A stretch of DNA of 64,000 nucleotides from Flavobacterium sp. CBA20B-1 (GTDB lineage: Bacteria; Bacteroidota; Bacteroidia; Flavobacteriales; Flavobacteriaceae): NCBI RefSeq assembly GCF_028473145.1, contig NZ_CP092370.1:682001-746000 (forward strand). The letters are read 5' to 3'. Shown in pieces: positions 1 to 64,000 of the stretch. Each line of letters starts with the position of its first letter. Within the stretch, counting starts at the first letter, position 1. The notes beneath the pieces were generated by a model, which did not search any database, was not told the DNA's origin, and saw nothing but the letters and a program-made list of their open reading frames with translations. Made by a program: the position numbers and the translations under genes.

Positions 1-226
1 CAACTTCGCCATTGATCGTTAAACCATAATCGGCAGCGTGTTTTAAATAATCGAAAACTTGTGCAGATTTCAACAAAGCTTTGGTAGGAATACACCCCCA
101 ATTTAAACAGATTCCGCCTAAATTTTCTTTTTCTACCACGGCAACTTTAAAACCCAATTGCGAAGCTCTAATAGCTGTTACGTATCCGCCTGGACCGCTA
201 CCTAAGATGATGATGTCGTATTTCAT
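1..226 (-). CDS. lpdA: Dihydrolipoyl dehydrogenase, N-terminal part (cut by window edge)
   Basis: FAD-dependent E3 component of 2-oxoacid dehydrogenase complexes; it reoxidises dihydrolipoyl groups and reduces NAD+. The visible 75 residues begin [15 protein letters not shown], a GxGxxG dinucleotide-binding loop, followed by [16 protein letters not shown] with the redox-active CxxxxC disulfide of the family. The ATG at 224-226 is the only reasonable start. The rest of the gene lies beyond position 1. An E2 partner gene is in this window at 54207-55511 but far away, so the two are not in one operon. Confidence 0.93.
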
Positions 227-350
227 TTTTATTTGTTTTTAGCTTTAAGCATACAGCTTTTCAGCGTTGATTTTTTTTAATATTAAATATGCTATATTTG
301 TGTTGCGAATTTAAGAATTTTTTTAAAACTTTTATACGCTTTTTTATTTG

Positions 351-2108
351 TTAATTGACTGATGTTGAACTTGCATATTGCGATTCGTACAGATTTTTAT
401 AAGCACCGCTTTCTTTTGCAAGTAATTGGGCATGTGTGCCAGTTTCCAAAATAGCACCTTGATCCATTACCACGATTAAATCGGCATTTACAATGGTTGC
501 CAAACGGTGCGCAATGATGATTGATGTACGGTCTTTTGTTACGATTTCCACTGCATTTTGTAATAATTCTTCTGAATACGTATCAATAGAAGAAGTGGCT
601 TCGTCTAAAATCAAAATACTTGGATTGCTCATATATGCACGTAAAAATGCAATTAATTGTCGCTGACCCGATGACAGCATCACACCGCGTTCTTTTACGT
701 TGTAATCGTATCCGCCGGGAAGTTTTTCAATAAAATCGTTAATCCCAATCTTTTTTGCTGCAGCAATCACATCTTCTTTGCTGACACTTGGATTATCTAA
801 AAGAATATTGTTTAGAATAGAATCTGAAAAAAGGAAAACATCTTGCAAAACCACTGCAATTTGATTTCTTAAACTGCTTAAAGTAAATTCATTAATATTT
901 CTTCCATCAATCAAAATCTCGCCCGATTCTATATCGTAAAATCGACTTAAAAGATTGGCAATGGTTGATTTTCCTGCACCCGAAGCTCCAACAAAAGCGA
1001 CTGTTTGCCCTGCCTTAATGTTCAGATTGATATTGTTAATTACTTTTTTGCCGTTGCTGTAACTAAAAGCTACATTCTTAAAATCGATCGCACCATTAAA
1101 AGCAGGAGCTGTAAGTTTGCCTTCTTCTTGAATTAAATCATCACGGTCTAAAATTTCGAAAACTCGATCTGCAGCTACAATTCCCATTTGCATCACATTG
1201 AATTTATCGGCAATTTGTCGCAACGGGTTAAACAACATCGAAATCATCATGGTATATCCAAACAAATCTCCGGTTGTGGTTAAATTATCGCCTTGAACAA
1301 TGGTAAATCCACCATAAATAATTACGCAACCCAATGTAACCGCCGATACAATATCGGCAATAGGGAAGAAGATGGAGTTGTACAGAATGTTTTTCTGCCA
1401 GGCATCGTTGTGTTTTTGGTTGATTTTTTTAAAGTTTTCGTATTCAATTTGCTCACGGTTGAACAGTTGAACAATTTTCATCCCCGTTAAACGTTCTTGA
1501 ATAAACGTGTTTAAATTGGCAACTTGTAAACGCACTTCTTCAAAAGCAACTTTCATGTGTTTTTGAAAAATTCGGGTAGCATACAGTAAAATGGGCATGG
1601 CTACAATCACAATGAGTGTTAGTTTCCAATTCATCCACAACATAATGCCCAAAACAACCAACATTTTTAAAACATCGCCCACAATCATAAAGAGTCCTTG
1701 GCTGAAAATACTTGCAATATTTTCAATATCGGATACATTTCGAGTTATTAATTTACCAACGGGCTCGTTATCAAAAAAGCTCAATCGAAATTTAAGCATT
1801 TTTTGAAACAAATTGGTACGAATATCTTTAATAATGTTTTGTCCCAACCAACTTGCAATATAGGTAAAGAAAAACTGCGAACACACTTCTAAAAGAAGTA
1901 CCAAAGCCATTAACGCAACGTAAATATTCAGTCCGTTTAAATCGGCTTTTGCAATATACACATCTACAACGTTTTTAACCATGTAAGGGCGCAACGCTCC
2001 GAAAATAGAAAGCGTGATAACTGTTACAACCACCCAAAAAATTTTGTCTTTGTAGGGTTGGGCGTAGTGCATTACTTTTTTTAGTGTAGAAGTTTTAGTT
2101 TGTTTCAT
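351..2108 (-). CDS. ABC exporter, fused membrane and ATPase domains (MsbA/MdlB type)
   Basis: A 585-residue half-transporter that would act as a homodimer in the inner membrane, exporting lipids or drugs. Residues 1-320 form a six-helix exporter domain. The ATPase domain has Walker A GASGAGKST near residue 377, signature LSSGQ near 479, Walker B LILDEATSS near 500 and the H-loop AHR. The start codon lies inside the end of truA (14-base overlap), so the two are translationally coupled. The substrate cannot be told from sequence. Confidence 0.9.
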   Translation of the reverse strand: MKQTKTSTLKKVMHYAQPYKDKIFWVVVTVITLSIFGALRPYMVKNVVDVYIAKADLNGLNIYVALMALVLLLEVCSQFFFTYIASWLGQNIIKDIRTNLFQKMLKFRLSFFDNEPVGKLITRNVSDIENIASIFSQGLFMIVGDVLKMLVVLGIMLWMNWKLTLIVIVAMPILLYATRIFQKHMKVAFEEVRLQVANLNTFIQERLTGMKIVQLFNREQIEYENFKKINQKHNDAWQKNILYNSIFFPIADIVSAVTLGCVIIYGGFTIVQGDNLTTTGDLFGYTMMISMLFNPLRQIADKFNVMQMGIVAADRVFEILDRDDLIQEEGKLTAPAFNGAIDFKNVAFSYSNGKKVINNINLNIKAGQTVAFVGASGAGKSTIANLLSRFYDIESGEILIDGRNINEFTLSSLRNQIAVVLQDVFLFSDSILNNILLDNPSVSKEDVIAAAKKIGINDFIEKLPGGYDYNVKERGVMLSSGQRQLIAFLRAYMSNPSILILDEATSSIDTYSEELLQNAVEIVTKDRTSIIIAHRLATIVNADLIVVMDQGAILETGTHAQLLAKESGAYKNLYESQYASSTSVN

Positions 2109-2841
2109 TTATATATGGATAAACTACTTTTGTTAAATACAATCCGTGAGCAGGTACTGAAAAACCTGCATTGCCACGATTTTTACTTTGAATGATTTCA
2201 TGAACATCTTGAACCGAGATTTTTCCGATACCCACATTAATCAGCGTTCCCACAATGGCGCGAACCATATTGCGCAAAAAACGATTTGCAGAAATATGAA
2301 AAATCAATTGTGAACCGTTTTTTTCCCAATAAGCAGTGGTGATGTTGCAATTAAACGTAAAAACATCGGTATGTGTTTTACTGAAACATTCAAAATCTTC
2401 ATATAGCAGCAAAATTCTCGCTGCTTCGTTCATTTTATCAATGTCTAAATTTTTAAACTGATAATAACTTAAATTCTTTAAAAAGCTGTTTTTGAATGTA
2501 TGGATATGATATTCATACGAACGCGAAACGGCATCGAAACGGGCGTGTGCCTCCTTATCCACCTCAAAGAAATTAAAAACGGTAATATCTTCAGGCAAAA
2601 ACGAATTCAATTTTTGAACCATTTTTGCTGCATCAAAAACCACATCGGTATCAAAATGAGCATACATTAATTTTGCGTGCACACCGGCATCGGTTCTGCC
2701 AGCACCAATTAACTCAAATGGGTCTTTAAACAAAATATTTAAAGCTTTGGTTAACACTTCTTGTACGCTGATTGCGGTTGGTTGAAACTGCCAGCCGTGG
2801 TAATTTGTACCGTTATATGCAAACTGAATAAAGTACCTCAA
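2095..2841 (-). CDS. truA: tRNA pseudouridine(38-40) synthase
   Basis: Converts U38-U40 in the tRNA anticodon arm to pseudouridine. The catalytic motif GAGRTDAGVHA places the nucleophilic Asp near residue 51. Length (248 aa) and the N-terminal YNGTNYHGWQ are typical. The first codon is TTG at 2839-2841: there is no ATG between the -7 box at 2862-2869 and the conserved N-terminus, and the box-to-start distance of 20 bases matches other genes here. The gene is followed by the overlapping ABC exporter. Confidence 0.95.
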   Translation of the reverse strand: MRYFIQFAYNGTNYHGWQFQPTAISVQEVLTKALNILFKDPFELIGAGRTDAGVHAKLMYAHFDTDVVFDAAKMVQKLNSFLPEDITVFNFFEVDKEAHARFDAVSRSYEYHIHTFKNSFLKNLSYYQFKNLDIDKMNEAARILLLYEDFECFSKTHTDVFTFNCNITTAYWEKNGSQLIFHISANRFLRNMVRAIVGTLINVGIGKISVQDVHEIIQSKNRGNAGFSVPAHGLYLTKVVYPYINETN

Positions 2842-2861
2842 TTATTAAAATTTTAAACATA

Positions 2862-2869
2862 CAAATATA
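2862..2869 (-). promoter_or_regulatory. -7 box of truA-ABC operon
   Basis: The minus strand reads TATATTTG, a perfect match to the Bacteroidota -7 consensus TAnnTTTG, 20 bases before the truA TTG start. Confidence 0.65.
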
Positions 2870-2909
2870 CTTTAATTTCACAGAATGCGTGTATTAACAA
2901 AAAACTAAA

Positions 2910-2917
2910 TATTTTTG
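2910..2917 (+). promoter_or_regulatory. -7 box of M64 peptidase gene
   Basis: The plus strand reads TATTTTTG, 16 bases before the ATG at 2934. No clear TTG -33 element is visible. Confidence 0.55.
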
Positions 2918-2933
2918 TAGAAACAATATTTTC

Positions 2934-4208
2934 ATGAAAAAACAATTATTTCTATTCTTTTTGCTGCTACATTTTGTAGCAAATGCACAGCATTTCGATG
3001 ATTATTTTGTTGATAAAACCTTGCGTTTGGATTATATTTTTGCAGGAAACCACGAAAATCAGCAAGCTTTTTTAGGAGATAAGATACAGTTAGATAAATG
3101 GCACGGACGGGTTGATAATCTGTCTGTTACGCCCATTCAAGGCAACGGTCAAATTAAGGTTTATAGCACAGCAAATAATCAATTAATCTATGTGTTGCCA
3201 TTTGGAAGTTTGTTTCAGGAATGGTTGACCTTGGAAGATGCAAAAAAACAATTTAAAAGTTTTGAAAACTCTTTTTTAATTCCTTTTCCAAAAGAACCAA
3301 TTCGGGTTGATGTTACTTTTTTCACAGCAGATAGACATGAACGAATAGTATCGCAGCAATTTATCGATCCAAAAGATATTTTGATTCGAAAAGCTAAAGA
3401 TGTTAACAATCCGTATGAAATTGTTCATCATTCTAAAGTAAAAAATCCTATTAAAATAGCGTTGGTTGCCGAAGGATATACTGAAGCCGAATTAGATCTT
3501 TTCATGGAATACGCCCACAAAACGGTTGAAAATTTATTTAAACATCAGGTTTTAAAAAAATACCAAGATTATTTTGAAATTGTAGCCGTGAAAACCGTTT
3601 CAAAACAGTCAGGCATAAGTATTCCATCAAAAAATATTTGGCTGAATACGGCGGTTCAATCAAATTTTGATACGTTTTATTCAGAAAGATATTTAACCAC
3701 GCTTCACACCAAATTATTGCACACCCAATTGGAAAATATTCCGTATCAGCACATTATTATCTTGGCGAACACCGACTTTTATGGCGGTGGCGGAATTTTG
3801 AATTCGTACAGTTTAACAACTACGAAGAACAAAGAATTTGCACCGGTTGTAGTTCATGAATTCGGTCATAGTTTTGCAGGTTTGGCAGATGAATATTTTT
3901 ACGAAGAAGATGTTTTTGAAAATAAAGCAACCTTAAGTGTGGAACCTTGGGAGAAAAATATCACATCATTGGTTGATTTTTCATCTAAATGGAAGTATTT
4001 ATTGAGCGATAAAATGCCGGTTCCAACGCCTTATTCTAGATATAAAGAAGGTGTGATAGGTGCATTTGAAGGATTAAAAGGCAACGGATTGTATATTCCT
4101 ACATTAACTTGCCGAATGAAAATTAATAATACAAAAGATTTTTGCCCGGTTTGTAGCAACGCCATCGAAGAAATGATTTTATTTTACACCACAAATCAAA
4201 CCAAATAA
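2934..4208 (+). CDS. Secreted M64-family (IgA peptidase-like) metallopeptidase
   Basis: A 424-residue exported zinc peptidase. A signal peptide covers residues 1-19 (hydrophobic core, then VANAQ). The zinc motif HEFGHSFAGLADEY lies near residues 308-321 and fits the HExxHxxxxxxDE pattern of family M64. Cysteines near the C-terminus (TCRM, CPVCSN) are also usual in this group. No type IX sorting domain is seen, so it probably stays in the periplasm or leaves by another route. The next gene begins at the base after the stop codon, which suggests one transcript. Confidence 0.85.
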   Translation: MKKQLFLFFLLLHFVANAQHFDDYFVDKTLRLDYIFAGNHENQQAFLGDKIQLDKWHGRVDNLSVTPIQGNGQIKVYSTANNQLIYVLPFGSLFQEWLTLEDAKKQFKSFENSFLIPFPKEPIRVDVTFFTADRHERIVSQQFIDPKDILIRKAKDVNNPYEIVHHSKVKNPIKIALVAEGYTEAELDLFMEYAHKTVENLFKHQVLKKYQDYFEIVAVKTVSKQSGISIPSKNIWLNTAVQSNFDTFYSERYLTTLHTKLLHTQLENIPYQHIIILANTDFYGGGGILNSYSLTTTKNKEFAPVVVHEFGHSFAGLADEYFYEEDVFENKATLSVEPWEKNITSLVDFSSKWKYLLSDKMPVPTPYSRYKEGVIGAFEGLKGNGLYIPTLTCRMKINNTKDFCPVCSNAIEEMILFYTTNQTK

Positions 4209-4703
4209 ATGAAGAAAATTTTGTTACTGTCTGACACACACAGCTACATTGATGACCGAATATTGCACTATACAGAACAAGCAGATGAGGTGTGGCATGC
4301 GGGCGATATTGGCGATTTAAAGGTGACCGATGCATTAAAAAAGCGCAAACCTTTGCAGGCTGTTTACGGAAATATTGATGATGCAGAAGCACGAAAAGAA
4401 TTTCCGTTAGATGCTGTTTTTACATGCGAAGGAATGACAGTTTGGATAACGCATATTGGTGGTTATCCGGGAAAGTATCCTGCAAGAATTAAAGAAGGTT
4501 TTCTAAAATACAAACCCGATATTTTTATATGCGGACACTCGCATATCCTAAAAGTACAATTTGATCAACAATTTCATTGTTTAACATTAAACCCTGGCGC
4601 AGCAGGTATTTATGGGTTTCATCAAATGCGGACTATGTTGCGTTTTGAAATAGAAGAAAGAAAGATAAAAAATTTAGAAGTTATAGAATTAGGAAAACGA
4701 TAG
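4209..4703 (+). CDS. YfcE/MJ0936-type metallophosphoesterase
   Basis: A 164-residue cytoplasmic phosphodiesterase of the calcineurin-like fold. The metal-binding motifs appear in order: SDTHSY (DxH) near residue 8, GDIGD near 36, YGNID near 57 and GHSH near 107. The family hydrolyses phosphodiesters such as 2',3'-cAMP in vitro; the natural substrate is often unknown. It abuts the peptidase gene upstream and is 3 bases from the bestrophin gene downstream. Confidence 0.9.
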   Translation: MKKILLLSDTHSYIDDRILHYTEQADEVWHAGDIGDLKVTDALKKRKPLQAVYGNIDDAEARKEFPLDAVFTCEGMTVWITHIGGYPGKYPARIKEGFLKYKPDIFICGHSHILKVQFDQQFHCLTLNPGAAGIYGFHQMRTMLRFEIEERKIKNLEVIELGKR

Positions 4704-4706
4704 CAC

Positions 4707-5597
4707 ATGAAAGTATATAATGCAAAAGATTGGTTAGGATTTATTTTTAAGGTACACAAGTCTGATACCATTCGGCAATTGTGGCCTTCTATTTTATTAA
4801 TGGGTGCTTTGTCATGGTTAGTGGCTTATTTAGAACTCGATTATTTTGATTTAGGACAGAATTCTGCCTTAAAAAACGCATCAATTATGCACAGTGTAAT
4901 TGGTTTTGTATTGTCGCTTTTGTTGGTTTTTAGAACAAACACCGCATACGACAGATGGTGGGAAGGCAGAAAAATGTGGGGGAAATTGGTAAACGACTCC
5001 CGAAATCTCTCCGTGAAACTAAATGCCTTATTGCCTGAGGAAGATAAAACCAATCGCGTATTTTTCAGCAATAAAATAAAGCTATTTGCAAAAGTATTAC
5101 ACACCCACTTAACAAGCGAATCAACAAAATATATGTTGGATGAGGAAGAACATCCAGAATACGACGAGTACTTAAAAGCACAACATCCGCCTACAAAAGT
5201 AGTGAGCAGAATGTATGTAATGTTGCAAAAACTAGCTGCCGATAAAGTTATTTCCTTTGAAGATAAACTGATAATTGATCAAAATTTAAATGGTTTGTTA
5301 GATGTTGCCGGTGCTTGTGAACGTATTAAAAACACGCCAATACCGATGGCTTATGCAGCTTTTATTAAAAAATTCATCTTTATGTATGTGTTAACCTTGC
5401 CTATTGGTTATGTGTTTTCAACCGGCTACTATATAGTACCTTTGGTAATGATTATTTTCTACGTTTTATTGAGTATTGAATTAATTGCAGAAGAAATTGA
5501 AGACCCATTCAATGGAGGTGCAAATGATTTACCAACGGCAAAAATTGCAAAAAACATAGGCAAAAACGCATCAAATGTTTTAGTGCATACGAATTAA
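4707..5597 (+). CDS. Bestrophin-family anion channel (UPF0187)
   Basis: A 296-residue membrane protein. The family signature RTNTAYDRWWEGRKMWG follows the second predicted membrane segment, and a second hydrophobic pair lies near residues 225-255. The ending EEIEDPFN is also characteristic of bestrophins. Bacterial members form pentameric ion channels. It probably shares a transcript with the phosphoesterase upstream (3-base gap). Confidence 0.9.
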   Translation: MKVYNAKDWLGFIFKVHKSDTIRQLWPSILLMGALSWLVAYLELDYFDLGQNSALKNASIMHSVIGFVLSLLLVFRTNTAYDRWWEGRKMWGKLVNDSRNLSVKLNALLPEEDKTNRVFFSNKIKLFAKVLHTHLTSESTKYMLDEEEHPEYDEYLKAQHPPTKVVSRMYVMLQKLAADKVISFEDKLIIDQNLNGLLDVAGACERIKNTPIPMAYAAFIKKFIFMYVLTLPIGYVFSTGYYIVPLVMIIFYVLLSIELIAEEIEDPFNGGANDLPTAKIAKNIGKNASNVLVHTN

Positions 5598-5621
5598 AAT
5601 GCTATCTTTAAAACAAAAATC

Positions 5622-6287
5622 ATGAATACTAAAATCTTTACATTTCTTAAAAAGCTAAAAGCAAATAATAACCGCGAATGGTTTTTAGAAAATAAAGAGC
5701 TGTTTGAAACTGCTAAGGCTGAAGCTAATCAATTATTTGAAGAAGTATATAATGAATTTCAGCGTATAGACAGTAACTTAGAACCTCTTAAAATATATAG
5801 AATTTACCGCGACGTTCGATTTTCACCAGACAAAACACCTTATAAGGCACACTTTTCCATGTCGGTGGGAAGAGTAAAGCCTGATTTGCGTGGTGGTTAT
5901 TATTTGCATATCGAACCGAATAACCAGTCATTTATTGGGGTTGGCTTTTTTGGACCTAACAAAGAAGATTTATTAAGAATTAGAAAAGAAATTGAATTAG
6001 ATGATGAGCTAGAAATCATTCTTAATACGAAAGAAATTAAGGAAGTTTTTGGCGAATTGGAAGGTGAAGAAGTAAAAACAGCACCCAAAGGCTTTGATAA
6101 AAACCATGAACGTATCCACCTTATAAAGAAAAAACAGTTTTTACTGACACATTCGCTAACCGATGAGGAAATTTTGCAAAAGGACTTTAACAAGAAAGCC
6201 GTTGCTGTTTTTAAAACAGCACAGCCGTTTGTTGATTATATGACCGACGTGTTACTAAGCGATTTGAATGGTGAAAGAATGATTTAA
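5622..6287 (+). CDS. DUF2461 domain protein
   Basis: A 221-residue cytoplasmic protein. The start FTFLKKLKANNNREWF and the block RIYRDVRFSPDKTPYKAHF are hallmarks of DUF2461 (TIGR02453), whose function is unknown. The whole protein is this one domain. It follows the bestrophin gene by 24 bases and may be cotranscribed with it. Confidence 0.9.
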   Translation: MNTKIFTFLKKLKANNNREWFLENKELFETAKAEANQLFEEVYNEFQRIDSNLEPLKIYRIYRDVRFSPDKTPYKAHFSMSVGRVKPDLRGGYYLHIEPNNQSFIGVGFFGPNKEDLLRIRKEIELDDELEIILNTKEIKEVFGELEGEEVKTAPKGFDKNHERIHLIKKKQFLLTHSLTDEEILQKDFNKKAVAVFKTAQPFVDYMTDVLLSDLNGERMI

Positions 6288-6332
6288 AAGCATTGTTTTT
6301 TAAACCATTCTAGGGGATTTTGTTGTCAAGAG

Positions 6333-7016
6333 CTACTTAAAATCTTTTGTGTTTGCAGCCATTCCCACCAATCGAGCAATGATTACAGCAGGAAAAAGCA
6401 CACCCAGCAATGATAAAAAGGTAGCCAGCATTTTAGAAAAAACATTTACAGGATAAATATCACCAAAACCAACCGTAGTTAACGAAGATAAACTAAAGTA
6501 AATAAAATGTATATAATCAATATCACTGCCAATTAAGTTTACATTTCCTGCGATAGATGAACCCACAGTTGCATGAATTACTTCCAACACCAGTGCACCC
6601 ATCAGCGCAATAAGCAGATACACGTTTATAGCTCCGATTATTCGATAAGCATTAATACTTTGGTCACGGAATAAAAGGCGTAAATTAATGATAATGAATA
6701 AAAAAGTATTTGCAATAGCAATGACATTTTCCAATACATAATAGGAATAAGGATTATTGCCAAAGCGAACTGCTCTCAAAATAAGGTGTACACTAAATAA
6801 CGTAATACTAATAAAAATCAGCCATTTGTTAGATGTGGAAAAAGCCCCTGTCAAGAACACACTTAACAAAAGTATGTTGAATACCAAAACCCCATGATTG
6901 TTGTTTTGCATAACGATGGGTAGCACAAACACAACAGCAATCAGCATTACTAATAGCGTGGCAAAACTTACATCGGCTAACCAATAAGATTGTAATTTAT
7001 TGATATATCTTTTCAT
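6333..7016 (-). CDS. Two-TM-pore potassium channel family protein
   Basis: A 227-residue inner-membrane ion channel. The selectivity-filter sequence TTVGFGDIYP lies near residue 181, preceded by a pore helix (IHFIYFSLSSL) and followed by a final membrane helix. Several further hydrophobic segments precede it (residues 15-110), giving roughly six membrane segments. No cytoplasmic RCK domain is present. The start at 7016 gives MKRYINKLQSYW; a TATCTTCG -7-like box lies at 7040-7047 on the minus strand. Confidence 0.88.
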   Translation of the reverse strand: MKRYINKLQSYWLADVSFATLLVMLIAVVFVLPIVMQNNNHGVLVFNILLLSVFLTGAFSTSNKWLIFISITLFSVHLILRAVRFGNNPYSYYVLENVIAIANTFLFIIINLRLLFRDQSINAYRIIGAINVYLLIALMGALVLEVIHATVGSSIAGNVNLIGSDIDYIHFIYFSLSSLTTVGFGDIYPVNVFSKMLATFLSLLGVLFPAVIIARLVGMAANTKDFK

Positions 7017-7686
7017 AAAATATTTTTAATTGTTTGTTGCGAAGATACTATTTTAATTAAAAAACTACATCTATTCTTTAAATTTGTGACTTGTATAGTT
7101 AGCTTTCGGAATATAGATATAAAAAATTAACTATTATTGAAATAATGTATTTTTTGTTGACAGACTACCAGAATAATAGTTAAGAATTGGTTCACTGCAT
7201 AAAAGATTTCAATAACATATTATTTAGAGATTTGAAAGATTTGCCTTCAACAAGTCACCTAATTTTCATGATTTATTTTGAATTATGAATAAAATGATTT
7301 TGTCTGATGGAATTTTATATTGAACTAAGGATAATGATATACTAAGAACAATGGAATATGGAATTTATGAACTTTAAATAAAAATGTAAGTGAAAATATC
7401 CACATGTTGTGAACTATTTCTATAAAATTAAATTTCTTATCAATTTATTTTAGAGAGCTATTATCTTTTCTTGCATTAAAAAGTCCAATTTTTTATATCT
7501 TTTTTCAAGTTTAAATATTTAGTAATTATTGTTTTTAATTCTAATTATTTGCAGATAATAAGTGGGTTAGGGGAGGTTTGAAATTTTTGGATCCAATCAC
7601 AAAATTGATTTTTCGTAGTATTATGAATTTTATTTCGCATTTCTATTGGCACAATTTTTTATAGATTTTAATTAAAAAAGAAAGCT
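7017..7686. other. 670-base AT-rich gap between the K+ channel and cyanophycin N-domain genes
   Basis: No open frame here resembles a protein I know. The gap holds the leader of the channel gene on the right-to-left side and presumably the promoter of the 7687 gene on the other. The only strong structure is a perfect 12-base inverted repeat at 7127-7138 and 7172-7183. No tRNA, riboswitch or repeat array was recognised. Confidence 0.6.
7127..7183. repeat. 12-base perfect inverted repeat with 33-base spacer
   Basis: TTAACTATTATT at 7127-7138 is the exact reverse complement of AATAATAGTTAA at 7172-7183. It could be a remnant of a small mobile element or a regulator site; no T-run follows, so it is unlikely to be a terminator. 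Confidence 0.5.
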
Positions 7687-8286
7687 ATGGAAATCGTAAA
7701 AATACAAGCATTAAGAAATTCAAACAATTGCTATTCAAATGCAATGAATTTTTTAGAGATGACACTAAAATTGGAAAAATCTGCGAAGATGACTAATCAA
7801 ATCGAAGGTTTTTCAAATCGAATTAAAACAATCTTGCCAGGTCTTTATTTGCATAAGTATCACGATGAAAATGTGGGAGCGATTTTCAGAAAATTAGAGA
7901 GTGGTATGCCAATATCAGAGCTTATTTGTTGTATTGCTGTTGAACTTCAAATTCTTGCAGGGATGAAGGTACATTTTATTAAAAATAGCACATCAAATGA
8001 AACGGGAATGAATATACTGACCATTCCTTATATAGATGAACATGCTGGTACTTGTGCCGCACTTGCTGCTGTTGAAATTGTGGAAAACTTGCTTGCCGGA
8101 AAACCGTACTTTGTCAAGTATGATATTCAACGCTTAAAAGAAGTGTATGCGGAAAATCAGCTCAAACAAAACAACTTGCCAAATATTAACTACTTTAAAA
8201 TAAGCCCTCAAAAAAATGCCCAGTTTGAATATAGAGCTGTAAAACAAAATGTTCCAAATAGTTCGCAAGTGCAACAAGCAACCTAG
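7687..8286 (+). CDS. Stand-alone cyanophycin-synthetase N-domain protein
   Basis: A 199-residue protein. Residues 1-155 follow the N-terminal domain of CphA-type cyanophycin synthetases: KIQALR near the start, IEGFSNRI and LPGLYLH near 39-56, GAIFRKLESG near 64-73, AVELQILAGM near 84-93, then an EHAG..AA.AAVEI helix. The ATP-grasp and Mur-ligase domains of the full enzyme (about 870 aa) are absent; the frame ends in a Gln/Asn-rich tail with a normal stop. Full-length enzymes, as I recall them, read GHxxEH where this protein has S77-ELICC, so the conserved His and Glu are lost. It probably binds a ligand or partner rather than catalysing. Neighbours are YtxH and CsbD genes, both of stress-type families. 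The family match is by recalled alignment only. Confidence 0.7.
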   Translation: MEIVKIQALRNSNNCYSNAMNFLEMTLKLEKSAKMTNQIEGFSNRIKTILPGLYLHKYHDENVGAIFRKLESGMPISELICCIAVELQILAGMKVHFIKNSTSNETGMNILTIPYIDEHAGTCAALAAVEIVENLLAGKPYFVKYDIQRLKEVYAENQLKQNNLPNINYFKISPQKNAQFEYRAVKQNVPNSSQVQQAT

Positions 8287-8364
8287 CACATGCAAAGGCT
8301 TTAAAGTGAATTTTAGCATTTATTATCCAAAAATATTTAAACAAGAAACCATAAAATTGATAAT

Positions 8365-8754
8365 ATGAAACATTTTATAAAAATTGGAAGCATACTTGCC
8401 GGAGCTGCAACCGGAGCTACAGTCGGGTTGTTACTTGCTCTTGCAAAAGGAGAAAAAATTCGTCACAAATTATTGAATAACTTTAAAAAGGGTGTTGAGG
8501 CAATTGATACATCAACAGATAATTTGAAAAACATTTTGTTGGAAAAGGTTTCTGAAGAGCCTAATAATTTCGAGCAAAAGCTTCAAAAAATCACCAACCG
8601 CTTCGCACACCAAAAGGATAAAGTCATTGCCACTTTAGAAGATAAAATATCCGAATTATCACAAAATGAAACTCCTGCAAACGCAAACAATAATACAAAC
8701 GAAAAAGAAGATGTTGTTTACAAAGCTGCTTATGAAACAAAAACAGGATTTTAG
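8365..8754 (+). CDS. YtxH domain protein
   Basis: A 129-residue small membrane-anchored protein. A glycine/alanine-rich helix (residues 5-27, GSILAGAATGATVGLLLAL) is followed by KGEKIRHKL and a long amphipathic helical tail, the layout of YtxH proteins in Bacteroidota. These are linked to general stress in other bacteria; the exact role is unknown. The 78-base gap from the cyanophycin N-domain gene and 65-base gap to csbD suggest one stress-type cluster. Confidence 0.85.
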   Translation: MKHFIKIGSILAGAATGATVGLLLALAKGEKIRHKLLNNFKKGVEAIDTSTDNLKNILLEKVSEEPNNFEQKLQKITNRFAHQKDKVIATLEDKISELSQNETPANANNNTNEKEDVVYKAAYETKTGF

Positions 8755-8819
8755 ACAATTATTTTAAATCATTAAGAATCAAAATAAATTTAATATATAA
8801 TTTTTAAAAATGTAATGCT

Positions 8820-9020
8820 ATGGACAGATTAGAATTAGAAGGAAAATGGAATCGTGTAAAAGGAGCCGTTAAACAAAAATATGGAGAATGGTTTGAAGAC
8901 GATAAAGCTTTCACAGAAGGAAAATTTGATGAAGTTTTAGGAAAAATCCAAGAAAAATCTGGTAGAACGCGAGAAGATATCGAGCGTGAAATTAGAGATT
9001 GGGACGAGCGTACCATCTAA
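8820..9020 (+). CDS. CsbD-family stress protein
   Basis: A 66-residue, highly charged soluble protein. The pattern LEGKWNRVKGAVKQKYGEW, then FDEVLGKIQEKSGRTREDIEREI, is the CsbD fold (compare E. coli YjbJ). CsbD proteins are abundant under general stress in other bacteria, but their molecular job is unknown. It is the last gene before a convergent terminator at 9048-9072. Confidence 0.92.
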   Translation: MDRLELEGKWNRVKGAVKQKYGEWFEDDKAFTEGKFDEVLGKIQEKSGRTREDIEREIRDWDERTI

Positions 9021-9047
9021 ATTTTCTATTAATACAAAGTAATTAAA

Positions 9048-9072
9048 AGGCTGCCCAATTTTTGGACAGCCT
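9048..9072. terminator. Shared terminator of csbD and M42 peptidase genes
   Basis: Stem arms 9048-9057 and 9063-9072. The one mispair on the plus strand (C-A) becomes a G-U pair on the minus strand, and the minus side continues into TTTTAATT, so it suits the M42 gene best. Confidence 0.7.
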
Positions 9073-9089
9073 CTTTATTTCATTAAAAA

Positions 9090-10184
9090 CTATTTAAAAT
9101 AATTAAAATCGTACTTATTTTCAATATTCAAAAGCGTTTCATAAATGAGTTGAATAACATTTTCTACATCGTTTCTGTGTACCATTTCAACAGTTGTATG
9201 CATATACCTTAACGGTAATGAAATTAAAGCCGAGGCCACACCGCCATTGCTGTATGCAAACGCATCGGTGTCGGTTCCGGTAACGCGTGACGAAGCTGCA
9301 CGCTGAAACGGTATTTTATTCTTTTCTGCTGTGTCAATAATTAAATCGCGCAAATTATTCTGAACCGCGGGTGCATAAGTTATCACAGGACCAGCGCCAA
9401 TTTTGGTATCGCCCTCTACTTTTTTATCAATCATTGGGGTAGTGCTGTCATGACAAACATCGGTAACGATTGCAATATTTGGTTTAATGGTTTGCGTTAT
9501 CATTTCAGCGCCTCGCAAGCCCACTTCTTCCTGCACCGCATTGGTGATATATAAACCAAAAGGTAACTTTTTATTGTTTTCTTTTAATAATCGAGCCACT
9601 TCGGCAATCATAAAACCACCCATTCGGTTGTCTAACGCTCTACAAACAAACTTGTTGCCGTTTAATATCTCAAAAGTATCCGGATAAGTCACAATACAAC
9701 CTACATGAATACCCAAAGCTTCCACTTCGGCTTTTGATTCGCATCCGCAATCAATAAAGATGGTTTCAATTTTAGGCGTTGGTTCTTCTTTTCCAGTTCG
9801 CAAACGTGTGTGAATAGCAGGCCAACCAAAAACACCTTTCACAATTCCTTTATTTGTATGGATATGCACACGTTTTGAAGGAGCAATTACATGGTCGCTG
9901 CCACCGTTTCTAATCACATAAATCATTCCGTCGTCGGTAATATAGTTCACATACCACGATATTTCATCAGCATGCCCTTCAATCACCACTTTAAAATCGG
10001 CATCGGGGTTTATTACACCCACACATGTTCCATAAGTATCTGTAAAAATGGTATCTACATAAGGTTTTATGTAATCCATCCACAATTTTTGTCCTTCTTT
10101 TTCAACGCCGGTTGGCGAGGCGTTGTTTAAATATTTTTCTAAAAATGCTAAAGATTCGGTTTTTAGTACGGTTTTTGTTTCCAT
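9090..10184 (-). CDS. M42-family glutamyl aminopeptidase-like metallopeptidase
   Basis: A 364-residue cytoplasmic cocatalytic zinc aminopeptidase. Likely metal and catalytic residues sit in EGHADEIS (His), ALDNRMGG (Asp), VQEEVGLRG (Glu pair), VTDVCHD (Asp) and the late RYMHTTVE (His). M42 enzymes form large tetrahedral assemblies and trim short peptides. The motifs all survive, so it should be active. It converges with csbD and stands alone on its strand. Confidence 0.92.
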   Translation of the reverse strand: METKTVLKTESLAFLEKYLNNASPTGVEKEGQKLWMDYIKPYVDTIFTDTYGTCVGVINPDADFKVVIEGHADEISWYVNYITDDGMIYVIRNGGSDHVIAPSKRVHIHTNKGIVKGVFGWPAIHTRLRTGKEEPTPKIETIFIDCGCESKAEVEALGIHVGCIVTYPDTFEILNGNKFVCRALDNRMGGFMIAEVARLLKENNKKLPFGLYITNAVQEEVGLRGAEMITQTIKPNIAIVTDVCHDSTTPMIDKKVEGDTKIGAGPVITYAPAVQNNLRDLIIDTAEKNKIPFQRAASSRVTGTDTDAFAYSNGGVASALISLPLRYMHTTVEMVHRNDVENVIQLIYETLLNIENKYDFNYFK

Positions 10185-10256
10185 TATTTTTATATAATTT
10201 TAAACGAAAATAGTAATAATTTTGTTCTATATTTACCTTTAATTACACGAATTAAC

Positions 10257-10949
10257 ATGAGAAAAATTTTAATGTTGTTTTTTTCCTTTTTTGCCTTGCA
10301 AATGACTGCACAAGTTCATGATTGGGAAAAGTATGCCGACTCTCTAAGAACCAATGTTTTGGAGGATGGCGAGATTGAAAAAGAATTTCTTTTACCTGAA
10401 ATGCACATCAATTTTTCGAAAGAAGAATTAGAGCGCATCAAAATTCAAAGTATTTTAAGACGTCGCATTTTGCGCGTGTATCCGTATGCGGTTTTAACAA
10501 GTGAAAACTTAACCGTAATGAACGAGAATATGGCGAAAATGGAGAGTAATTCACAAAAAAGAAAATATTTAAAACGATCTGAGAAGTATTTAAAAGAGCA
10601 ATTTGAAGACCGATTAAAAAAATTGTCACGCAAAGATGGCCAAATTTTAGTAAAACTGATCAATCGCCAAACAAACAAAACTACTTTTGAATTGGTGAAA
10701 GATTTAAAAAGTGGATGGAGTGCTTTTTGGAGCAATCAAACGGCAAAACTTTTTGATATTCAGCTAAAAACAAAATATGATCCGGCTGAAGTTTTAGAAG
10801 ATTTTTATATCGAAACCATTATTAAAGAATTGGCTGCGGAAGGAAAAATTGACTACCAAAAAGCGGCACGCGATTTAAAAATGGAACAAGTGAAAGCCAA
10901 CTGGAAAAAAAAGTTGGGCGATTCTGGATATTATCCAAAAGAAGATTAA
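10257..10949 (+). CDS. DUF4294 family exported protein
   Basis: A 230-residue protein with a signal peptide (residues 1-18, ending LQMTAQ). The block LRRRILRVYPYAVLTSENLTVMNE and the later LKSGWSAFWSNQTAKLFDI are typical of DUF4294, a Bacteroidota-only family of unknown function. It lies 39 bases upstream of dnaX on the same strand, but dnaX has its own -7 box in between. Confidence 0.88.
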   Translation: MRKILMLFFSFFALQMTAQVHDWEKYADSLRTNVLEDGEIEKEFLLPEMHINFSKEELERIKIQSILRRRILRVYPYAVLTSENLTVMNENMAKMESNSQKRKYLKRSEKYLKEQFEDRLKKLSRKDGQILVKLINRQTNKTTFELVKDLKSGWSAFWSNQTAKLFDIQLKTKYDPAEVLEDFYIETIIKELAAEGKIDYQKAARDLKMEQVKANWKKKLGDSGYYPKED

Positions 10950-10963
10950 TCAAACATTTTTGA

Positions 10964-10971
10964 TATATTTG
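10964..10971 (+). promoter_or_regulatory. -7 box of dnaX
   Basis: TATATTTG, 17 bases before the dnaX ATG at 10989; no clear TTG -33 element. Confidence 0.6.
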
Positions 10972-10988
10972 CAGTAAGCATTTAATTC

Positions 10989-12071
10989 ATGGAACAATTT
11001 ATTGTATCGGCAAGAAAATACCGCCCGCAAACCTTTAAAGACGTTGTGGGGCAACAAACCATCACAAGTACATTGGTGAATGCCATTGAAAACAATCATT
11101 TGGCACAAGCACTGCTTTTTACCGGTCCGCGCGGAGTGGGAAAAACTACTTGTGCACGTATTTTAGCACGAAAAATCAATCAAATTGGTTATGATGATCC
11201 TAACGAAGATTTTGCTTTTAATGTGTTTGAATTAGATGCGGCTTCTAACAACTCGGTAGAGGATATTCGTAATCTGATTGATCAAGTGCGTATTCCTCCG
11301 CAAACCGGTATTTACAAAGTTTATATCATAGATGAGGTGCACATGCTTTCTCCAGCGGCTTTTAATGCATTTTTAAAAACGTTGGAAGAACCACCAAAAC
11401 ACGCCATTTTTATTTTGGCAACTACCGAAAAGCACAAGATTATTCCTACTATTTTATCTCGTTGTCAAATATTTGATTTTAAAAGAATTACAGTTAATGA
11501 TGCAAAGGAATACTTGAAGGGAGTAGCGACCAGCCAAAACATCTCCTTTGAAGAAGATGCTTTGCAAATTATTGCCCAAAAAGCAGATGGAGCCATGCGT
11601 GATGCACTTTCAATTTTTGACAGAGTGGTATCGTTTTGCGGAACCAATTTAACTCGCCAAGCAGTTGCAGAAAACTTAAATGTTTTAGATTACGACTATT
11701 ATTTGCGCGTTACCGACTTTATTCTGGCAAGCGATATTCCAAATTTGTTACTTACTTTTGATTCGGTTTTGGCAAAAGGTTTTGATGGCAATCATTTTGT
11801 ATCGGGCTTGGCAACTCATTTTAGAAACTTGTTGGTTTGTAAAAATCCACACACATTAAATTTACTTGATGTGAGCGATGAAAATAAAAAATTATTTTAT
11901 CAACAAGCAGAAAAATTCAATCAAGAAACCTTAATCGAAGCGATAAACATTGCCAATAGTTGCGATTTAAAATACAAAGCTTCGGCAAATCAACGTTTGC
12001 TGGTAGAGCTTTGTTTAATGCAATTGGCTACTTTAACACATCCTGAAAAAAAAAATTTAGTTCACACCTAA
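10989..12071 (+). CDS. dnaX: DNA polymerase III gamma/tau, in-frame (gamma-like) product
   Basis: Clamp-loader ATPase of the replisome. The 360-residue in-frame product holds the AAA+ module: Walker A GPRGVGKTT near residue 46, IIDEVHML Walker B near 115, and the SRC sensor motif at about 157-159. The lid and collar domain follow. The four zinc-binding Cys seen in E. coli DnaX are absent. The frame meets ten consecutive A at 12046-12055 and stops eight codons past the GAA that opens the run, at TAA 12069-12071. That is exactly where a short gamma form would end. The rest of the protein continues in the -1 frame to 12709. Confidence 0.93.
   Translation: MEQFIVSARKYRPQTFKDVVGQQTITSTLVNAIENNHLAQALLFTGPRGVGKTTCARILARKINQIGYDDPNEDFAFNVFELDAASNNSVEDIRNLIDQVRIPPQTGIYKVYIIDEVHMLSPAAFNAFLKTLEEPPKHAIFILATTEKHKIIPTILSRCQIFDFKRITVNDAKEYLKGVATSQNISFEEDALQIIAQKADGAMRDALSIFDRVVSFCGTNLTRQAVAENLNVLDYDYYLRVTDFILASDIPNLLLTFDSVLAKGFDGNHFVSGLATHFRNLLVCKNPHTLNLLDVSDENKKLFYQQAEKFNQETLIEAINIANSCDLKYKASANQRLLVELCLMQLATLTHPEKKNLVHT
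12046..12055 (+). promoter_or_regulatory. A10 slippery run inside dnaX
   Basis: Ten A residues preceded by G and followed by TTT. Frame analysis shows the upstream frame is 0 and the downstream coding frame is -1. An extra A in the mRNA (polymerase slippage, as in Thermus dnaX with its A9 run) or a ribosomal -1 shift (as in E. coli dnaX) would join them. No GC-rich stimulatory hairpin is visible downstream, which favours slippage. Confidence 0.7.
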
Positions 12072-12709
12072 TTCCAGCTTCTTTCTTTAAAAACGCATCA
12101 AAAAACCATACAATTGTTGTGGAAGATGCGAAAGTTGTGCGTGGTACCGAACCTAAAAAAGAGCCGGAAAAAACAGATAATAATACATCGCCAAAAGAAG
12201 AATTAGAAACTCAAAAAGTAATTATTTCTAAAGAAACAAACGAGTATCAAGTTTCGGCTTTATCATTAAAAAGTATTCGCAAGAAAAGAGAATTGGAAGC
12301 CTCGATTAATCCGGTTGCGATCAATCAAGAAGATTTACCAAAAGATTCGTTTACTTTTGAACAACTAAAGGAATATTGGGATTATTGCTCTAAACAATAT
12401 TACGCAACCGGTAGAATGTTGATGTCGAGCACTATGAATATGGCACAGCTTTCCTTAGACGATTGTTTGTTGACTGTTGAATTTCCAAACGAAGGAAGCA
12501 AACTGTCTTTTGAAGAAAACTTGTATGATTTAGTATCTTTCATTCATAAAAAATTGAATAATTATCATTTAAAAATAGAGGTGAAAGTGAATGAAAAAGC
12601 TGAAATTAAAAAAGCATACACCATAAATGACAAATTAGATTATCTAAAAGAACTGAATCCGGCGTTGGATGTCCTCATAAAAACATTCGATTTGGAAATA
12701 AAACCATAA
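12056..12709 (+). CDS. dnaX: dnaX tau-specific C-terminal part, read in the -1 frame
   Basis: This frame has no natural start of its own. After one extra A it reads KKKFSSHLIPASFF and on through a charged linker (EDAKVVRGTEPKKEP, then a Lys/Glu-rich stretch) to a folded C-terminal domain (FTFEQLKEYWDYCSKQYYA ... LSLDDCLLTVEFPN). That is the usual ending of flavobacterial DnaX, whose full length is close to 570 residues. A GTG at 12119 could be taken as a start, but it lies inside the linker. I therefore treat it as part of dnaX. A homopolymer sequencing error is the main alternative to programmed slippage. Confidence 0.8.
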   Translation, partial: FSSHLIPASFFKNASKNHTIVVEDAKVVRGTEPKKEPEKTDNNTSPKEELETQKVIISKETNEYQVSALSLKSIRKKRELEASINPVAINQEDLPKDSFTFEQLKEYWDYCSKQYYATGRMLMSSTMNMAQLSLDDCLLTVEFPNEGSKLSFEENLYDLVSFIHKKLNNYHLKIEVKVNEKAEIKKAYTINDKLDYLKELNPALDVLIKTFDLEIKP

Positions 12710-12740
12710 AAAAATGAAGACTTTTTAGTCTTCATTTTTT
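12709..12740. terminator. Bidirectional terminator after dnaX
   Basis: A perfect 14-base stem (12709-12722 and 12727-12740) with a TTTT loop, flanked by A on one side and T on the other. It works for dnaX and for the convergent 12725 gene, whose stop codon starts in the loop. Confidence 0.88.
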
Positions 12741-13033
12741 CTGTCATCGATTTCAATTTTTAATAAAATTTTTGCCACTTCATTTTCTGCAAAAGATAAA
12801 TTTCCAGCAACAAACACACCTCGTTCATTAGTTCTGGTGTTTTTAATACCATACACCGTAGATTCATCATCGGGATTGCTCATACCTTCGTATCGGTAAA
12901 TTTCAACAATCTCAAAATCATTGGGTTTCGCAAGGATTTTGCTTTCTTCCACATTAAAATCTGTAGTAAATCCTTTTTCTTTCAATTCGGTTAACGCTTT
13001 TTCAACAGTTGCGTAGTGATACATTTTCTTCAT
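12725..13033 (-). CDS. Small conserved flavobacterial protein of unknown function
   Basis: A 102-residue soluble protein. The pattern [41 protein letters not shown] and YGIK is shared by a flavobacterial family that I recall being labelled phosphoribosylpyrophosphate synthetase. It has none of that enzyme's domains, so the label should not be used. I place the start at ATG 13031-13033. The open frame extends to a TTG at 13058, but that codon touches a -7-like box (TATCTTAG, 13050-13057), so the extension is probably not translated. Confidence 0.75.
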
Positions 13034-13117
13034 AGTTTCTTTTTTATTTCTAAGATACAAAAAATAAATTAAACCAATTGTAAAAGTATTCTTAAAAAGT
13101 ATTACGAATATTGTTTG

Positions 13118-13125
13118 TACTTTTG
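13118..13125 (+). promoter_or_regulatory. -7 box of cvfB-like gene
   Basis: TACTTTTG, 15 bases before the ATG at 13141. Confidence 0.55.
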
Positions 13126-13140
13126 TAAAAATAAAATTTT

Positions 13141-13968
13141 ATGATAGCTATAGGTACCTTTAATAAATTAGAAATTGCTCGCCGCACAAACATTGGATTG
13201 TATTTAACCGATGGTTCACAAGATGTTTTATTACCCAAAAAATATTTACCAGAGCATTTTGAAATTGGCGACGAAATAGAAGTTTTTATCTATTTAGACC
13301 AAGAAGAACGCCCTGTAGCCACAACCATTGAACCATATATTTTTTTAAATGAATTTGCGCTTTTAAAGGTAAATTACATCAATCAATACGGTGCTTTTAT
13401 GGATTGGGGATTAGAAAAAGATTTGTTTGTGCCTTTTAGAGAGCAAGCACGCCCCATGACCGAAGGCAACTATTATATGATATATATGTATTTAGATGAA
13501 AAAACCAATCGATTGGTAGGTTCGTCTAAACTTAATCAATTTTTAAGCAACGATCCCATTACAGTGAAAGTGGGCGAGGAGGTTGACTTGATTGTATCAC
13601 ACATAACCGATGCCGGCATCAATATAATCATCAACGAAAAACACAAGGGATTGATGTATCAAAGCGAAGTTTTTGAAGATTTTAGAACCGGAGATCGTAT
13701 TATTGGTTACATTAAAAACATTCGCCCCGATGGAAAAATCGATGTTTCAAGAACCAAAATTGGTTTTGAAAAAGTATCAGATGCTGCATCCAAAATTTTA
13801 AATGAATTAGAAAAAAGCGGCGGATTTTTAGGTTTGAACGATAAAAGTCATCCCGATGAAATTAAAAGTGTGTTGGAGATGAGCAAAAAAACTTTCAAGC
13901 AAACTATTGGTGTGCTTTACAAAGAAAAGAAAATCATCATTAAAGAAGATGGTATTTATGAAGTATAA
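13141..13968 (+). CDS. cvfB: CvfB/YitL-type S1 RNA-binding protein
   Basis: A 275-residue cytoplasmic protein. It carries S1-like OB folds in tandem (residues 1-65; 70-130, with YINQYGAFMDWGLEKDLFVP; 145-205, with ITDAGINIIINEKHKGLMYQSE) and a C-terminal winged helix (SKKTFKQTIGVLYKEKKIIIKEDGIYEV). This order is that of CvfB, which binds RNA and affects virulence gene expression in Staphylococcus. The role here is inferred from the fold only. Confidence 0.88.
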   Translation: MIAIGTFNKLEIARRTNIGLYLTDGSQDVLLPKKYLPEHFEIGDEIEVFIYLDQEERPVATTIEPYIFLNEFALLKVNYINQYGAFMDWGLEKDLFVPFREQARPMTEGNYYMIYMYLDEKTNRLVGSSKLNQFLSNDPITVKVGEEVDLIVSHITDAGINIIINEKHKGLMYQSEVFEDFRTGDRIIGYIKNIRPDGKIDVSRTKIGFEKVSDAASKILNELEKSGGFLGLNDKSHPDEIKSVLEMSKKTFKQTIGVLYKEKKIIIKEDGIYEV

Positions 13969-14035
13969 TTGTTAAAAATTTTAAAACTTCAATAAAAAAT
14001 GCTAATTTTATAATACATCTTAAAAACTAAATAGT

Positions 14036-14407
14036 ATGAAAAAGATTTTACTTTTAGCATTTGTAGCGGCATCTTTCTTAGCGTGCAACAATAAAAAAGA
14101 GTGTGATGAACTAAAAGGTAGCTACAGCACCTTTGTTGAAGCCCGAAAAGAAATCACAAAAGCCAATTATCCCATAAAAAGAATGCAACTAACCCCTGAA
14201 AGTTCTTGGATTAAAAGAATTGAATATTACAGTTGCAACGAAGAAGATGGTTATTTAATTGTATATACTACTCGGTCTGAAGAATATATTCACGCACATG
14301 TACCATTTAAAATCTGGGAAGAATTATCCACATCATCATCAAAAGGATCGTACTATAATTCAAACCTTGTAAACAGATATCCGTTCAATTTAAAACCAGC
14401 ACAATAA
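14036..14407 (+). CDS. KTSC-domain lipoprotein
   Basis: A 123-residue predicted lipoprotein. The signal ends in the lipobox SFLAC, with Cys near residue 17. The mature part matches the KTSC domain: ESSWIKRIEYYSC, a beta hairpin with YTTRSEEYIHAHVPFKIWEEL, then SSKGSYYNSNLVNRYPF near the end. KTSC was named from the C-terminus of some lysyl-tRNA synthetases and has been guessed to bind RNA, which fits badly with export. The family match is from recalled motifs. Confidence 0.75.
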   Translation: MKKILLLAFVAASFLACNNKKECDELKGSYSTFVEARKEITKANYPIKRMQLTPESSWIKRIEYYSCNEEDGYLIVYTTRSEEYIHAHVPFKIWEELSTSSSKGSYYNSNLVNRYPFNLKPAQ

Positions 14408-14443
14408 AAATGGTACATTAGTTGTATAATATTAAAGCGAACA

Positions 14444-14473
14444 TTGTTATTCTATAATAATGCATTAATTTTG
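14444..14473 (+). promoter_or_regulatory. Full -33/-7 promoter of the 14492 gene
   Basis: TTG at 14444-14446, a 19-base spacer and TAATTTTG at 14466-14473: the best match to the Bacteroidota consensus in the window. It lies 18 bases before the ATG at 14492 and rules out the longer open frame beginning at 14444. Confidence 0.85.
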
Positions 14474-14491
14474 CACCTTAATACTATACAA

Positions 14492-15319
14492 ATGAAAAAA
14501 AACATCATTATACTTTTTGCTTTTCTGTGTTTTAATACATGGAACGCACAGGCACAGATTGAAGATACCGATTTAGAAGAAATGGTTATCGACAAGTTAT
14601 CTCGGGCAGGTATTATTGATATTATTAAAAAAGTACGCAACCAAATGTATAATAATTATTCGTATGATAATTACCAGTACTTTGTGTCGCACCAAGCAGC
14701 GATGAATGATAGTACAGAATTGCTTAAATCTGCTTTAATGTATGATGTTTCTATCAATTTAAAAAACAAAAAAATTAATAAAAGCGTTCTAAACCATCCA
14801 AAGAATGTTGTTTCTATGGATACCGTTTTTTTTGACCGATACAGTGGTAACGATTCGCCCATGTATTGGTTAACGGAAGTAGTAATCAGAAAATACGTGA
14901 ACATACCTGAATTAGACTTTTTTAATAATTTCAAAGATTATTCGTTTTCAAGATCTAGAACAAAATCTGGAGATTATATTATTGAATTTTATTCGGAACA
15001 GTTTTACGAAGGCTTTTTTCAATATGATACTAATTTTAACTTAAAACGTTTAGAATTTACTTTGATAAAACCTTATGTAATTGATCACAGCCAATCGAAA
15101 AACGGTAAATTTATGTTTGAAAAAAATTGGATTTACACCAAAGAAAAAGTGGCGATTACTGTAAAAACAAATGCCGAAGGAAAGAATTATGTAGATGAAT
15201 TAAAAGCCACAGAAGAAATTAAAGATTATAATTTTACCCGTTTTGACTCGCAAGGCGGTGTGGTGATAAAAGATATTGATTTAGATTTTAAATCAGATTT
15301 AATTTTTAAAAAGATGTAA
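14492..15319 (+). CDS. Exported protein of unknown function
   Basis: A 275-residue protein with a signal peptide (MKKNIIILFAFLCFNTWNAQAQ). I do not recognise the family. The mature part is rich in Asp, Asn, Tyr and Lys and alternates charged and aromatic residues, as in all-beta exported proteins of this phylum. The start is fixed by the strong promoter just upstream. It ends at a terminator shared with the convergent pheT. Confidence 0.8.
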   Translation: MKKNIIILFAFLCFNTWNAQAQIEDTDLEEMVIDKLSRAGIIDIIKKVRNQMYNNYSYDNYQYFVSHQAAMNDSTELLKSALMYDVSINLKNKKINKSVLNHPKNVVSMDTVFFDRYSGNDSPMYWLTEVVIRKYVNIPELDFFNNFKDYSFSRSRTKSGDYIIEFYSEQFYEGFFQYDTNFNLKRLEFTLIKPYVIDHSQSKNGKFMFEKNWIYTKEKVAITVKTNAEGKNYVDELKATEEIKDYNFTRFDSQGGVVIKDIDLDFKSDLIFKKM

Positions 15320-15353
15320 AAAAAAGGAGCTTAATTTAAAGCTCCTTTTTTTT
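15318..15353. terminator. Bidirectional terminator between the 14492 gene and pheT
   Basis: Stem core GGAGCTT (15326-15332) with AAGCTCC (15339-15345), extended by an A run before it and a T run after it. Confidence 0.88.
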
Positions 15354-17787
15354 ATCTTAATTCTGCACCTACTTCGCTTTGCAGTTGTTTTTGTACTTTC
15401 TGCATCACTTTGTCTATCTCGGCGTCGGTTAGGGTTTTATCTTTATCCTGCAATTTCATGCTGATTGCGTATGATTTTGTTCCTTCGGGTAATTTATCGC
15501 CTTGATACACATCAAATAAAGAGATGTCTAAAATTAAATTCTTATCGGCTAATTTTACCGTTTTGTAAATATCTGCAAACGAAACTTCGTTTTTAATCAA
15601 CAATGCCAAATCACGTTTTACAATCGGATATTTTGATAGTTCTGTAAACTTAATTTTGCTTGAAACCACATTCAAAATCGTACTCCAATTAAAATCGGCA
15701 TAAAAAACTTCTTGTTTGATATCAAAATGCTTTAAAATACTTTTCTTAACCGATCCAAATGAAACCACTAAACGGTCGCCCAAATAATAGGAAATGCTTT
15801 CAGAAAACTGCTCGCTTTCATTGGGTTTGGTAGCTACATTTTTCAATCCTAAACGCAGTAAAATGGCATCTACATATCCTTTAAACAAAAAGAAATCAGT
15901 ACTTGTAGTGGCAACATTCCAATTGGCTGCACTGGTGTTTCCCGTTACAAAAAGCGCTAAATGTTTGTATTCTTCGTAACCTGAAAGTGGTTTTGCATAG
16001 GTTTTACCGAATTCAAAAAGTTTTAAATCACTATTTTTTCGGTTGATGTTATAGGCTATCGCTTCTAATCCACCAAATAATAACGATTGTCGCATCACTG
16101 ATAAGTCTTGGCTCAATGGATTCACAATTGCTACTTGTTGGTTTCGGTTTTGCTCTGATATAAATTCAGAATAAGCTGTGCTGGTTAATGAGTTAGACAT
16201 GGCTTCATAGAAACCTTGGCTCACTAATTGGTTTGCCACAATATTTTGCACTTTATGGTCATCGGTTTTGCTGCCATAAGCAATAGTTGCATTGATTTTT
16301 GAACCAATTTTGATATTATTGAAGCCATATACACGCAGAATTTCTTCGACCACATCAATCTCACGTTGCACATCTACACGATAAGCCGGAATTGATAATC
16401 CTAAGCCTTTATCGGTAATATTGGTAATTTTTATGTCTAAAGAAACCAATATTTTCTTGATGGTTTCGTTTGGAATATTTTCACCTAAAATTTTGTTAAC
16501 ATTACTATAATTCAAGAAAACCGAAAAATCCTCTATTTTTTTTGCGTAAATATCGGTTATATCCGAAGTTATTTCTCCGTTTGCAATATCTGCAATTAAA
16601 ATAGCTGCGTGTTTTAATGCGTAATTAGTAATGTTTGGATCAATGCCGCGTTCAAATCGGAAAGAAGCATCTGTTGAAATTCCATGACGTTTGGCAGTTT
16701 TGCGAATACTCACTGGATTAAAATAGGCACTTTCTAAGAAAATAGCACTTGTATGTTCGCTTACACCCGAATGTAATCCACCCAACACACCAGCTAAACA
16801 CAACGGTTGGTTTTCATCACAAATAACGATATCGTCTTCATGCAAAATGCGTTCAACTCCGTCTAATGTGATGAATTTTGTGCCTGCTTCGGCATTTTTT
16901 ACAATGATTTTGTTTCCTTTAATACGTGCGGCATCAAATGCGTGTAAAGGTTGCCCCAATTCGTGCAAAACATAATTTGTAGCATCAACAATATTGTTTT
17001 TCGGAGTAATGCCAATAGCTTTCAGGGTATTTTGCAACCAAGCTGGCGATGGCTTCACTTCGATACCCGAAATGGTAACGCCCGCATAACGAGGTGCCAA
17101 TTTGCTGTCTTCAATTACAATGTCGTATCGAAGCGTACGTTTATCCACGTTGAATTTACTAACACTAGGAGTGATTAATTCGGAATAGCTGTTATTGGGT
17201 TTGTTTTGAATTAAACCGGCACGCAAATCTCGAGCCACACCTAAATGGCTCATTGCATCTGCACGGTTTGGCGTTAAACCAATTTCAAAAACAGTATCGG
17301 TATAAATTTCAAATATATCAGCTGCTGGCGTACCCGGTTTCAGTTTTTCGTCTAAAACCATAATACCTTCATGACTTTCGCCTATACCCAATTCGTCTTC
17401 GGCACAAATCATTCCAAAACTTTCTTCGCCGCGAATTTTACCTTTTTTAATTACAAATTCGTTTCCTTCTTTATCATATAATACCGTACCAATAGTGGCA
17501 ACTGGTACTTTTTGACCGGCTGCTACGTTAGGTGCCCCGCAAACTATTTGAACAGGTGGTTCACCATTGCCCAAATCTACTTTGGCAATACGAAGTTTAT
17601 CTGCATTGGCATGTTGTTCACATGTAAGTACATGCCCAACCACTACGCCTTTCAAACCGCCTTTTAAGCTTTCGTATGCATTAATACCTTCTACTTCTAG
17701 ACCTAAATTGGTAAGTATTTCGGCTGTTTCTTCAGGAGTAATTTCTAATTTAATGAATTGTTTTAACCAGTTATATGATATTTGCAT
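15352..17787 (-). CDS. pheT: Phenylalanine-tRNA ligase beta subunit
   Basis: The beta chain of the alpha2-beta2 enzyme that charges tRNA-Phe. From MQISYNWLKQFIKLE it is 811 residues. Domain order is a tRNA-binding EMAP-like OB fold (about 40-150, VVGHVLTCEQHANADKLRIAKVD), B3/B4 editing core (about 210-400), B5 domain, core domain and the C-terminal anticodon-binding fold (ELSKYPIVKRDLALLI). The open frame starts at a GTG at 17806 that sits in the -7 box, so I take ATG 17785-17787. The alpha subunit gene is not in the window. Confidence 0.96.
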   Translation of the reverse strand: MQISYNWLKQFIKLEITPEETAEILTNLGLEVEGINAYESLKGGLKGVVVGHVLTCEQHANADKLRIAKVDLGNGEPPVQIVCGAPNVAAGQKVPVATIGTVLYDKEGNEFVIKKGKIRGEESFGMICAEDELGIGESHEGIMVLDEKLKPGTPAADIFEIYTDTVFEIGLTPNRADAMSHLGVARDLRAGLIQNKPNNSYSELITPSVSKFNVDKRTLRYDIVIEDSKLAPRYAGVTISGIEVKPSPAWLQNTLKAIGITPKNNIVDATNYVLHELGQPLHAFDAARIKGNKIIVKNAEAGTKFITLDGVERILHEDDIVICDENQPLCLAGVLGGLHSGVSEHTSAIFLESAYFNPVSIRKTAKRHGISTDASFRFERGIDPNITNYALKHAAILIADIANGEITSDITDIYAKKIEDFSVFLNYSNVNKILGENIPNETIKKILVSLDIKITNITDKGLGLSIPAYRVDVQREIDVVEEILRVYGFNNIKIGSKINATIAYGSKTDDHKVQNIVANQLVSQGFYEAMSNSLTSTAYSEFISEQNRNQQVAIVNPLSQDLSVMRQSLLFGGLEAIAYNINRKNSDLKLFEFGKTYAKPLSGYEEYKHLALFVTGNTSAANWNVATTSTDFFLFKGYVDAILLRLGLKNVATKPNESEQFSESISYYLGDRLVVSFGSVKKSILKHFDIKQEVFYADFNWSTILNVVSSKIKFTELSKYPIVKRDLALLIKNEVSFADIYKTVKLADKNLILDISLFDVYQGDKLPEGTKSYAISMKLQDKDKTLTDAEIDKVMQKVQKQLQSEVGAELR

Positions 17788-17807
17788 TGGTTTGTTGTTT
17801 AAAAGCA

Positions 17808-17815
17808 CAAATATA
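17808..17815 (-). promoter_or_regulatory. -7 box of pheT
   Basis: The minus strand reads TATATTTG, 20 bases before the ATG at 17787; it decides the start of pheT. Confidence 0.7.
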
Positions 17816-17853
17816 CAGATTGCTGTACGTTTGAAGAAATTATTTGTTTTATA

Positions 17854-18276
17854 TTATGATAAAAATTTTGCTCGGGTTTCCGGTGGTGGTATGCTGCAAG
17901 CTTCCTTTTTTCCATACCATTTGTACCTGTTTTTTGCGATGTATTGATAGATTTTGTTTCGTAAAAAAGCAGGAACAATTTTTCCAATTTGCAACAACGG
18001 ATACCAACCGCTCAATTGTTTAGCTATCTCTATGGCTGCACTGCTTTCGGTGTAATATGCAATGCCGGGCTGATACAAAACAATAGAATCGGTTTCGGGT
18101 TTTATGCCGATATAATGCACCACTTCTTTGCCAAAATCGGATTGGAGCGAAGCAAAAACAAATATATTTTTTGAATCTGCTTTAATGATTTTTTGAACCG
18201 TTTCATCACAAAAATTACAAACGCCATCAAACAAAATCAATTGTTTTCCTTCGGGTATTTTATCAATTACACGCAT
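17854..18276 (-). CDS. DCC-family thiol-disulfide oxidoreductase-like protein (DUF393)
   Basis: A 140-residue protein beginning IPEGKQLILFDGVCNFCDE. The DGVCNFC motif gives the family its name (Asp and two Cys spaced CxxC), and a thioredoxin-like fold is predicted. Substrates are unknown. It starts 5 bases after the mutS2 stop, so the two are likely cotranscribed. Confidence 0.9.
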   Translation of the reverse strand: MRVIDKIPEGKQLILFDGVCNFCDETVQKIIKADSKNIFVFASLQSDFGKEVVHYIGIKPETDSIVLYQPGIAYYTESSAAIEIAKQLSGWYPLLQIGKIVPAFLRNKIYQYIAKNRYKWYGKKEACSIPPPETRAKFLS

Positions 18277-18281
18277 TACAT

Positions 18282-20456
18282 TTACTTTTTTCGTTCTACC
18301 ATTTCTAATTGTTCTAATGCTACTTTTGATGTAAAAAAACCATAGTTTACCGTAGCTTTATTTTTTTCGATAACATCAATTGTTCCTACCGATTTTCCAT
18401 CAATCATACGAACGCGATCGCCTACTTTTAATACAAAATTGGTTTTGTTGGCTTGTTGTACTTGCTGTTCTTTAATCTTTTTTTCTTTCTTTTCTTGACG
18501 AATTTTATCTAGTTTTTGTTCTACTTCCACTTTGATTTTCAATTCTTCTTGCCCTTTAACTTTTTTCTCTTTCAGCGTGATTTTTTTTCGCTTTGAATTT
18601 TCAATCTCCACTGTTTTTAGTAATTCGCCAATAAGCATTTTTTTATCTTTATTATTGAAATATTTTTCGGAAAGATCATCTAAACGTTGTCCTAAATAAA
18701 TCAAACGTTGGTTGGAATCATACAATTCTTGATAGCGTTCTAATTTATCTTGAATTTTAGTGTTAATGTTTGACAGTTTACTGCTTTCTTCGCGTGCACG
18801 TTTTTCTTCTTCCCGCAAATTTTCGGAAGTTTTTTCTAAGCGCGAGCGTTCTTTTTGCAAATTTGCAATGGTTTTATCAAACCGAACTTTATCAGTTTCT
18901 ACCTTTTTCTTTGCCCGATTAATTAAACTATACGGTATGCCGTTTTTTTGAGCAACTTCAAAGGTGAAAGAACTTCCTGCTTGCCCTAAACTTAGCTTGT
19001 ACATGGGTTCTAACGAATGTTCATCAAACATCATGTTTGCATTGGTTGCGTGGGGCAATTCGTTTGCCAGAATTTTAAGGTTGGTATAATGTGTGGTGAT
19101 GATACCAAAAGCTTCACGCTCATAAAATTCTTCTAAAAACACTTCTGCCAAAGCCCCGCCCAATTCCGGATCGGATCCTGTACCAAATTCATCAATTAAG
19201 AACAAAGTTTTATCATTGCATTTCTTTAAAAAATAGTTCATATTTTTCAAACGATAACTGTATGTGCTTAAATGATTTTCTATGGATTGGTTATCGCCAA
19301 TATCGGTTAAAATGCGATCAAACAAAAAGGTTTCGCTGCGTTCGTGTACGGGGATCAACATACCGCTTTGCAACATTAATTGCAACAAACCAATTGTTTT
19401 TAAGGTTATTGATTTACCGCCGGCATTCGGACCCGAAATCACTATAATACGCTCTTGGTTGTGCAGTGTTATGGTTTGCGGATAGGTTATTTTTTTCTTT
19501 GCTTGGTTGTTTAGCAGTAAAATTGGGTGGAATGCTTCTCGAAAAAACAGCTTTTTTTCGGTTGTGATAGCTGGCAAAATACCATTGATTTTTTGGGCAT
19601 GCTTTGCTTTTGCAGCCACTATATCGACATGACACAGTAAATTTTGAAGCACCAATAAATCATCGTGAAACGGACGCACTTCGTTGGTTAAAACTTTTAA
19701 AATACGCATGATTTCTTCGCGTTCTTCATATTCTAAATTGCTTAATTCGCGCGAGAATTTAAACGTACTTTCAGGTTCCATATAAACAATACTCCCTGTT
19801 TTTGACTGGCCTAAAGCAGTGCCTTTTACTTTTTTGCGGTACATGGCCATAACTGCCAAAACCCGTCGGTTTTCTACGATTGATTCTTTAATATCATCTA
19901 AATAACCTGCATTGTTGTATTGTTGCAAAGCAACACCAAAGCTTTGATTGATTTTTCCGCGAAGAATTTGAATATTTTGCCGAATTGCTTTTAAATCAAC
20001 CGAAGCAGTATCTTTAATTTCACCATATTTATCCAGCACTTGTTCTATTTTTTGCAAAATGATTTTGTTGGGCTGGGTAATGGTTGTTGCCTGATACAAG
20101 GCACCGTAATATTCTTGAAATTTCTTTAAAAAAAATATTAATTCGTTGGCCGTTTGGACCAATGTGGCTATTTTCTTAAAGCTCGATGCTTCTAAAAAAC
20201 TGTCTTCAATGCGCAACATTTTTAATTCGAAACCAATTGAATCAAAATAATGCGACGGAATGGCATTTTGATTACTAAACGATGAAACATATTCAGATGT
20301 TTGCTGCAAATGTTGCATCAATTCGTTTTTGCTGGGAATTGGCTCAATAAGCAATGCCTGTTCTTTGCCCATCTCGGTAGTACACAACGCGCTTATCTGC
20401 TCTAATATCGTGCTGAATTCTAAATCTTGTAATGTTTTTTTTGCAATCAATTTCAT
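18282..20456 (-). CDS. mutS2: MutS2-family ATPase without Smr nuclease domain
   Basis: A 724-residue MutS-like ATPase. The core has lever and clamp helices, then Walker A SGPNAGGKSITLKTIGL near residue 345, the LIDEFGTGSDPELGGALAE Walker B, and THYTNL. A long Lys/Glu-rich coiled coil (about 520-670) follows, then a small KOW-like beta domain (KVGDRVRMIDGKSVGTIDV). The C-terminal Smr endonuclease domain of Bacillus MutS2 is absent. The family acts on recombination intermediates or collided ribosomes in other bacteria. The start is ATG 20454-20456; the TTG at 20475 lies in the leader. Confidence 0.9.
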   Translation of the reverse strand: MKLIAKKTLQDLEFSTILEQISALCTTEMGKEQALLIEPIPSKNELMQHLQQTSEYVSSFSNQNAIPSHYFDSIGFELKMLRIEDSFLEASSFKKIATLVQTANELIFFLKKFQEYYGALYQATTITQPNKIILQKIEQVLDKYGEIKDTASVDLKAIRQNIQILRGKINQSFGVALQQYNNAGYLDDIKESIVENRRVLAVMAMYRKKVKGTALGQSKTGSIVYMEPESTFKFSRELSNLEYEEREEIMRILKVLTNEVRPFHDDLLVLQNLLCHVDIVAAKAKHAQKINGILPAITTEKKLFFREAFHPILLLNNQAKKKITYPQTITLHNQERIIVISGPNAGGKSITLKTIGLLQLMLQSGMLIPVHERSETFLFDRILTDIGDNQSIENHLSTYSYRLKNMNYFLKKCNDKTLFLIDEFGTGSDPELGGALAEVFLEEFYEREAFGIITTHYTNLKILANELPHATNANMMFDEHSLEPMYKLSLGQAGSSFTFEVAQKNGIPYSLINRAKKKVETDKVRFDKTIANLQKERSRLEKTSENLREEEKRAREESSKLSNINTKIQDKLERYQELYDSNQRLIYLGQRLDDLSEKYFNNKDKKMLIGELLKTVEIENSKRKKITLKEKKVKGQEELKIKVEVEQKLDKIRQEKKEKKIKEQQVQQANKTNFVLKVGDRVRMIDGKSVGTIDVIEKNKATVNYGFFTSKVALEQLEMVERKK

Positions 20457-20481
20457 TGGTACATGCTGTCTGTTCAAGATT

Positions 20482-20489
20482 CAAATTTA
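20482..20489 (-). promoter_or_regulatory. -7 box of mutS2-DCC operon
   Basis: The minus strand reads TAAATTTG, 25 bases before the mutS2 ATG. It is divergent from the ung promoter 31 bases away. Confidence 0.5.
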
Positions 20490-20520
20490 CAAACAATTTA
20501 TCATTTAAAGGAATATGTAC

Positions 20521-20528
20521 TACATTTG
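20521..20528 (+). promoter_or_regulatory. -7 box of ung
   Basis: TACATTTG, 15 bases before ATG 20544; it supports that start over the longer open frame from 20463. Confidence 0.6.
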
Positions 20529-20543
20529 AATAAAAAAAATAAA

Positions 20544-21206
20544 ATGAATAGTTGGAAAGAATTTATCGCCTTGGAATCAACAAAAGATTATTATACGAAA
20601 TTAAAACAAATTGTTGATGCTGATTATGAAAAAGATACAATTTATCCGCCAAAAGAATATATTTTCAACGCATTTAAATATTGTCCGTTAGATAAAGTTA
20701 AGGTAGTTATTTTGGGTCAGGATCCTTATCACGGTCAAGGTCAGGCGCATGGATTAAGTTTTTCTGTTAATAAAGGAATTGCTTTGCCGCCATCGTTACG
20801 CAATATTTACGGTGAATTACAAACCGATGTTAATTTCTCTAATCCGGGTCATGGCGATTTAACCGACTGGGCCAAACAAGGCGTTTTGTTGTTGAATGAT
20901 GTTTTAACTGTGAAGGCAGGTCAACCTGCAAGCCATCAAAAATTGGGCTGGGAACAATTTACACAAAATGTGATTAGTTTTTTATCGAACGAAAAAAGTG
21001 GTTTGGTTTTTATGTTGTGGGGAAATCATGCACAAAAAAAAGGTAAAAATATAGACCGTTCGAAACATTTGGTTTTAACAAGCGGGCATCCGTCTCCAAT
21101 GAGTGCCAATCAAGGTAAATGGTTTGGCAACAAACATTTTTCGCAAGCCAATAATTTTTTATTACAACAAGAAAAGCAGCCTATTAATTGGCAATTGAGT
21201 TTTTAA
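20544..21206 (+). CDS. ung: Uracil-DNA glycosylase
   Basis: Removes uracil from DNA as the first step of base excision repair. From MNSWKEFIAL it is 220 residues, the usual length. The water-activating loop GQDPYHG is at residues 58-64 (catalytic Asp60), and the uracil-specificity and leucine loops read MLWGNHAQKKG and SGHPSPMSANQG. An upstream in-frame extension to 20463 would cross the -7 box and is rejected. The gene is divergent from mutS2 and ends at a terminator. Confidence 0.96.
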   Translation: MNSWKEFIALESTKDYYTKLKQIVDADYEKDTIYPPKEYIFNAFKYCPLDKVKVVILGQDPYHGQGQAHGLSFSVNKGIALPPSLRNIYGELQTDVNFSNPGHGDLTDWAKQGVLLLNDVLTVKAGQPASHQKLGWEQFTQNVISFLSNEKSGLVFMLWGNHAQKKGKNIDRSKHLVLTSGHPSPMSANQGKWFGNKHFSQANNFLLQQEKQPINWQLSF

Positions 21207-21349
21207 TTATTGCATAATTGTTAAAATTTAATAAATAATGTTAAAAATTAAATTTAACTTGTAGTCCTTTTGTAATAAAACTATATTTATTGAATAAAAT
21301 TTGTTTTTATTATTAAAACAAAAATTTGTTTGTTGTTTACTTAAATTTT

Positions 21350-21380
21350 AAAAGCTGTCTAACGAATTTAGGCAGCTTTT
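21350..21380 (+). terminator. Possible terminator between ung and aroC
   Basis: A 13-base stem with one G-U pair (21350-21362 and 21368-21380) ending in TTTT. It is 144 bases beyond the ung stop and only 26 before aroC. Confidence 0.6.
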
Positions 21381-21405
21381 AGTATTTTTACATAAAATTA
21401 ATACA

Positions 21406-22449
21406 ATGGCAGGAAATTCTTTTGGTAAAAAATTTAGATTAACCACTTTTGGCGAATCCCATGGCGATGCTATTGGAGGAATTATTGATGGATGCCCATC
21501 AAACATTGTTTTAGACAAGGCGTTTATTCAGGCAGAATTAAATCGCAGAAAACCCGGACAATCTAAATTGGTGACGCAAAGAAAAGAAGCAGACGAAGTG
21601 GTTTTTCTTTCTGGAGTTTTTGAAGGAAAAACATTGGGAACGCCTATTGCTTTTCAAATAAACAATATCAATTCTAAGTCTGGTGATTACGATTTACTAA
21701 AAGATGCATTTCGCCCCAGTCATGCCGATTATGTGTATCAACAAAAATACAAACACCGTGATTATAGGGGAGGAGGAAGAAGTTCTGCTCGCGAAACTGC
21801 TGCTCGGGTGGTTGGTGGTGCAATCGCAAAACAAATCATCAAACCAATAGAAATTACCGCTTACGTTTCTTCTGTGGGAACTATTTCGGTAAACAAAAAA
21901 TACACCGAACTTAATTTATCTTTAACCAAAACCAACGATGTTCGTTGTCCTGATCCAGTAATTGCGCAACAAATGGAACAACTAATCCTTGACACCAAAA
22001 AGAAAGGTGACACAGTAGGTGGTATTGTAACTTGTGTAATAAAAAATGTACCCATTGGTTTGGGCGAACCGGTTTTTGATCGATTAGAAGCTAATTTGGC
22101 AAAGGCAATGCTGTCTATCAATGCGTGCAAAGGATTTAGTTTTGGCAGTGGTTTTGAAGGAACTAAAATGTTTGGATCGCAACATAACGACTATTTTAAT
22201 GAAGACGGATCTACAAAGACCAATTTTTCAGGCGGAATTCAAGGTGGAATAAGCAACGGAATGGATATTTATTTTGATGTTGCCTTTAAACCAGTCGCTA
22301 CTTTACTACAACCTCAAGAAATGCTAACCACAAACGGAACATTGGAAATTATTAAAGGAAAAGGCCGTCATGATGCGTGTGTTGTTCCCCGCGCAGTTGT
22401 GATTGTAGAAGCTATGGCTGCTTTGGTGCTGGCTGATTTTATGGTTTGA
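21406..22449 (+). CDS. aroC: Chorismate synthase
   Basis: Last step of the shikimate pathway: EPSP to chorismate, using reduced FMN. A 347-residue protein with the family signatures [16 protein letters not shown] at the N-terminus, [25 protein letters not shown] near residue 125 and [10 protein letters not shown] near the C-terminus. It stands alone; other shikimate genes are not in the window. Confidence 0.97.
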
Positions 22450-22502
22450 TTTTTTGAACAGATGATTATTAAAATGTGAATAATTTTAATATGTCATCAA
22501 AT

Positions 22503-23165
22503 TTAATCGTTACACTCCATAAGGATTAAATGTCCGTGTTCATACGTTATTTCCACCAAACCATCTGTTAATACTTCATTACTGCTTCCTGGTTTGAAAC
22601 CTAAAATCAGGGTATCGTTTTTAAGTTCGTATTTAAGGTTTTTAGTTGAAATTCCGTCAACCGTTCCAACAGGAATCAAAGATAAAATAGTTTCTTTAGG
22701 ATACCATTTCACGAAGTTTTTCTGCAACGGAAAAATTTTCGAGTAATCATCAATAATAACAAGTTTTATCAGGGCTTGATATTTAACCAAATTAGTAATA
22801 TTAGTAAACGTGTGATCCATTCTTTTGCCAGTTGCCCACAAAATATTTGCTGCAGGTATTTTTCGATTAATTAAATAATTGATGGCTTTGTCGATATCAT
22901 ACGAATCCTGCTCCTCTAACTTCACAATTTCAATAGGATACTGTAAATTCTTGTAGTATTCGTAATCAAAATTCCGATCAAAATCACCAATTAAAACATC
23001 TACTTTAATTCCTAATTCCAAAACACGCGTAATGGCGCTGTCTAACACAACCACCAGCGGATTCCATTCTAATAATTGATTCAGCAAATCCATTGAACAA
23101 GTTTCGCCATTGGCAATTATTAAAGCAGGTTCTTGATCATCGCGTACTATGTGGTGTGAAGACAT
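22503..23165 (-). CDS. thiN: Thiamine pyrophosphokinase
   Basis: Transfers pyrophosphate from ATP to thiamine to form the active cofactor. A 220-residue protein: VLDSAITRVLELGIKVDVLIGDFDR near residue 45, EEQDSYDIDKAINYLI, then WATGKRMDHTFTNI, which are the Asp- and Gly-rich substrate motifs of the family. No TPP riboswitch is visible upstream, and no thiamine biosynthesis genes are adjacent. Confidence 0.92.
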   Translation of the reverse strand: MSSHHIVRDDQEPALIIANGETCSMDLLNQLLEWNPLVVVLDSAITRVLELGIKVDVLIGDFDRNFDYEYYKNLQYPIEIVKLEEQDSYDIDKAINYLINRKIPAANILWATGKRMDHTFTNITNLVKYQALIKLVIIDDYSKIFPLQKNFVKWYPKETILSLIPVGTVDGISTKNLKYELKNDTLILGFKPGSSNEVLTDGLVEITYEHGHLILMECND

Positions 23166-23256
23166 TGGGATAAATTTTTAAGATTACTAAATTAGTAAGA
23201 TTTCTTTATTTTAAAAGGATTTAATTATCTTTGAAAAAAAATAAAATTCTAAAAAC

Positions 23257-23562
23257 ATGGATTTACAACAAGAACAATGGTGGAGCGATTTTCAAAACGA
23301 TGAAAACGCTGTTTTGTTAGATGTTCGCACGGAAGAGGAAGTAAGTGAAGGAACTATTCCAGGAGCTGTTCATCATGATTTTTACCAAGGACAAGATTTT
23401 TTAAACGCGTTAGAAAACTTAGATAAATCGAAAAATTATTATGTTTATTGCCGTTCTGGAAACCGCAGCGGACAAACGTGTTTATTGATGAACCAATTGG
23501 GTTTTCAAAATACTTTTAACTTGGTTGGAGGAATGAACGAGTGGGAAGGACCAACGGAATAA
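23257..23562 (+). CDS. Single-domain rhodanese-like protein
   Basis: A 101-residue cytoplasmic sulfurtransferase-like protein. VLLDVRTEEEVSEGTIPGAVH is the rhodanese CH2-type motif, and the active loop reads YCRSGNRS with Cys near residue 69. The loop is six residues long, as in sulfurtransferases rather than phosphatases. It ends at a GAAA-tetraloop terminator. Confidence 0.93.
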   Translation: MDLQQEQWWSDFQNDENAVLLDVRTEEEVSEGTIPGAVHHDFYQGQDFLNALENLDKSKNYYVYCRSGNRSGQTCLLMNQLGFQNTFNLVGGMNEWEGPTE

Positions 23563-23564
23563 GG

Positions 23565-23584
23565 AAGGCGAAAGCCTTTTTTTT
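23565..23584 (+). terminator. Terminator of the rhodanese gene
   Basis: AAGGC, GAAA tetraloop, GCCTT, then eight T in total: a textbook intrinsic terminator 3 bases after the stop codon. Confidence 0.9.
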
Positions 23585-23607
23585 ATGTATTTTTTCAAGA
23601 TTTTAAA

Positions 23608-24267
23608 ATGGAATTAATCGATTTTATATTACACATTGACCAATATTTAGAGGTTTTTTTACAAGATTATGGCGTGTGGGTTTATGCCATATTGTTTTTA
23701 ATTATTTTTGTTGAAACCGGTTTGGTTGTAATGCCTTTTTTACCGGGTGATTCTTTGTTGTTTGCAACCGGAATGTTGGCAGCACAGTTTCCCGAAAGTT
23801 TAAATGTTTGGTTAGTAATGATTTTATTGTTTATTGCAGCAGTTTTGGGCGATACCGTTAATTATTCAATTGGGAAACAAATCGGCATGCGCATCATCAA
23901 TTTTAAAATATTGGGCAAACAGCCGGTTACGATTGAACATATTAATAAAACCCATTCGTTTTACGAAAAATACGGCAGCAAAACCATTGTTATTGCACGT
24001 TTTGTTCCAATTGTTAGAACCTTGGCTCCGTTTGTTGCAGGTATTGGCAGAATGAATTACGCTACCTTTTTAACCTATAATTTTGTAGGCGGATTTATCT
24101 GGGTTTTTGGTATTACTTTGGCAGGTTATTTTTTAGGAAACATTCCATTGATAAAAGACAATTTTTCAAAAGTAGTGTTGCTGATTATTTTACTTTCGGT
24201 GCTTCCGATTATTTATTCGGTTATTAAAGAAAAATTAAGTAGTAACAAAAATAAAACGCTTTCGTAA
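23608..24267 (+). CDS. DedA-family membrane protein
   Basis: A 219-residue inner-membrane protein of the DedA/VTT superfamily. It shows the PFLPGDSLLFATGMLA re-entrant segment near residue 45, FYEKYG and the arginine motif RFVPIVRTLAPFVAGIGRM near residue 135, and a C-terminal helix with a lysine-rich tail. The superfamily includes lipid scramblases and C55-lipid carriers. The stop codon lies in the loop of a bidirectional terminator. Confidence 0.93.
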   Translation: MELIDFILHIDQYLEVFLQDYGVWVYAILFLIIFVETGLVVMPFLPGDSLLFATGMLAAQFPESLNVWLVMILLFIAAVLGDTVNYSIGKQIGMRIINFKILGKQPVTIEHINKTHSFYEKYGSKTIVIARFVPIVRTLAPFVAGIGRMNYATFLTYNFVGGFIWVFGITLAGYFLGNIPLIKDNFSKVVLLIILLSVLPIIYSVIKEKLSSNKNKTLS

Positions 24268-24278
24268 TGAAAGCGTTT
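24254..24278. terminator. Bidirectional terminator between dedA and the DUF2490 gene
   Basis: A perfect 10-base stem AAACGCTTTC / GAAAGCGTTT with a 5-base loop containing the dedA stop. Confidence 0.88.
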
Positions 24279-24283
24279 CTGTT

Positions 24284-24973
24284 TTATATTTTCAAATTAT
24301 GATGCAATGAAAACATTAATTGCTGGTGCGATGTTTTTTGAAGCATCTGATTCATCCAACCAACTTGAATTCCTAGATCTTTATTGAATTTATAACCCGC
24401 ACCAATATATAAGCGATCTCTGTCGAATGCATTATTTTTTCTTGAAGCTTCATCGGTATTCATAAAAAGTTCATTGTAGAAACTTGCATACAAGCTTTGA
24501 TTTTTTTCGGTATTCTGATAAATCGGAACATCTATTCCTAATAAATACCTAAACCTTGATTTAAAATCCTGATTTTCAACAAAACGCTGTTCAAACCTGA
24601 ATCGATGCCTCACAGTAGCAGTTGCAATTTTTTGTTGGGAAATCACATCCTGAAAAATTCGGTTTTCGATAACTGGAACATCGGGTTTTAAGTATTGCTC
24701 TGTGTTCACAAAACCATACCCTGCGCCCAATGTAAGATTATCAAGCAGCATATATTGAACAGAACCCCGAATTAAAAGTTGGTTTAAATCAGAAAAAACT
24801 TCATAATTTCGATATTGCACATCGTAGTTAAGGTTCCACTTGGTATTTTGAAATCGAGCATTTCCAAAATACATATACCATGCCCCTAATTTTGGATCTC
24901 CTTTTTCAGTAGTGATTGAAAAACCTTTTATGGTTGTGAGCAAAATTGCAACTAATACAACGATTTTTTTCAT
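24284..24973 (-). CDS. DUF2490 outer-membrane beta-barrel protein
   Basis: A 229-residue protein with a signal peptide (MKKIVVLVAILLTTIKGFS) and alternating strands typical of a small beta barrel (LGAWYMYFGNARFQ, WNLNYDVQYRNYE, LTLGAGYGF). The sequence ends in an aromatic/hydrophobic strand. DUF2490 proteins are of unknown function. It is the last gene of the minus-strand run, 6 bases after ctaA. Confidence 0.85.
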   Translation of the reverse strand: MKKIVVLVAILLTTIKGFSITTEKGDPKLGAWYMYFGNARFQNTKWNLNYDVQYRNYEVFSDLNQLLIRGSVQYMLLDNLTLGAGYGFVNTEQYLKPDVPVIENRIFQDVISQQKIATATVRHRFRFEQRFVENQDFKSRFRYLLGIDVPIYQNTEKNQSLYASFYNELFMNTDEASRKNNAFDRDRLYIGAGYKFNKDLGIQVGWMNQMLQKTSHQQLMFSLHHNLKI

Positions 24974-24979
24974 GAGGAA

Positions 24980-26005
24980 TTAATTCTTTTTTGATTCTAA
25001 AATAATGGCAAATTGCAAGCCAAACATAACAGCCGCAAGAACCAAATGCGCAGCTTGTGTACCAAACGGAAAATGTATGTAGTACATTAATATGCCTGTA
25101 ATGATTTCTAAAATCAGTAAAAACATGATCCAGTTCACTTTGGTGTTTCCTAAATTCAATCGTTTATTTCTTAAAAACAGGTAAAGATTTACAAAAAATA
25201 TCACAAACGAAAATGTTCTGTGGATATAAAAAGTTAAATCCGGATTTTGTAACCAAAGCGATACATCGGTGATTCCGCTTCTTGTTTGTATATCTATAAA
25301 CTGGCGAACTTGCGTTCCTAAACCAATCTGTATCAACGAAAAAAGCATCGCAACCCAAGTGAAAATATGAAAAACGGCGTCGTATTTACCAACATATTTT
25401 TTGTTGATTCTGGCTAAATGGATCAAATAAATTAACGCGGCAACATTTAATAATGCGGCAATCATGTGTGTGGTAATTCTTACCGGATTTAATACCGAAA
25501 AAACCACCGTTGCACCTAACCAAGCATTAAATCCTAATAAAAACAGCACAATTGCCGACCAAATAATTAGCTTATAATTTGCTTTAAAAAATGCTACAGA
25601 AATTATTGAATGAATAAATAACACCAAACAAGCCAAACCGGCCAATGCGCCAAACAATCTATTGATGTATTCAACCCAAGTGTGGTAAGGGTTAAAAACA
25701 GCATAATCGTGTTTTGTATATTCGTTCCAATGGCTTGGATTGTACACATCATTTGTAGTGAAATCGCTATTTGCAACCCACAATTTATTGCTGTTGATGA
25801 TTACTTGTCCTTTATTATAAGCATGATTGGGCTTCCAAAGCAATTCTTCCACTTGTGTGGGTGGAATATAATATCCAAAGCATTTTGGCCAATCAGGACA
25901 TCCCATTCCCGAACCAGTCATGCGGACAGTTGCTCCTGCAATAATGACCAAATAAACCAATACAAGTGTGATTTTTGCCCAACGAATAAACGATTTGCTT
26001 TCCAT
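24980..26005 (-). CDS. ctaA: Heme A synthase (COX15/CtaA family)
   Basis: Oxidises heme O to heme A for aa3-type cytochrome oxidases. A 341-residue membrane protein with about eight helices. The N-terminal GATVRMTGSGMGCPDWPKCFGYYIPP is the family signature. Conserved His sit in helices near ITTHMIAA, FYIHRTFS and QAAHLVLAA. An insertion in the first loop (residues 53-95) is common in Bacteroidota. It is 2 bases from cca and 6 from DUF2490. Confidence 0.95.
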   Translation of the reverse strand: MESKSFIRWAKITLVLVYLVIIAGATVRMTGSGMGCPDWPKCFGYYIPPTQVEELLWKPNHAYNKGQVIINSNKLWVANSDFTTNDVYNPSHWNEYTKHDYAVFNPYHTWVEYINRLFGALAGLACLVLFIHSIISVAFFKANYKLIIWSAIVLFLLGFNAWLGATVVFSVLNPVRITTHMIAALLNVAALIYLIHLARINKKYVGKYDAVFHIFTWVAMLFSLIQIGLGTQVRQFIDIQTRSGITDVSLWLQNPDLTFYIHRTFSFVIFFVNLYLFLRNKRLNLGNTKVNWIMFLLILEIITGILMYYIHFPFGTQAAHLVLAAVMFGLQFAIILESKKN

Positions 26006-26007
26006 AA

Positions 26008-27447
26008 TTATAACTTTGGATTAACGGGTTTTAACCCTAAACTATCTGCTTTTTTTAACATAAATTGATACGCCGCAGCATACTCATTAGCAATATCACC
26101 TTCCAAAATAGCCTCTTTAATGGCATCTTTAATTTGTCCGATTTCTCTTGAAGGTTTTAGATCAAAAATTTCCATTATTTCTTCGCCAGTAATGGGTGGC
26201 TGAAAATTGCGTACATGATCGCGCTCTTCAACTTCCACAATTTTATGGCGAACAATTTTAAAATTGTTATGGTATTTTTGAAACTTCTTTTGATTTTTCG
26301 TAGTAATATCTGCCTCGCACAAGGTTAACAAATTTTCCACATCTTCGCCTGCATCAAACACCAACCGGCGAACTGCCGAATCGGTGACTGTATCTTCTGC
26401 GATTACAATTGGTCGAGAACTCATCGCCACCATTTTCTGCACAAAACGCATTTTTTGGTTTAAAGGCATGTGTAAACGCTGAAAAATTCGCTTCACCATT
26501 TTACTGCCTAAAAATTCGTGCCCATGGAATGTCCAACCGTTCTTCTTATTGAATTTTTTGGTAGGCGCTTTTCCAATATCGTGCAACAAAGCAGCCCAAC
26601 GCAGCCATAAATCATCTGTATTCGGACAAATATTATCAACCACTTCTAAGGTGTGGTAAAAGTTGTTTTTGTGTGTGTGACCTTCCACTTCTTCCACATT
26701 GTTTAAGGCAGTTAATTCAGGTAAAATTAAATCGAGTAACCCTGTTTTGTACAACAGTAAAAAGCCTGTAGATGGTTTTTCAGTCATTAAAATTTTATGT
26801 AATTCTTCCACTATTCGCTCGCCCGAAATAATCTTTATACGATCGGCATTTTTTGCAATTGCATCCAGCGATTGTTCTTCAATGGTAAAATGTAACTGAG
26901 TGGCAAACCGAATGGCGCGCATCATTCGCAAGGGATCGTCAGAATAAGTGATATCTGGATCAAGTGGTGTGCGAATAATTTGATTTTGCAAATCGATCAT
27001 TCCATCAAAAGGATCCACCAAATCACCAAAATGGTCTTCGTTTAATGAAAAAGCCATGGCATTTATGGTAAAATCTCGTCGGTTTTGATCGTCTTTAAGT
27101 GTTCCGTTTTCAACCAATGGATTTCTACTATCAGCTCGATATGATTCTTTTCTTGCGCCAACAAATTCAATATCAATATCGTTAAAACGCAGCATAGCTG
27201 TGCCATAATTTTTAAAAACCTGTACTTTTGGGTGGTGCGGAATCAGTTCCGAAACTTTCAAAGCCAAATCAATACCGCTTCCAACAGCCACAATATCAAT
27301 ATCTTTTTTAGAATTGCGTTGCAAAATGTAATCGCGTACAAATCCACCAATCACATAAGCATCTACCTTCAATGCTTCGGCAGCTTGTTTTATTATTTCA
27401 AAAATGGGATCTTGTAAGGCTTCTTTATAATTGGATGAATGAATCAT
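26008..27447 (-). CDS. cca: CCA-adding tRNA nucleotidyltransferase with HD domain
   Basis: Adds or repairs the 3' CCA end of tRNAs, or acts as a related poly(A)-type enzyme. A 479-residue protein: [12 protein letters not shown] and KDIDIVAVG (catalytic DxD) in the head domain, [10 protein letters not shown] and [13 protein letters not shown] in the neck, then an HD motif in [11 protein letters not shown]. The product specificity cannot be decided from sequence alone. The start overlaps the stop of tsaC by one base. Confidence 0.93.
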
Positions 27448-28016
27448 TATTTTCTTAAAATTTTTACTTGAGCATCATTTGTAAGTTTAATTACTGTTGA
27501 TGATTTTTTACAGATTTTATCTTGATCTAATTGTACCACATAATCTACTCCATTTATTATTTCTTGAGAGATTTCTGAAAACCGGGTAGGAGTGACATCG
27601 CCAGAAATATTAGCCGATGTGGATACCAACGGACGCTTCATTCGCTCTACCAATTTGAAAACAAAAGGGGTATTTACAATACGGATTCCCAATGAATTGT
27701 CTTCGGCAATTAAGTTTTTTGCTACATTTCTGGGCTCATCTAAAACCAAAGTTGTTGGTTTTTCGGCACAATCTAAAATATCAAAAGCCACTTGTGGAAT
27801 GTCTTTAAAAACATGGTAAAGTAAGCGGTCGTTGTTCACCAAAACAATCATGCTTTTGCTTTCCGCACGTTTTTTAAGCTCGTAAATTTTCTTCACAGCT
27901 TCTTCGTTGGTTGCATCACAGCCCAATCCCCAAACAGTGTCGGTTGGATAAAGGATAATTCCTCCGTTTTTAATTACTTCAAATGCTTGATGTACTTCTT
28001 TATTAATGTCTTCCAT
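27447..28016 (-). CDS. tsaC: Threonylcarbamoyl-AMP synthase (TsaC/Sua5-YrdC family)
   Basis: Makes threonylcarbamoyl-AMP for t6A37 modification of ANN-decoding tRNAs. A 189-residue single YrdC domain: [18 protein letters not shown] near residue 18, [14 protein letters not shown], and [12 protein letters not shown] near residue 135. It lies between the ureohydrolase gene (24-base gap) and cca (1-base overlap), so two tRNA-maturation genes are coupled. Confidence 0.93.
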
Positions 28017-28040
28017 AAAAAGGAATAAATTTAATTCTAA

Positions 28041-29117
28041 TTAAAACTCAATCTTTTCGCCTACATTCATTCCAGAATTTTTAGCGAAAACACCACATAA
28101 ATGAAATAATAAGCGTGCACCAACATTTCCGTCCCAATCATCAGATCCCGGAGCAACTTCAACCAAATCAATTCCGATGATATTTTTGTTTGATTCTGCC
28201 AATCTGCTCAATAAGTAAGTAGCTTGCTCGTAAGCTAAACCACCCGGAACTGGTGTACCTGTATTGGGACAATACCAACGATAAAGAGCATCTATATCAA
28301 AGCTAATTGCAACATTATCAGGTAACTGCGATATTATTTCATTGCACTGATCCTGCCAAGTTGTTCCTGTGAATTGATTTGCTTTTAAATCGGTATCGGT
28401 ATACACTTTTACTTTGTTAGATTTTTTAATCACGCTTACTTCGCCTTCACTAAAATCACGAATACCTACTTGCACAATTTTTTCTATTTGTGGTAATTTA
28501 ATCGCATTGTACATGATGGAAGCGTGCGAATAGGTAAAACCTTCGTAAGCTTCGCGCAGATCCATGTGGGCATCAAAGTGCAGAATACCAAAATGGTCGT
28601 TTTTACTTGCCAAAGCTTCGTAATAACCCATTGGGGTTGAATGGTCGCCACCCAAAAGAATTACTTTTTTACCTTTATTCATCCAATAAAGTGTGCGCTC
28701 TTTCACTTCTTGGTTGAATTGAGCCGATGCTTTATTAATTTTATCTAAATCGGCCTGTAGTTGTGGGAATGTTTCTATGGCTTCACCATTTTCTAACGCT
28801 TCAATGATAGGTTGGGCTAAATTTTTATATTTTTCGCTGTTTTCCATCCAATGTTGCGGCGCTTCGTCCATATAAATTCCTAATTTCCATAAATCTGGAA
28901 ATTCTTGATGCAGTAAATCAACTTGAAAGGAAGCGTTTAAAATTGCTTCAGGTCCTTCACTGGCACCACTTCCATAACTCACCGTTACTTCCCAAGGTGC
29001 TGGTAAAATGATTATTTCACTTTCGTTTGCTGTGAAAGGTAATCCATAAATAGATGCATCAGCCGAACCGGGTTGCGATGGATCAAAATTTTCTATTTTT
29101 TGTTGTTTAGTAAGCAT
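28041..29117 (-). CDS. Agmatinase/ureohydrolase family enzyme
   Basis: A 358-residue manganese hydrolase of the arginase superfamily. Metal ligands are intact: GGDHS near residue 157, HFDAHMDL near 180 and SFDIDAL near 262. The family hydrolyses guanidino compounds; agmatine, arginine or another substrate are all possible. An N-terminal extension of about 60 residues is common in the Bacteroidota group. It has its own -7 box (29141-29148) and leads a run to tsaC, cca, ctaA and DUF2490. Confidence 0.85.
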   Translation of the reverse strand: MLTKQQKIENFDPSQPGSADASIYGLPFTANESEIIILPAPWEVTVSYGSGASEGPEAILNASFQVDLLHQEFPDLWKLGIYMDEAPQHWMENSEKYKNLAQPIIEALENGEAIETFPQLQADLDKINKASAQFNQEVKERTLYWMNKGKKVILLGGDHSTPMGYYEALASKNDHFGILHFDAHMDLREAYEGFTYSHASIMYNAIKLPQIEKIVQVGIRDFSEGEVSVIKKSNKVKVYTDTDLKANQFTGTTWQDQCNEIISQLPDNVAISFDIDALYRWYCPNTGTPVPGGLAYEQATYLLSRLAESNKNIIGIDLVEVAPGSDDWDGNVGARLLFHLCGVFAKNSGMNVGEKIEF

Positions 29118-29140
29118 TTTTTATTTCTTTTTATGCGTTA

Positions 29141-29148
29141 CAAATATA
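29141..29148 (-). promoter_or_regulatory. -7 box of the ureohydrolase operon
   Basis: The minus strand reads TATATTTG, 23 bases before ATG 29117, placed right on the tail of the kynU terminator. Confidence 0.6.
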
Positions 29149-29172
29149 AAAAAAGCCAGCGTAAAGCTGGCT
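29146..29172 (-). terminator. Terminator of kynU
   Basis: AGCCAGC with GCTGGCT and a GTAAA/TTTAC loop, followed on the minus strand by seven or more T. It begins 8 bases past the kynU stop. Confidence 0.88.
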
Positions 29173-29179
29173 AAATATA

Positions 29180-30457
29180 TTAAGTTGTTTGTATTCCTTT
29201 TTTCAAAATTTGTCCAAAATGATACATATCTTCAAAGGTTGAATATAATGGCACCGGAGCTAAACGAATAACTGCTGGTTCGCGCCAATCTACAATCACG
29301 CCTTCTTTCATTAAATAATGAAAAAGTTCTTTTCCTTCGCCGTGTAAAACCACAGAAAGCTGCGATCCTCGTTCTGTTTGATTTTTTGGAGTGATAATTT
29401 CTAAATTGGTATTGGTTTCTTTGGCTATTTCGTTTACGATAAACTCTAAATAAGCGGTTATTAAATTGCGCTTTTTTATAAGGGCATCCATACCAATTTC
29501 ATCAAACATTTCAACAGATGCCAAGTAAGGTGCCATTGCTAAAACACCCGTACATGAACTTTGCCAACCCAATGCTCCTTCATTTGGTGTAAATTCCGGC
29601 TCCATTAAAAAACGGCGTTCTTTATCGTGACCATACCATCCTCCAAAACGATTTAGATCAGGATTGTTGTGATGTTTTTCGTGTACAAAATATCCGGCAA
29701 CACTTCCTGGACCTGCATTCATGTATTTGTAACTACACCAACATGCAAAATCTGCATTCCAATCGTGCAATTTGAGCTCGATATTTCCGGCAGCATGTGC
29801 CAAATCCCAACCTACTTTTGCACCAACCGCATGACCCGCTTTTGTGATGTTTTCCATATCTAAAACCTGACCAGTGTAATAGTTGATTCCACCGATTAAA
29901 ACCAAAGCCAATTCATCGCCTACTTCATTAATCTTAGCGATAATGTCTTCGTTGCGCAGATTGTGCTCACCTGCTCTTCGCTGTACTTCAACAATAGCAT
30001 CTTTTGGATCGAAACCATGAAATTTAACTTGGGTTTGCAACATATACTGGTCGCTAGGAAAAGCTTTTTCTTCGCAAATAATTTTGAATCGGGTAGGTGT
30101 TGGGTTATAAAACGAAACCATCATCATGTGTAAATTCACAGTAAGGGTGTTCATTACAGAAACCTCACTAGGTTTTGCTCCCACAATTTTTGATAACGGA
30201 TTTGAAAAACGCTCATGGTAATCCCACCATGGCTTTTGTGCATAAAAATGTCCTTCAACAGCCATATTTGCCCAATCATTCATCACTTCATCTACATATT
30301 TTTTGGCGCGATTTGGCATTAATCCCAATGAATTTCCCGTAAAATAGATTGCTTTTTTTCCGTTGACTTGTGGGAAAACAAATTCGCTTTGGTATTTCTT
30401 TAATTCGTCTTGCGCATCTAAAGATTGTGCAAATTCTTGTGTATTTTGAAAGTTCAT
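29180..30457 (-). CDS. kynU: Kynureninase
   Basis: PLP enzyme that cleaves kynurenine to anthranilate and alanine in tryptophan breakdown. A 425-residue fold-type I protein: YFTGNSLGLMPNRA near residue 40, GWDLAHAAGNIELKLHDWNADFACWCSYKY with the PLP Lys near residue 246, and the C-terminal RLAPVPLYSTFEDM. No other kynurenine-pathway gene is nearby. It ends at its own terminator. Confidence 0.95.
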   Translation of the reverse strand: MNFQNTQEFAQSLDAQDELKKYQSEFVFPQVNGKKAIYFTGNSLGLMPNRAKKYVDEVMNDWANMAVEGHFYAQKPWWDYHERFSNPLSKIVGAKPSEVSVMNTLTVNLHMMMVSFYNPTPTRFKIICEEKAFPSDQYMLQTQVKFHGFDPKDAIVEVQRRAGEHNLRNEDIIAKINEVGDELALVLIGGINYYTGQVLDMENITKAGHAVGAKVGWDLAHAAGNIELKLHDWNADFACWCSYKYMNAGPGSVAGYFVHEKHHNNPDLNRFGGWYGHDKERRFLMEPEFTPNEGALGWQSSCTGVLAMAPYLASVEMFDEIGMDALIKKRNLITAYLEFIVNEIAKETNTNLEIITPKNQTERGSQLSVVLHGEGKELFHYLMKEGVIVDWREPAVIRLAPVPLYSTFEDMYHFGQILKKGIQTT

Positions 30458-30539
30458 TATGTTGATTTTATTTTTAAAAGATAAATTTACTTATAATAAA
30501 TGTGTTGAACAAAGTCTTTAGTACAGAATATTTATGTAC

Positions 30540-30869
30540 CTACTCATCATCTGGTTTTTCAACTTTTTTATCAATATTTTCATTTAAAAAAGGAACATAG
30601 ATTCGTTCACTTTTTATTACAAGGATTAATGCTATAACTGCATGAAGAAACACACACGTGAGCAAGAATATAATCCTGCCTTTCCCAAAAACATCTTTAT
30701 TGAAAAGAGTTTCGTAATGGTAGGCAACAAAGCAATATCCTACAAAAAGTAAGGTGTTGATGGTAATCACACGAAAAAATTTTTTGCGATTTGCCAACAC
30801 AATAACAGTCACCAAAAAACAAATCATGGAAACTGCTACTACTGCGATAATTGCTTCTAAAAAAGTCAT
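30540..30869 (-). CDS. Small membrane protein of unknown function
   Basis: A 109-residue protein with three predicted membrane segments (about residues 3-26, 35-51 and 66-86) and an acidic C-terminal tail ending KKVEKPDDE. I do not recognise a family. It sits alone between kynU and the acn terminator on the same strand. Confidence 0.65.
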   Translation of the reverse strand: MTFLEAIIAVVAVSMICFLVTVIVLANRKKFFRVITINTLLFVGYCFVAYHYETLFNKDVFGKGRIIFLLTCVFLHAVIALILVIKSERIYVPFLNENIDKKVEKPDDE

Positions 30870-30919
30870 ATATAAAAATGTAGGGTAAATATCGGTTATT
30901 TTTTAGATATTTTAAAACA

Positions 30920-30954
30920 AAAATCCGACCAATTATATGAATTAGTCGGATTTT
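30920..30954 (-). terminator. Terminator of aconitase
   Basis: Stem 30920-30934 with 30940-30954. One pair works only as G-U on the minus strand, which fixes the direction; a T run follows on that strand. Confidence 0.82.
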
Positions 30955-30976
30955 TTATGTGTGTATTTTCAAGAAA

Positions 30977-33238
30977 TTATTTTCCTGCTGCAATTAAATT
31001 TAATGCAGAACCTGCTTTAAACCACTCAATTTGGCTGTCGTTATAGGTATGATTTGCCATGATGATGTCTTTAGAACCGTCTGCATGAACGAATTCTAAA
31101 GTTAATTGTTTTCCTGGAGCAAATTCGGTTAAATCTAAAAAGTTGATGGTATCGTCTTCTTGAATTTTATCGTAATCTGCTTCGTTTGCAAATGTCAATG
31201 CCAACATACCTTGTTTTTTAAGGTTGGTTTCGTGGATACGAGCAAACGATTTTACTAGAACTGCTTTTACACCTAAGTGGCGAGGTTCCATTGCGGCGTG
31301 CTCACGCGATGATCCTTCACCGTAGTTTTGATCACCCACCACGATCGATGGAATTCCTGCCGCTTTGTATTGACGTTGAACTGCCGGAACTTCTGCATAT
31401 TCACCTGTTAATTGATTTTTAACAAGGTTTGCTTTTCCGTTAAACGCATTTTCTGCACCAATTAGCATATTGTTTGAAATATTGTCTAAGTGTCCGCGGA
31501 AACGCAACCATGGTCCTGCCATTGAAATGTGGTCGGTGGTACATTTTCCAAAAGCTTTGATTAACAATTTAGCTCCTGTAATATTTTGACCGTTCCAAGG
31601 TTGGAAAGGTTCTAACAATTGTAAACGAGATGAATCTGGATTCACCACTACATTCACGCTAGATCCGTCTGCTGCAGGCGCTTGATAACCTGCGTCTTCC
31701 ACATCGAAACCTTTTGTTGGTAATTCATCGCCAAATGGCGGTTTAAACATTACCTCTTCGCCATTATCGTTTAGTAATTTATCGGTAATTGGGTTAAAAT
31801 CTAATCGACCCGAAATTGCCAATGCTGCAACCATTTCTGGAGAAGTTACAAACGCATGCGTATTTGGATTTCCATCGGCACGTTTAGAGAAGTTACGGTT
31901 AAAAGAGTGTACAATAGTGTTTTTCTCACCTTTGTCTGCTCCTTCACGATCCCATTGCCCAATACAAGGTCCACAAGCATTTGTAAAAACTTTTGTTCCC
32001 ATTTTTTCAAAGGCAGCAATCATACCGTCTCTTTCAATGGTGTATCGAATTTGTTCAGAACCTGGGTTGATACCAAACTCGGCTTTTGGTGTAATGCCAA
32101 GTTCCACAGCTTGGTTAACGATTGATACTGCACGAGACATATCTTCATAAGAAGAGTTGGTACATGAACCGATTAATCCCCATTCTACTTTTACCGGCCA
32201 ATCATTTTTAGCGGCTTCTTCTTTCATTTTTGATACAGGTGTTCCTCTATCCGGAGTGAAAGGTCCGTTGATATATGGTTCTAATTCTGATAAATTAATT
32301 TCGATTAATTGGTCAAAATATTGCTCTGGGTTTGCATATACTTCTGCATCGGCAGTTAAGTATGAAGCTACTTTATCAGCTGCTTCAACCACATCTGCAC
32401 GACCGGTAGCTGTTAAATATCTTCTCATGGAATCATCGTACCCAAAGGTAGATGTTGTAGCACCAATTTCGGCACCCATATTACAAATGGTTCCTTTACC
32501 TGTACAAGACATTGAAAGTGCGCCTTCGCCAAAATACTCAACAATAGCACCTGTTCCACCTTTCACAGTTAAAATATCAGCAACTTTTAAGATAACATCT
32601 TTTGGAGCTGTCCATCCGTTTAATTTTCCTGTTAATTTTACTCCGATAAGTTTAGGGAATTTTAATTCCCAAGCCATACCGCTCATCACGTCAACTGCAT
32701 CTGCACCACCCACACCAATAGCAAGCATTCCTAAACCACCTGCGTTTACTGTGTGAGAATCGGTTCCGATCATCATACCGCCAGGAAATGCGTAGTTTTC
32801 TAAAACAATTTGGTGAATGATTCCAGCACCTGGTTTCCAGAAGCCAATACCGTATTTATTGGAAACAGATGAAAGAAAATCAAAAACTTCTTTTGATTGG
32901 TTGTTTGCTACAGCTAAATCTTTTTCTGCACCTACTTTTGCTTGAATTAAGTGATCACAGTGAACGGTTGTTGGTACTGCCACTTGCTCTTTACCAGCAT
33001 GCATAAACTGCAATAAAGCCATTTGGGCAGTAGCGTCTTGACATGCTACACGATCCGGAGCAAAATCTACATAATCTTTTGCTCTTTCAAATTTTTGTGA
33101 AGGTGTTCCTTCCCATAAATGAGAATATAAAATCTTTTCTGAAAGTGTTAGCGGACGACCTACTAATTCGCGTGCTTTGTCAACACGTGCAGGCATGTTT
33201 TCGTACACTTTTTTAATCATTTCAATATCAAAAGCCAT
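30977..33238 (-). CDS. acn: Aconitate hydratase
   Basis: TCA-cycle enzyme, citrate to isocitrate, with a [4Fe-4S] cluster. A 753-residue protein of the mitochondrial-like type: [32 protein letters not shown], cluster Cys in [11 protein letters not shown] near residue 358 and ACGPCIGQW near 424, and the swivel domain with [16 protein letters not shown] -7 box TATTTTTG lies at 33280-33287 on the minus strand. It is monocistronic, with its own terminator. Confidence 0.96.
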
Positions 33239-33471
33239 ACTTTATAAATTGTGTTTAGTTATTTAATGTTTAATTTTTACAAAAATACAAAATTCAATTT
33301 GAATTAAAAAATTTTTAATAAATTCATCAATTCTAAGAATTATTATTTATAATTATTCTATTTTAGTGGTTTTAAGTCAATATTTTAATAAACTGCGTAT
33401 CATTATCTAAAAAAAATAATTGTTTTTTTGCTATATAGATACATTTCTTTTCAAATATCTGCTAAATAATC

Positions 33472-33500
33472 AAAAAGCCCTTCATATAGAAGAGCTTTTT
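33472..33500 (-). terminator. Terminator of the PPIC gene cluster
   Basis: Stem 33472-33483 with 33489-33500. The single mispair on plus becomes G-U on minus, so the direction is minus. Confidence 0.8.
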
Positions 33501-33509
33501 GTGTGCATA

Positions 33510-34874
33510 TTATCTGTTTTTAAGCCAATTGCTTTTAAAGTTGCAGTTTTGATAATCATCATTGATATAGATATAGGTATCTTTTATATGATCTGCTATC
33601 CATTTTCCAATCACCTCGTTTTGTTTTGATTTGAGTGCCACATAACGTATTTGCATATAATCTTTTGAAAAATCAGCAAGGTGTTGGGGTATTTTATTGG
33701 TTATTTGAACAATTCGGTAGTATTGTTTATCTGAGGAATCTGTTACCAAAGTGTTGTTTGAAATTTCACCTACTTTTAAATTTGAAACCATTTCATACAA
33801 CATTCTGTCTTCCATTTTATTCAATTCAAATCGAGATTCTCCCGAACGATCTAATAAAATTCCTCCACTTTGTTTGGTTTCTTTTTGTTCTGAATATTGG
33901 CGAGCTGCATCGGCAAAGGTAATTTCTTTGTTTAAAATACGAATGCGCAACTCATCTAAAGTGGTTTTTGCTTTTTCTAATGCTTCTGCGGTTGGTTTTG
34001 GTTTTATTAATATATGGCGAAGCTCTAAATCTTTCCCTTTAATTTTTTCTAATAAAATAATGTGATACCCGTGTTCTGTTTCGAAAGGTTTTGATATTTC
34101 GCCTTCTCTTAATGAAAAAGCCACATCTTTAAATTCTTTTACAAATTGTGTTTTTTTGTCGATGGTATATAAACCACCTGTTTGTATAGACCCTTTATCT
34201 TCAGAATACATATACACTTTGCTGGCAAACGATGAGCCGTCTATAACGTCTTGACGGATTTCATTGAGCTTATCAATAACTGCTTGGCGCTGTTCTTTGG
34301 TAATTTCGGGTTTTATAACAATTTCTGCCATTTCTATTTGATCGCCCACCATTGGCAATGAATCTTTTGGGATTTTATTGTAAAACTGGCGAATTTCTTC
34401 TGGGGTAATGGTTACTTCTTTTATCAACTTATCTTGCATACGCGATGCCAAAAGATTTTCTTTTGTAATGTCGAAAAACGTTTCTCTTAATTCTTCATAG
34501 CTTTTTTTGTTGTAAAACTGCACCACATTATCAATTGAACCTGCTTGTTCAACCATACGGTCGATCTGTCCATCCATATAACTATTCACTTCCTCATCTG
34601 TCAACACAATACTATCTTGAATGGCTTGGTGTGTGAACAATTTATTTTCTAAAAGTGTTCCCAAAAGTTCACAGCGGGTTAGTTTAGCTGCATCGTAGCC
34701 GGTTGCTTTTGCTTGGATGAGGGTATTGTTTATATCAGAATCTAAAATAACGTAGTTACCTACAACACCCACAACGCCATCGATACGTTTTTTGGTTGTT
34801 TGTTGTGCCTGTACGCTTACAAAACTAACAACAGCCAAAACTGTCATTAAAATGTTTTTAAGAAATAATTTCAT
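33510..34874 (-). CDS. SurA-like periplasmic peptidyl-prolyl isomerase/chaperone
   Basis: A 454-residue exported protein with a signal peptide (ending SVQAQ). The N-terminal chaperone region (GVVGVVGNYVILDSDIN, residues 30-160) is followed by two parvulin PPIC domains (about 175-280 and 285-390, the first with FETEHGYHIILLEKIKGKDL). The order matches SurA, which escorts outer-membrane proteins. The second PPIC gene lies upstream on the same strand. Confidence 0.88.
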   Translation of the reverse strand: MKLFLKNILMTVLAVVSFVSVQAQQTTKKRIDGVVGVVGNYVILDSDINNTLIQAKATGYDAAKLTRCELLGTLLENKLFTHQAIQDSIVLTDEEVNSYMDGQIDRMVEQAGSIDNVVQFYNKKSYEELRETFFDITKENLLASRMQDKLIKEVTITPEEIRQFYNKIPKDSLPMVGDQIEMAEIVIKPEITKEQRQAVIDKLNEIRQDVIDGSSFASKVYMYSEDKGSIQTGGLYTIDKKTQFVKEFKDVAFSLREGEISKPFETEHGYHIILLEKIKGKDLELRHILIKPKPTAEALEKAKTTLDELRIRILNKEITFADAARQYSEQKETKQSGGILLDRSGESRFELNKMEDRMLYEMVSNLKVGEISNNTLVTDSSDKQYYRIVQITNKIPQHLADFSKDYMQIRYVALKSKQNEVIGKWIADHIKDTYIYINDDYQNCNFKSNWLKNR

Positions 34875-34903
34875 ATTTGTGTATTAATTTTTACAAACTG
34901 CAA

Positions 34904-34911
34904 CAAAGATA
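34904..34911 (-). promoter_or_regulatory. -7 box of the SurA-like gene
   Basis: The minus strand reads TATCTTTG, 29 bases before the ATG, so the gene can be transcribed separately from its upstream neighbour. Confidence 0.55.
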
Positions 34912-34945
34912 CATAGCTACAGCAAACTTTTGTCTATTTTTAATT

Positions 34946-36892
34946 TTAATTAAGATTTTTTTTGTTGTATTTGGCTTTTAATTGATTCAAAACAGCTTGA
35001 TTGGCTTCTATTGATGCTTTTTCTTTTAATTGCTCATTGAACTGTTTTTCGAATAATACTTGGTAGTCTGTGATTACTTTGCTTTTCACTTCTTCAAATG
35101 CAGGTTCATAGCTGTCTTTTTTATCGCGCAAATAAAAAACATAGTACAAATTGTTCCATTTTATTATCTTTTTTCCCAGTGAATTAAAATCTAAATTTTC
35201 GGGTAAACGTTTATCATTTCTATAAAATCGCCCTTGGTATTTATAAACCATCGGAAAATCTGCTTCTTTAACTGTATAATTGTTCTTTAACAATTTATGA
35301 TAGGTTTTAGCATCAGATTTATTGTTGAAAACATAAACTTCCCCAATAAAATGTGCCGGTTGCGTGTAATTAGATTGGTGCTGTTCAAAATAATTTTGAA
35401 GTGCTACGGTATCATTTGCAGTTGCATTCCAAATCTTTTCCTCTAATAAATCAAATAACATTAAACCTTCTTTATACTCATGTAAAGTGTGTGCAAACTC
35501 AGGAAAATTACGTTCCAAATTACTGTTGTACGTTTCTTTTAATTTTTGAAGCGTATAAAAATTAAATGCTTTTTTCACAAGCAATTCATCGGTTGGTGTG
35601 GCTGCGTATTTGTTTGGAAAGGAATAAATATGTTCCAAAATATTTTTTACCGTAATTTGATTATCTGTAAAAACAGCTACCACGCTTTCGGTTTCTTTTG
35701 TTTGCTCCACTTTTGGTTGGTTCATCAATTCGGTTCGATTTAAAAGCGATACGGTTTTCGATAGATTTTCGGTATTTACTTTAAATTGATACAATTCTTT
35801 TAAATGATCCATTAAGTCTTTTTCAAGCACTTTTGAGCGTTCGTCTGACTTTATTTTTCGGAGAAAGTTAGCCTTTAAATCTTCTTCTTCGGGCTGTTCT
35901 TTGATATCGGTGACTGCAACGATGTGCCATCCATACTGACTTGTAAACGGTTTTGAATAGGCATCTTTAAAATTCAACTCATATAAAATATCCGAAATAC
36001 CATCAATGTTGAGTGTTCCTTCGTTATAAATACCCAAATCGCCTCCGTTGTCTCGCGTGTGAATATCTTCCGAGAAATGAAAAGCAACATCGAAAAAAGA
36101 ATCACCAACTTCTAAACGTTTATAGATTTCGTTGATTTTCTTTTGAGCATCGCCTTGTTCTTTGTCTTTTGTTTCCACTAAAATATGTGCAATTCGCTTT
36201 GTTTTTGGAGCGGGTCTTTTTTTATGAACTTTAATTAAATGGTAACCAAACTTTGTTCGAATCGGCATTGAAATAGCTCCAACTGGTGTGTTATAAGCAC
36301 CGCTTTCAAACGGATAAACCATTTTAAAAACACTAAAATAACCCAAATTGCCTTTGTTATGTTTTGCACTTAAATCATTGGAATAGGCAACAGCGGCATC
36401 TTCAAAAGGCAACCCTTTTAAAATTTCGTTTCTAACGTTAATAGCTTGGTTATAAGCTTTTAAAGTATCAGCAGATGCAGCAAATTCATCAACAGTAATT
36501 AAAATGTGCGAGGCGTTTACTTCCCACTTATTTCGCTCTAAAGCTTCATCCAATAAACGGTTTAATTCTTTTTCGTTTATAAAATATTTTTCTGCCAATT
36601 CCTTTCGGTACATTACAAATTCTTGTTGCACTTTTGGAGATTGATCAATTCCCAAGCTGTATGCGTGTTGCAAACGCAATTTATAGGTTTTATACAATTC
36701 AAAATAATTGTCGATGTCTTTTTGAGATTCATCCGCAATTACATCAATATTTTTATTGTACAAACGCTCAAAATCAGCAACAGTGTATATACTGTCGTTA
36801 ATTGTAACCAAAACATCGGTTGGTTTTTGCGCATACATAAAGGTTGAAAAAGAAAAAAGAAGAAAAAGAAAATGTTTTTTTATACGCTTCAT
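34946..36892 (-). CDS. Large PPIC-type peptidyl-prolyl isomerase
   Basis: A 648-residue exported protein with a signal peptide (MKRIKKHFLFLLFSFSTFMYAQ). The N-terminal chaperone helix region is followed by two parvulin domains (about 110-220 and 225-330, with ASHILITVDEF and IAHILVETKD), then a long alpha-helical C-terminal part. It pairs with the SurA-like gene 72 bases downstream; the two may share outer-membrane folding work. The start is ATG 36890-36892, with ATG 36896 as an alternative. The frame to 36916 runs into the -7 box. Confidence 0.87.
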   Translation of the reverse strand: MKRIKKHFLFLLFSFSTFMYAQKPTDVLVTINDSIYTVADFERLYNKNIDVIADESQKDIDNYFELYKTYKLRLQHAYSLGIDQSPKVQQEFVMYRKELAEKYFINEKELNRLLDEALERNKWEVNASHILITVDEFAASADTLKAYNQAINVRNEILKGLPFEDAAVAYSNDLSAKHNKGNLGYFSVFKMVYPFESGAYNTPVGAISMPIRTKFGYHLIKVHKKRPAPKTKRIAHILVETKDKEQGDAQKKINEIYKRLEVGDSFFDVAFHFSEDIHTRDNGGDLGIYNEGTLNIDGISDILYELNFKDAYSKPFTSQYGWHIVAVTDIKEQPEEEDLKANFLRKIKSDERSKVLEKDLMDHLKELYQFKVNTENLSKTVSLLNRTELMNQPKVEQTKETESVVAVFTDNQITVKNILEHIYSFPNKYAATPTDELLVKKAFNFYTLQKLKETYNSNLERNFPEFAHTLHEYKEGLMLFDLLEEKIWNATANDTVALQNYFEQHQSNYTQPAHFIGEVYVFNNKSDAKTYHKLLKNNYTVKEADFPMVYKYQGRFYRNDKRLPENLDFNSLGKKIIKWNNLYYVFYLRDKKDSYEPAFEEVKSKVITDYQVLFEKQFNEQLKEKASIEANQAVLNQLKAKYNKKNLN

Positions 36893-36913
36893 TACCATTT
36901 TTGATTGTTTGCA

Positions 36914-36921
36914 CAAAGTTA
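36914..36921 (-). promoter_or_regulatory. -7 box of the large PPIC gene
   Basis: The minus strand reads TAACTTTG, 21 bases before ATG 36892. It overlaps the longest open frame's first codon and so excludes it. Confidence 0.6.
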
Positions 36922-36997
36922 AACTTTTTTGCGATAGAACATAAAACGATTACAAAAACCAACGCTTTATTTGTTTTAAAATACCACAATAAAATCC

Positions 36998-37005
36998 TAT
37001 TTTTG
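36998..37005 (+). promoter_or_regulatory. -7 box of prfC
   Basis: TATTTTTG, 19 bases before ATG 37025. Confidence 0.6.
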
Positions 37006-37024
37006 CACCTTTAAAGAAATTAAA

Positions 37025-38617
37025 ATGAGTTTTAAAGACGAAATTTTACGCAGAAGAACCTTTGGTGTTATTGCCCATCCCGATGCCGGTAAAACCACCC
37101 TAACCGAAAAATTGCTTTTATTTGGTGGTGCTATTCAAGAAGCAGGTGCGGTAAAAAGCAATAAAATTAAAAAAGGAGCTACATCCGATTTTATGGAAAT
37201 TGAGCGTCAAAGAGGAATTTCGGTGGCAACATCGGTGCTTGCGTTTAATTATAAAAATAAGAAAATCAATATTTTAGATACACCCGGACACAAAGATTTT
37301 GCCGAAGATACTTTTAGAACACTTACAGCGGTTGATTCGGTTATAGTGGTAATCGACGTTGCAAAAGGGGTAGAAGAGCAAACTGAAAAATTGGTTGAAG
37401 TTTGTAGAATGCGCAATATTCCTATGATTGTGTTTATTAACAAATTAGACCGTGAAGGAAAAGATGCATTTGATTTGCTGGATGAAGTAGAACAAAAATT
37501 AGGATTAAAAGTAACGCCGTTGTCGTTCCCAATTGGTATGGGTTATGATTTTCAGGGAATTTATAACATCTGGGAAAAGAACATTAATTTGTTTAGTGAA
37601 GACAGTCGCAAAAATATCGATGATGTAATTACAATTGAAGACTTAGAAGACAAAGCTTTAGATCAATTGGTTGGTGAAAAACCCGCTGCAAAATTGCGGG
37701 AAGAACTGGAATTGGTTGCTGAAGTATATCCAGAATTTAACCGGGAAGATTATATAAACGGCGATTTACAACCTGTTTTCTTTGGATCTGCTTTAAACAA
37801 TTTCGGAGTGCGCGAATTGTTAGATTGCTTTATAGAAATTGCGCCATCGCCCCGAGCAAAAGATTCAGATACCCGAACCGTGCTTCCTGATGAAAATAAA
37901 TTCGCAGGTTTTGTATTTAAAATTCACGCCAATATGGATCCAAAACACCGCGATCGTTTGGCGTTTATCAAGATCGTTTCGGGAACTTTTGAACGTAATA
38001 AACCTTACACGCATGTACGTTTAGGTAAGAATTTAAAATTTTCGAGTCCGAATGCGTTTTTTGCCGAAAAGAAAGAAATTGTTGATATTTCATACGCCGG
38101 AGATATTGTTGGTTTGCACGATAACGGAAACTTTAAAATTGGCGATACGCTTACAGAAGGCGAATTGATGAATTTCCGAGGGATCCCATCGTTTTCACCG
38201 GAACATTTCCGTTACATTAATAATGCCGATCCAATGAAATCAAAACAATTGGAAAAAGGAATTGACCAATTGATGGATGAAGGAGTGGCACAGTTGTTTA
38301 CCCTTGAATTAAACGGACGAAAAGTAATTGGAACCGTTGGTGCGCTGCAATACGAAGTTATTCAATACCGTTTAGAACACGAATACGGTGCAAAATGTAC
38401 TTACGAAAATTTCCCAGCTTTTAAAGCATGTTGGGTGCGACCGGAAGACCCTAAAAACGAAGAGTTTGCCGAATTTAAACGCGTAAAACAAAAATTCTTA
38501 GCAAAAGACAAATCGGGACAATTGGTTTTCCTAGCCGATTCTGAATTTTCTATTCAAATGACGCAAAGCAAATATCCAACCGTAAAACTAGATTACGTTT
38601 CCGAACGAATTTTATAG
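37025..38617 (+). CDS. prfC: Peptide chain release factor 3
   Basis: GTPase that recycles RF1/RF2 from the ribosome after termination. A 530-residue protein: G1 AHPDAGKTTLTEKLL near residue 17, G2/G3 region RQRGISVATSVLAF and DTPGHKDF, G4 NKLD near residue 138, then the beta-barrel domains and the conserved C-terminal QFEVIQ-like stretch (here LQYEVIQYRLEHEYGAKC). It ends at a terminator. Confidence 0.96.
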   Translation: MSFKDEILRRRTFGVIAHPDAGKTTLTEKLLLFGGAIQEAGAVKSNKIKKGATSDFMEIERQRGISVATSVLAFNYKNKKINILDTPGHKDFAEDTFRTLTAVDSVIVVIDVAKGVEEQTEKLVEVCRMRNIPMIVFINKLDREGKDAFDLLDEVEQKLGLKVTPLSFPIGMGYDFQGIYNIWEKNINLFSEDSRKNIDDVITIEDLEDKALDQLVGEKPAAKLREELELVAEVYPEFNREDYINGDLQPVFFGSALNNFGVRELLDCFIEIAPSPRAKDSDTRTVLPDENKFAGFVFKIHANMDPKHRDRLAFIKIVSGTFERNKPYTHVRLGKNLKFSSPNAFFAEKKEIVDISYAGDIVGLHDNGNFKIGDTLTEGELMNFRGIPSFSPEHFRYINNADPMKSKQLEKGIDQLMDEGVAQLFTLELNGRKVIGTVGALQYEVIQYRLEHEYGAKCTYENFPAFKACWVRPEDPKNEEFAEFKRVKQKFLAKDKSGQLVFLADSEFSIQMTQSKYPTVKLDYVSERIL

Positions 38618-38621
38618 CATA

Positions 38622-38653
38622 AAAAAATCAATCCAAATTTGGGTTGATTTTTT
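38622..38653 (+). terminator. Terminator of prfC
   Basis: AAATCAATCC with GGGTTGATTT (one G-U pair), then a T run ending at 38653, 4 bases after the stop codon. Confidence 0.85.
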
Positions 38654-38680
38654 GTTTATATTTACTCTAAAATAATATTT

Positions 38681-39397
38681 ATGAAAGTTAAAGTTTTATT
38701 TAATTTGCTTTTTTTGTTTGGTGTGTTTACAAATTGTGCGGCGCAAAAATTTACAGTTAAAACACATTATTTGGATAAAGAAATTATTGATAAAACTAAA
38801 GATTCTATTTTTCTCATTTATAATGATAAGCCTTTTTACGAGGACGAAACTTATTTTGTAGAAAGCTATTGTAAAGGAGAGTGGGGTGGTGCTGTTGTTT
38901 TTACAAATAAAATTTCCAATAATAAGTTCATTTGTAAATCCACTTGTGCAGTAAATGTTATTCGCTTTAATGAAGCATATATTATCTCTAATACACTAAA
39001 TCACTTGGGGTTAAGTTCAACTGTTCTAGAAATACAAAATGTTGAACATATTACGAAAATTGAAAATATAGATTTAAAAGATATCAATTTTGAACGAGTT
39101 TCCACTAAAGGGAGTAAAGAATTAATTAAAACTTATGGATATAAAACATTAGGCAATTTCATAAATAACAATAACTTGTATTTTGTTATATGTGATAGTA
39201 ATGAAACATTTGTAGCACAAATTCAAAATAAAAAATTTAAACTTATCCAAAAAATTTTCAATCAGGAACTTTTTTCTGTTTCTAATGTTCATTACAAACT
39301 AGAAAATGGAGCAACTTATATTCCCTTCAGTGATTTTAAAAATTCGGGATATATCCTAATTGTTGAAAATAAAATAGACTTGTTTTTCAAAAAATAA
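38681..39397 (+). CDS. Exported protein of unknown function
   Basis: A 238-residue protein with a signal peptide (MKVKVLFNLLFLFGVFTNCAAQ). The Cys at residue 19 could be a lipobox Cys, but Asn before it is not classical, so lipoprotein status is open. I recognise no domain. Asn, Lys and Ile are unusually frequent, in keeping with AT-rich, weakly constrained sequence. It lies alone between the prfC terminator and recR, which faces it. Confidence 0.7.
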   Translation: MKVKVLFNLLFLFGVFTNCAAQKFTVKTHYLDKEIIDKTKDSIFLIYNDKPFYEDETYFVESYCKGEWGGAVVFTNKISNNKFICKSTCAVNVIRFNEAYIISNTLNHLGLSSTVLEIQNVEHITKIENIDLKDINFERVSTKGSKELIKTYGYKTLGNFINNNNLYFVICDSNETFVAQIQNKKFKLIQKIFNQELFSVSNVHYKLENGATYIPFSDFKNSGYILIVENKIDLFFKK

Positions 39398-39415
39398 AAT
39401 CGATGCTATATTTTT

Positions 39416-40033
39416 TTAAATCTTCAAACTACTTTCAAAAGGTACGCGGTGCATTAAACTTCTACCCAAAGTAACTTCATCGGCATATTGCAGCTCATCG
39501 CCAACGGCAATTCCGCGTGCAATGGTCGATGTGGTGATATTAAAATCTTTAATCTGTTTGTAAATATAAAAATTGGTGGTGTCGCCTTCCATAGTAGAAC
39601 TCAATGCAAAAATAATTTCTTTCACACCGCCATTTTTTACCTTGTCAATCAAAGTTTTAATATTTAATTGACTGGGACCAACGCCATCAATCGGAGAAAT
39701 TTTTCCACCTAAAACATGATAAATCCCTTTGTAAAGCTGTGTGTTTTCTAATGCCATAACATCGCGAACATCTTCCACCACACAAATTATCGAATGATCG
39801 CGCGATGGTTTTTCACAAATTTCGCACAATTGCGTATCCGAAATAGCATGGCAACTTTTACAGTATTTAATTTCGTTTCGCAATAAATCTAACGATGTGG
39901 TTAACGCAGTTGTGTGCGCTATCGGCTGGCGCAGCAAATGCAAAACCAAACGCAAAGCAGTACGCTTACCAATGCCTGGTAATTGTGCCATTTCGTTTAC
40001 TGCGTTTTCTAATAATTTCGAAGGAAAATCCAT
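39416..40033 (-). CDS. recR: Recombination mediator RecR
   Basis: Acts with RecO and RecF to load RecA on gapped DNA. From [33 protein letters not shown] it is 205 residues: helix-hairpin-helix GIGKRTA, a C4 zinc finger [16 protein letters not shown], then the Toprim domain ([30 protein letters not shown]). The open frame runs on upstream for 106 residues that have no family counterpart and cross a perfect -7 box, so I take ATG 40031-40033. The box ends 4 bases before the ATG, which implies a leaderless mRNA. Confidence 0.96.
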
Positions 40034-40037
40034 ACTG

Positions 40038-40045
40038 CAAAAGTA
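40038..40045 (-). promoter_or_regulatory. -7 box of recR, next to the start codon
   Basis: The minus strand reads TACTTTTG, then CAGT, then ATG. In this phylum transcription starts a few bases after the box, so it should begin at or next to the A of ATG. Confidence 0.65.
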
Positions 40046-40101
40046 GTAATTTTTTTGAAAGAAAATTAAGGCGGGATTTGTTTCAGCTATCATAAAATAG
40101 T

Positions 40102-40109
40102 TATTTTTG
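40102..40109 (+). promoter_or_regulatory. -7 box of the symporter gene
   Basis: TATTTTTG, 15 bases before ATG 40125. It overlaps the TTG at 40107, so that codon is not the start. Confidence 0.6.
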
Positions 40110-40124
40110 ATAAAATTTAAACCA

Positions 40125-41639
40125 ATGACTCCAACTGTAATTTTAACCATTTTAGTTTTATATTTTGCTGTTTTAATAGGAATATCTCGTTTTGTGAGCC
40201 GAAAAGACAGCAGTAATTCGGCTTTTTTCTCTGCCAATAAAAACTCTAAATGGTATTTAGTGGCTTTTGGAATGATTGGAACCGCACTTTCGGGCGTTAC
40301 CTTTATATCGGTGCCTGGTGAAGTGGGCGCGCCAAGTGGTGAACAATTCAAGTATTTTCAATTTGTTTTGGGAAATGCTGTTGGATTTATAATCACGGCT
40401 ACGGTACTTTTACCTTTATATTATAGGTTGCAGTTGGTTTCTATTTATGAATATTTTGAAAAGCGATTGGGTTTTTACAGTTACAAAACCGCCGCAGCCA
40501 TATTTTTAATCAGTAGAACCATTGGATCGGCTTTTCGATTGTATTTGGTAGTGATTGTTTTTCAGCGATTTGTGTTTGATGCTTTCGGAATTCCTTTTGC
40601 AGTAACCGGATTAATTTCACTTGCTTTAATTTACGCATATACCTATAAATCGGGTTTGAAAGCCATCATTATTACCGATACGCTGCAAACTTTTTTCTTG
40701 GTGAGTTCGGTTATTTTAACCATCATTTTTATTTGTTCTAGTTTAGATTTAAACGCCATTGAAGCTTTTGAAACAGTAAAAAACAGCAGTTACAGCAAAA
40801 TTTTCTTTTGGGAAGATTTCATGGGTAGTAAATTTCATTTTGCAAAGCAATTTTTAGGTGGAATGTTTGTAACCATTGCCATGACTGGTTTAGATCAAGA
40901 TTTAATGCAGAAAAATTTAAGTTGCGCCAATATTAAAGATGCACAAAAAAACATGTTTACGTTTACCGGCATTTTTGTGTTGATTAATATCTTTTTCTTG
41001 GGAGTTGGTGCGTTGCTTTACATTTATGCCGATGCCAATGGCGTGCAAGTGCCTGCTGATTTAATCACTGGAAAGCCCCGAACCGATTTATTATTCCCTG
41101 AAATAGCTTTTCACCATTTGGCATTAGTACCTGCTGTGGTCTTTTTATTGGGATTAATTGCTGCCACATTTGCCACAACCGATTCTGCTTTAACGGCATT
41201 AACCACCTCTTTTTGTATTGATTTTTTAGGAATGGATAAACCCGAAAATGTTCATAAACCAAAAAATGTAAAGGTTCGGAAAATGGTTCATTTTGTTTTT
41301 TGCTTGATTATGTTCGGAGTTATTGTGCTTTTTAATGCCATAAATGATGCATCGGTTGTAAGCATGATTTTTAGAATAGCTTCTTACACATACGGTCCTT
41401 TGTTGGGATTATTTACTTTTGGGATTTTCTTTAAAAACAGAACAGTACACGATCAATGGGTGCCATTGATTTGTTTAGCCGCTCCGTTTATTACACTCTT
41501 AATTAGTAATTATTCTGCTACCTTTTTGAATGGTTATGTTTTTGATAACGAATTGATTATAGTAAATGCAGGCATTACCGTGCTGTTGCTTTTGGCAATA
41601 AGCAAAAAGCTTACTAAAACGATTTTTGTGAAATACTAG
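40125..41639 (+). CDS. Sodium:solute symporter (SSF family)
   Basis: A 504-residue inner-membrane transporter with about 13 helices. [20 protein letters not shown] near residue 55 and [21 protein letters not shown] near residue 345 are SSF signatures around the sodium and substrate sites. The substrate (sugar, proline, pantothenate or another) cannot be told. The start at ATG 40125 gives [14 protein letters not shown] and is fixed by the -7 box. A GC-rich structured element follows the stop codon. Confidence 0.92.
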
Positions 41640-41785
41640 CTTGCGTGAGGGATTGAGGCATTTGTCTGAGCTCTTTTTTGTGGAACGAAGTGGAACAAAA
41701 AAAGCGAGTGCCGAAAGCCCGACCCCGGCGAACAAATTTTTTTTTATACTGAAATTTTCTTTGCGCCGGGGGCACGCCCAAAAAA
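41640..41785 (+). repeat. GC-rich structured element after the symporter gene
   Basis: This 145-base stretch is markedly richer in G and C than its surroundings. CCCCGGCG at 41723-41730 pairs exactly with CGCCGGGG at 41764-41771. A first long imperfect hairpin pairs GAGCTCTTTTTTGT with ACAAAAAAAGCGAG (41669-41707), and GTGGAAC occurs twice around the loop. From memory, similar sequences containing GCCGAAAGCCCGACC recur between genes in many Flavobacteria, so I read it as a REP-like interspersed repeat; this needs a copy count. Confidence 0.55.
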
Positions 41786-41861
41786 TAAAAAAAAACGATT
41801 TTTTACAATGAAAGTAGCTTTAAAGGATGCAACTTTGCATAGAAATTAAAAATAGAGAAAA

Positions 41862-42251
41862 ATGTTTACAGTAGAACAAATTAAGGCAGCGCACAGTAAG
41901 GTGCAAACGGGTGCGGATTTTCCGGCTTATATTCAGGATTTGAAAGGGTTAGGGGTGACGTATTATGAAACTTTTGTGACCGATGGGCATACCGATTATT
42001 TTGGGGCAAATGATTATAAAACTTCGACGGAAGCAAAATACAATGCTTTTGTGATTGCCGATGCCTCGAATATGGAACAATTTGTTGCTGATTTAAAAGC
42101 ACACCAGCAAGGAAAAACCGATTATCCTACTTTTTGCAGTGACTGTGCAAAGTCGGGCATTGAAAAATGGGCGGTTTGCATGGAAAAAATGACGTGCACG
42201 TATTTTGACCAAGCAGGTAATGAAGTGTTGGTAGAAGCGATTCCGCAATAA
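41862..42251 (+). CDS. DUF1398 family protein
   Basis: A 129-residue cytoplasmic protein. MFTVEQIKAAHSKVQTGADFPAYIQDLKGLGVTYYETFV and TDYPTFCSDCAKSGIEKWAV are typical of DUF1398. Databases sometimes call it a phage envelope protein, but no phage gene is near. Function is unknown. It follows the structured repeat and ends at a bidirectional terminator. Confidence 0.9.
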   Translation: MFTVEQIKAAHSKVQTGADFPAYIQDLKGLGVTYYETFVTDGHTDYFGANDYKTSTEAKYNAFVIADASNMEQFVADLKAHQQGKTDYPTFCSDCAKSGIEKWAVCMEKMTCTYFDQAGNEVLVEAIPQ

Positions 42252-42274
42252 AAATATACCTTTTTTGATACAAA

Positions 42275-42303
42275 AAAACCGAGTCTAAGTAAGGCTCGGT
42301 TTT
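42275..42303. terminator. Bidirectional terminator between DUF1398 and CoA-binding genes
   Basis: Stem 42275-42286 with 42292-42303 (core AAAACCGAG / CTCGGTTTT). Flanking A and T runs serve both strands. Confidence 0.85.
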
Positions 42304-42309
42304 GTGTTT

Positions 42310-42672
42310 TTAATATTTATTGATGCTTAAAAGAACTAAAGTGCATGCTTCTTCGTAAGCAATTCCTGCATGCGTGAGTTTTTCCTGAAACTCTTTATTT
42401 TCGGTTCCCGGGTTAAAAATCACTCGGCGAGGTTGCAGGTTTAAAATATATTCATAAAAAGGTTTTTGGTTGGTAGGATTCAGGTAAATCGTTACGGTAT
42501 CGATATCGTCATAAGGAATCAATTCTTTATGAATGGGAACTCCGTTTACTTCGCCGGTTCTGTTTCCAAAAGCTTTTACTTTGTACTGGTGGTTTAATAA
42601 TTTTTTTATCGCCATGTTGGAATACCGCTGCTCATTTTCTGATGCGCCCATAACTAATGTATATTCTTTCAT
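42310..42672 (-). CDS. CoA-binding domain protein (YccU-like)
   Basis: A 120-residue Rossmann-fold protein. TLVMGASENEQRYSNMAIKKLL at the start and VIFNPGTENKEF late on match the CoA_binding_2 family. It has no catalytic domain attached. The role is unknown. It lies 54 bases downstream of glmM on the same strand. Confidence 0.88.
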   Translation of the reverse strand: MKEYTLVMGASENEQRYSNMAIKKLLNHQYKVKAFGNRTGEVNGVPIHKELIPYDDIDTVTIYLNPTNQKPFYEYILNLQPRRVIFNPGTENKEFQEKLTHAGIAYEEACTLVLLSINKY

Positions 42673-42726
42673 AGTAAATTGTTTGTAACTAAGTTACCAC
42701 TTTTTTACTTAAAAAGCTATTTAAAA

Positions 42727-44112
42727 TTAACCAACTACTTCTTGAATTTCTTGTAAAATTTTTTGTGCTAAATCATCGGCTGCTTGCTGTGTCGGTGCTT
42801 CGGTATAAATTCGAATAATGGGTTCGGTATTCGATTTTCGCAAATGCACCCAAGAATCTGCCAAATCAATCTTAACACCATCAACAGTGCTGATTTTTTC
42901 GTTGGCATATCGTTTTTGCATTTCTTCTAAAATGGCATCTACATTGATTTCAGGTGTTAATTCAATTTTGTTTTTACTCATGAAATAGGCCGGGTAAGAA
43001 GTTCTTAAAGCCGCTACATCTAAATCTTGTTTTGCCAAATGTGTTAAAAACAAAGCTACACCAACCAAGGCATCGCGACCATAATGAATTTCAGGATAAA
43101 TAATTCCGCCGTTTCCTTCGCCACCAATTATGGCATTGTTTTTCTTCATTAATTCCACCACATTTACTTCGCCAACTGCCGATGCTTCGTAGATTCCGTT
43201 ATGTTTTTCGGTAATATCTTTCAACGCGCGAGAAGACGACATGTTGGAAACCGTGTTGCCCGGAGTTTTGCTCAACACATAATCTGCAACAGCTACCAAG
43301 GTATATTCTTCTCCAAACATTTCGCCATTATTGCTGATAAAAGCCAAACGATCCACATCCGGATCAACCACAATACCAAAATCGGCGTTTTCTTTTACAA
43401 CCAATTCGCAGATATCGGTTAAATGTTCTTTTAAAGGTTCTGGATTGTGCGGAAAATGTCCGTTTGGTTCACAATACAATTCCACCACTTCAACGCCCAT
43501 TTTCTTCAATAAAGCAGGAATTACAATTCCGCCCGAAGAATTTACACCATCAACAACTACCTTGAATTTTTTACTTTTAACAGCTTCTACATCAACTAAT
43601 TTTAGGTTTAAAACTTCATCGATATGTCTGTCCATATAATCAGTGATTTCGGTTATGGTTCCCAACGAATCCACATCGGCAAAGTCAAAACTGTCTGATT
43701 CTGCAATTTCTAAAATCAAAGCACCTTCGGCTCCGCTTAAAAATTCGCCTTTATTGTTCAATAATTTCAATGCATTCCATTGTTTTGGATTGTGCGATGC
43801 CGTTAGAATAATTCCGCCATCAGCTTTTTCTAGAGGAACAGCCACTTCAACAGTTGGTGTGGTTGATAAGCCTAAATCAATTACGTTGATCCCTAAACCT
43901 ACCAACGTTTGCATTACCAATTGGTGAATCATTGGGCCCGAAATGCGGGCATCACGACCAATTACAACGGTTAATTTATCTTTTTGAAGACTGTTTTTAA
44001 GAAATGTTCCGTAAGCCGATGCAAATTTTACAGCATCGATCGGAGTTAAATTTTCGCCCACGTTGCCGCCAATGGTACCGCGAATTCCGGAAATAGATTT
44101 TATTAAGGTCAT
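42727..44112 (-). CDS. glmM: Phosphoglucosamine mutase
   Basis: Converts glucosamine-6-phosphate to glucosamine-1-phosphate for UDP-GlcNAc, hence peptidoglycan and LPS. A 461-residue alpha-phosphohexomutase: SGIRGTIGG, catalytic phosphoserine loop TASHNPKQWNALK near residue 104, metal loop DPDVDRLAF near 252, GEGNGGIIYP near 335 and the phosphate-binding loop LRKSNTEPIIRIY near 430. Phosphomannomutase activity is possible, but in this phylum this form serves as GlmM. Confidence 0.9.
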   Translation of the reverse strand: MTLIKSISGIRGTIGGNVGENLTPIDAVKFASAYGTFLKNSLQKDKLTVVIGRDARISGPMIHQLVMQTLVGLGINVIDLGLSTTPTVEVAVPLEKADGGIILTASHNPKQWNALKLLNNKGEFLSGAEGALILEIAESDSFDFADVDSLGTITEITDYMDRHIDEVLNLKLVDVEAVKSKKFKVVVDGVNSSGGIVIPALLKKMGVEVVELYCEPNGHFPHNPEPLKEHLTDICELVVKENADFGIVVDPDVDRLAFISNNGEMFGEEYTLVAVADYVLSKTPGNTVSNMSSSRALKDITEKHNGIYEASAVGEVNVVELMKKNNAIIGGEGNGGIIYPEIHYGRDALVGVALFLTHLAKQDLDVAALRTSYPAYFMSKNKIELTPEINVDAILEEMQKRYANEKISTVDGVKIDLADSWVHLRKSNTEPIIRIYTEAPTQQAADDLAQKILQEIQEVVG

Positions 44113-44133
44113 TTATTTACATTTTTTAACAAA

Positions 44134-44141
44134 CAAATATA
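44134..44141 (-). promoter_or_regulatory. -7 box of glmM
   Basis: The minus strand reads TATATTTG, 21 bases before the glmM ATG. Confidence 0.6.
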
Positions 44142-44186
44142 AGAATGATTATATTAGATAAGTACAATTTACGCTATTTTTATATC

Positions 44187-44789
44187 ATGAATTTTTTAGC
44201 GCATATTTATTTATCGGGAACGAACGAACGCATACAAATTGGCAATTTTATGGGCGATGGTATTCGTGGTAAAGATTATAAAAATTATCACAATGATATT
44301 CAAATTGGGGTTTTGTTGCACCGGTCTATTGATAGTTTTACTGATTTTCATCCGATTTTTCGTCAATCAAAACACAGATTGGTTCCAAAATACAATCACT
44401 TTTCTGGAATTATTGTGGATATGTTTTACGATCATTTTCTGGCGAAAGAATGGAAAATGTATCACCACGAAGATTTGCAGTTTTTTACCCAAAGATTCTA
44501 TCAAAGTCTGGAAAATCATCAAGACGAATTAAACCTGAAAACCCAACAATTACTTCCTTATTTAACACATCAAAATTGGCTGGAACGCTATGCACATTTA
44601 ACCGATTTACAGCAGATTTTGCAACAAATGGACAATCGCTTCGCTATGAAATCGAACATGAGCGACTCTGTGGACGACTTACATACTTTTTATGATGATT
44701 TTCAGCGCGAATTTCACTTGTTTTTTAAGGATTTAATGATTCATTCAGATAAAGAGTTGCAACGCCTTGTAAACGAATTTAAAAAATGA
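44187..44789 (+). CDS. Acyl carrier protein phosphodiesterase (AcpH family)
   Basis: Removes the 4'-phosphopantetheine arm from ACP. A 200-residue protein: MNFLAHIYLSG, IGNFMGDGIRG, LLHRSIDSFTDFHP and DMFYDHFLAKEW place the conserved His and Asp of this HD-like metal fold. I start at ATG 44187; an in-frame ATG at 44145 adds 14 residues that the family lacks. Confidence 0.9.
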   Translation: MNFLAHIYLSGTNERIQIGNFMGDGIRGKDYKNYHNDIQIGVLLHRSIDSFTDFHPIFRQSKHRLVPKYNHFSGIIVDMFYDHFLAKEWKMYHHEDLQFFTQRFYQSLENHQDELNLKTQQLLPYLTHQNWLERYAHLTDLQQILQQMDNRFAMKSNMSDSVDDLHTFYDDFQREFHLFFKDLMIHSDKELQRLVNEFKK

Positions 44790-44820
44790 TTGTCTTTTAA
44801 TTTTTAGTGCGTTACTTTTG
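44790..44820 (+). promoter_or_regulatory. -33/-7 promoter of the ClC gene, next to the start codon
   Basis: TTG at 44790-44792, a 20-base spacer, TACTTTTG at 44813-44820, then CAAC and ATG at 44825. The same 4-base spacing as recR implies a leaderless mRNA. Confidence 0.7.
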
Positions 44821-44824
44821 CAAC

Positions 44825-46633
44825 ATGGATGCAGTAAAAAACGGAAATACAAGGTTTAGAAAAGCTTTTAGATATATAGAAGGAATTGTTTATTTGCTGA
44901 AAACAATCATTTCAGATAGGCAATTTTTGTATCTATCATGCGTTTTGGTTGGTGTTTCTTCTGCATTAGCGGTAATTTTATTAAAGTCATTTGCACATGG
45001 CGTTTTTAAGCTAGCCACTTATTTGGATACGCTTTACAAACTTCCTTTTTCAAACAGTATTTTGCCAGTGGTTGGTATTTTACTTACTGTTTTTGTAATT
45101 CGAAAATTTTTAGATGGTTCTCTTGAAAAAGGAACAAGCCAAATCATGATTGCCGTGGCAAAACGCTCTGGTTTTATGCCGCGCAAACAAATGTATGCTC
45201 AAATTATAACCAGTTCATTAACGGTTGGTTTGGGTGGATCTGCCGGATTAGAATCGCCCATAACCATTACAGGAGCTGCTTTTGGATCAAACTATGCACA
45301 AAATTTCCGTTTTAATTATAAAGATCGAACCTTGCTTTTAGCTTGTGGGGTGGCTGCCGGAATTGCAGCGGCCTTTAACGCACCCATAGCAGGTGTTCTT
45401 TTTGCTATTGAAGTAATTTTGGCAGATATGAGTGTCACTGCTTTTATACCATTGATGATTTCTTCGGCTACTGGAGCAATTGTTTCGGCAGTGGTTTTAA
45501 AAGAAAGTATTTTATTACACTTTAAAGAGCAATTAACCTTCGACTATTCCAACACATTTTATTATGTTATTCTTGGTGTGATTTGTGGTTTATTTGCCTT
45601 ATATCATGCCCGAATGTTTAGAAAAATTGAACATTTAACAGCAAATTTGCCTTACAAACCCTACCGCAAAGCATTGATCGGCGCTTTAATGTTGGCCGTT
45701 TTAATTTTTCTGTTTCCCACACTTTTTGGGGAAGGATATGAAAGTATTAAATCGCTGGCAAATAATAGTGCTGAAAATGTGCTCGACAATTCTTTAATCG
45801 AACGCTTTAATGAAAACAAATGGGTGGTTTTTGCTTTTGTATTGTTCACCTTGTTTTTTAAAAGTATTGCCACAGGATTAACGCTTGGTGCGGGCGGAAA
45901 CGGTGGTAATTTTGCGCCATCGCTTTTTGCGGGATCTTATTTGGGCTTTTGCTTCGCAAAATTTTTTGAATTGATTGGTTTCAAAGAAATGCCTATAACC
46001 AATTTCACGGTTGTAGGTATGGCAGGTCTTTTAAGTGGTTTGTTTCACTCGCCCTTAACAGCCATTTTCCTGATTGCAGAAATTACGGGTGGCTATGGTT
46101 TAATGGTTCCTTTGTTGATTGTTTCTTCAATCAGTTTTGCCATTTCTAAACATTATGATAAACATTCCATGGATATTTATACCCTTGCAGACAAAGGCAT
46201 GGTGTTTACATCAGATAAAGACAAAAATATTTTAAACAAAATTGAACTGCACACCATTTACAATAATTCGGTTGAAACCTTAACAACAGCCGATACCATG
46301 TATCAAGCAAAAACAATATTTTTAGCTACCGGACAAACTTTTATACCCATTGTTAACGAAGATCAAACCATCGAAGGTATCATCTATTTGAATGATGTGC
46401 GCCATATATTATTTAACCAATATCAATTAGGAGCTGCGGCCATTTCGGAAGAAATGAAACCGGCTTTTTCAGTTTCATTGTCAGAAAACACAGGCAATGT
46501 AATTAAAATTATCGATGACCAACACCTTTCTGAAATATTGGTTACTCAAAACAATAAATTGGTGGGATATGTTACAAAAGTGAAAATTTTAGAGGTATAT
46601 CGCGAAAATCTAAAAGATTTAAGAATTGAGTAG
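44825..46633 (+). CDS. ClC-type chloride channel/antiporter with CBS pair
   Basis: A 602-residue inner-membrane protein. ClC signature loops are GLGGSAGLESPI near residue 140, AAFNAPIAGVLFAIE near 185 and GAGGNGGNFAPSLFAGSYLG near 355. The GSGIP-like and external glutamate positions are not clear enough to say channel or antiporter. Two CBS domains fill residues 460-600. The open frame begins at a GTG at 44807, but that codon precedes and includes the -7 box, so ATG 44825 is the start. Confidence 0.9.
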   Translation: MDAVKNGNTRFRKAFRYIEGIVYLLKTIISDRQFLYLSCVLVGVSSALAVILLKSFAHGVFKLATYLDTLYKLPFSNSILPVVGILLTVFVIRKFLDGSLEKGTSQIMIAVAKRSGFMPRKQMYAQIITSSLTVGLGGSAGLESPITITGAAFGSNYAQNFRFNYKDRTLLLACGVAAGIAAAFNAPIAGVLFAIEVILADMSVTAFIPLMISSATGAIVSAVVLKESILLHFKEQLTFDYSNTFYYVILGVICGLFALYHARMFRKIEHLTANLPYKPYRKALIGALMLAVLIFLFPTLFGEGYESIKSLANNSAENVLDNSLIERFNENKWVVFAFVLFTLFFKSIATGLTLGAGGNGGNFAPSLFAGSYLGFCFAKFFELIGFKEMPITNFTVVGMAGLLSGLFHSPLTAIFLIAEITGGYGLMVPLLIVSSISFAISKHYDKHSMDIYTLADKGMVFTSDKDKNILNKIELHTIYNNSVETLTTADTMYQAKTIFLATGQTFIPIVNEDQTIEGIIYLNDVRHILFNQYQLGAAAISEEMKPAFSVSLSENTGNVIKIIDDQHLSEILVTQNNKLVGYVTKVKILEVYRENLKDLRIE

Positions 46634-46735
46634 ATTATTCTAATTAGTGTATTTGAATCAATAAAACCTGTACATCTTTGGCAGAAATAAAATCATTTTA
46701 CCAATGCATTAATATTTTAAAAGCAAAGCAATTTG

Positions 46736-46743
46736 TATATTTG
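46736..46743 (+). promoter_or_regulatory. -7 box of uvrA
   Basis: TATATTTG, 16 bases before ATG 46760. It overlaps the end of the TTG-initiated open frame at 46733, excluding that start. Confidence 0.65.
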
Positions 46744-46759
46744 CACTTTGACTTTTTAT

Positions 46760-49591
46760 ATGCAAAATACCGATGATAATATACAGGTTTTGGGCGCACG
46801 CGTTCACAACCTAAAAAATATAGATGTTACCATTCCCCGCGAAAAACTAGTTGTTATCACTGGCTTGTCGGGTTCTGGAAAATCGTCTTTGGCATTCGAT
46901 ACCATTTATGCCGAAGGTCAACGCCGATATATTGAAACATTTGCTTCGTATGCACGACAATTTTTAGGTGGTTTGGAACGCCCAGATGTGGATAAAATCG
47001 ACGGACTTTCGCCGGTTATTGCCATTGAACAAAAAACTGTTAACAAAAATCCCCGATCAACTGTTGGAACCATTACCGAAATTTACGATTTCATTCGTTT
47101 GTTGTTTGCAAGGGCTTCTGATGCTTATTCTTATGAAACAGGCGAAAAAATGGTCAGCTATTCCGATGAACAAATTTTAGATTTAATCATTGAAAACTAC
47201 AGCGGACAACGAATCAATATACTATCGCCCGTAATTCGTTCGCGAAAAGGACATTACCGCGAGTTGTTTGAACAAATTGCCAAACAAGGTTTTGTGAAAG
47301 TGCGTATTGATGGTGAAATTCGCGACATTGTTCCGGCAATGCGTTTAGACAGGTATAAAACCCACGATATAGAAATTGTAATTGACCGTTTGGCCATTGA
47401 CGACACCGACGATACAAAAAAACGATTGGCAGAAAGCATTAAAACAGCCATGTATCATGGCGATGATATTTTAATGGTGCTTCCACATGAAAGTGAAAAT
47501 TCCCGATTTTTCAGTCGTCATTTAATGTGTCCCAGCTCAGGAATTTCGTATCCTATTCCTGAACCAAACAGTTTTTCGTTCAACTCACCCAAAGGTGCTT
47601 GTCCGGTTTGTAATGGTTTGGGAACGATTAATGAAATCAACCTAAAAAAAATCATACCAAATAATGAGCTTTCTATTAAATCTGGAGGTTTACTGCCTAT
47701 TGGCGAGCAAAAAAGCAGCTGGATTTTTAAACAATTAGAACTTATTGCCCAACGCTACGATTTTAAACTTTCAGACCCTATCAAGAACATTCCAAAAGAA
47801 GGTTTGGATATGATATTAAACGGAGGAAAAGAAAGTTTTTCTGTATCATCGAAAATTTTGGGTATCACTAAAGATTATAAAATTGATTTTGAAGGAATAT
47901 CAAACTTTATTAAAAATCAGTTCAATGATGCACCAACCGCAGCAATCAAAAGATGGGCGGGAGATTTTATGGACGAAATTACGTGTCCGGAATGTAACGG
48001 TTCGCGTTTGCGAAAAGAATCATTGAATTTCAAAATCAATAACCAAAATATTGCTGATTTAGCTTTAATGGATTTGGATCAATTAGGCGAATGGTTTGGC
48101 GATTTAAACAATCATCTGAGCAGCAAACAGCAAATGATTGCTGGTGAAGTGGTGAAAGAAATTGTTACGCGTTTATCTTTTTTGCTCGATGTGGGTTTAA
48201 ATTATCTTACATTGAACCGATCTTCAAAAACCCTTTCAGGGGGCGAAGCACAACGCATTCGCTTGGCAACGCAAATTGGTTCGCAGTTAGTTGGAGTGCT
48301 TTATATTTTAGATGAACCTAGTATTGGGTTGCACCAACGCGATAATGAAAAACTAATTACGTCTTTAAAACAATTGCGCGATGTGGGCAATTCGGTTTTG
48401 GTGGTAGAACACGATAAAGATATGATTGTGGAAGCCGATTATGTAATTGATATTGGACCTAAAGCAGGTGCAAACGGCGGACAAATCATTAGTGCAGGCA
48501 CTCCAAAACAGCTTTTAAAAGAACAAACCATTACGGCGCAATACCTGAACGGAAAACTAGAAATTCCTATTCCTGAAAAAAGACGAAAAGGCAATGGAAA
48601 CAAACTAAAACTTACTGGCGCAAAAGGCAATAATTTAAAAAATGTTTCGGTAGAATTTCCTTTGGGGGCTTTAATTTGCGTGGCAGGCGTGTCGGGTTCG
48701 GGGAAATCTACGTTGATAAACGAAACCCTTTATCCCATTTTAAACGAATATTTTTTTAATGCGGTTAAAGTGCCCCAACCTTATGATAAAATAAAAGGTT
48801 TAGAGCATATCGACAAAGTAATTGGTATTGATCAAAGTCCGATTGGAAGAACACCGCGTTCCAATCCGGCTACTTATACCGAAGTTTTCACCGAAATACG
48901 TACATTGTTTACCAAAACACCAGAAGCAAGCATTCGGGGGTACAAACCCGGACGATTTAGCTTTAACGTGAAAGGTGGTCGTTGCGAAACCTGTGAAGGA
49001 TCGGGCTTGCGAACAATTGAAATGGGCTTTTTGCCTGATGTGTATGTGGAATGCGAAACTTGTCAAGGAAAACGTTTTAATCGCGAAACATTAGAAATTC
49101 GTTACAAAGGAAAATCAATCGCCGATATTTTGGATATGACCATTGATGAAAGCGTACATTTCTTTGAAAATATTCCAAAAATATATCGAAAAGTAAAAAC
49201 CATTCAAGATGTAGGCTTGGGTTATTTAACCTTAGGTCAACAAAGCACCACACTTTCAGGTGGTGAAGCACAACGTATAAAATTAGCAAGTGAATTGTCT
49301 AAAAAAGATACCGGAAATACGTTTTATATTTTAGACGAACCCACCACCGGTTTACACTTTGAAGACATTCGCGTGTTAATGGAAGTTTTGCAACAGTTGG
49401 TTGATAAAGGAAATACCGTTTTGATCATTGAACACAATTTAGATGTGATTAAAATGGCCGATTACATTATTGACATTGGTCCAGAAGGCGGAAAAAATGG
49501 GGGTGAAGTGGTAGCAAAAGGAACACCAGAGCAAGTTGCTAAAAACAAAAAAAGCCATACTGCACGTTTTTTAAAGAAAGAATTAAGTTAG
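46760..49591 (+). CDS. uvrA: Excinuclease ABC subunit A
   Basis: DNA-damage recognition ATPase of nucleotide excision repair. From [20 protein letters not shown] it is 943 residues. Two ABC modules have Walker [15 protein letters not shown] near residue 38 and [14 protein letters not shown] near 648, with [12 protein letters not shown] and [12 protein letters not shown] signatures. Zinc Cys pairs are [16 protein letters not shown] and CETCEGSG...CETCQGKR. All appear intact. Confidence 0.97.
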
Positions 49592-49663
49592 AAATATAGG
49601 TATCGATTTTAGAATCAAAAACTTAAAACAGATATTAAACGTTAAACAAATCAAACAAAAAAG

Positions 49664-50386
49664 ATGGAAGAAAATTTATCAGAAGAAGATATCAGAATCA
49701 AAGAAAAACTATCGCAAAAATCGTGGAACGAAATTAAGACCAACGATTCTTGGGCCATTTTTAAAATCATGTCTGAATTTGTAAATGGATATGAAAAAAT
49801 GGGGCGTATTGGGCCGTGTGTTTCCATTTTTGGATCGGCACGAACAAAGAACGATAATCCTTATTACAAATTGGCAGAAGAAATTGCCTTCAAAATTAGT
49901 AAAGCAGGTTATGGTGTCATTTCGGGCGGAGGTCCCGGAATTATGGAAGCAGCCAACAAAGGGGCACACTTGGGCGGTGGACCATCGGTTGGTTTAAATA
50001 TCGATTTGCCTTTTGAACAGCATTTTAACCCATATATCGATCATGATAAAAACCTGCAATTCGATTATTTTTTCGTGCGAAAAGTAATGTTTGTAAAATA
50101 CTCACAAGGGTTTGTGGTAATGCCGGGTGGTTTTGGAACATTAGATGAATTGTTTGAAGCAATCACATTAATTCAAACCAAAAAAATTGGTAAATTTCCT
50201 ATTATTTTAGTGGGCTCTGAATTTTGGTCGGGATTAATTGATTGGGTAAAAACCGTTTTGCTTGAAAAATATTTCAACGCATCGCCCGAAGATATGAATT
50301 TGATAAAAGTAGTTGATACCGCTGACGAAGTGGTAACTATTATCGATACATTCTACAAAAAATACAACTTAAGTCCGAATTTTTAA
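49664..50386 (+). CDS. LOG-family protein (TIGR00730 Rossmann fold)
   Basis: A 240-residue protein. SIFGSARTKNDNPYYKLAEEIA, SGGGPGIMEAANKGA near residue 88 and VMPGGFGTLDELFEAITLIQT near 153 are the PGGxGTxxE motifs of LOG/lysine-decarboxylase-like proteins. Members act as nucleoside-monophosphate nucleosidases (cytokinin-releasing in plants). It follows uvrA by 72 bases and ends at a terminator. Confidence 0.9.
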   Translation: MEENLSEEDIRIKEKLSQKSWNEIKTNDSWAIFKIMSEFVNGYEKMGRIGPCVSIFGSARTKNDNPYYKLAEEIAFKISKAGYGVISGGGPGIMEAANKGAHLGGGPSVGLNIDLPFEQHFNPYIDHDKNLQFDYFFVRKVMFVKYSQGFVVMPGGFGTLDELFEAITLIQTKKIGKFPIILVGSEFWSGLIDWVKTVLLEKYFNASPEDMNLIKVVDTADEVVTIIDTFYKKYNLSPNF

Positions 50387-50392
50387 TAAACC

Positions 50393-50423
50393 AATCCGTT
50401 TTCAAAAGAAACGGATTTTTTTA
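50393..50423 (+). terminator. Terminator of the LOG-family gene
   Basis: AATCCGTTT with AAACGGATT (50393-50401 and 50409-50417), then a T run, 6 bases past the stop. Confidence 0.88.
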
Positions 50424-50444
50424 TGCTAATTTGTAAGAACTATC

Positions 50445-50452
50445 TATCTTTG
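50445..50452 (+). promoter_or_regulatory. -7 box of hutI
   Basis: TATCTTTG, 21 bases before ATG 50474; it lies inside the longer open frame from 50423, which is therefore not translated in full. Confidence 0.6.
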
Positions 50453-50473
50453 AAAAGTAATCAAAACAAAAAA

Positions 50474-51706
50474 ATGAAAACTTTATTTTACAATATAAAA
50501 GAACTTTTTCAGGTTCGCGAAAACAATACCGAAATTTTAAAGGGAAGCCAAATGAAAGAACTTCCTTCTATAAAAAATGCCTTTTTAGTAGTTGAAAATG
50601 ATTTGATTACAGATTATGGCGCTATGGAGAATGTACCAACCGAATATGATGAATCGGTTGATGTTTCGGGAAGAATGATTATGCCCAGTTATATCGACAG
50701 TCATACGCACATTGTATATGCAGGCAACCGTGAACAAGAATTTGTAGATCGAATCAACGGTTTAAGTTACGATGAAATTTACCAACGAGGCGGTGGTATT
50801 TTGAATTCGGTAGAAAAATTGCGCAAGGCTTCTGAAGACGAATTGTACATCGATGCTGCAAACCGCCTCGAAGAATTAATTGCTTTAGGAACGGGCGTTA
50901 TCGAAATTAAATCTGGTTATGGTTTAAGCTTAGAATCGGAATTGAAAATGTTGCGTGTAATTAAAAAATTAGAAGAAAAGTATCCCGTTAAAATAAAAGC
51001 AACTTTTTTAGGTGCACATGCCATTCCACCAGAATTTAAAGGCAATCAATCAGGATTTGTAACTGCAATTTGCAATGAAATGATTCCTGAAATAGCACAA
51101 TCGGGCTTGGCAGATTATGTAGATGCTTTTTTAGAAACCGGCTATTTTACCGTAGAAGAAACCCAAAAAATTATTCAAGCAGCAACAAAACATGGCTTAA
51201 AGGCAAAAATACACGTAAATCAATTCACTGCAATCAATGGTATTGCAATGTGTGTGGAAGAAAACGTACTTTCAGTAGATCATTTAGAAATTGTAACCGA
51301 TGCAGACATTGCGGCATTGCAAAAAGGAACCACCATTCCTGTGGCACTGCCCACTTGTTCGTATTTTATATCGATCCCTTACACGCCCGCACGAAAAATG
51401 CTAGAAGCCAATTTACCTTTGGTAATCGCATCAGATTATAATCCTGGAACCACACCGAGCGGAAATATGAATTTTGTGGTGGCAACCGCTTGTATAAAAA
51501 TGAAGATGACCCCCGAGGAAGCTTTTAACGCAGCTACTTTAAATGCTGCTTATGCTTTGGAAGTTCAAAACGAATACGGTAGTATCACAAAAGGCAAAAA
51601 AGCATCGTTTTTTATTACCAAACCTATCCATTCCATTTACGCAATTCCGTATAATTTTGGTAGTGATTTAGTAGAAACTGTATATTTAAACGGAAAAAAA
51701 CAATAA
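50474..51706 (+). CDS. hutI: Imidazolonepropionase
   Basis: Third step of histidine degradation: imidazolonepropionate to formiminoglutamate. A 410-residue amidohydrolase from MKTLFYNIKELFQV: metal His pair in YIDSHTHIVYAG near residue 76, a conserved RGGGIL loop, KIKATFLGAHAIPPEF near 174 and ASDYNPGTTPSGN near 322. hutG is the next gene. The first two steps (hutH, hutU) are not in the window. Confidence 0.95.
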   Translation: MKTLFYNIKELFQVRENNTEILKGSQMKELPSIKNAFLVVENDLITDYGAMENVPTEYDESVDVSGRMIMPSYIDSHTHIVYAGNREQEFVDRINGLSYDEIYQRGGGILNSVEKLRKASEDELYIDAANRLEELIALGTGVIEIKSGYGLSLESELKMLRVIKKLEEKYPVKIKATFLGAHAIPPEFKGNQSGFVTAICNEMIPEIAQSGLADYVDAFLETGYFTVEETQKIIQAATKHGLKAKIHVNQFTAINGIAMCVEENVLSVDHLEIVTDADIAALQKGTTIPVALPTCSYFISIPYTPARKMLEANLPLVIASDYNPGTTPSGNMNFVVATACIKMKMTPEEAFNAATLNAAYALEVQNEYGSITKGKKASFFITKPIHSIYAIPYNFGSDLVETVYLNGKKQ

Positions 51707-51816
51707 AAAAACACACCGAATACCAAAAGTAAACGGTGTGAAAAAAAATAGTTATGAAAAAGATTTTATAGATCGAAAATTAATTTATCGATATATATTT
51801 ACCTATTACAAAGTTA
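51705..51816 (-). ncRNA. Candidate small RNA between hutI and hutG (minus strand)
   Basis: On the minus strand a -7 box TAACTTTG (51809-51816) is followed about 70 bases later by a 7-base stem CACACCG/CGGTGTG and seven T (down to 51705). No minus-strand protein gene lies near to need either signal. The transcript would be about 95 bases. There is no good TTG -33 element, so it may be weak or false. Confidence 0.35.
51712..51740 (-). terminator. Terminator-like hairpin pointing leftwards between hutI and hutG
   Basis: CACACCG (51712-51718) and CGGTGTG (51734-51740). On the plus strand it is followed by A, so it is not an intrinsic terminator for hutI; on the minus strand a T run follows. Confidence 0.6.
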
Positions 51817-51920
51817 GTAATAATTCCTTAATTTTAAATAAAAAACCGTATGTTAAATTCTAAAATAATATAAATAATACTTATAGATATTGATTTTACT
51901 GCGATTTTATAAAACAACTG

Positions 51921-52961
51921 ATGGAAAATTTTGAATACTTTAACAAAACAGCATTAAACAAACTTTTAATTTTAAGAAAAGATGAAACCAAATTTGGCGA
52001 AAAAATAGCCATTCCTAGTCAAGAATCTGCACAATTTGCCGATTTTCTTAAAAATACCGATGCTAAGTTTATTGTTTATGGAATAAAAGAATTTGCCGGT
52101 GTTAAGGCCAATTTTGGAAGAATTGGGCAAAAGCATGCTTGGGATGTTTTTCTACCAGTTTTCCTAAATATCCAACACAACAAATTTTTAAAAGCGCATC
52201 ATGTGGCTGTTATAGGTTGCTTTGATTTTAAGGTTTATGAAGAAGAAATTCAGCAATTAAACCCATCTGAACCTAGGCAATTAAACCGTTTGTTTGAAAT
52301 TGTTTCGGAAATAGACAAAGAAGTAACCTATCTTAATACTTTGATTCATCGAGCTGGTAAAAAAGCCATTGTGATAGGTGGGGGGCACAACAATGCCTAT
52401 GGAAATATAAAAGGTTTGGCACTAGCAAAAGGAGCTGCGGTGAATGTGGTGAATTTTGATGCCCACACCGATTTTAGAGCTTTAGAAGGCAGACACAGCG
52501 GTAACGGTTTTTCTTACGCATTCCACGAAGGATTTTTGAACACATATTGTATGTTTGGTGCACATGAAAACTACCTGAATAAATTTATGTTGCATCAATT
52601 TAAAGAACAACCCGAACGATTAAAACTTTATACCTTTGAAGAAGTGAAAGTTCGATTTGAGAAAGATTTTCAAACCAGTATCAACAATATTCAGCGTGCC
52701 ATAAAAAGTAAACCTTATGGTATCGAAATTGATGTGGATGCTATTGAAAACACACCAAGCAGCGCAATGTCGCCCAGTGGATTTTCTGTTACAGAAGCGC
52801 GTCAGTTTATAAATCAAACCGCAACAAGCAGTAATGCATCTTATTTGCATTTATGCGAAGGTTCACCAAGTTTTAGCACAGCAGCAGACAACATGTTGGG
52901 TAAATTATTAACCTATTTAACAACCGATTTTATAAAGGCACAGTTAAGTGTGGTAAAATAA
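51921..52961 (+). CDS. hutG: Formimidoylglutamase
   Basis: Hydrolyses formiminoglutamate to glutamate and formamide, the step after HutI. A 346-residue arginase-superfamily enzyme. Manganese ligands sit in GGGHNNAYG near residue 153 (a His), VVNFDAHTDFRALE near 180 and GIEIDVDAIENTPSSAMSPSG near 270. The DxD-like pair is EIDVDAIE. Placement right after hutI supports the call over agmatinase. The 214-base gap holds a possible minus-strand sRNA. Confidence 0.92.
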   Translation: MENFEYFNKTALNKLLILRKDETKFGEKIAIPSQESAQFADFLKNTDAKFIVYGIKEFAGVKANFGRIGQKHAWDVFLPVFLNIQHNKFLKAHHVAVIGCFDFKVYEEEIQQLNPSEPRQLNRLFEIVSEIDKEVTYLNTLIHRAGKKAIVIGGGHNNAYGNIKGLALAKGAAVNVVNFDAHTDFRALEGRHSGNGFSYAFHEGFLNTYCMFGAHENYLNKFMLHQFKEQPERLKLYTFEEVKVRFEKDFQTSINNIQRAIKSKPYGIEIDVDAIENTPSSAMSPSGFSVTEARQFINQTATSSNASYLHLCEGSPSFSTAADNMLGKLLTYLTTDFIKAQLSVVK

Positions 52962-52967
52962 AAAAAT

Positions 52968-54116
52968 ATGCAACTATCCGTCGTAATCTTAAATTATAAT
53001 GTAAAGCATTTTTTAGAGGTTTGTATAAAAAGTGTTCAAAAAGCTGTTGAGCATATCAAGGCTGAAATTATTGTTGTGGATAATACTTCAACCGATGGAT
53101 CAAAAGAAATGATACAGCAATTATTTCCGGATGTTAATTATTTCTATCAGACTGAAAATTTAGGTTTTCCTAAGGGAAATAATATCGGCGTGGAGGCTGC
53201 AAAAGGTGAATTTATTTGTATTTTAAACCCTGATACAATCGTAGCAGAAGACACATTTGAAATTTTATTAAAAACTTATCAAACACTTGAAAATCCTGGG
53301 GTTTTGGGCTGTAAATTAATTGATGGCTCTGGTAAATTTCTTCCTGAAAGCAAACGCGGTGTTCCTACTCCTTGGGTTGCTTTCACAAAAGTAGCATCAT
53401 TATATAAAATCTTTCCCAAATCGAAATGGTTTAATACATACTACGCACAGCATATATCTGAAAACCAAATAGGAAAAGTTGCTATTTTGGTAGGCGCTTT
53501 TATGTTTATGAAACGTGACTTGTATATGGAAGTAGGCGGGTTTGATGAAGGATGTTTTATGTATGCAGACGATATCGACTTAAGCTACATGGTTTCAAAA
53601 ACTGGTTTGCAGAATTATTACGTTCCAAAAACTACTGTAATTCATTTTAAAGGAGAAAGCACACTTAAAGATGGAAAGTATATGCTGCGTTTTAAAGAAG
53701 CCATGCAGTTTTTCTATAAAAAGCATTTTAAAAAATCACCTTGGTTCAATGCGGTCATGGATATGGGGATAGCATTGTTTGCCTTAAAAAAGCAATCTGA
53801 AAAAAGTAGTGACCAACATTCTATAAATCATTATATATTGGTAACTAATAATGCTGCGCTTTATCAAAAAGTTGTAAATAAAATCGATAAGCCTTTAGAT
53901 TGGGTATATTTTTTAGAAGATATTCAAACAATAAATCAGCCTGAGAAAAACATTGAAATTTTAATTGATAACGAATCTATTTCCTATAAAGACTACATAG
54001 CCTTTATCAATCAAAACCAAAAAACAAACAAAACGTTTAAAATTCGTTCTATAAACTCTGATTTTTTTATCGGAAGCAATGATAAAAATGGAAGGGGAGA
54101 AATTTTATCTTTCTAG
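52968..54116 (+). CDS. Family 2 glycosyltransferase
   Basis: A 382-residue GT-A glycosyltransferase. SVVILNYNVKHFLEVC at the start, VVDNTSTDGS near residue 36, ENLGFPKGNNIG and CILNPDT (the DxD-like site) near 87, and a later GGFDEGCFMYADDIDLSYM acceptor loop resemble rhamnosyl- and N-acetylglucosaminyltransferases. The acceptor is unknown. The last 110 residues are variable. It begins 6 bases after hutG, an unrelated gene. Confidence 0.9.
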   Translation: MQLSVVILNYNVKHFLEVCIKSVQKAVEHIKAEIIVVDNTSTDGSKEMIQQLFPDVNYFYQTENLGFPKGNNIGVEAAKGEFICILNPDTIVAEDTFEILLKTYQTLENPGVLGCKLIDGSGKFLPESKRGVPTPWVAFTKVASLYKIFPKSKWFNTYYAQHISENQIGKVAILVGAFMFMKRDLYMEVGGFDEGCFMYADDIDLSYMVSKTGLQNYYVPKTTVIHFKGESTLKDGKYMLRFKEAMQFFYKKHFKKSPWFNAVMDMGIALFALKKQSEKSSDQHSINHYILVTNNAALYQKVVNKIDKPLDWVYFLEDIQTINQPEKNIEILIDNESISYKDYIAFINQNQKTNKTFKIRSINSDFFIGSNDKNGRGEILSF

Positions 54117-54161
54117 AAATTAAAAATTTTAAATAAACAGCAAAATACTCTTAAAAATTAC

Positions 54162-54169
54162 TACTTTTG
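54162..54169 (+). promoter_or_regulatory. -7 box of the E2 gene
   Basis: TACTTTTG, 37 bases before ATG 54207, a longer leader than most genes here. Confidence 0.55.
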
Positions 54170-54206
54170 TACTACTTTAATCTATACACAACTTTTTATT
54201 AGAAAT

Positions 54207-55511
54207 ATGGCAAAGTTTGAATTAAAATTACCTAAAATGGGTGAAAGTGTTGCAGAGGCAACCATTACAAATTGGGTAAAAAACGTTGGTGATACAGTAG
54301 AACAAGATGAAACAATTGTTGAAGTAGCAACCGACAAAGTTGATAGCGAAGTGCCGACAGAAGTAAGCGGAAAAATCGTGGAAATTTTGTTTCAGAAAGA
54401 TGATGTAGTGCAAGTGGGACAAACAATTGCAATCATTGAAACAGAGGGTGCCGATGTTGCACCAGCTAATAATGCACCTGCAAACGAGGAAGTTTCAGTA
54501 GAAAAAGTTGAAAAAACAGTTGCAGTGGCACAAGAAACAGTTGCAGTTGCAGATTTCGGTTCTTCAGATAAATTTTTCTCACCTTTAGTAAAAAATATTG
54601 CAAAAGAAGAAGGTGTTTCTATTGCCGAACTCGAAGCAATCAACGGCACTGGAAAAGACGGAAGAATTACCAAAACAGATATATTAGATTACGTTAAAAA
54701 CAGAGGTTCACAATCGGTAGCAGCTCCTGTTCAACAAACTGCGCCTTCTGTTCAACCAACACAATCAGTTGCAAGCAAAGCAGCACCAGTTTCTGTAAAC
54801 GGACAAGACGAAATTGTAGAAATGGATCGTATGCGCAAAATGATTGCACATCACATGGTGCAATCGGTTCAAACTTCTGCGCACGTGCAATCGTTTATCG
54901 AAGTGGACGTTACAAATATCGTGAATTGGCGAAATAAAAATAAAAATGCTTTTGAGAAGAGAGAAGGAGAGAAGCTTACATTTACACCTATTTTTATGGA
55001 AGCTGTTGCAAAAGCATTAAAAGATTTCCCTATGATGAATATTTCGGTTGATGGTGATTACATCATTAAACGCAAAAACATCAATTTGGGAATGGCAGCA
55101 GCTTTGCCCAACGGAAATTTAATTGTTCCGGTAATTAAAAATGCCGATCAGTTGAATTTGGTAGGAATGGCAAAAGCAGTTAACGATTTAGCAAATCGCG
55201 CAAGAAATGGAAAATTAAAACCAGATGACACACAAGGCGGTACATACACTGTTACCAACGTTGGAACGTTTGGTTCTGTTTTTGGAACACCAATTATCAA
55301 TCAACCGCAAGTAGGAATTTTGGCATTAGGAGCTATTAGAAAAGTAGCTGCGGTTATCGAAACTCCAGAAGGTGATTTTATAGGTATTCGTCAAAAAATG
55401 TTCTTGTCACATTCTTATGACCACCGAGTGGTTGATGGTTCTTTAGGCGGACAATTTGTTCAAAGAGTGGCACAATATTTAGAATCTTTTGATCCGAACA
55501 GAGCTATTTAA
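54207..55511 (+). CDS. 2-oxoacid dehydrogenase E2, dihydrolipoyl acyltransferase
   Basis: A 434-residue acyltransferase. One lipoyl domain (residues 1-78; lipoyl Lys44 in EVATDKVDSEVP), an Ala/Pro/Thr/Val linker, a subunit-binding domain (about 118-155, SPLVKNIAKEEGVSIAELEAINGTGKDGRITK), then the catalytic domain with SYDHRVVDGSLGG near residue 403 (catalytic His and Asp). The single lipoyl domain and the TDKVDSEVP wording suggest a branched-chain keto acid or general E2 rather than pyruvate E2. It ends at a bidirectional terminator. Confidence 0.9.
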   Translation: MAKFELKLPKMGESVAEATITNWVKNVGDTVEQDETIVEVATDKVDSEVPTEVSGKIVEILFQKDDVVQVGQTIAIIETEGADVAPANNAPANEEVSVEKVEKTVAVAQETVAVADFGSSDKFFSPLVKNIAKEEGVSIAELEAINGTGKDGRITKTDILDYVKNRGSQSVAAPVQQTAPSVQPTQSVASKAAPVSVNGQDEIVEMDRMRKMIAHHMVQSVQTSAHVQSFIEVDVTNIVNWRNKNKNAFEKREGEKLTFTPIFMEAVAKALKDFPMMNISVDGDYIIKRKNINLGMAAALPNGNLIVPVIKNADQLNLVGMAKAVNDLANRARNGKLKPDDTQGGTYTVTNVGTFGSVFGTPIINQPQVGILALGAIRKVAAVIETPEGDFIGIRQKMFLSHSYDHRVVDGSLGGQFVQRVAQYLESFDPNRAI

Positions 55512-55518
55512 ATATACA

Positions 55519-55550
55519 AAATCCCGAAGGTTGTTATCTTCGGGATTTTT
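55519..55550. terminator. Bidirectional terminator between the E2 and WYL genes
   Basis: A perfect 12-base stem AAAATCCCGAAG / CTTCGGGATTTT with an 8-base loop. T runs serve both directions. Confidence 0.92.
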
Positions 55551-55551
55551 T

Positions 55552-56574
55552 TTACATTTCCTCTATCTGATACATTGTAGCTGTTCTGTTTATGCGGTTT
55601 TTGATTTGTTTTCTCAGGTTTTTGGGGGCTAAAACCATTACATTTTCTCCAAAACCTAAGATTTCACGTTCTAGTTCAAAATTAGGAATCACATCTATTC
55701 GTATAACAATTCCATTTTCATTTTCTTGTAGAATTTGTTGCGAATGATGAATGGGTTTGGTTTTTACATAGGGCGCATTTTTCACATTAAATTTTAAAAT
55801 AATTTTTTGCGGTCGATCTTTTTCCGAACGTGTTACACCAATACATTCGCTATAATATCTTTCAAAATCAATACCTTCGTAAGGTTTAAAAGCAGAAGCT
55901 TCCAATTCATAAAAAGCCTCTATACGGTCTAAAGCCAAAGTAACCAAAAGTTTTCCTTTATTGCTTCGAGTGATTAAAAACCAACGGTTGCGGTATTCTT
56001 TCAGCAAATACGGATGATAAATTTCTTTTATAGCTTGTTTTGATTTAAACGATTTATACTCAATATAAAGTGGTTTTTTATTCAAAATAGCTTTGTATAA
56101 CCGGCTTAGATGAGCAATTCCTTTTAACTGTTTATTATCTTCAAACTGAATATAATTTGGAGTTTTCTTGGAAGATTTATAGATGTTGTTTTCCAATTTA
56201 GCAATAAGTTCGCTCATTTCATCGAAATATTGAAAACCATTAAATTGCTTTAGAAGTGATACAACTTCCTTCATTTTATGCACATCTTCCTCTTTTATCG
56301 GCGACTTTGTAATTGAATATTCCGGATCTTCATAACAATAAAATTTGCGATTGGTAACCACAATTGGTGCGTTGTATCCCAATTTATCGCTGCGCATAAA
56401 CTGTATATCGGCCTGAATAGTGCGTTTGCTAATACCGGTTGTAATACCTTCAAATTCATACAATGCATCGGATACCTTTTCCATTAAATCTTCCAGCGTC
56501 CATTTTCTGAAGCGATTTTGCAAACATTCATTGATTGTTTTATAGCGAATTAACGCAGATTTGTTAGTAGCCAT
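55552..56574 (-). CDS. WYL-domain transcriptional regulator, divergent to the RNA-repair operon
   Basis: A 340-residue regulator. An N-terminal winged helix-turn-helix (residues 1-80, RYKTINECLQNRFRKWTLEDLMEK ... GISKRTIQADIQFM) is followed by a WYL domain (about 165-230, LYIEYKSF ... IYHPYLLKEYRNRWFLITRS) and a WCX-type C-terminus. WYL domains are thought to sense nucleic acids or nucleotides and often control RNA-repair, CRISPR or phage-defence genes. Start: ATG 56572-56574; the frame reaches a TTG at 56578. It faces the RlaP-RlaP-RtcB operon across 228 bases containing two operator-like dyads. Confidence 0.88.
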   Translation of the reverse strand: MATNKSALIRYKTINECLQNRFRKWTLEDLMEKVSDALYEFEGITTGISKRTIQADIQFMRSDKLGYNAPIVVTNRKFYCYEDPEYSITKSPIKEEDVHKMKEVVSLLKQFNGFQYFDEMSELIAKLENNIYKSSKKTPNYIQFEDNKQLKGIAHLSRLYKAILNKKPLYIEYKSFKSKQAIKEIYHPYLLKEYRNRWFLITRSNKGKLLVTLALDRIEAFYELEASAFKPYEGIDFERYYSECIGVTRSEKDRPQKIILKFNVKNAPYVKTKPIHHSQQILQENENGIVIRIDVIPNFELEREILGFGENVMVLAPKNLRKQIKNRINRTATMYQIEEM

Positions 56575-56598
56575 GACCAATTAGTATTAAAAATCAAG

Positions 56599-56606
56599 TA
56601 AATATA
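56599..56606 (-). promoter_or_regulatory. -7-like box of the WYL gene
   Basis: The minus strand reads TATATTTA, one base off the consensus, 24 bases before ATG 56574. Confidence 0.45.
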
Positions 56607-56611
56607 GCATT

Positions 56612-56636
56612 AATTACGCAATATATCTGCGTAGTT
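56612..56636. promoter_or_regulatory. Operator-like dyad 1 (WYL promoter side)
   Basis: AATTACGCA, 7 bases, then TGCGTAGTT: a 9-base dyad with one mismatch, starting 5 bases upstream of the WYL -7 box. Confidence 0.6.
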
Positions 56637-56724
56637 AAATACAAATTTATAAATAAAATCTTTTTAAATGGTTTTATTTATTTGATAATTAGTTTTTTAT
56701 AAATAAATTAAATTTTTTTTCATT

Positions 56725-56745
56725 TGCGCATTTTGATTGCGTAGT
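56725..56745. promoter_or_regulatory. Operator-like dyad 2 (RNA-repair promoter side)
   Basis: TGCGCA, 7 bases, then TGCGTA followed by GT. Same right arm TGCGTAGT and same 7-base spacer as dyad 1, located between the -33 TTG and the -7 box of the operon. Confidence 0.6.
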
Positions 56746-56761
56746 AACAGTTGCATCTTTG
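56733..56761 (+). promoter_or_regulatory. Promoter of the RlaP-RlaP-RtcB operon
   Basis: TTG at 56733-56735, an 18-base spacer and CATCTTTG at 56754-56761 (first base off the TAnnTTTG consensus), 41 bases before ATG 56803. Confidence 0.5.
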
Positions 56762-56802
56762 TGATGTTGAAATAATATATTAGATTATTAAAAACATTAA
56801 TC

Positions 56803-57597
56803 ATGAAAAAAATAATTGTTGAAAAGCTAAATACAATAGAACAAGAAAAAGGAATAAAAATACTTTTTGCAATAGAATCTGGTAGCAGAGGTTGGGGATT
56901 TTCTTCTGCTGATAGTGATTATGATGTTCGATTTGTTTATGTACGACCTAAAAAGGACTATTTACATATTAATGAGCAAAGTGATTTTTTAGATTTTCCC
57001 ATAAATAATGAACTTGATATAAATGGTTGGGATGTTAGAAAATTTTTGAAGCTGTTGTATGCTTCAAATGCTACACCATTTGAATGGATGCAATCACCAA
57101 TCGTTTACCAAAAAGATGAATCTATCTTTAAAATGATTGTGAAGGTACTACCAAATTATTTTTGCCAACAAACTTTAGTGCAACATTATTTAGGTTTGGT
57201 TCATAAAAAAATAGAAATGCTTCGAACAGAAAATATGCGACTAAAAGATTTTTTTTATATCTATAGATCCTTATTAGCAGCGAGATTTGCATTAAAAAAC
57301 AATCAATTTCCGCCTATGGAATTTTCAAAATTGATGATTCAAATAGATATGCAATCACTACTTAATGAAACAAAACAATTGGTATGTTTAAAGAAAAGTA
57401 TGAGTGAAAAATACATAGACACAATCAATCTAGAATTAATTGATTACCTTGAAAATACTCATAACGAACTCTCAGAATCGAAAAAAATTAAACGCAAAGG
57501 AACGTTAGATTTAGAAATATTAAATGAAACATTTTATAAAATAGTAACAGATGCTGACAATAGATATTTTAAAGAAAAACAACCTAATACTTTTTGA
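56803..57597 (+). CDS. RlaP-type nucleotidyltransferase, first copy
   Basis: A 264-residue protein of the DNA polymerase beta superfamily. The catalytic pattern is IESGSRGWGFSSADSDYDVRFV: Gly-Ser at 27-28 and the metal pair Asp39/Asp41. The family (YcgL/COG3541, RlaP) recurs next to RtcB and is proposed to nucleotidylate or otherwise process RNA ends before ligation. The end overlaps the second copy by 47 bases in another frame, so the two are translationally coupled. Identity rests on motif and context. Confidence 0.85.
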   Translation: MKKIIVEKLNTIEQEKGIKILFAIESGSRGWGFSSADSDYDVRFVYVRPKKDYLHINEQSDFLDFPINNELDINGWDVRKFLKLLYASNATPFEWMQSPIVYQKDESIFKMIVKVLPNYFCQQTLVQHYLGLVHKKIEMLRTENMRLKDFFYIYRSLLAARFALKNNQFPPMEFSKLMIQIDMQSLLNETKQLVCLKKSMSEKYIDTINLELIDYLENTHNELSESKKIKRKGTLDLEILNETFYKIVTDADNRYFKEKQPNTF

Positions 57598-58609
57598 ATG
57601 TATTTCAGGAAGTAAAGCTTACGGTTTACATACTGAAAAATCTGATACGGATATTCGCGGAGTTTTCTATATGCCCAAAAAAGATTTTTACGGACTTAAT
57701 TATGTTCCGCAGGTGAGTAACGAAACCAACGACATTGTTTACTATGAATTGGGAAGATTTATTGAGCTTCTTTCTAAAAACAATCCTAATATTTTAGAAA
57801 TGCTTGCAACACCAGCGCATTGCGTTATATATAAAATTGAACTGATGAATGAAATAAAAATCGCTGATTTTCTTTCACTGCTAACGAAAGATACTTTTGT
57901 TGGGTATGCTTTATCACAAATAAAAAAAGCGAGAGGTCTTAATAAAAAAATGTTTCATCCTATGAACGCCCAACGAAAAACAGCTTTAGCATTCTGTTAC
58001 GTTGTAGAAAATGGAAAAACACATGAGTTGCAAAAATGGTTAATTGCTAAAAAATTGAAGCAAGAAAATTGTGGTTTAGCAAAAATCAATCATTTAAAAG
58101 ATACTTATAACCTTTTCTATAATATAAATGAGGATGTTTATAGCGGAATATGTGTTGGGAAAGATTCAAACGAAGTTACACTAAGTAGGATTCCAAAAAC
58201 TGCAACATCATCTATTTTACTGTATTTTAATAAAGATGCTTATTCCACCTATTGTAAAAAATATAGCGAATATTGGGAATGGGTTTCTAAAAGAAATATC
58301 GATAGATTTCAAACAAATAAATTGCATGGGAAAGGGTATGATACTAAAAACATGATGCATACCATTCGATTGTTGCAAGTAGCTTTAAACATTTTTAAGA
58401 ATAATAAATTAACAATTGAAGTTGAAAATCGAGAAGAATTATTAGCTATAAAATCGGGTGTTTTGAGTTATGAAGAAGTAATAAAAATGGCAGACGATTT
58501 AATAGTTGATATAGAAAAATTTTATAAAAAATCGATACTAATGAAACAACCCGATTTAAATAAAATAGAAAATTTATTGATTGAACTTCGTCTAAAACTA
58601 TACAATTAA
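57551..58609 (+). CDS. RlaP-type nucleotidyltransferase, second copy
   Basis: A 352-residue protein of the same fold as the copy upstream but strongly diverged. ISGSKAYGLHTEKSDTDIRGVFYMP gives Gly-Ser at 20-21 and Asp32/Asp34. The helical C-terminal part is longer than in the first copy. Having two different RlaP copies together suggests a division of labour, perhaps on different RNA ends. The rtcB start codon lies 2 bases after its stop. Confidence 0.85.
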   Translation: MLTIDILKKNNLILFECISGSKAYGLHTEKSDTDIRGVFYMPKKDFYGLNYVPQVSNETNDIVYYELGRFIELLSKNNPNILEMLATPAHCVIYKIELMNEIKIADFLSLLTKDTFVGYALSQIKKARGLNKKMFHPMNAQRKTALAFCYVVENGKTHELQKWLIAKKLKQENCGLAKINHLKDTYNLFYNINEDVYSGICVGKDSNEVTLSRIPKTATSSILLYFNKDAYSTYCKKYSEYWEWVSKRNIDRFQTNKLHGKGYDTKNMMHTIRLLQVALNIFKNNKLTIEVENREELLAIKSGVLSYEEVIKMADDLIVDIEKFYKKSILMKQPDLNKIENLLIELRLKLYN

Positions 58610-58611
58610 TC

Positions 58612-60033
58612 ATGAAAAAAATAACAGGAAAAGACCTATTGCGTATAGGTTTTGAAGAAAATATCATTTTAGGAAAAACATTACAATTTTTCGAGAATTA
58701 TCAGGGTGCATTAAACAAAGGCGAGGTATTAAATATTTTAAAAAAACTTATTGAGACCCCACATGAAACCTTTGAAGCATCTGAATTTTACCCATTGGCA
58801 CAGCAGATTATTGCATTGCAAAACGAGATAGATAGTGCTACTATTCCACTAGCGACTGAACCAAAAGAATATACCGTTTTTGGAAACGAACATATCGAGG
58901 ATGGTGCAAAAAAACAAATGGAAGTTGCGATGAAACTGCCTGTTTCGGTAGCCGGAGCTTTAATGCCCGATGCACATCAAGGCTATGGATTGCCAATTGG
59001 CGGTGTTTTGGCTACCCGAAATGCCATTATTCCGTATGGAGTTGGTGTGGATATTGGGTGCAGAATGGCACTTTCAATTTACGATATGGAAGCATCTTTT
59101 TTTGAAGAAAACCAATCGAAATTTAAACGCGAATTAATCGCACAATCAAATTTTGGTGCGGGAAATGGTTTTAAAGGACAGTACCGATTGGATCACGAAG
59201 TTTTAGAAAATCAATTGTTCCACGAAAATCCATTTTTAAAAAGTTTAAAAGATAAAGCTTGGGCACAATTAGGAAGCTCTGGTGGAGGAAATCATTTTGT
59301 GGAATTTGGTATCATTGAATTTTCAGAGCGCGACGAAATGCTAAATATTGAAAAAGGCCAATATGTTGCCCTATTAACCCATTCCGGTTCACGAGGTTTT
59401 GGTGCTACTATTGCCAGTCATTACACCCAATTGGCAAAGAAAGTTTGCAAATTGCCACGCGAAGCTAAAAACCTGGCTTATTTTGATTTGAATTCAACCG
59501 AAGGTCAAGAATATTGGCTGGCAATGAATTTGGCTGGCGATTACGCTTCGGCTTGCCATGAAGTGATTCACTTAAAAATGCAAAAAGCTTTAGGAGTTCA
59601 AGTTTTAGCTAAAGTTGAAAATCATCACAATTTTGCGTGGAAAGAGCAGTGGAACGGCGAAGAAGTGATTGTTCATCGAAAAGGAGCCACACCTGCCAGC
59701 AAGGATGTAATGGGTATAATTCCGGGATCAATGACAGCACCTGGTTTTTTAGTTCGTGGAAAAGGTGCACCAGAAGCCATTCAGTCTGCATCGCACGGTG
59801 CCGGACGTCAAATGAGCCGAACCCAAGCGAAAAAAGAAATTACTAAAACCGATTTCAAAGCCATTTTAAAAGACCATAACGTTACTTTAATTGGTGCGGG
59901 TTTAGATGAAGCGCCAATGGCTTATAAAGATATTCATCAGGTGATGCAAGCACAAGAACATTTAATTGATGTTGTGGCAACTTTTACGCCCAAAATGGTG
60001 CGTATGGCAGACGATGGAAGTAGGGAAGATTAG
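58612..60033 (+). CDS. rtcB: RtcB RNA ligase (3'-phosphate/5'-OH)
   Basis: GTP-dependent ligase joining 2',3'-cyclic or 3'-phosphate to 5'-OH RNA ends. A 473-residue protein: MPDAHQGYGLPIGG, the metal Cys150 in GVDIGCRM, GSSGGGNHFVEFG, LLTHSGSRGFGA, VENHHNFAW, and the guanylylated His in SASHGAGRQMSRTQA near residue 393. All metal and nucleotide residues I can place are present, so it should be active. An N-terminal helical extension of about 70 residues precedes the core. No archease gene is beside it. Confidence 0.94.
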   Translation: MKKITGKDLLRIGFEENIILGKTLQFFENYQGALNKGEVLNILKKLIETPHETFEASEFYPLAQQIIALQNEIDSATIPLATEPKEYTVFGNEHIEDGAKKQMEVAMKLPVSVAGALMPDAHQGYGLPIGGVLATRNAIIPYGVGVDIGCRMALSIYDMEASFFEENQSKFKRELIAQSNFGAGNGFKGQYRLDHEVLENQLFHENPFLKSLKDKAWAQLGSSGGGNHFVEFGIIEFSERDEMLNIEKGQYVALLTHSGSRGFGATIASHYTQLAKKVCKLPREAKNLAYFDLNSTEGQEYWLAMNLAGDYASACHEVIHLKMQKALGVQVLAKVENHHNFAWKEQWNGEEVIVHRKGATPASKDVMGIIPGSMTAPGFLVRGKGAPEAIQSASHGAGRQMSRTQAKKEITKTDFKAILKDHNVTLIGAGLDEAPMAYKDIHQVMQAQEHLIDVVATFTPKMVRMADDGSRED

Positions 60034-60042
60034 TTTTAATTA

Positions 60043-60077
60043 AATAAACCGCAATTAAATTTGCGGTTTATTTTTTT
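60043..60077. terminator. Bidirectional terminator between rtcB and the endonuclease I gene
   Basis: AATAAACCGCAA with TTGCGGTTTATT (60043-60054 and 60061-60072), then a T run. Confidence 0.88.
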
Positions 60078-61129
60078 ATAAACTTAAACGTTTTTGACTG
60101 ATTTTCTATTGAAATATTTAAAAAATAAATACCGTTTGCATAATGCGAAACATTAATTTTGTTTTTATTTTTTCCTTGTTCGATCAACTTGTTTGATACA
60201 TCAAAAATTTTATAGCTATAGTTTTCTGAGTTGTTCTCAATATTTACAATGTCTGAAGTATATGTAGGATACACCTTTACCATATTCAAATTTTCATTCG
60301 CCACGGTTAAACTGTTCCATTTGTTTTCAGCAGCAGGCCCATTCCAAATTAGGGTTGCTAGATAAGGATTGTCAATAAATGGGTTTCGGTTTCCTTGAGC
60401 ATTATAAATAGTTTCATTTCTGTTTATTTCATGTGCAGAAACCGGATCTTCTGCATTCCATTGTAAAAAAATGTTTGGCATATCACCATTCATCGAAAAT
60501 GAAGTTGCGCCATGACCAACATTTATAGGTTGGCAGCGATTGCCATAGCGCACATACATGTACATGATCATTCGAGCAATATCGCCTTTCCATTGGTTTC
60601 CAGGATAAAAATATTCGATACCGTTTTGCTGAATCACACGGGAATAGGTGATATATGAAGTGGGATTTGCAATAAACTTAAAATTACTTCTTAAACTATT
60701 ACGATCATAATCAGCAGCACGCAGGTGGTGTGCATCAGCACCTGGACCTTCAAATTCTAGATTGGGCGTACCTTTTGATCGAGGAAAAACATGTTCGCGC
60801 ACCCATTTATTCTCGCAATTTGCACTATGACAACTTGCATTTCTGTCGCGCGTTAAATCATTATTTTTTATTAAATCAGTATCGTTCCAACCATAAATTA
60901 GTAAAATTTTATTGCTATTTGTAGGATCCACATCTGCATCTTTTAAAACATCCCAAACTTGGGGCGAATAAATTAAATCCGTTGTGTGAGTGTTAGTAAT
61001 TAAAGTTGCAAGTTCGCTTTTTAAAGCATCACCCTTCAAAGATAAATTAATTGATTGATAATATGTAGGAATCTGTGCATTGGAGACACAAAATATAAAG
61101 AAAAAAAGGGTATGAAAGACTGATTTCAT
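60068..61129 (-). CDS. Secreted endonuclease I with type IX-like C-terminal domain
   Basis: A 353-residue extracellular nuclease. A signal peptide (MKSVFHTLFFFIFCVSNAQ) precedes the endonuclease I domain. Likely active-site motifs are WVREHVFPRSKG (His) near residue 110, DAHHLRAADYDRNSLRSN near 130 and a late YVRYGNRC. The last 75 residues (VYPTYTSDIVNIE ... YANGIYFLNISIENQSKTFKFIKK) have the type IX secretion sorting look. Start: ATG 61127-61129; the longer frame would begin in the -7 box. It likely degrades external DNA for nutrients. Confidence 0.88.
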   Translation of the reverse strand: MKSVFHTLFFFIFCVSNAQIPTYYQSINLSLKGDALKSELATLITNTHTTDLIYSPQVWDVLKDADVDPTNSNKILLIYGWNDTDLIKNNDLTRDRNASCHSANCENKWVREHVFPRSKGTPNLEFEGPGADAHHLRAADYDRNSLRSNFKFIANPTSYITYSRVIQQNGIEYFYPGNQWKGDIARMIMYMYVRYGNRCQPINVGHGATSFSMNGDMPNIFLQWNAEDPVSAHEINRNETIYNAQGNRNPFIDNPYLATLIWNGPAAENKWNSLTVANENLNMVKVYPTYTSDIVNIENNSENYSYKIFDVSNKLIEQGKNKNKINVSHYANGIYFLNISIENQSKTFKFIKK

Positions 61130-61147
61130 TGCTTGTAAATAACAATG

Positions 61148-61155
61148 CAAAATTA
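61148..61155 (-). promoter_or_regulatory. -7 box of the endonuclease I gene
   Basis: The minus strand reads TAATTTTG, 18 bases before ATG 61129. Confidence 0.6.
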
Positions 61156-61217
61156 ATGAAATATCTTTGAATAAAATGTTTTTATAGAAACAATTCCATT
61201 CTTCGTACTACTTTTTA

Positions 61218-61225
61218 TATTTTTG
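61218..61225 (+). promoter_or_regulatory. -7 box of the class D-like gene
   Basis: TATTTTTG, 15 bases before ATG 61241; it contains the TTG at 61223 that would otherwise look like a start. Confidence 0.6.
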
Positions 61226-61240
61226 AAAAAAATTCAACGA

Positions 61241-62023
61241 ATGAGATCAATTACAGCAGTTTTTATTTTTTTTATGTTTTTTAATGCAAAAGCTCAAAGC
61301 TATTTAGATTATTATTTTAAGGCCAATAATATAAATGGTGCAATTGTGATTTATGACGCAAACAAAGATGAATGGCTTTTTAACACAGAAAGTGAACCTT
61401 TTTACAATACACCGGCGGGCGCACATTTTCATTTGTGGCAAGCTTTGGTAGGATTAGAAGAAAAGATTTTTAAAATTGATGTAAATGAAAAACTAAAATG
61501 GGACGGTGTAAAAAGATCTTCATTTGAAGGAAGAATGCCCGAGTGGAATGCCGATACTAATTTGATTGATGCTTTAAAAAATCAAAATGATTGGTATTTT
61601 AATGTGTTAAAAGATAAATTATCAGCTGAAAGTTATGAGAAAAATATTAAAAATGCTTCATTTCTGAAAGAAGTTAAAAATAATGAATGGGAGTATTTTT
61701 GGAACTATGCAGCTTTTACAAATCCAAATTCTATGATTTTATTTCTAAAAGATTTGCACGATAATAAATTACCTTTTCATAAAAAAAGCCAGCAATTTTT
61801 ATTCAATCAACTTCTGGCAAATCAACAGTTAGCCCTTCATACCACCACAACGAGTTATTTAGGAAAAAAAATAGATTGGACAGTGGGTATTTATCTTAAA
61901 CAAAGCAAACCGATTTATTTTTCGCTTAGAACTTATACTTCATTAGAAAGTGATGCTTTAGCAGACTACGATAAGCGCAAGAATTTAATTTTAGCTCAAA
62001 TATTTGAAGTTTTAGGATACTAA
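61241..62023 (+). CDS. Inactive class D beta-lactamase-like protein
   Basis: A 260-residue exported protein (signal peptide 1-19, ending NAKAQ). From residue 33 it follows class D (OXA) beta-lactamases: AIVIYDANKDEWLFN, LKWDGVKR at 85-92, WNADTNLIDALKN, FLKDLHDNKLPFHKKSQQ and a late beta strand WTVGIYLK. But the catalytic STFK motif is replaced by AHFH (61-64, no Ser or Lys), the SxV site by QND (115-117), and KTG by LGK near 208. It cannot be a serine beta-lactamase. It may bind a cell-wall ligand or be a sensor; the call is by recalled family alignment. Confidence 0.75.
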   Translation: MRSITAVFIFFMFFNAKAQSYLDYYFKANNINGAIVIYDANKDEWLFNTESEPFYNTPAGAHFHLWQALVGLEEKIFKIDVNEKLKWDGVKRSSFEGRMPEWNADTNLIDALKNQNDWYFNVLKDKLSAESYEKNIKNASFLKEVKNNEWEYFWNYAAFTNPNSMILFLKDLHDNKLPFHKKSQQFLFNQLLANQQLALHTTTTSYLGKKIDWTVGIYLKQSKPIYFSLRTYTSLESDALADYDKRKNLILAQIFEVLGY

Positions 62024-62119
62024 AATGAAGCCTTCTCAATACTAAAATTTTCGGCGGTTTTTTATTTGATTAAACTTTTATAAAAAAGTTACTTTTTTAA
62101 AATGAGGTTAAAATTGTCT

Positions 62120-62870
62120 TTAAGCAGCAATTTTCTTTCTTAAGTTGTGTGCTAAAGTCATTAACCCAAATTCTAATCCTGTTTTTTGGTTTCCTTTTAA
62201 AGAAAATCATCTAAATTTATGGTTGTATTTAAGTTGAGCGAATACATGTTCTACATCAGCGGTCCGTTTTTTTCTTTTCTGCAATCCAGTCTCGCTTGTT
62301 AGTAGTTCTCTGATTTTTTGGTTCCATCTGGCACACATAATAATCATCTTATTGGTTGTAATGAAGATTTTCTTTACTAAAAGGTTTGTGCTTTTTTTGA
62401 TAATTTTTGTCTTGCACTTTGTCAAAAGTATTTTGTGTTTCTATTTTTTGTGGCATCGGTATAAATTTGTTTTAATGAAATGAATCCTTCAGAAGCATAC
62501 ATTAGTACTACTTGTTTGAAAATCTCTTTAAAACTATCTTTTAATTTATTGCTTCAAAATCTATTAATAGTGTTATGATCAACTATTGTCTTCAGGTTAA
62601 CCACATAAAATTGATGTTCTCTCTAACAGCTAATTCTATCTTTCGAGAGGAATAGGTGTTAGTCATATAAGAATACAACATTACTTTAAGCAACATTTTT
62701 GGATTATAAACTGGATTACCCTCTTAACTGTATGCTTTTAAAAATGGCTGAATATTTATTGACTCAACAATTTGGTCAACTACTCGAACGGGATGTTTCT
62801 CTGAAATAAAATCGTCAACCGAATAAGGTAAAAGTGTGGTTTGACGTTGATTGTAATGCTTGAATTTCAT
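62120..62870 (-). pseudogene. Decayed IS1182-family transposase
   Basis: Reading the minus strand from ATG 62868: MKFKHYNQRQTTLLPYSVDD, then VVDQIVESI, an in-frame TAA after FLKAYS, then EGNPVYNPKMLLKVMLYSYM and ELAVRENINFMW. These match the N-terminal half of IS1182-type transposases. Further stops and frame changes follow. A piece RTADVEHVFAQLKYNHKFR and a last piece GLEFGLMTLAHNLRKKIAA (stop at 62120) match the C-terminal end. Intact copies are about 1.5 kb, so the catalytic middle is deleted. Confidence 0.85.
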
Positions 62871-62904
62871 GTATAATCATCTGTAAATCGTGGCATAAAC
62901 ATAC

Positions 62905-62938
62905 AAAAAAAACCGTCTCTAATTGTAAGACGGGTTTT
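62905..62938 (-). terminator. Terminator of the GNAT-like gene
   Basis: On the minus strand AAAACC(C)GTCT pairs with AGACGGTTTT, with one bulged base, and is followed by a long T run. Confidence 0.78.
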
Positions 62939-62939
62939 A

Positions 62940-64000
62940 TTATCTCAAAATCTTATGTTTTTCTACCGGTTTAGAAGGATCAAAATGATAGCGATAGGTT
63001 CGTAATTTTCTGCTTAAATTGGCTCCTAAGCTTTTGGCTACATTAATCATTTTTGGGTTAAAATCACCAATCCATTGCATTTCATAATCGGTGTAACCAC
63101 TTTGTTGTTTGATTACTTTCTGACCTTCGATAATCATGAAGTTATCAACGCCTTTTCCTTGCCATTCGGGTACAACTCCAAAAGCAATTCCAATAACACG
63201 CTTGCTTTTTTGAAAGGTTTTATACCATAAAAATTTAATTTTTTCTAGCAAACCAAACTTTCCGTTTAAATGTTTAAAATATTGATTAAGGTCTGGTAAG
63301 TTTAGCCAAAAAGCTACAGGTTGCTCTTTATAATACACAAACCACACAATTTTTGGATCAATTACGGGTTTCATGGTTTTAAAAATGAGTTTGCCTTGGG
63401 AAAGCGGCATATCTTTTCCGCCGCCATGACTTGCCCATGCTTTGTTGTAAATCGTTACAAAGTCGGCTACATATTTATCTAAATTGTTTAGCTTTATATG
63501 TTCGGCTTTAAATGCAGGATCTTTTGCAATATTGGCATGTCGATCATACAATTTAGGCTGCAATTGTTGATTAAAGGGTAGGGAATAACACTCTTGGTTA
63601 AAATAGGTTTTGAAACCATAGTTTTCGAATAATTCCACGTAATATGGAAAATTGTAATTCATATTATAAAGAGGTTCATGAAAACCTTCTACTAATAATC
63701 CCCACCATTGATCACGTTCCCCAAAATTTATAGGACCGTCCATGGTTTCCATACCGTTTTCTTCCAACCATTTTTTTGCCTGATTAAACAAAAGATTAGC
63801 TGCTTTTTGATCATTGATACATTCAAAAAAACCAAAACCACCCACTGGGTTTTTTCCTTCATATTTTGGGTTTATGAAAGCGGCTATTCGTCCTATTATT
63901 TCATCGTTTCCATTGAAAAGCACCCAGCGAATGGCTTTTCCACCACGCTTAAACAATTTATTTTTTTCGGTATCAAAAACCTTTTCGATATCTTGGTCTA
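62940..64000 (-). CDS. GNAT-like acyltransferase family protein (5' end beyond window)
   Basis: At least 353 residues, open to the window edge, so the N-terminus is missing. The visible part resembles the flavobacterial GNAT-like proteins: AIRWVLFNGNDEIIGRIAAFINP, GGFGFFECINDQKAANLLFNQAK, DGPINFGERDQWWGLL, then a second half with VIGIAFGVVPEWQGKGVDNFMI, which holds an acetyl-CoA loop-like pattern (QGKG). Databases sometimes call such proteins GTP cyclohydrolase, which I would not follow. A TTG at 63954 is within the frame and not a likely start. Confidence 0.8.
   Translation of the reverse strand, partial: DQDIEKVFDTEKNKLFKRGGKAIRWVLFNGNDEIIGRIAAFINPKYEGKNPVGGFGFFECINDQKAANLLFNQAKKWLEENGMETMDGPINFGERDQWWGLLVEGFHEPLYNMNYNFPYYVELFENYGFKTYFNQECYSLPFNQQLQPKLYDRHANIAKDPAFKAEHIKLNNLDKYVADFVTIYNKAWASHGGGKDMPLSQGKLIFKTMKPVIDPKIVWFVYYKEQPVAFWLNLPDLNQYFKHLNGKFGLLEKIKFLWYKTFQKSKRVIGIAFGVVPEWQGKGVDNFMIIEGQKVIKQQSGYTDYEMQWIGDFNPKMINVAKSLGANLSRKLRTYRYHFDPSKPVEKHKILR

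Follow-up and report, generated by a model that had tools for sequence, protein, structure and literature searches.

On the chromosome of Flavobacterium sp. CBA20B-1, the gene for a WYL/WCX transcription regulator faces an operon that encodes two different RlaP nucleotidyltransferases and the RNA ligase RtcB. The comparison of this locus with its relatives supports an RNA-repair cassette linked to WYL, in which RtcB is combined with two RlaPs, distinct and both intact, and which is found beyond this strain. The explanation that we favor, with moderate confidence, is that it is a self-contained inducible RNA-repair operon, one set of modules within a broader family of islands with WYL operators. 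The new findings are a double palindrome marking the WYL islands, an alternation between a slipin gene and the RlaP pair, and anti-phage genes inserted between the two RlaP genes of related loci.

The Operon and Its Proteins

The operon lies in a stretch of 64,000 nucleotides, referred to here as the window, and its features are as follows.

55552..56574, minus strand: WYL/WCX transcription regulator; the longest open reading frame begins at 56580, and the likely start is the ATG at 56574
56615..56633, no strand: candidate operator 1, TACGCA-N7-TGCGTA, 35 nt from the start of the WYL open reading frame
56725..56743, no strand: candidate operator 2, TGCGCA-N7-TGCGTA, ~60 nt upstream of RlaP1
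56754..56761, plus strand: CATCTTTG, candidate Bacteroidota -7 element, an invariant block in 6/6 aligned loci
56781..58599, plus strand: segment with RlaP1-RlaP2, replaced by a slipin segment in sister genome G022 (locus L184), with flanks ~96% identical
56803..57597, plus strand: RlaP1, nucleotidyltransferase with GS..DxD and a C-terminal helical domain (PF10127, 5.7e-68)
57551..58609, plus strand: RlaP2, of a second RlaP subfamily, with a longer C-terminal part, phage-like (PF10127, 6.1e-21)
58612..60033, plus strand: RtcB RNA ligase (PF01139, 1.8e-84)

The initial annotation had described this divergent arrangement, with genes that overlap or lie 2 bases apart, and both points are confirmed by the open reading frames and their domains: RlaP1 and RlaP2 overlap by 47 nt, and RtcB begins 2 nt after RlaP2. 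The operon is chromosomal and adjoins metabolic genes. ARAGORN found no tRNA in the window, and all Rfam matches in positions 54000-62500 fell below the gathering scores.

A profile search with the regulator's open reading frame (55552-56580) returned PF25583 (1.7e-12) and PF13280 (1.3e-10), with WCX at 47.9 bits and WYL at 41.6 bits, both above the cut-off; its N terminus presumably carries a wHTH, and alignment with relatives makes the start at 56574 more likely than that at 56580. Of the PADLOC models, two for WYL and one for Cas3c (residues 130-342, the WYL/WCX part) match the regulator. RlaP1, RlaP2, and RtcB match none, and by these models the operon holds no defense effector gene.

RlaP1 and RlaP2 are two subfamilies and not recent copies of each other, scoring 229.7 and 75.7 bits against PF10127, respectively (curated cut-off, 23). 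RlaP2 is matched over nearly its full length by phrog_388 (2.9e-49), and related proteins occur in 250 of 50,697 phage records; a scan of viral contigs with RlaP1 gave one weak locus. The GS and DxD motifs, noted earlier as intact in both proteins, proved invariant in all 46 aligned RlaP1 and all 45 aligned RlaP2 sequences. In RlaP1, G27, S28, D39, D41, and D72 are present in 46/46 sequences, with position 77 occupied by D (37 sequences) or E (9 sequences); in RlaP2, G20, S21, D32, D34, D61, and E66 are present in 45/45. The acidic residue serving as the third Pol-beta ligand is assigned presumptively in both. The AlphaFold2 model of RlaP1 (pLDDT 94.8) has as its closest solved folds the antibiotic adenylyltransferases ANT/KNTase and HalB. 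The RlaP2 model is weak over the catalytic half (mean pLDDT 79.8; stretches 13-20, 29-38, and 41-57 below 50) and gave no match at E<=0.001 in a fold search, and therefore nothing is claimed from it. Sequence searches of the PDB with RlaP1, RlaP2, and WYL returned no matches, and the literature searched contained no RlaP biochemistry.

The complete set of RtcB metal residues that had been reported is also borne out: C150, H228, H257, and H395, which we take to be metal/guanylation positions, align with P. horikoshii RtcB (PH1602). It is the single RtcB found in the genome. The absence of archease, first noticed locally, holds genome-wide (no match to PF01951), and neither RtcA (PF01137) nor the PNKP phosphatase domain (PF25109) was matched in this genome, which is 99.94% complete. 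The functions discussed below for all the cassette proteins are those predicted from their sequences.

Gene Order in Relatives

PF10127 was detected in 60 of 397 genomes of the genus and 30 of 392 genomes of the phylum sample. Five of the 60 (G456, G614, G683, G685, and G698), with fragments or weak matches only, were left out, and the genomes analyzed include two from the phylum sample (G263 and G390). Among the resulting 58 loci, six with one RlaP missing in the fetched stretch were excluded, leaving 52. The order WYL-RlaP1-RlaP2-RtcB (type W) occurs in nine of these, including the window, and all nine fall into one RlaP1 clade with 100/100 support, in a tree that carries a long-branch warning (L160, L163, and L173). 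The same order is seen in loci of Pedobacter, Faecalibacter, and Myroides, where it is accompanied by slipin, TROVE, or further genes; in other words, it is neither confined to this strain nor a chance arrangement.

Among the best 80 loci, 76 named ones have an RlaP1 call; RlaP2 is present in 46 of these and does not occur in the stretch covered of the other 30. Because the two genes share a strand in 46/46 cases, even with their order reversed in six, a functional pairing is favored. For the remaining genus loci (type H, below), r = 0.92 was obtained from 555 of the 903 pairs, those with long enough alignments.

The sister genome G022 carries ~96% identical DNA with a slipin gene exactly where the window has RlaP1-RlaP2; the WYL regulator is identical at 334/340 residues and RtcB at 464/473. 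The sequences show that RlaP1 and RlaP2 change together, with slipin as the alternative at this position. The sister segment yielded no remnant of RlaP; even so, the difference may reflect differential loss, from an ancestor with slipin-RlaP1-RlaP2-RtcB (the arrangement of L171 and L174), and not a swap.

Candidate Operators and Promoter

The two candidate operators, both between WYL and RlaP1, lie 110 bp apart and are the only two places in the genome with TRCGCA-N7-TGCGYA, operator 1 being the only exact copy of its own form. Across 57 genus loci, the palindrome with spacer 7 has 81 sites (in 44 loci), whereas at every other spacer length between 1 and 15 the same arms have 0-2 sites. The palindrome is present in 11/11 named loci with a WYL call versus 4/69 without. 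Two strict sites, 100 or 109-112 bp apart, occur in 11 of the 19 type-W-like loci scanned. At the genome level, it is found in 48 of 53 genomes with RlaP (and absent from five), compared with 11/53 for a backward-read control pattern; of the genus genomes that lack RlaP, 21/49 have it as well. These counts identify the palindrome, as a sequence pattern, as a marker of WYL islands in the genus and in the named WYL-bearing loci of other Bacteroidota. The palindrome is strongly linked to the WYL loci and is a candidate for a dedicated WYL operator; its conservation strengthens the reading of a WYL-linked repair cassette. The CATCTTTG block, which we read against the presumed Bacteroidota -7 consensus TAnnTTTG, is probably a promoter element.

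Genes of Anti-Phage Families within the RlaP Pair

In the other 43 genus loci (type H), the RlaP pair has a second architecture, and 34 of them carry inserts between RlaP1 and RlaP2. As judged from profile matches, the genes enclosed by the pair here are interchangeable, and most belong to anti-phage families. Such families are matched in 25/34 insert-bearing loci (14 directly and 11 via a cluster mate) and comprise Hachiman, Olokun, Gabija, Avs4, DRT3, Ppl-like, PrrC-like, SIR2, and OLD-like; the OLD-like matches (seven loci) are to broad ATPase models with a best E of ~1e-18, and excluding them leaves 18/34. At E<=1e-10, PADLOC matched 22/30 insert proteins, versus at most 8 of 94 flanking proteins of 200-1300 aa from which recognized repair genes had been excluded. 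The 30 proteins were chosen mostly among the larger ones: 28 represent the 90 inserted open reading frames of at least 85 aa, and two come from L176. The RlaP2 of L176 appears by eye to be a remnant. The inserts of L152, L156, and L157 were outside the scanned set; no PADLOC model matched some inserts, for example in L134, L145, and L155, and a PrrC-like insert had no match in a PDB sequence search. L026, L134, L147, and L158 have long intervals of 10-14 kb, in which many of the genes are ordinary; these were counted as inserts, with their main genes tested.

The first inserted gene begins 1-16 nt past the RlaP1 stop in 26/34 loci (L025 corrected), and 77 of the 90 inserted open reading frames lie on the RlaP strand, after removal of a broken RlaP1 piece in L025 from an initial 91. 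The RlaP pair changes slowly and the inserts change fast: the cargo family is shared with the closest RlaP relative in 2/33 cases, and L016, L132, and L135 have arms with 90-95% DNA identity around unrelated inserts. The palindrome stands before WYL, HD-type, Hen1, ligase, and RtcB genes and was assigned to no inserted gene.

An RNA ligase or kinase module accompanies 31 of the 34 insert-bearing loci: RtcB in 16, Pnkp/Hen1 in 10, and a PNK/Rnl-type module in five, with none found in three. Related RlaP pairs with 86-91% DNA identity lie beside RtcB (L140 and L146) or beside Pnkp/Hen1 (L152 and L154); of the three loci with 90-95% identical arms, L016 has RtcB, and L132 and L135 have a PNK-type kinase with no ligase in the fetched stretch.

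All nine type-W loci, the window's copy among them, lack a defense insert, a count partly built into a class first set by gene order (the single-clade result is independent of this), and the link of the window to defense therefore rests on module kinship. Elsewhere in the phylum sample, inserts occur in 3 of 15 genomes with both RlaPs: an unknown 210-aa gene, an ATP-grasp R2K gene, and Ppl-like pieces at contig ends. Named inserts outside the genus (Hymenobacter and Neisseria) are not defense-like, and the Hymenobacter cargo (L070, L071, and L073), which by eye resembles a TonB-type receptor encoded on the opposite strand, was rejected as defense. Hachiman or Ppl-like genes follow TatD in three of the eight fetched RlaP-less type-H islands (L188, L194, and L196); the slot can therefore exist without the RlaPs. 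Judged from family matches, relatives tie the RlaP pair to anti-phage genes, which strengthens the initial reading of the cassette.

What the Islands May Do

In the inducible-repair explanation, the WYL protein would bind both palindrome sites, perhaps looping the DNA, and repress the operon until RNA fragments or ends from a toxin or phage-triggered ribonuclease bind its WYL/WCX part and release it. RlaP1 and RlaP2 would form one functional unit that, regardless of the ligase beside it, restores nucleotides to damaged RNAs ending in 3'-OH, in all likelihood tRNAs, and RtcB would join 3'-phosphate or cyclic-phosphate ends to 5'-OH ends. Several points count against this. The product of a Pol-beta-type transferase has a 3'-OH end, whereas RtcB uses a 3'-phosphate or 2',3'-cyclic phosphate, and neither RtcA nor a PNKP phosphatase domain was found in the genome; and the solved folds nearest to the RlaP1 model are not RNA-repair enzymes. 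Other such points are the 30 named loci with RlaP1 but no RlaP2, the imperfect match between palindrome and RlaP across genomes, the lack of defense inserts in type W, their rarity beyond the genus, and the RlaP-less islands with defense genes.

The initial annotation had proposed that two kinds of RNA end are readied, by RlaP1 and RlaP2, for ligation by the RtcB encoded with them. The part concerning two distinct, intact subfamilies with RtcB stands: the subfamilies are diverged, GS..DxD is intact in both, and both lie directly before RtcB in type-W loci; moreover, RlaP is predicted in one paper (PMC7824862) to restore nucleotides that were lost before ligation takes place. However, the preparation of two ends for RtcB is weakened because related pairs adjoin ligases of differing end chemistry and partners vary among the 34 insert-bearing loci, and a 3'-OH product is unsuited to RtcB, so that we consider this version improbable. 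A slightly better, still unlikely, candidate is that the pair is a nucleotidyltransferase for defense signaling or protein modification (a HalB-like oligonucleotide or MNT-like AMPylation), with RtcB as a separate safeguard. Hailong HalB, MNT-HEPN, and ANT/KNTase share with the RlaP1 model a nucleotidyltransferase fold followed by a C-terminal helical bundle, but identity is ~8-15% in the aligned parts and their partners are different; this is a resemblance of fold only, with no evidence for a common substrate. Least probable is an ordinary housekeeping operon for RNA maintenance with no link to conflict. Its position next to metabolic genes and its sole RtcB would suit such a role, but the patchy occurrence of RlaP in genus and phylum, the alternating modules at the window's locus, and the defense inserts of the second architecture speak against it.

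For the inserts, we tentatively suggest that the Flavobacterium WYL-operator repair islands are a docking platform for exchanged anti-phage effectors, in which one damage sensor induces both repair and effector. Already under the inducible-repair explanation, the inserted effectors of type H would probably be co-transcribed with the repair enzymes, and therefore a cell firing a costly defense would also make the means of RNA repair. It is equally conceivable, and short of probable, that RNA repair is a common safety device of many defenses, with the operon of the window as a stripped, cargo-free version. A serious competitor, with a comparable chance of being right, is mere defense-island clustering at a recombination hotspot with conserved arms and no link between repair and defense. 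The fast cargo turnover between conserved arms, the defense genes in RlaP-less islands, and the rarity of inserts outside the genus all fit it, whereas the shared strand and tight spacing of the inserted genes, and a palindrome that precedes regulatory and repair genes and no cargo, weigh against it without proving function. Such clustering is compatible with an RNA-repair function.

That the same RlaP gene pair often frames interchangeable anti-virus genes in related species makes an unexpected link between RNA repair and virus defense. If the docking platform is real, one inducer and an integral partner for RNA repair would be common to many unrelated anti-phage systems, helping to explain how cells survive when damaging defenses fire. 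In that case, the genes between RlaP1 and RlaP2 in the genus would be good candidates for new defenses, and RlaP function is now testable, because the pair changes as a unit and adjoins ligases of different chemistry.

Comparison with Known Systems

RlaP-RtcB and related RNA-repair operons were reportedly described by Burroughs and Aravind in 2016. Those operons likewise combine an RNA ligase with RlaP, shuffle as modules, and have optional TROVE or slipin/SPFH partners; the present locus may differ in its RlaP pair of two subfamilies changing as a unit, in WYL with a double candidate operator, and in the anti-phage inserts between the RlaPs of its kin. E. coli RtcR-RtcAB resembles it in that an RtcB operon faces its own regulator, but there the regulator is a CARF sigma-54 activator instead of WYL/WCX, and RtcA is present, whereas the window's genome lacks PF01137 and has two RlaPs. 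The bacterial Pnkp-Hen1 cassette, which replaces RtcB beside the RlaP pair in 10/34 insert-bearing loci, is absent from the window and acts on other RNA ends.

BrxR and CapW are WYL-type defense regulators; the WYL protein of the window differs from them in facing RNA-repair genes, with the palindrome TRCGCA-N7-TGCGYA. In a CARF/WYL survey (PMC4012209), WYL proteins are predicted to sense nucleotides or nucleic-acid fragments and are tied to defense genes. The RNA repair sets of jumbo phages combine RlaP with RNA ligases and tRNAs (PMC7824862); compared with these, the operon in the window is chromosomal and WYL-linked, and its kin carry defense inserts.

The cassette in the window

A gene with WYL and WCX domains, two genes for RlaP nucleotidyltransferases (PF10127) and one for RtcB occupy window 55552-60033. 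As an observation, this cassette is confirmed: all four open reading frames lie where the initial annotation had placed them, Pfam returns the same identities, and the packing is as tight as described, with RlaP1 and RlaP2 overlapping by 47 nt and RlaP2 and RtcB separated by 2 nt. RlaP1 fits the RlaP family over its full length; in RlaP2, residues 12-127 (the catalytic part) fit it, and residues 11-349 match the phage family phrog_388. A genome-wide profile search found a single RtcB, and the lack of archease first noted in the window holds for the whole genome (0 matches), where RtcA and the PNKP phosphatase domain also have no match. PADLOC detected no defence effector in the operon. A convergent gene lies immediately 3' of RtcB and is shared with the sister locus of genome G022:

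60068-61150 (-), Endonuclease I with a Por secretion tail

Two architectures in the genus

PF10127 was found in 60 of 397 Flavobacterium genomes and in 30 of 392 genomes sampled across the phylum; in 22 of these 30 the matches number exactly two, with scores that mark one as RlaP1-like and the other as RlaP2-like, and eight have a single match. The neighbourhoods of 57 Flavobacterium genomes, the window included, were examined, and 52 loci carried both RlaPs on one fetched stretch. These split into type W (nine loci, including the window) and type H (43 loci). In type W, the WYL gene faces RlaP1-RlaP2-RtcB, preceded by slipin, TROVE or nothing; this gene order is seen in 9/52 loci. In type H, the repair module is RtcB, a Pnkp ligase with Hen1 and a kinase, or PNK/Rnl-type genes; often WYL and an HD-like gene face it, often TatD comes next, and RlaP1-(insert)-RlaP2 follows. 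A few type-H loci have no WYL in the fetched stretch. All nine type-W rows fall on one side of a 100/100 branch of the RlaP1 tree, whose long branches were flagged by the tool. A recurrent gene of ~200 aa adjoins WYL in type H (e.g., L016:13844-14455); it looks HD-phosphohydrolase-like by eye and has no Pfam match.

Among the best 80 loci retained from named genomes, 76 had an RlaP1 call; RlaP2 was also present in 46 of them, always on the same strand, and was absent from the available stretch in 30. The order is reversed in six loci (L087, L091, L096, L114, L116 and L130), from Lachnospiraceae and a Eubacterium MAG. Retention of the pair despite this change of order is an argument for joint action of the two enzymes.

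Genes inserted between RlaP1 and RlaP2, mostly of defence families

Inserts, defined as more than 500 bp between the two RlaP genes, occur in 34/43 type-H and 0/9 type-W loci (p = 1.3e-5, type W having first been defined by its order). The first inserted gene begins 1-16 nt past the RlaP1 stop in 26 of the 34, and 77 of 90 inserted ORFs of at least 85 aa lie on the RlaP strand; in L025, where RlaP1 is broken, its second piece was excluded. Defence families are matched in 25 of the 34 loci, 14 directly and 11 via cluster.

Defence-family matches of inserted genes

Hachiman HamA/HamB: L015, L151 (direct)
HamB-like pairs: L016 (direct); L138 (by cluster)
Olokun: L027 (direct); L139, L148 (by cluster)
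Gabija: L175 (direct)
Avs4: L159 (direct)
PDC-M62: L158 (direct)
AAA_13/PDC-S06, PrrC-like: L132 (direct); L140, L144 (by cluster)
SIR2 with NB-ARC: L135 (direct)
SIR2 with TPR: L142, opposite strand (direct)
DRT3: L153 (direct)
Ppl-like: L025 (direct); L133 (by cluster)
OLD-like ATPases: L022, L024 (direct); L143, L147, L149, L150, L154 (by cluster)

Two further loci have a Pfam match only (nSTAND3 in L134, a Cap4 nuclease in L155), and seven have no match at that level (L026, L141, L145, L146, L152, L156 and L157, the last three being judged without a scan of their own). At E<=1e-10, PADLOC matched 22/30 insert proteins, chosen as the main inserted genes, versus at most 8/94 flanking proteins (p = 1.3e-11). 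In L176, IetAS follows RlaP1 and RlaP2 is a remnant.

The DNA identities of RlaP1 and RlaP2 run in parallel (r = 0.92, 555 type-H pairs). At 2/33 loci the insert family agrees with that of the nearest RlaP relative, the two being L015 and L151, whose Hachiman genes differ in size; L016, L132 and L135 have both RlaPs 90-95% identical in DNA, yet contain three unrelated inserts. Outside the genus, inserts are rare (3/15 other phylum-sample genomes with both RlaPs), and one of the three is defence-like, with Ppl-like pieces at contig ends. As read from sequence, the window operon itself is without a defence gene, and the putative defence slot belongs to its kin in the genus.

A family of 478-480 aa is inserted at L145:9092-10528 and L152:9005-10447; its L145 member has no match in Pfam or PADLOC, and the family is a candidate new defence gene. 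A recurrent pair of genes (144 aa and ~1690 aa) lies 3' of RlaP2 in L022, L025, L027, L135, L155 and L177, and within the RlaP1/RlaP2 interval in L147.

A candidate operator

Two matches to the palindrome TRCGCA-N7-TGCGYA lie in the 222 bp that separate WYL from RlaP1:

56615-56633, candidate operator 1, TACGCA-N7-TGCGTA
56725-56743, candidate operator 2, TGCGCA-N7-TGCGTA

Allowing at most one mismatch, the window has these 2 matches versus a shuffle mean of 0.08, and 1 of 100 shuffles reached 2. The 57 genus loci contain 81 sites, spread over 44 loci; the other spacer lengths between 1 and 15 give 0-2 each. Among the named loci, the palindrome is present in 11/11 with a WYL call versus 4/69 without. 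Most of the 83 sites, window included, lie no more than tens of bases 5' of called gene starts (WYL, HD-like, Hen1, ligase, RtcB, TROVE and RlaP1); ten have no called start within 400 nt, and no site of the 83 was attributed to a gene inserted in the RlaP1/RlaP2 interval. The 19 type-W-like loci scanned have two strict palindromes (11 loci) or one (8 loci), and the paired ones are 109-112 or 100 bp apart, a difference of about one helical turn that would fit DNA looping.

The exact TACGCA form occurs in the window's own genome at this locus only; one-mismatch matches lie at three other places, none obeying the R/Y rule, and for the degenerate form the whole-genome count is two. The palindrome was found in 48/53 genomes with RlaP (the same pattern read backward, 11/53) and in 21/49 without (backward, 2/49); the islands also exist without RlaP. 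Such are L184-L187, with WYL-slipin-RtcB or WYL-TROVE-RtcB; of eight RlaP-less type-H islands fetched, three have Hachiman or Ppl-like genes after TatD.

A slipin in place of the RlaP pair

Genome G022 has the same chromosomal place, 96.5% identical in DNA over window 53501-56780 and 95.9% over 58600-61500, with 334/340 WYL and 464/473 RtcB residues identical. Between these flanks the window has RlaP1-RlaP2 and G022 a slipin, and no RlaP remnant was detected in the G022 middle segment. In other words, operators and ligase are constant and the middle part differs. Because slipin and both RlaPs coexist in L171 and L174, differential loss could account for this difference. In this sister locus (L184), tRNA-like stretches, T-arm-like by eye, lie ~470 nt before the slipin (4167-5261, -); ARAGORN called no tRNA there.

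What the RlaP pair may do

RtcB joins a 3'-phosphate or cyclic-phosphate end to a 5'-OH end, and a Pol-beta-type transferase requires a 3'-OH and leaves one. The pair's neighbours at the 34 insert loci are RtcB (16), Pnkp/Hen1 (10) and PNK/Rnl-type genes (5), with no ligase/kinase module found at three. Given these varied ligases and the 3'-OH chemistry, the earlier proposal that two RlaPs prepare two RNA ends for RtcB is unlikely, and the initial interpretation as a whole is partly supported. The pair would act apart from the ligase, and its most likely task is to rebuild 3'-OH ends on damaged RNAs. The RlaP1 structure model (pLDDT 94.8) is similar to ANT/KNTase enzymes and to HalB, and taken separately its two halves look like MNT and HEPN domains; by this likeness, the pair may instead be a protein-modifying or signalling enzyme. 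WYL proteins have been predicted to sense nucleotides or nucleic-acid fragments (PMC4012209).

tRNA arrays near the islands

Arrays of 3-9 tRNAs lie in or beside several repair islands and are absent from most other loci scanned:

L132:13415-14090, the palindrome beginning 13 nt past the array
L023:2278-2747
L190:2835-3681
L173:11535-12116
L178:12127-12909
L151:4102-4499
L066:4869-6204, nine tRNAs preceding RlaP1

Spare tRNAs under damage control would be a notable idea.

Relation to known systems

Among the titles and abstract openings listed, there is no description of defence inserts between RlaP genes or of the palindrome, which is weak evidence of novelty. The interest of the cassette lies in the palindrome, the alternative at the locus and, above all, the defence slot in its genus kin. 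The defining survey, by Burroughs and Aravind in 2016, reportedly already documents how ligases, nucleotidyltransferases, TROVE and SPFH proteins are shuffled as modules, together with tRNA-like RNAs. RlaP is named together with RtcB or nucleotidyltransferase in PMC6514570 and PMC7824862, and the CoCoNuTs, a predicted RNA-targeting defence, are accompanied by RtcR-like regulators (PMC11090510).
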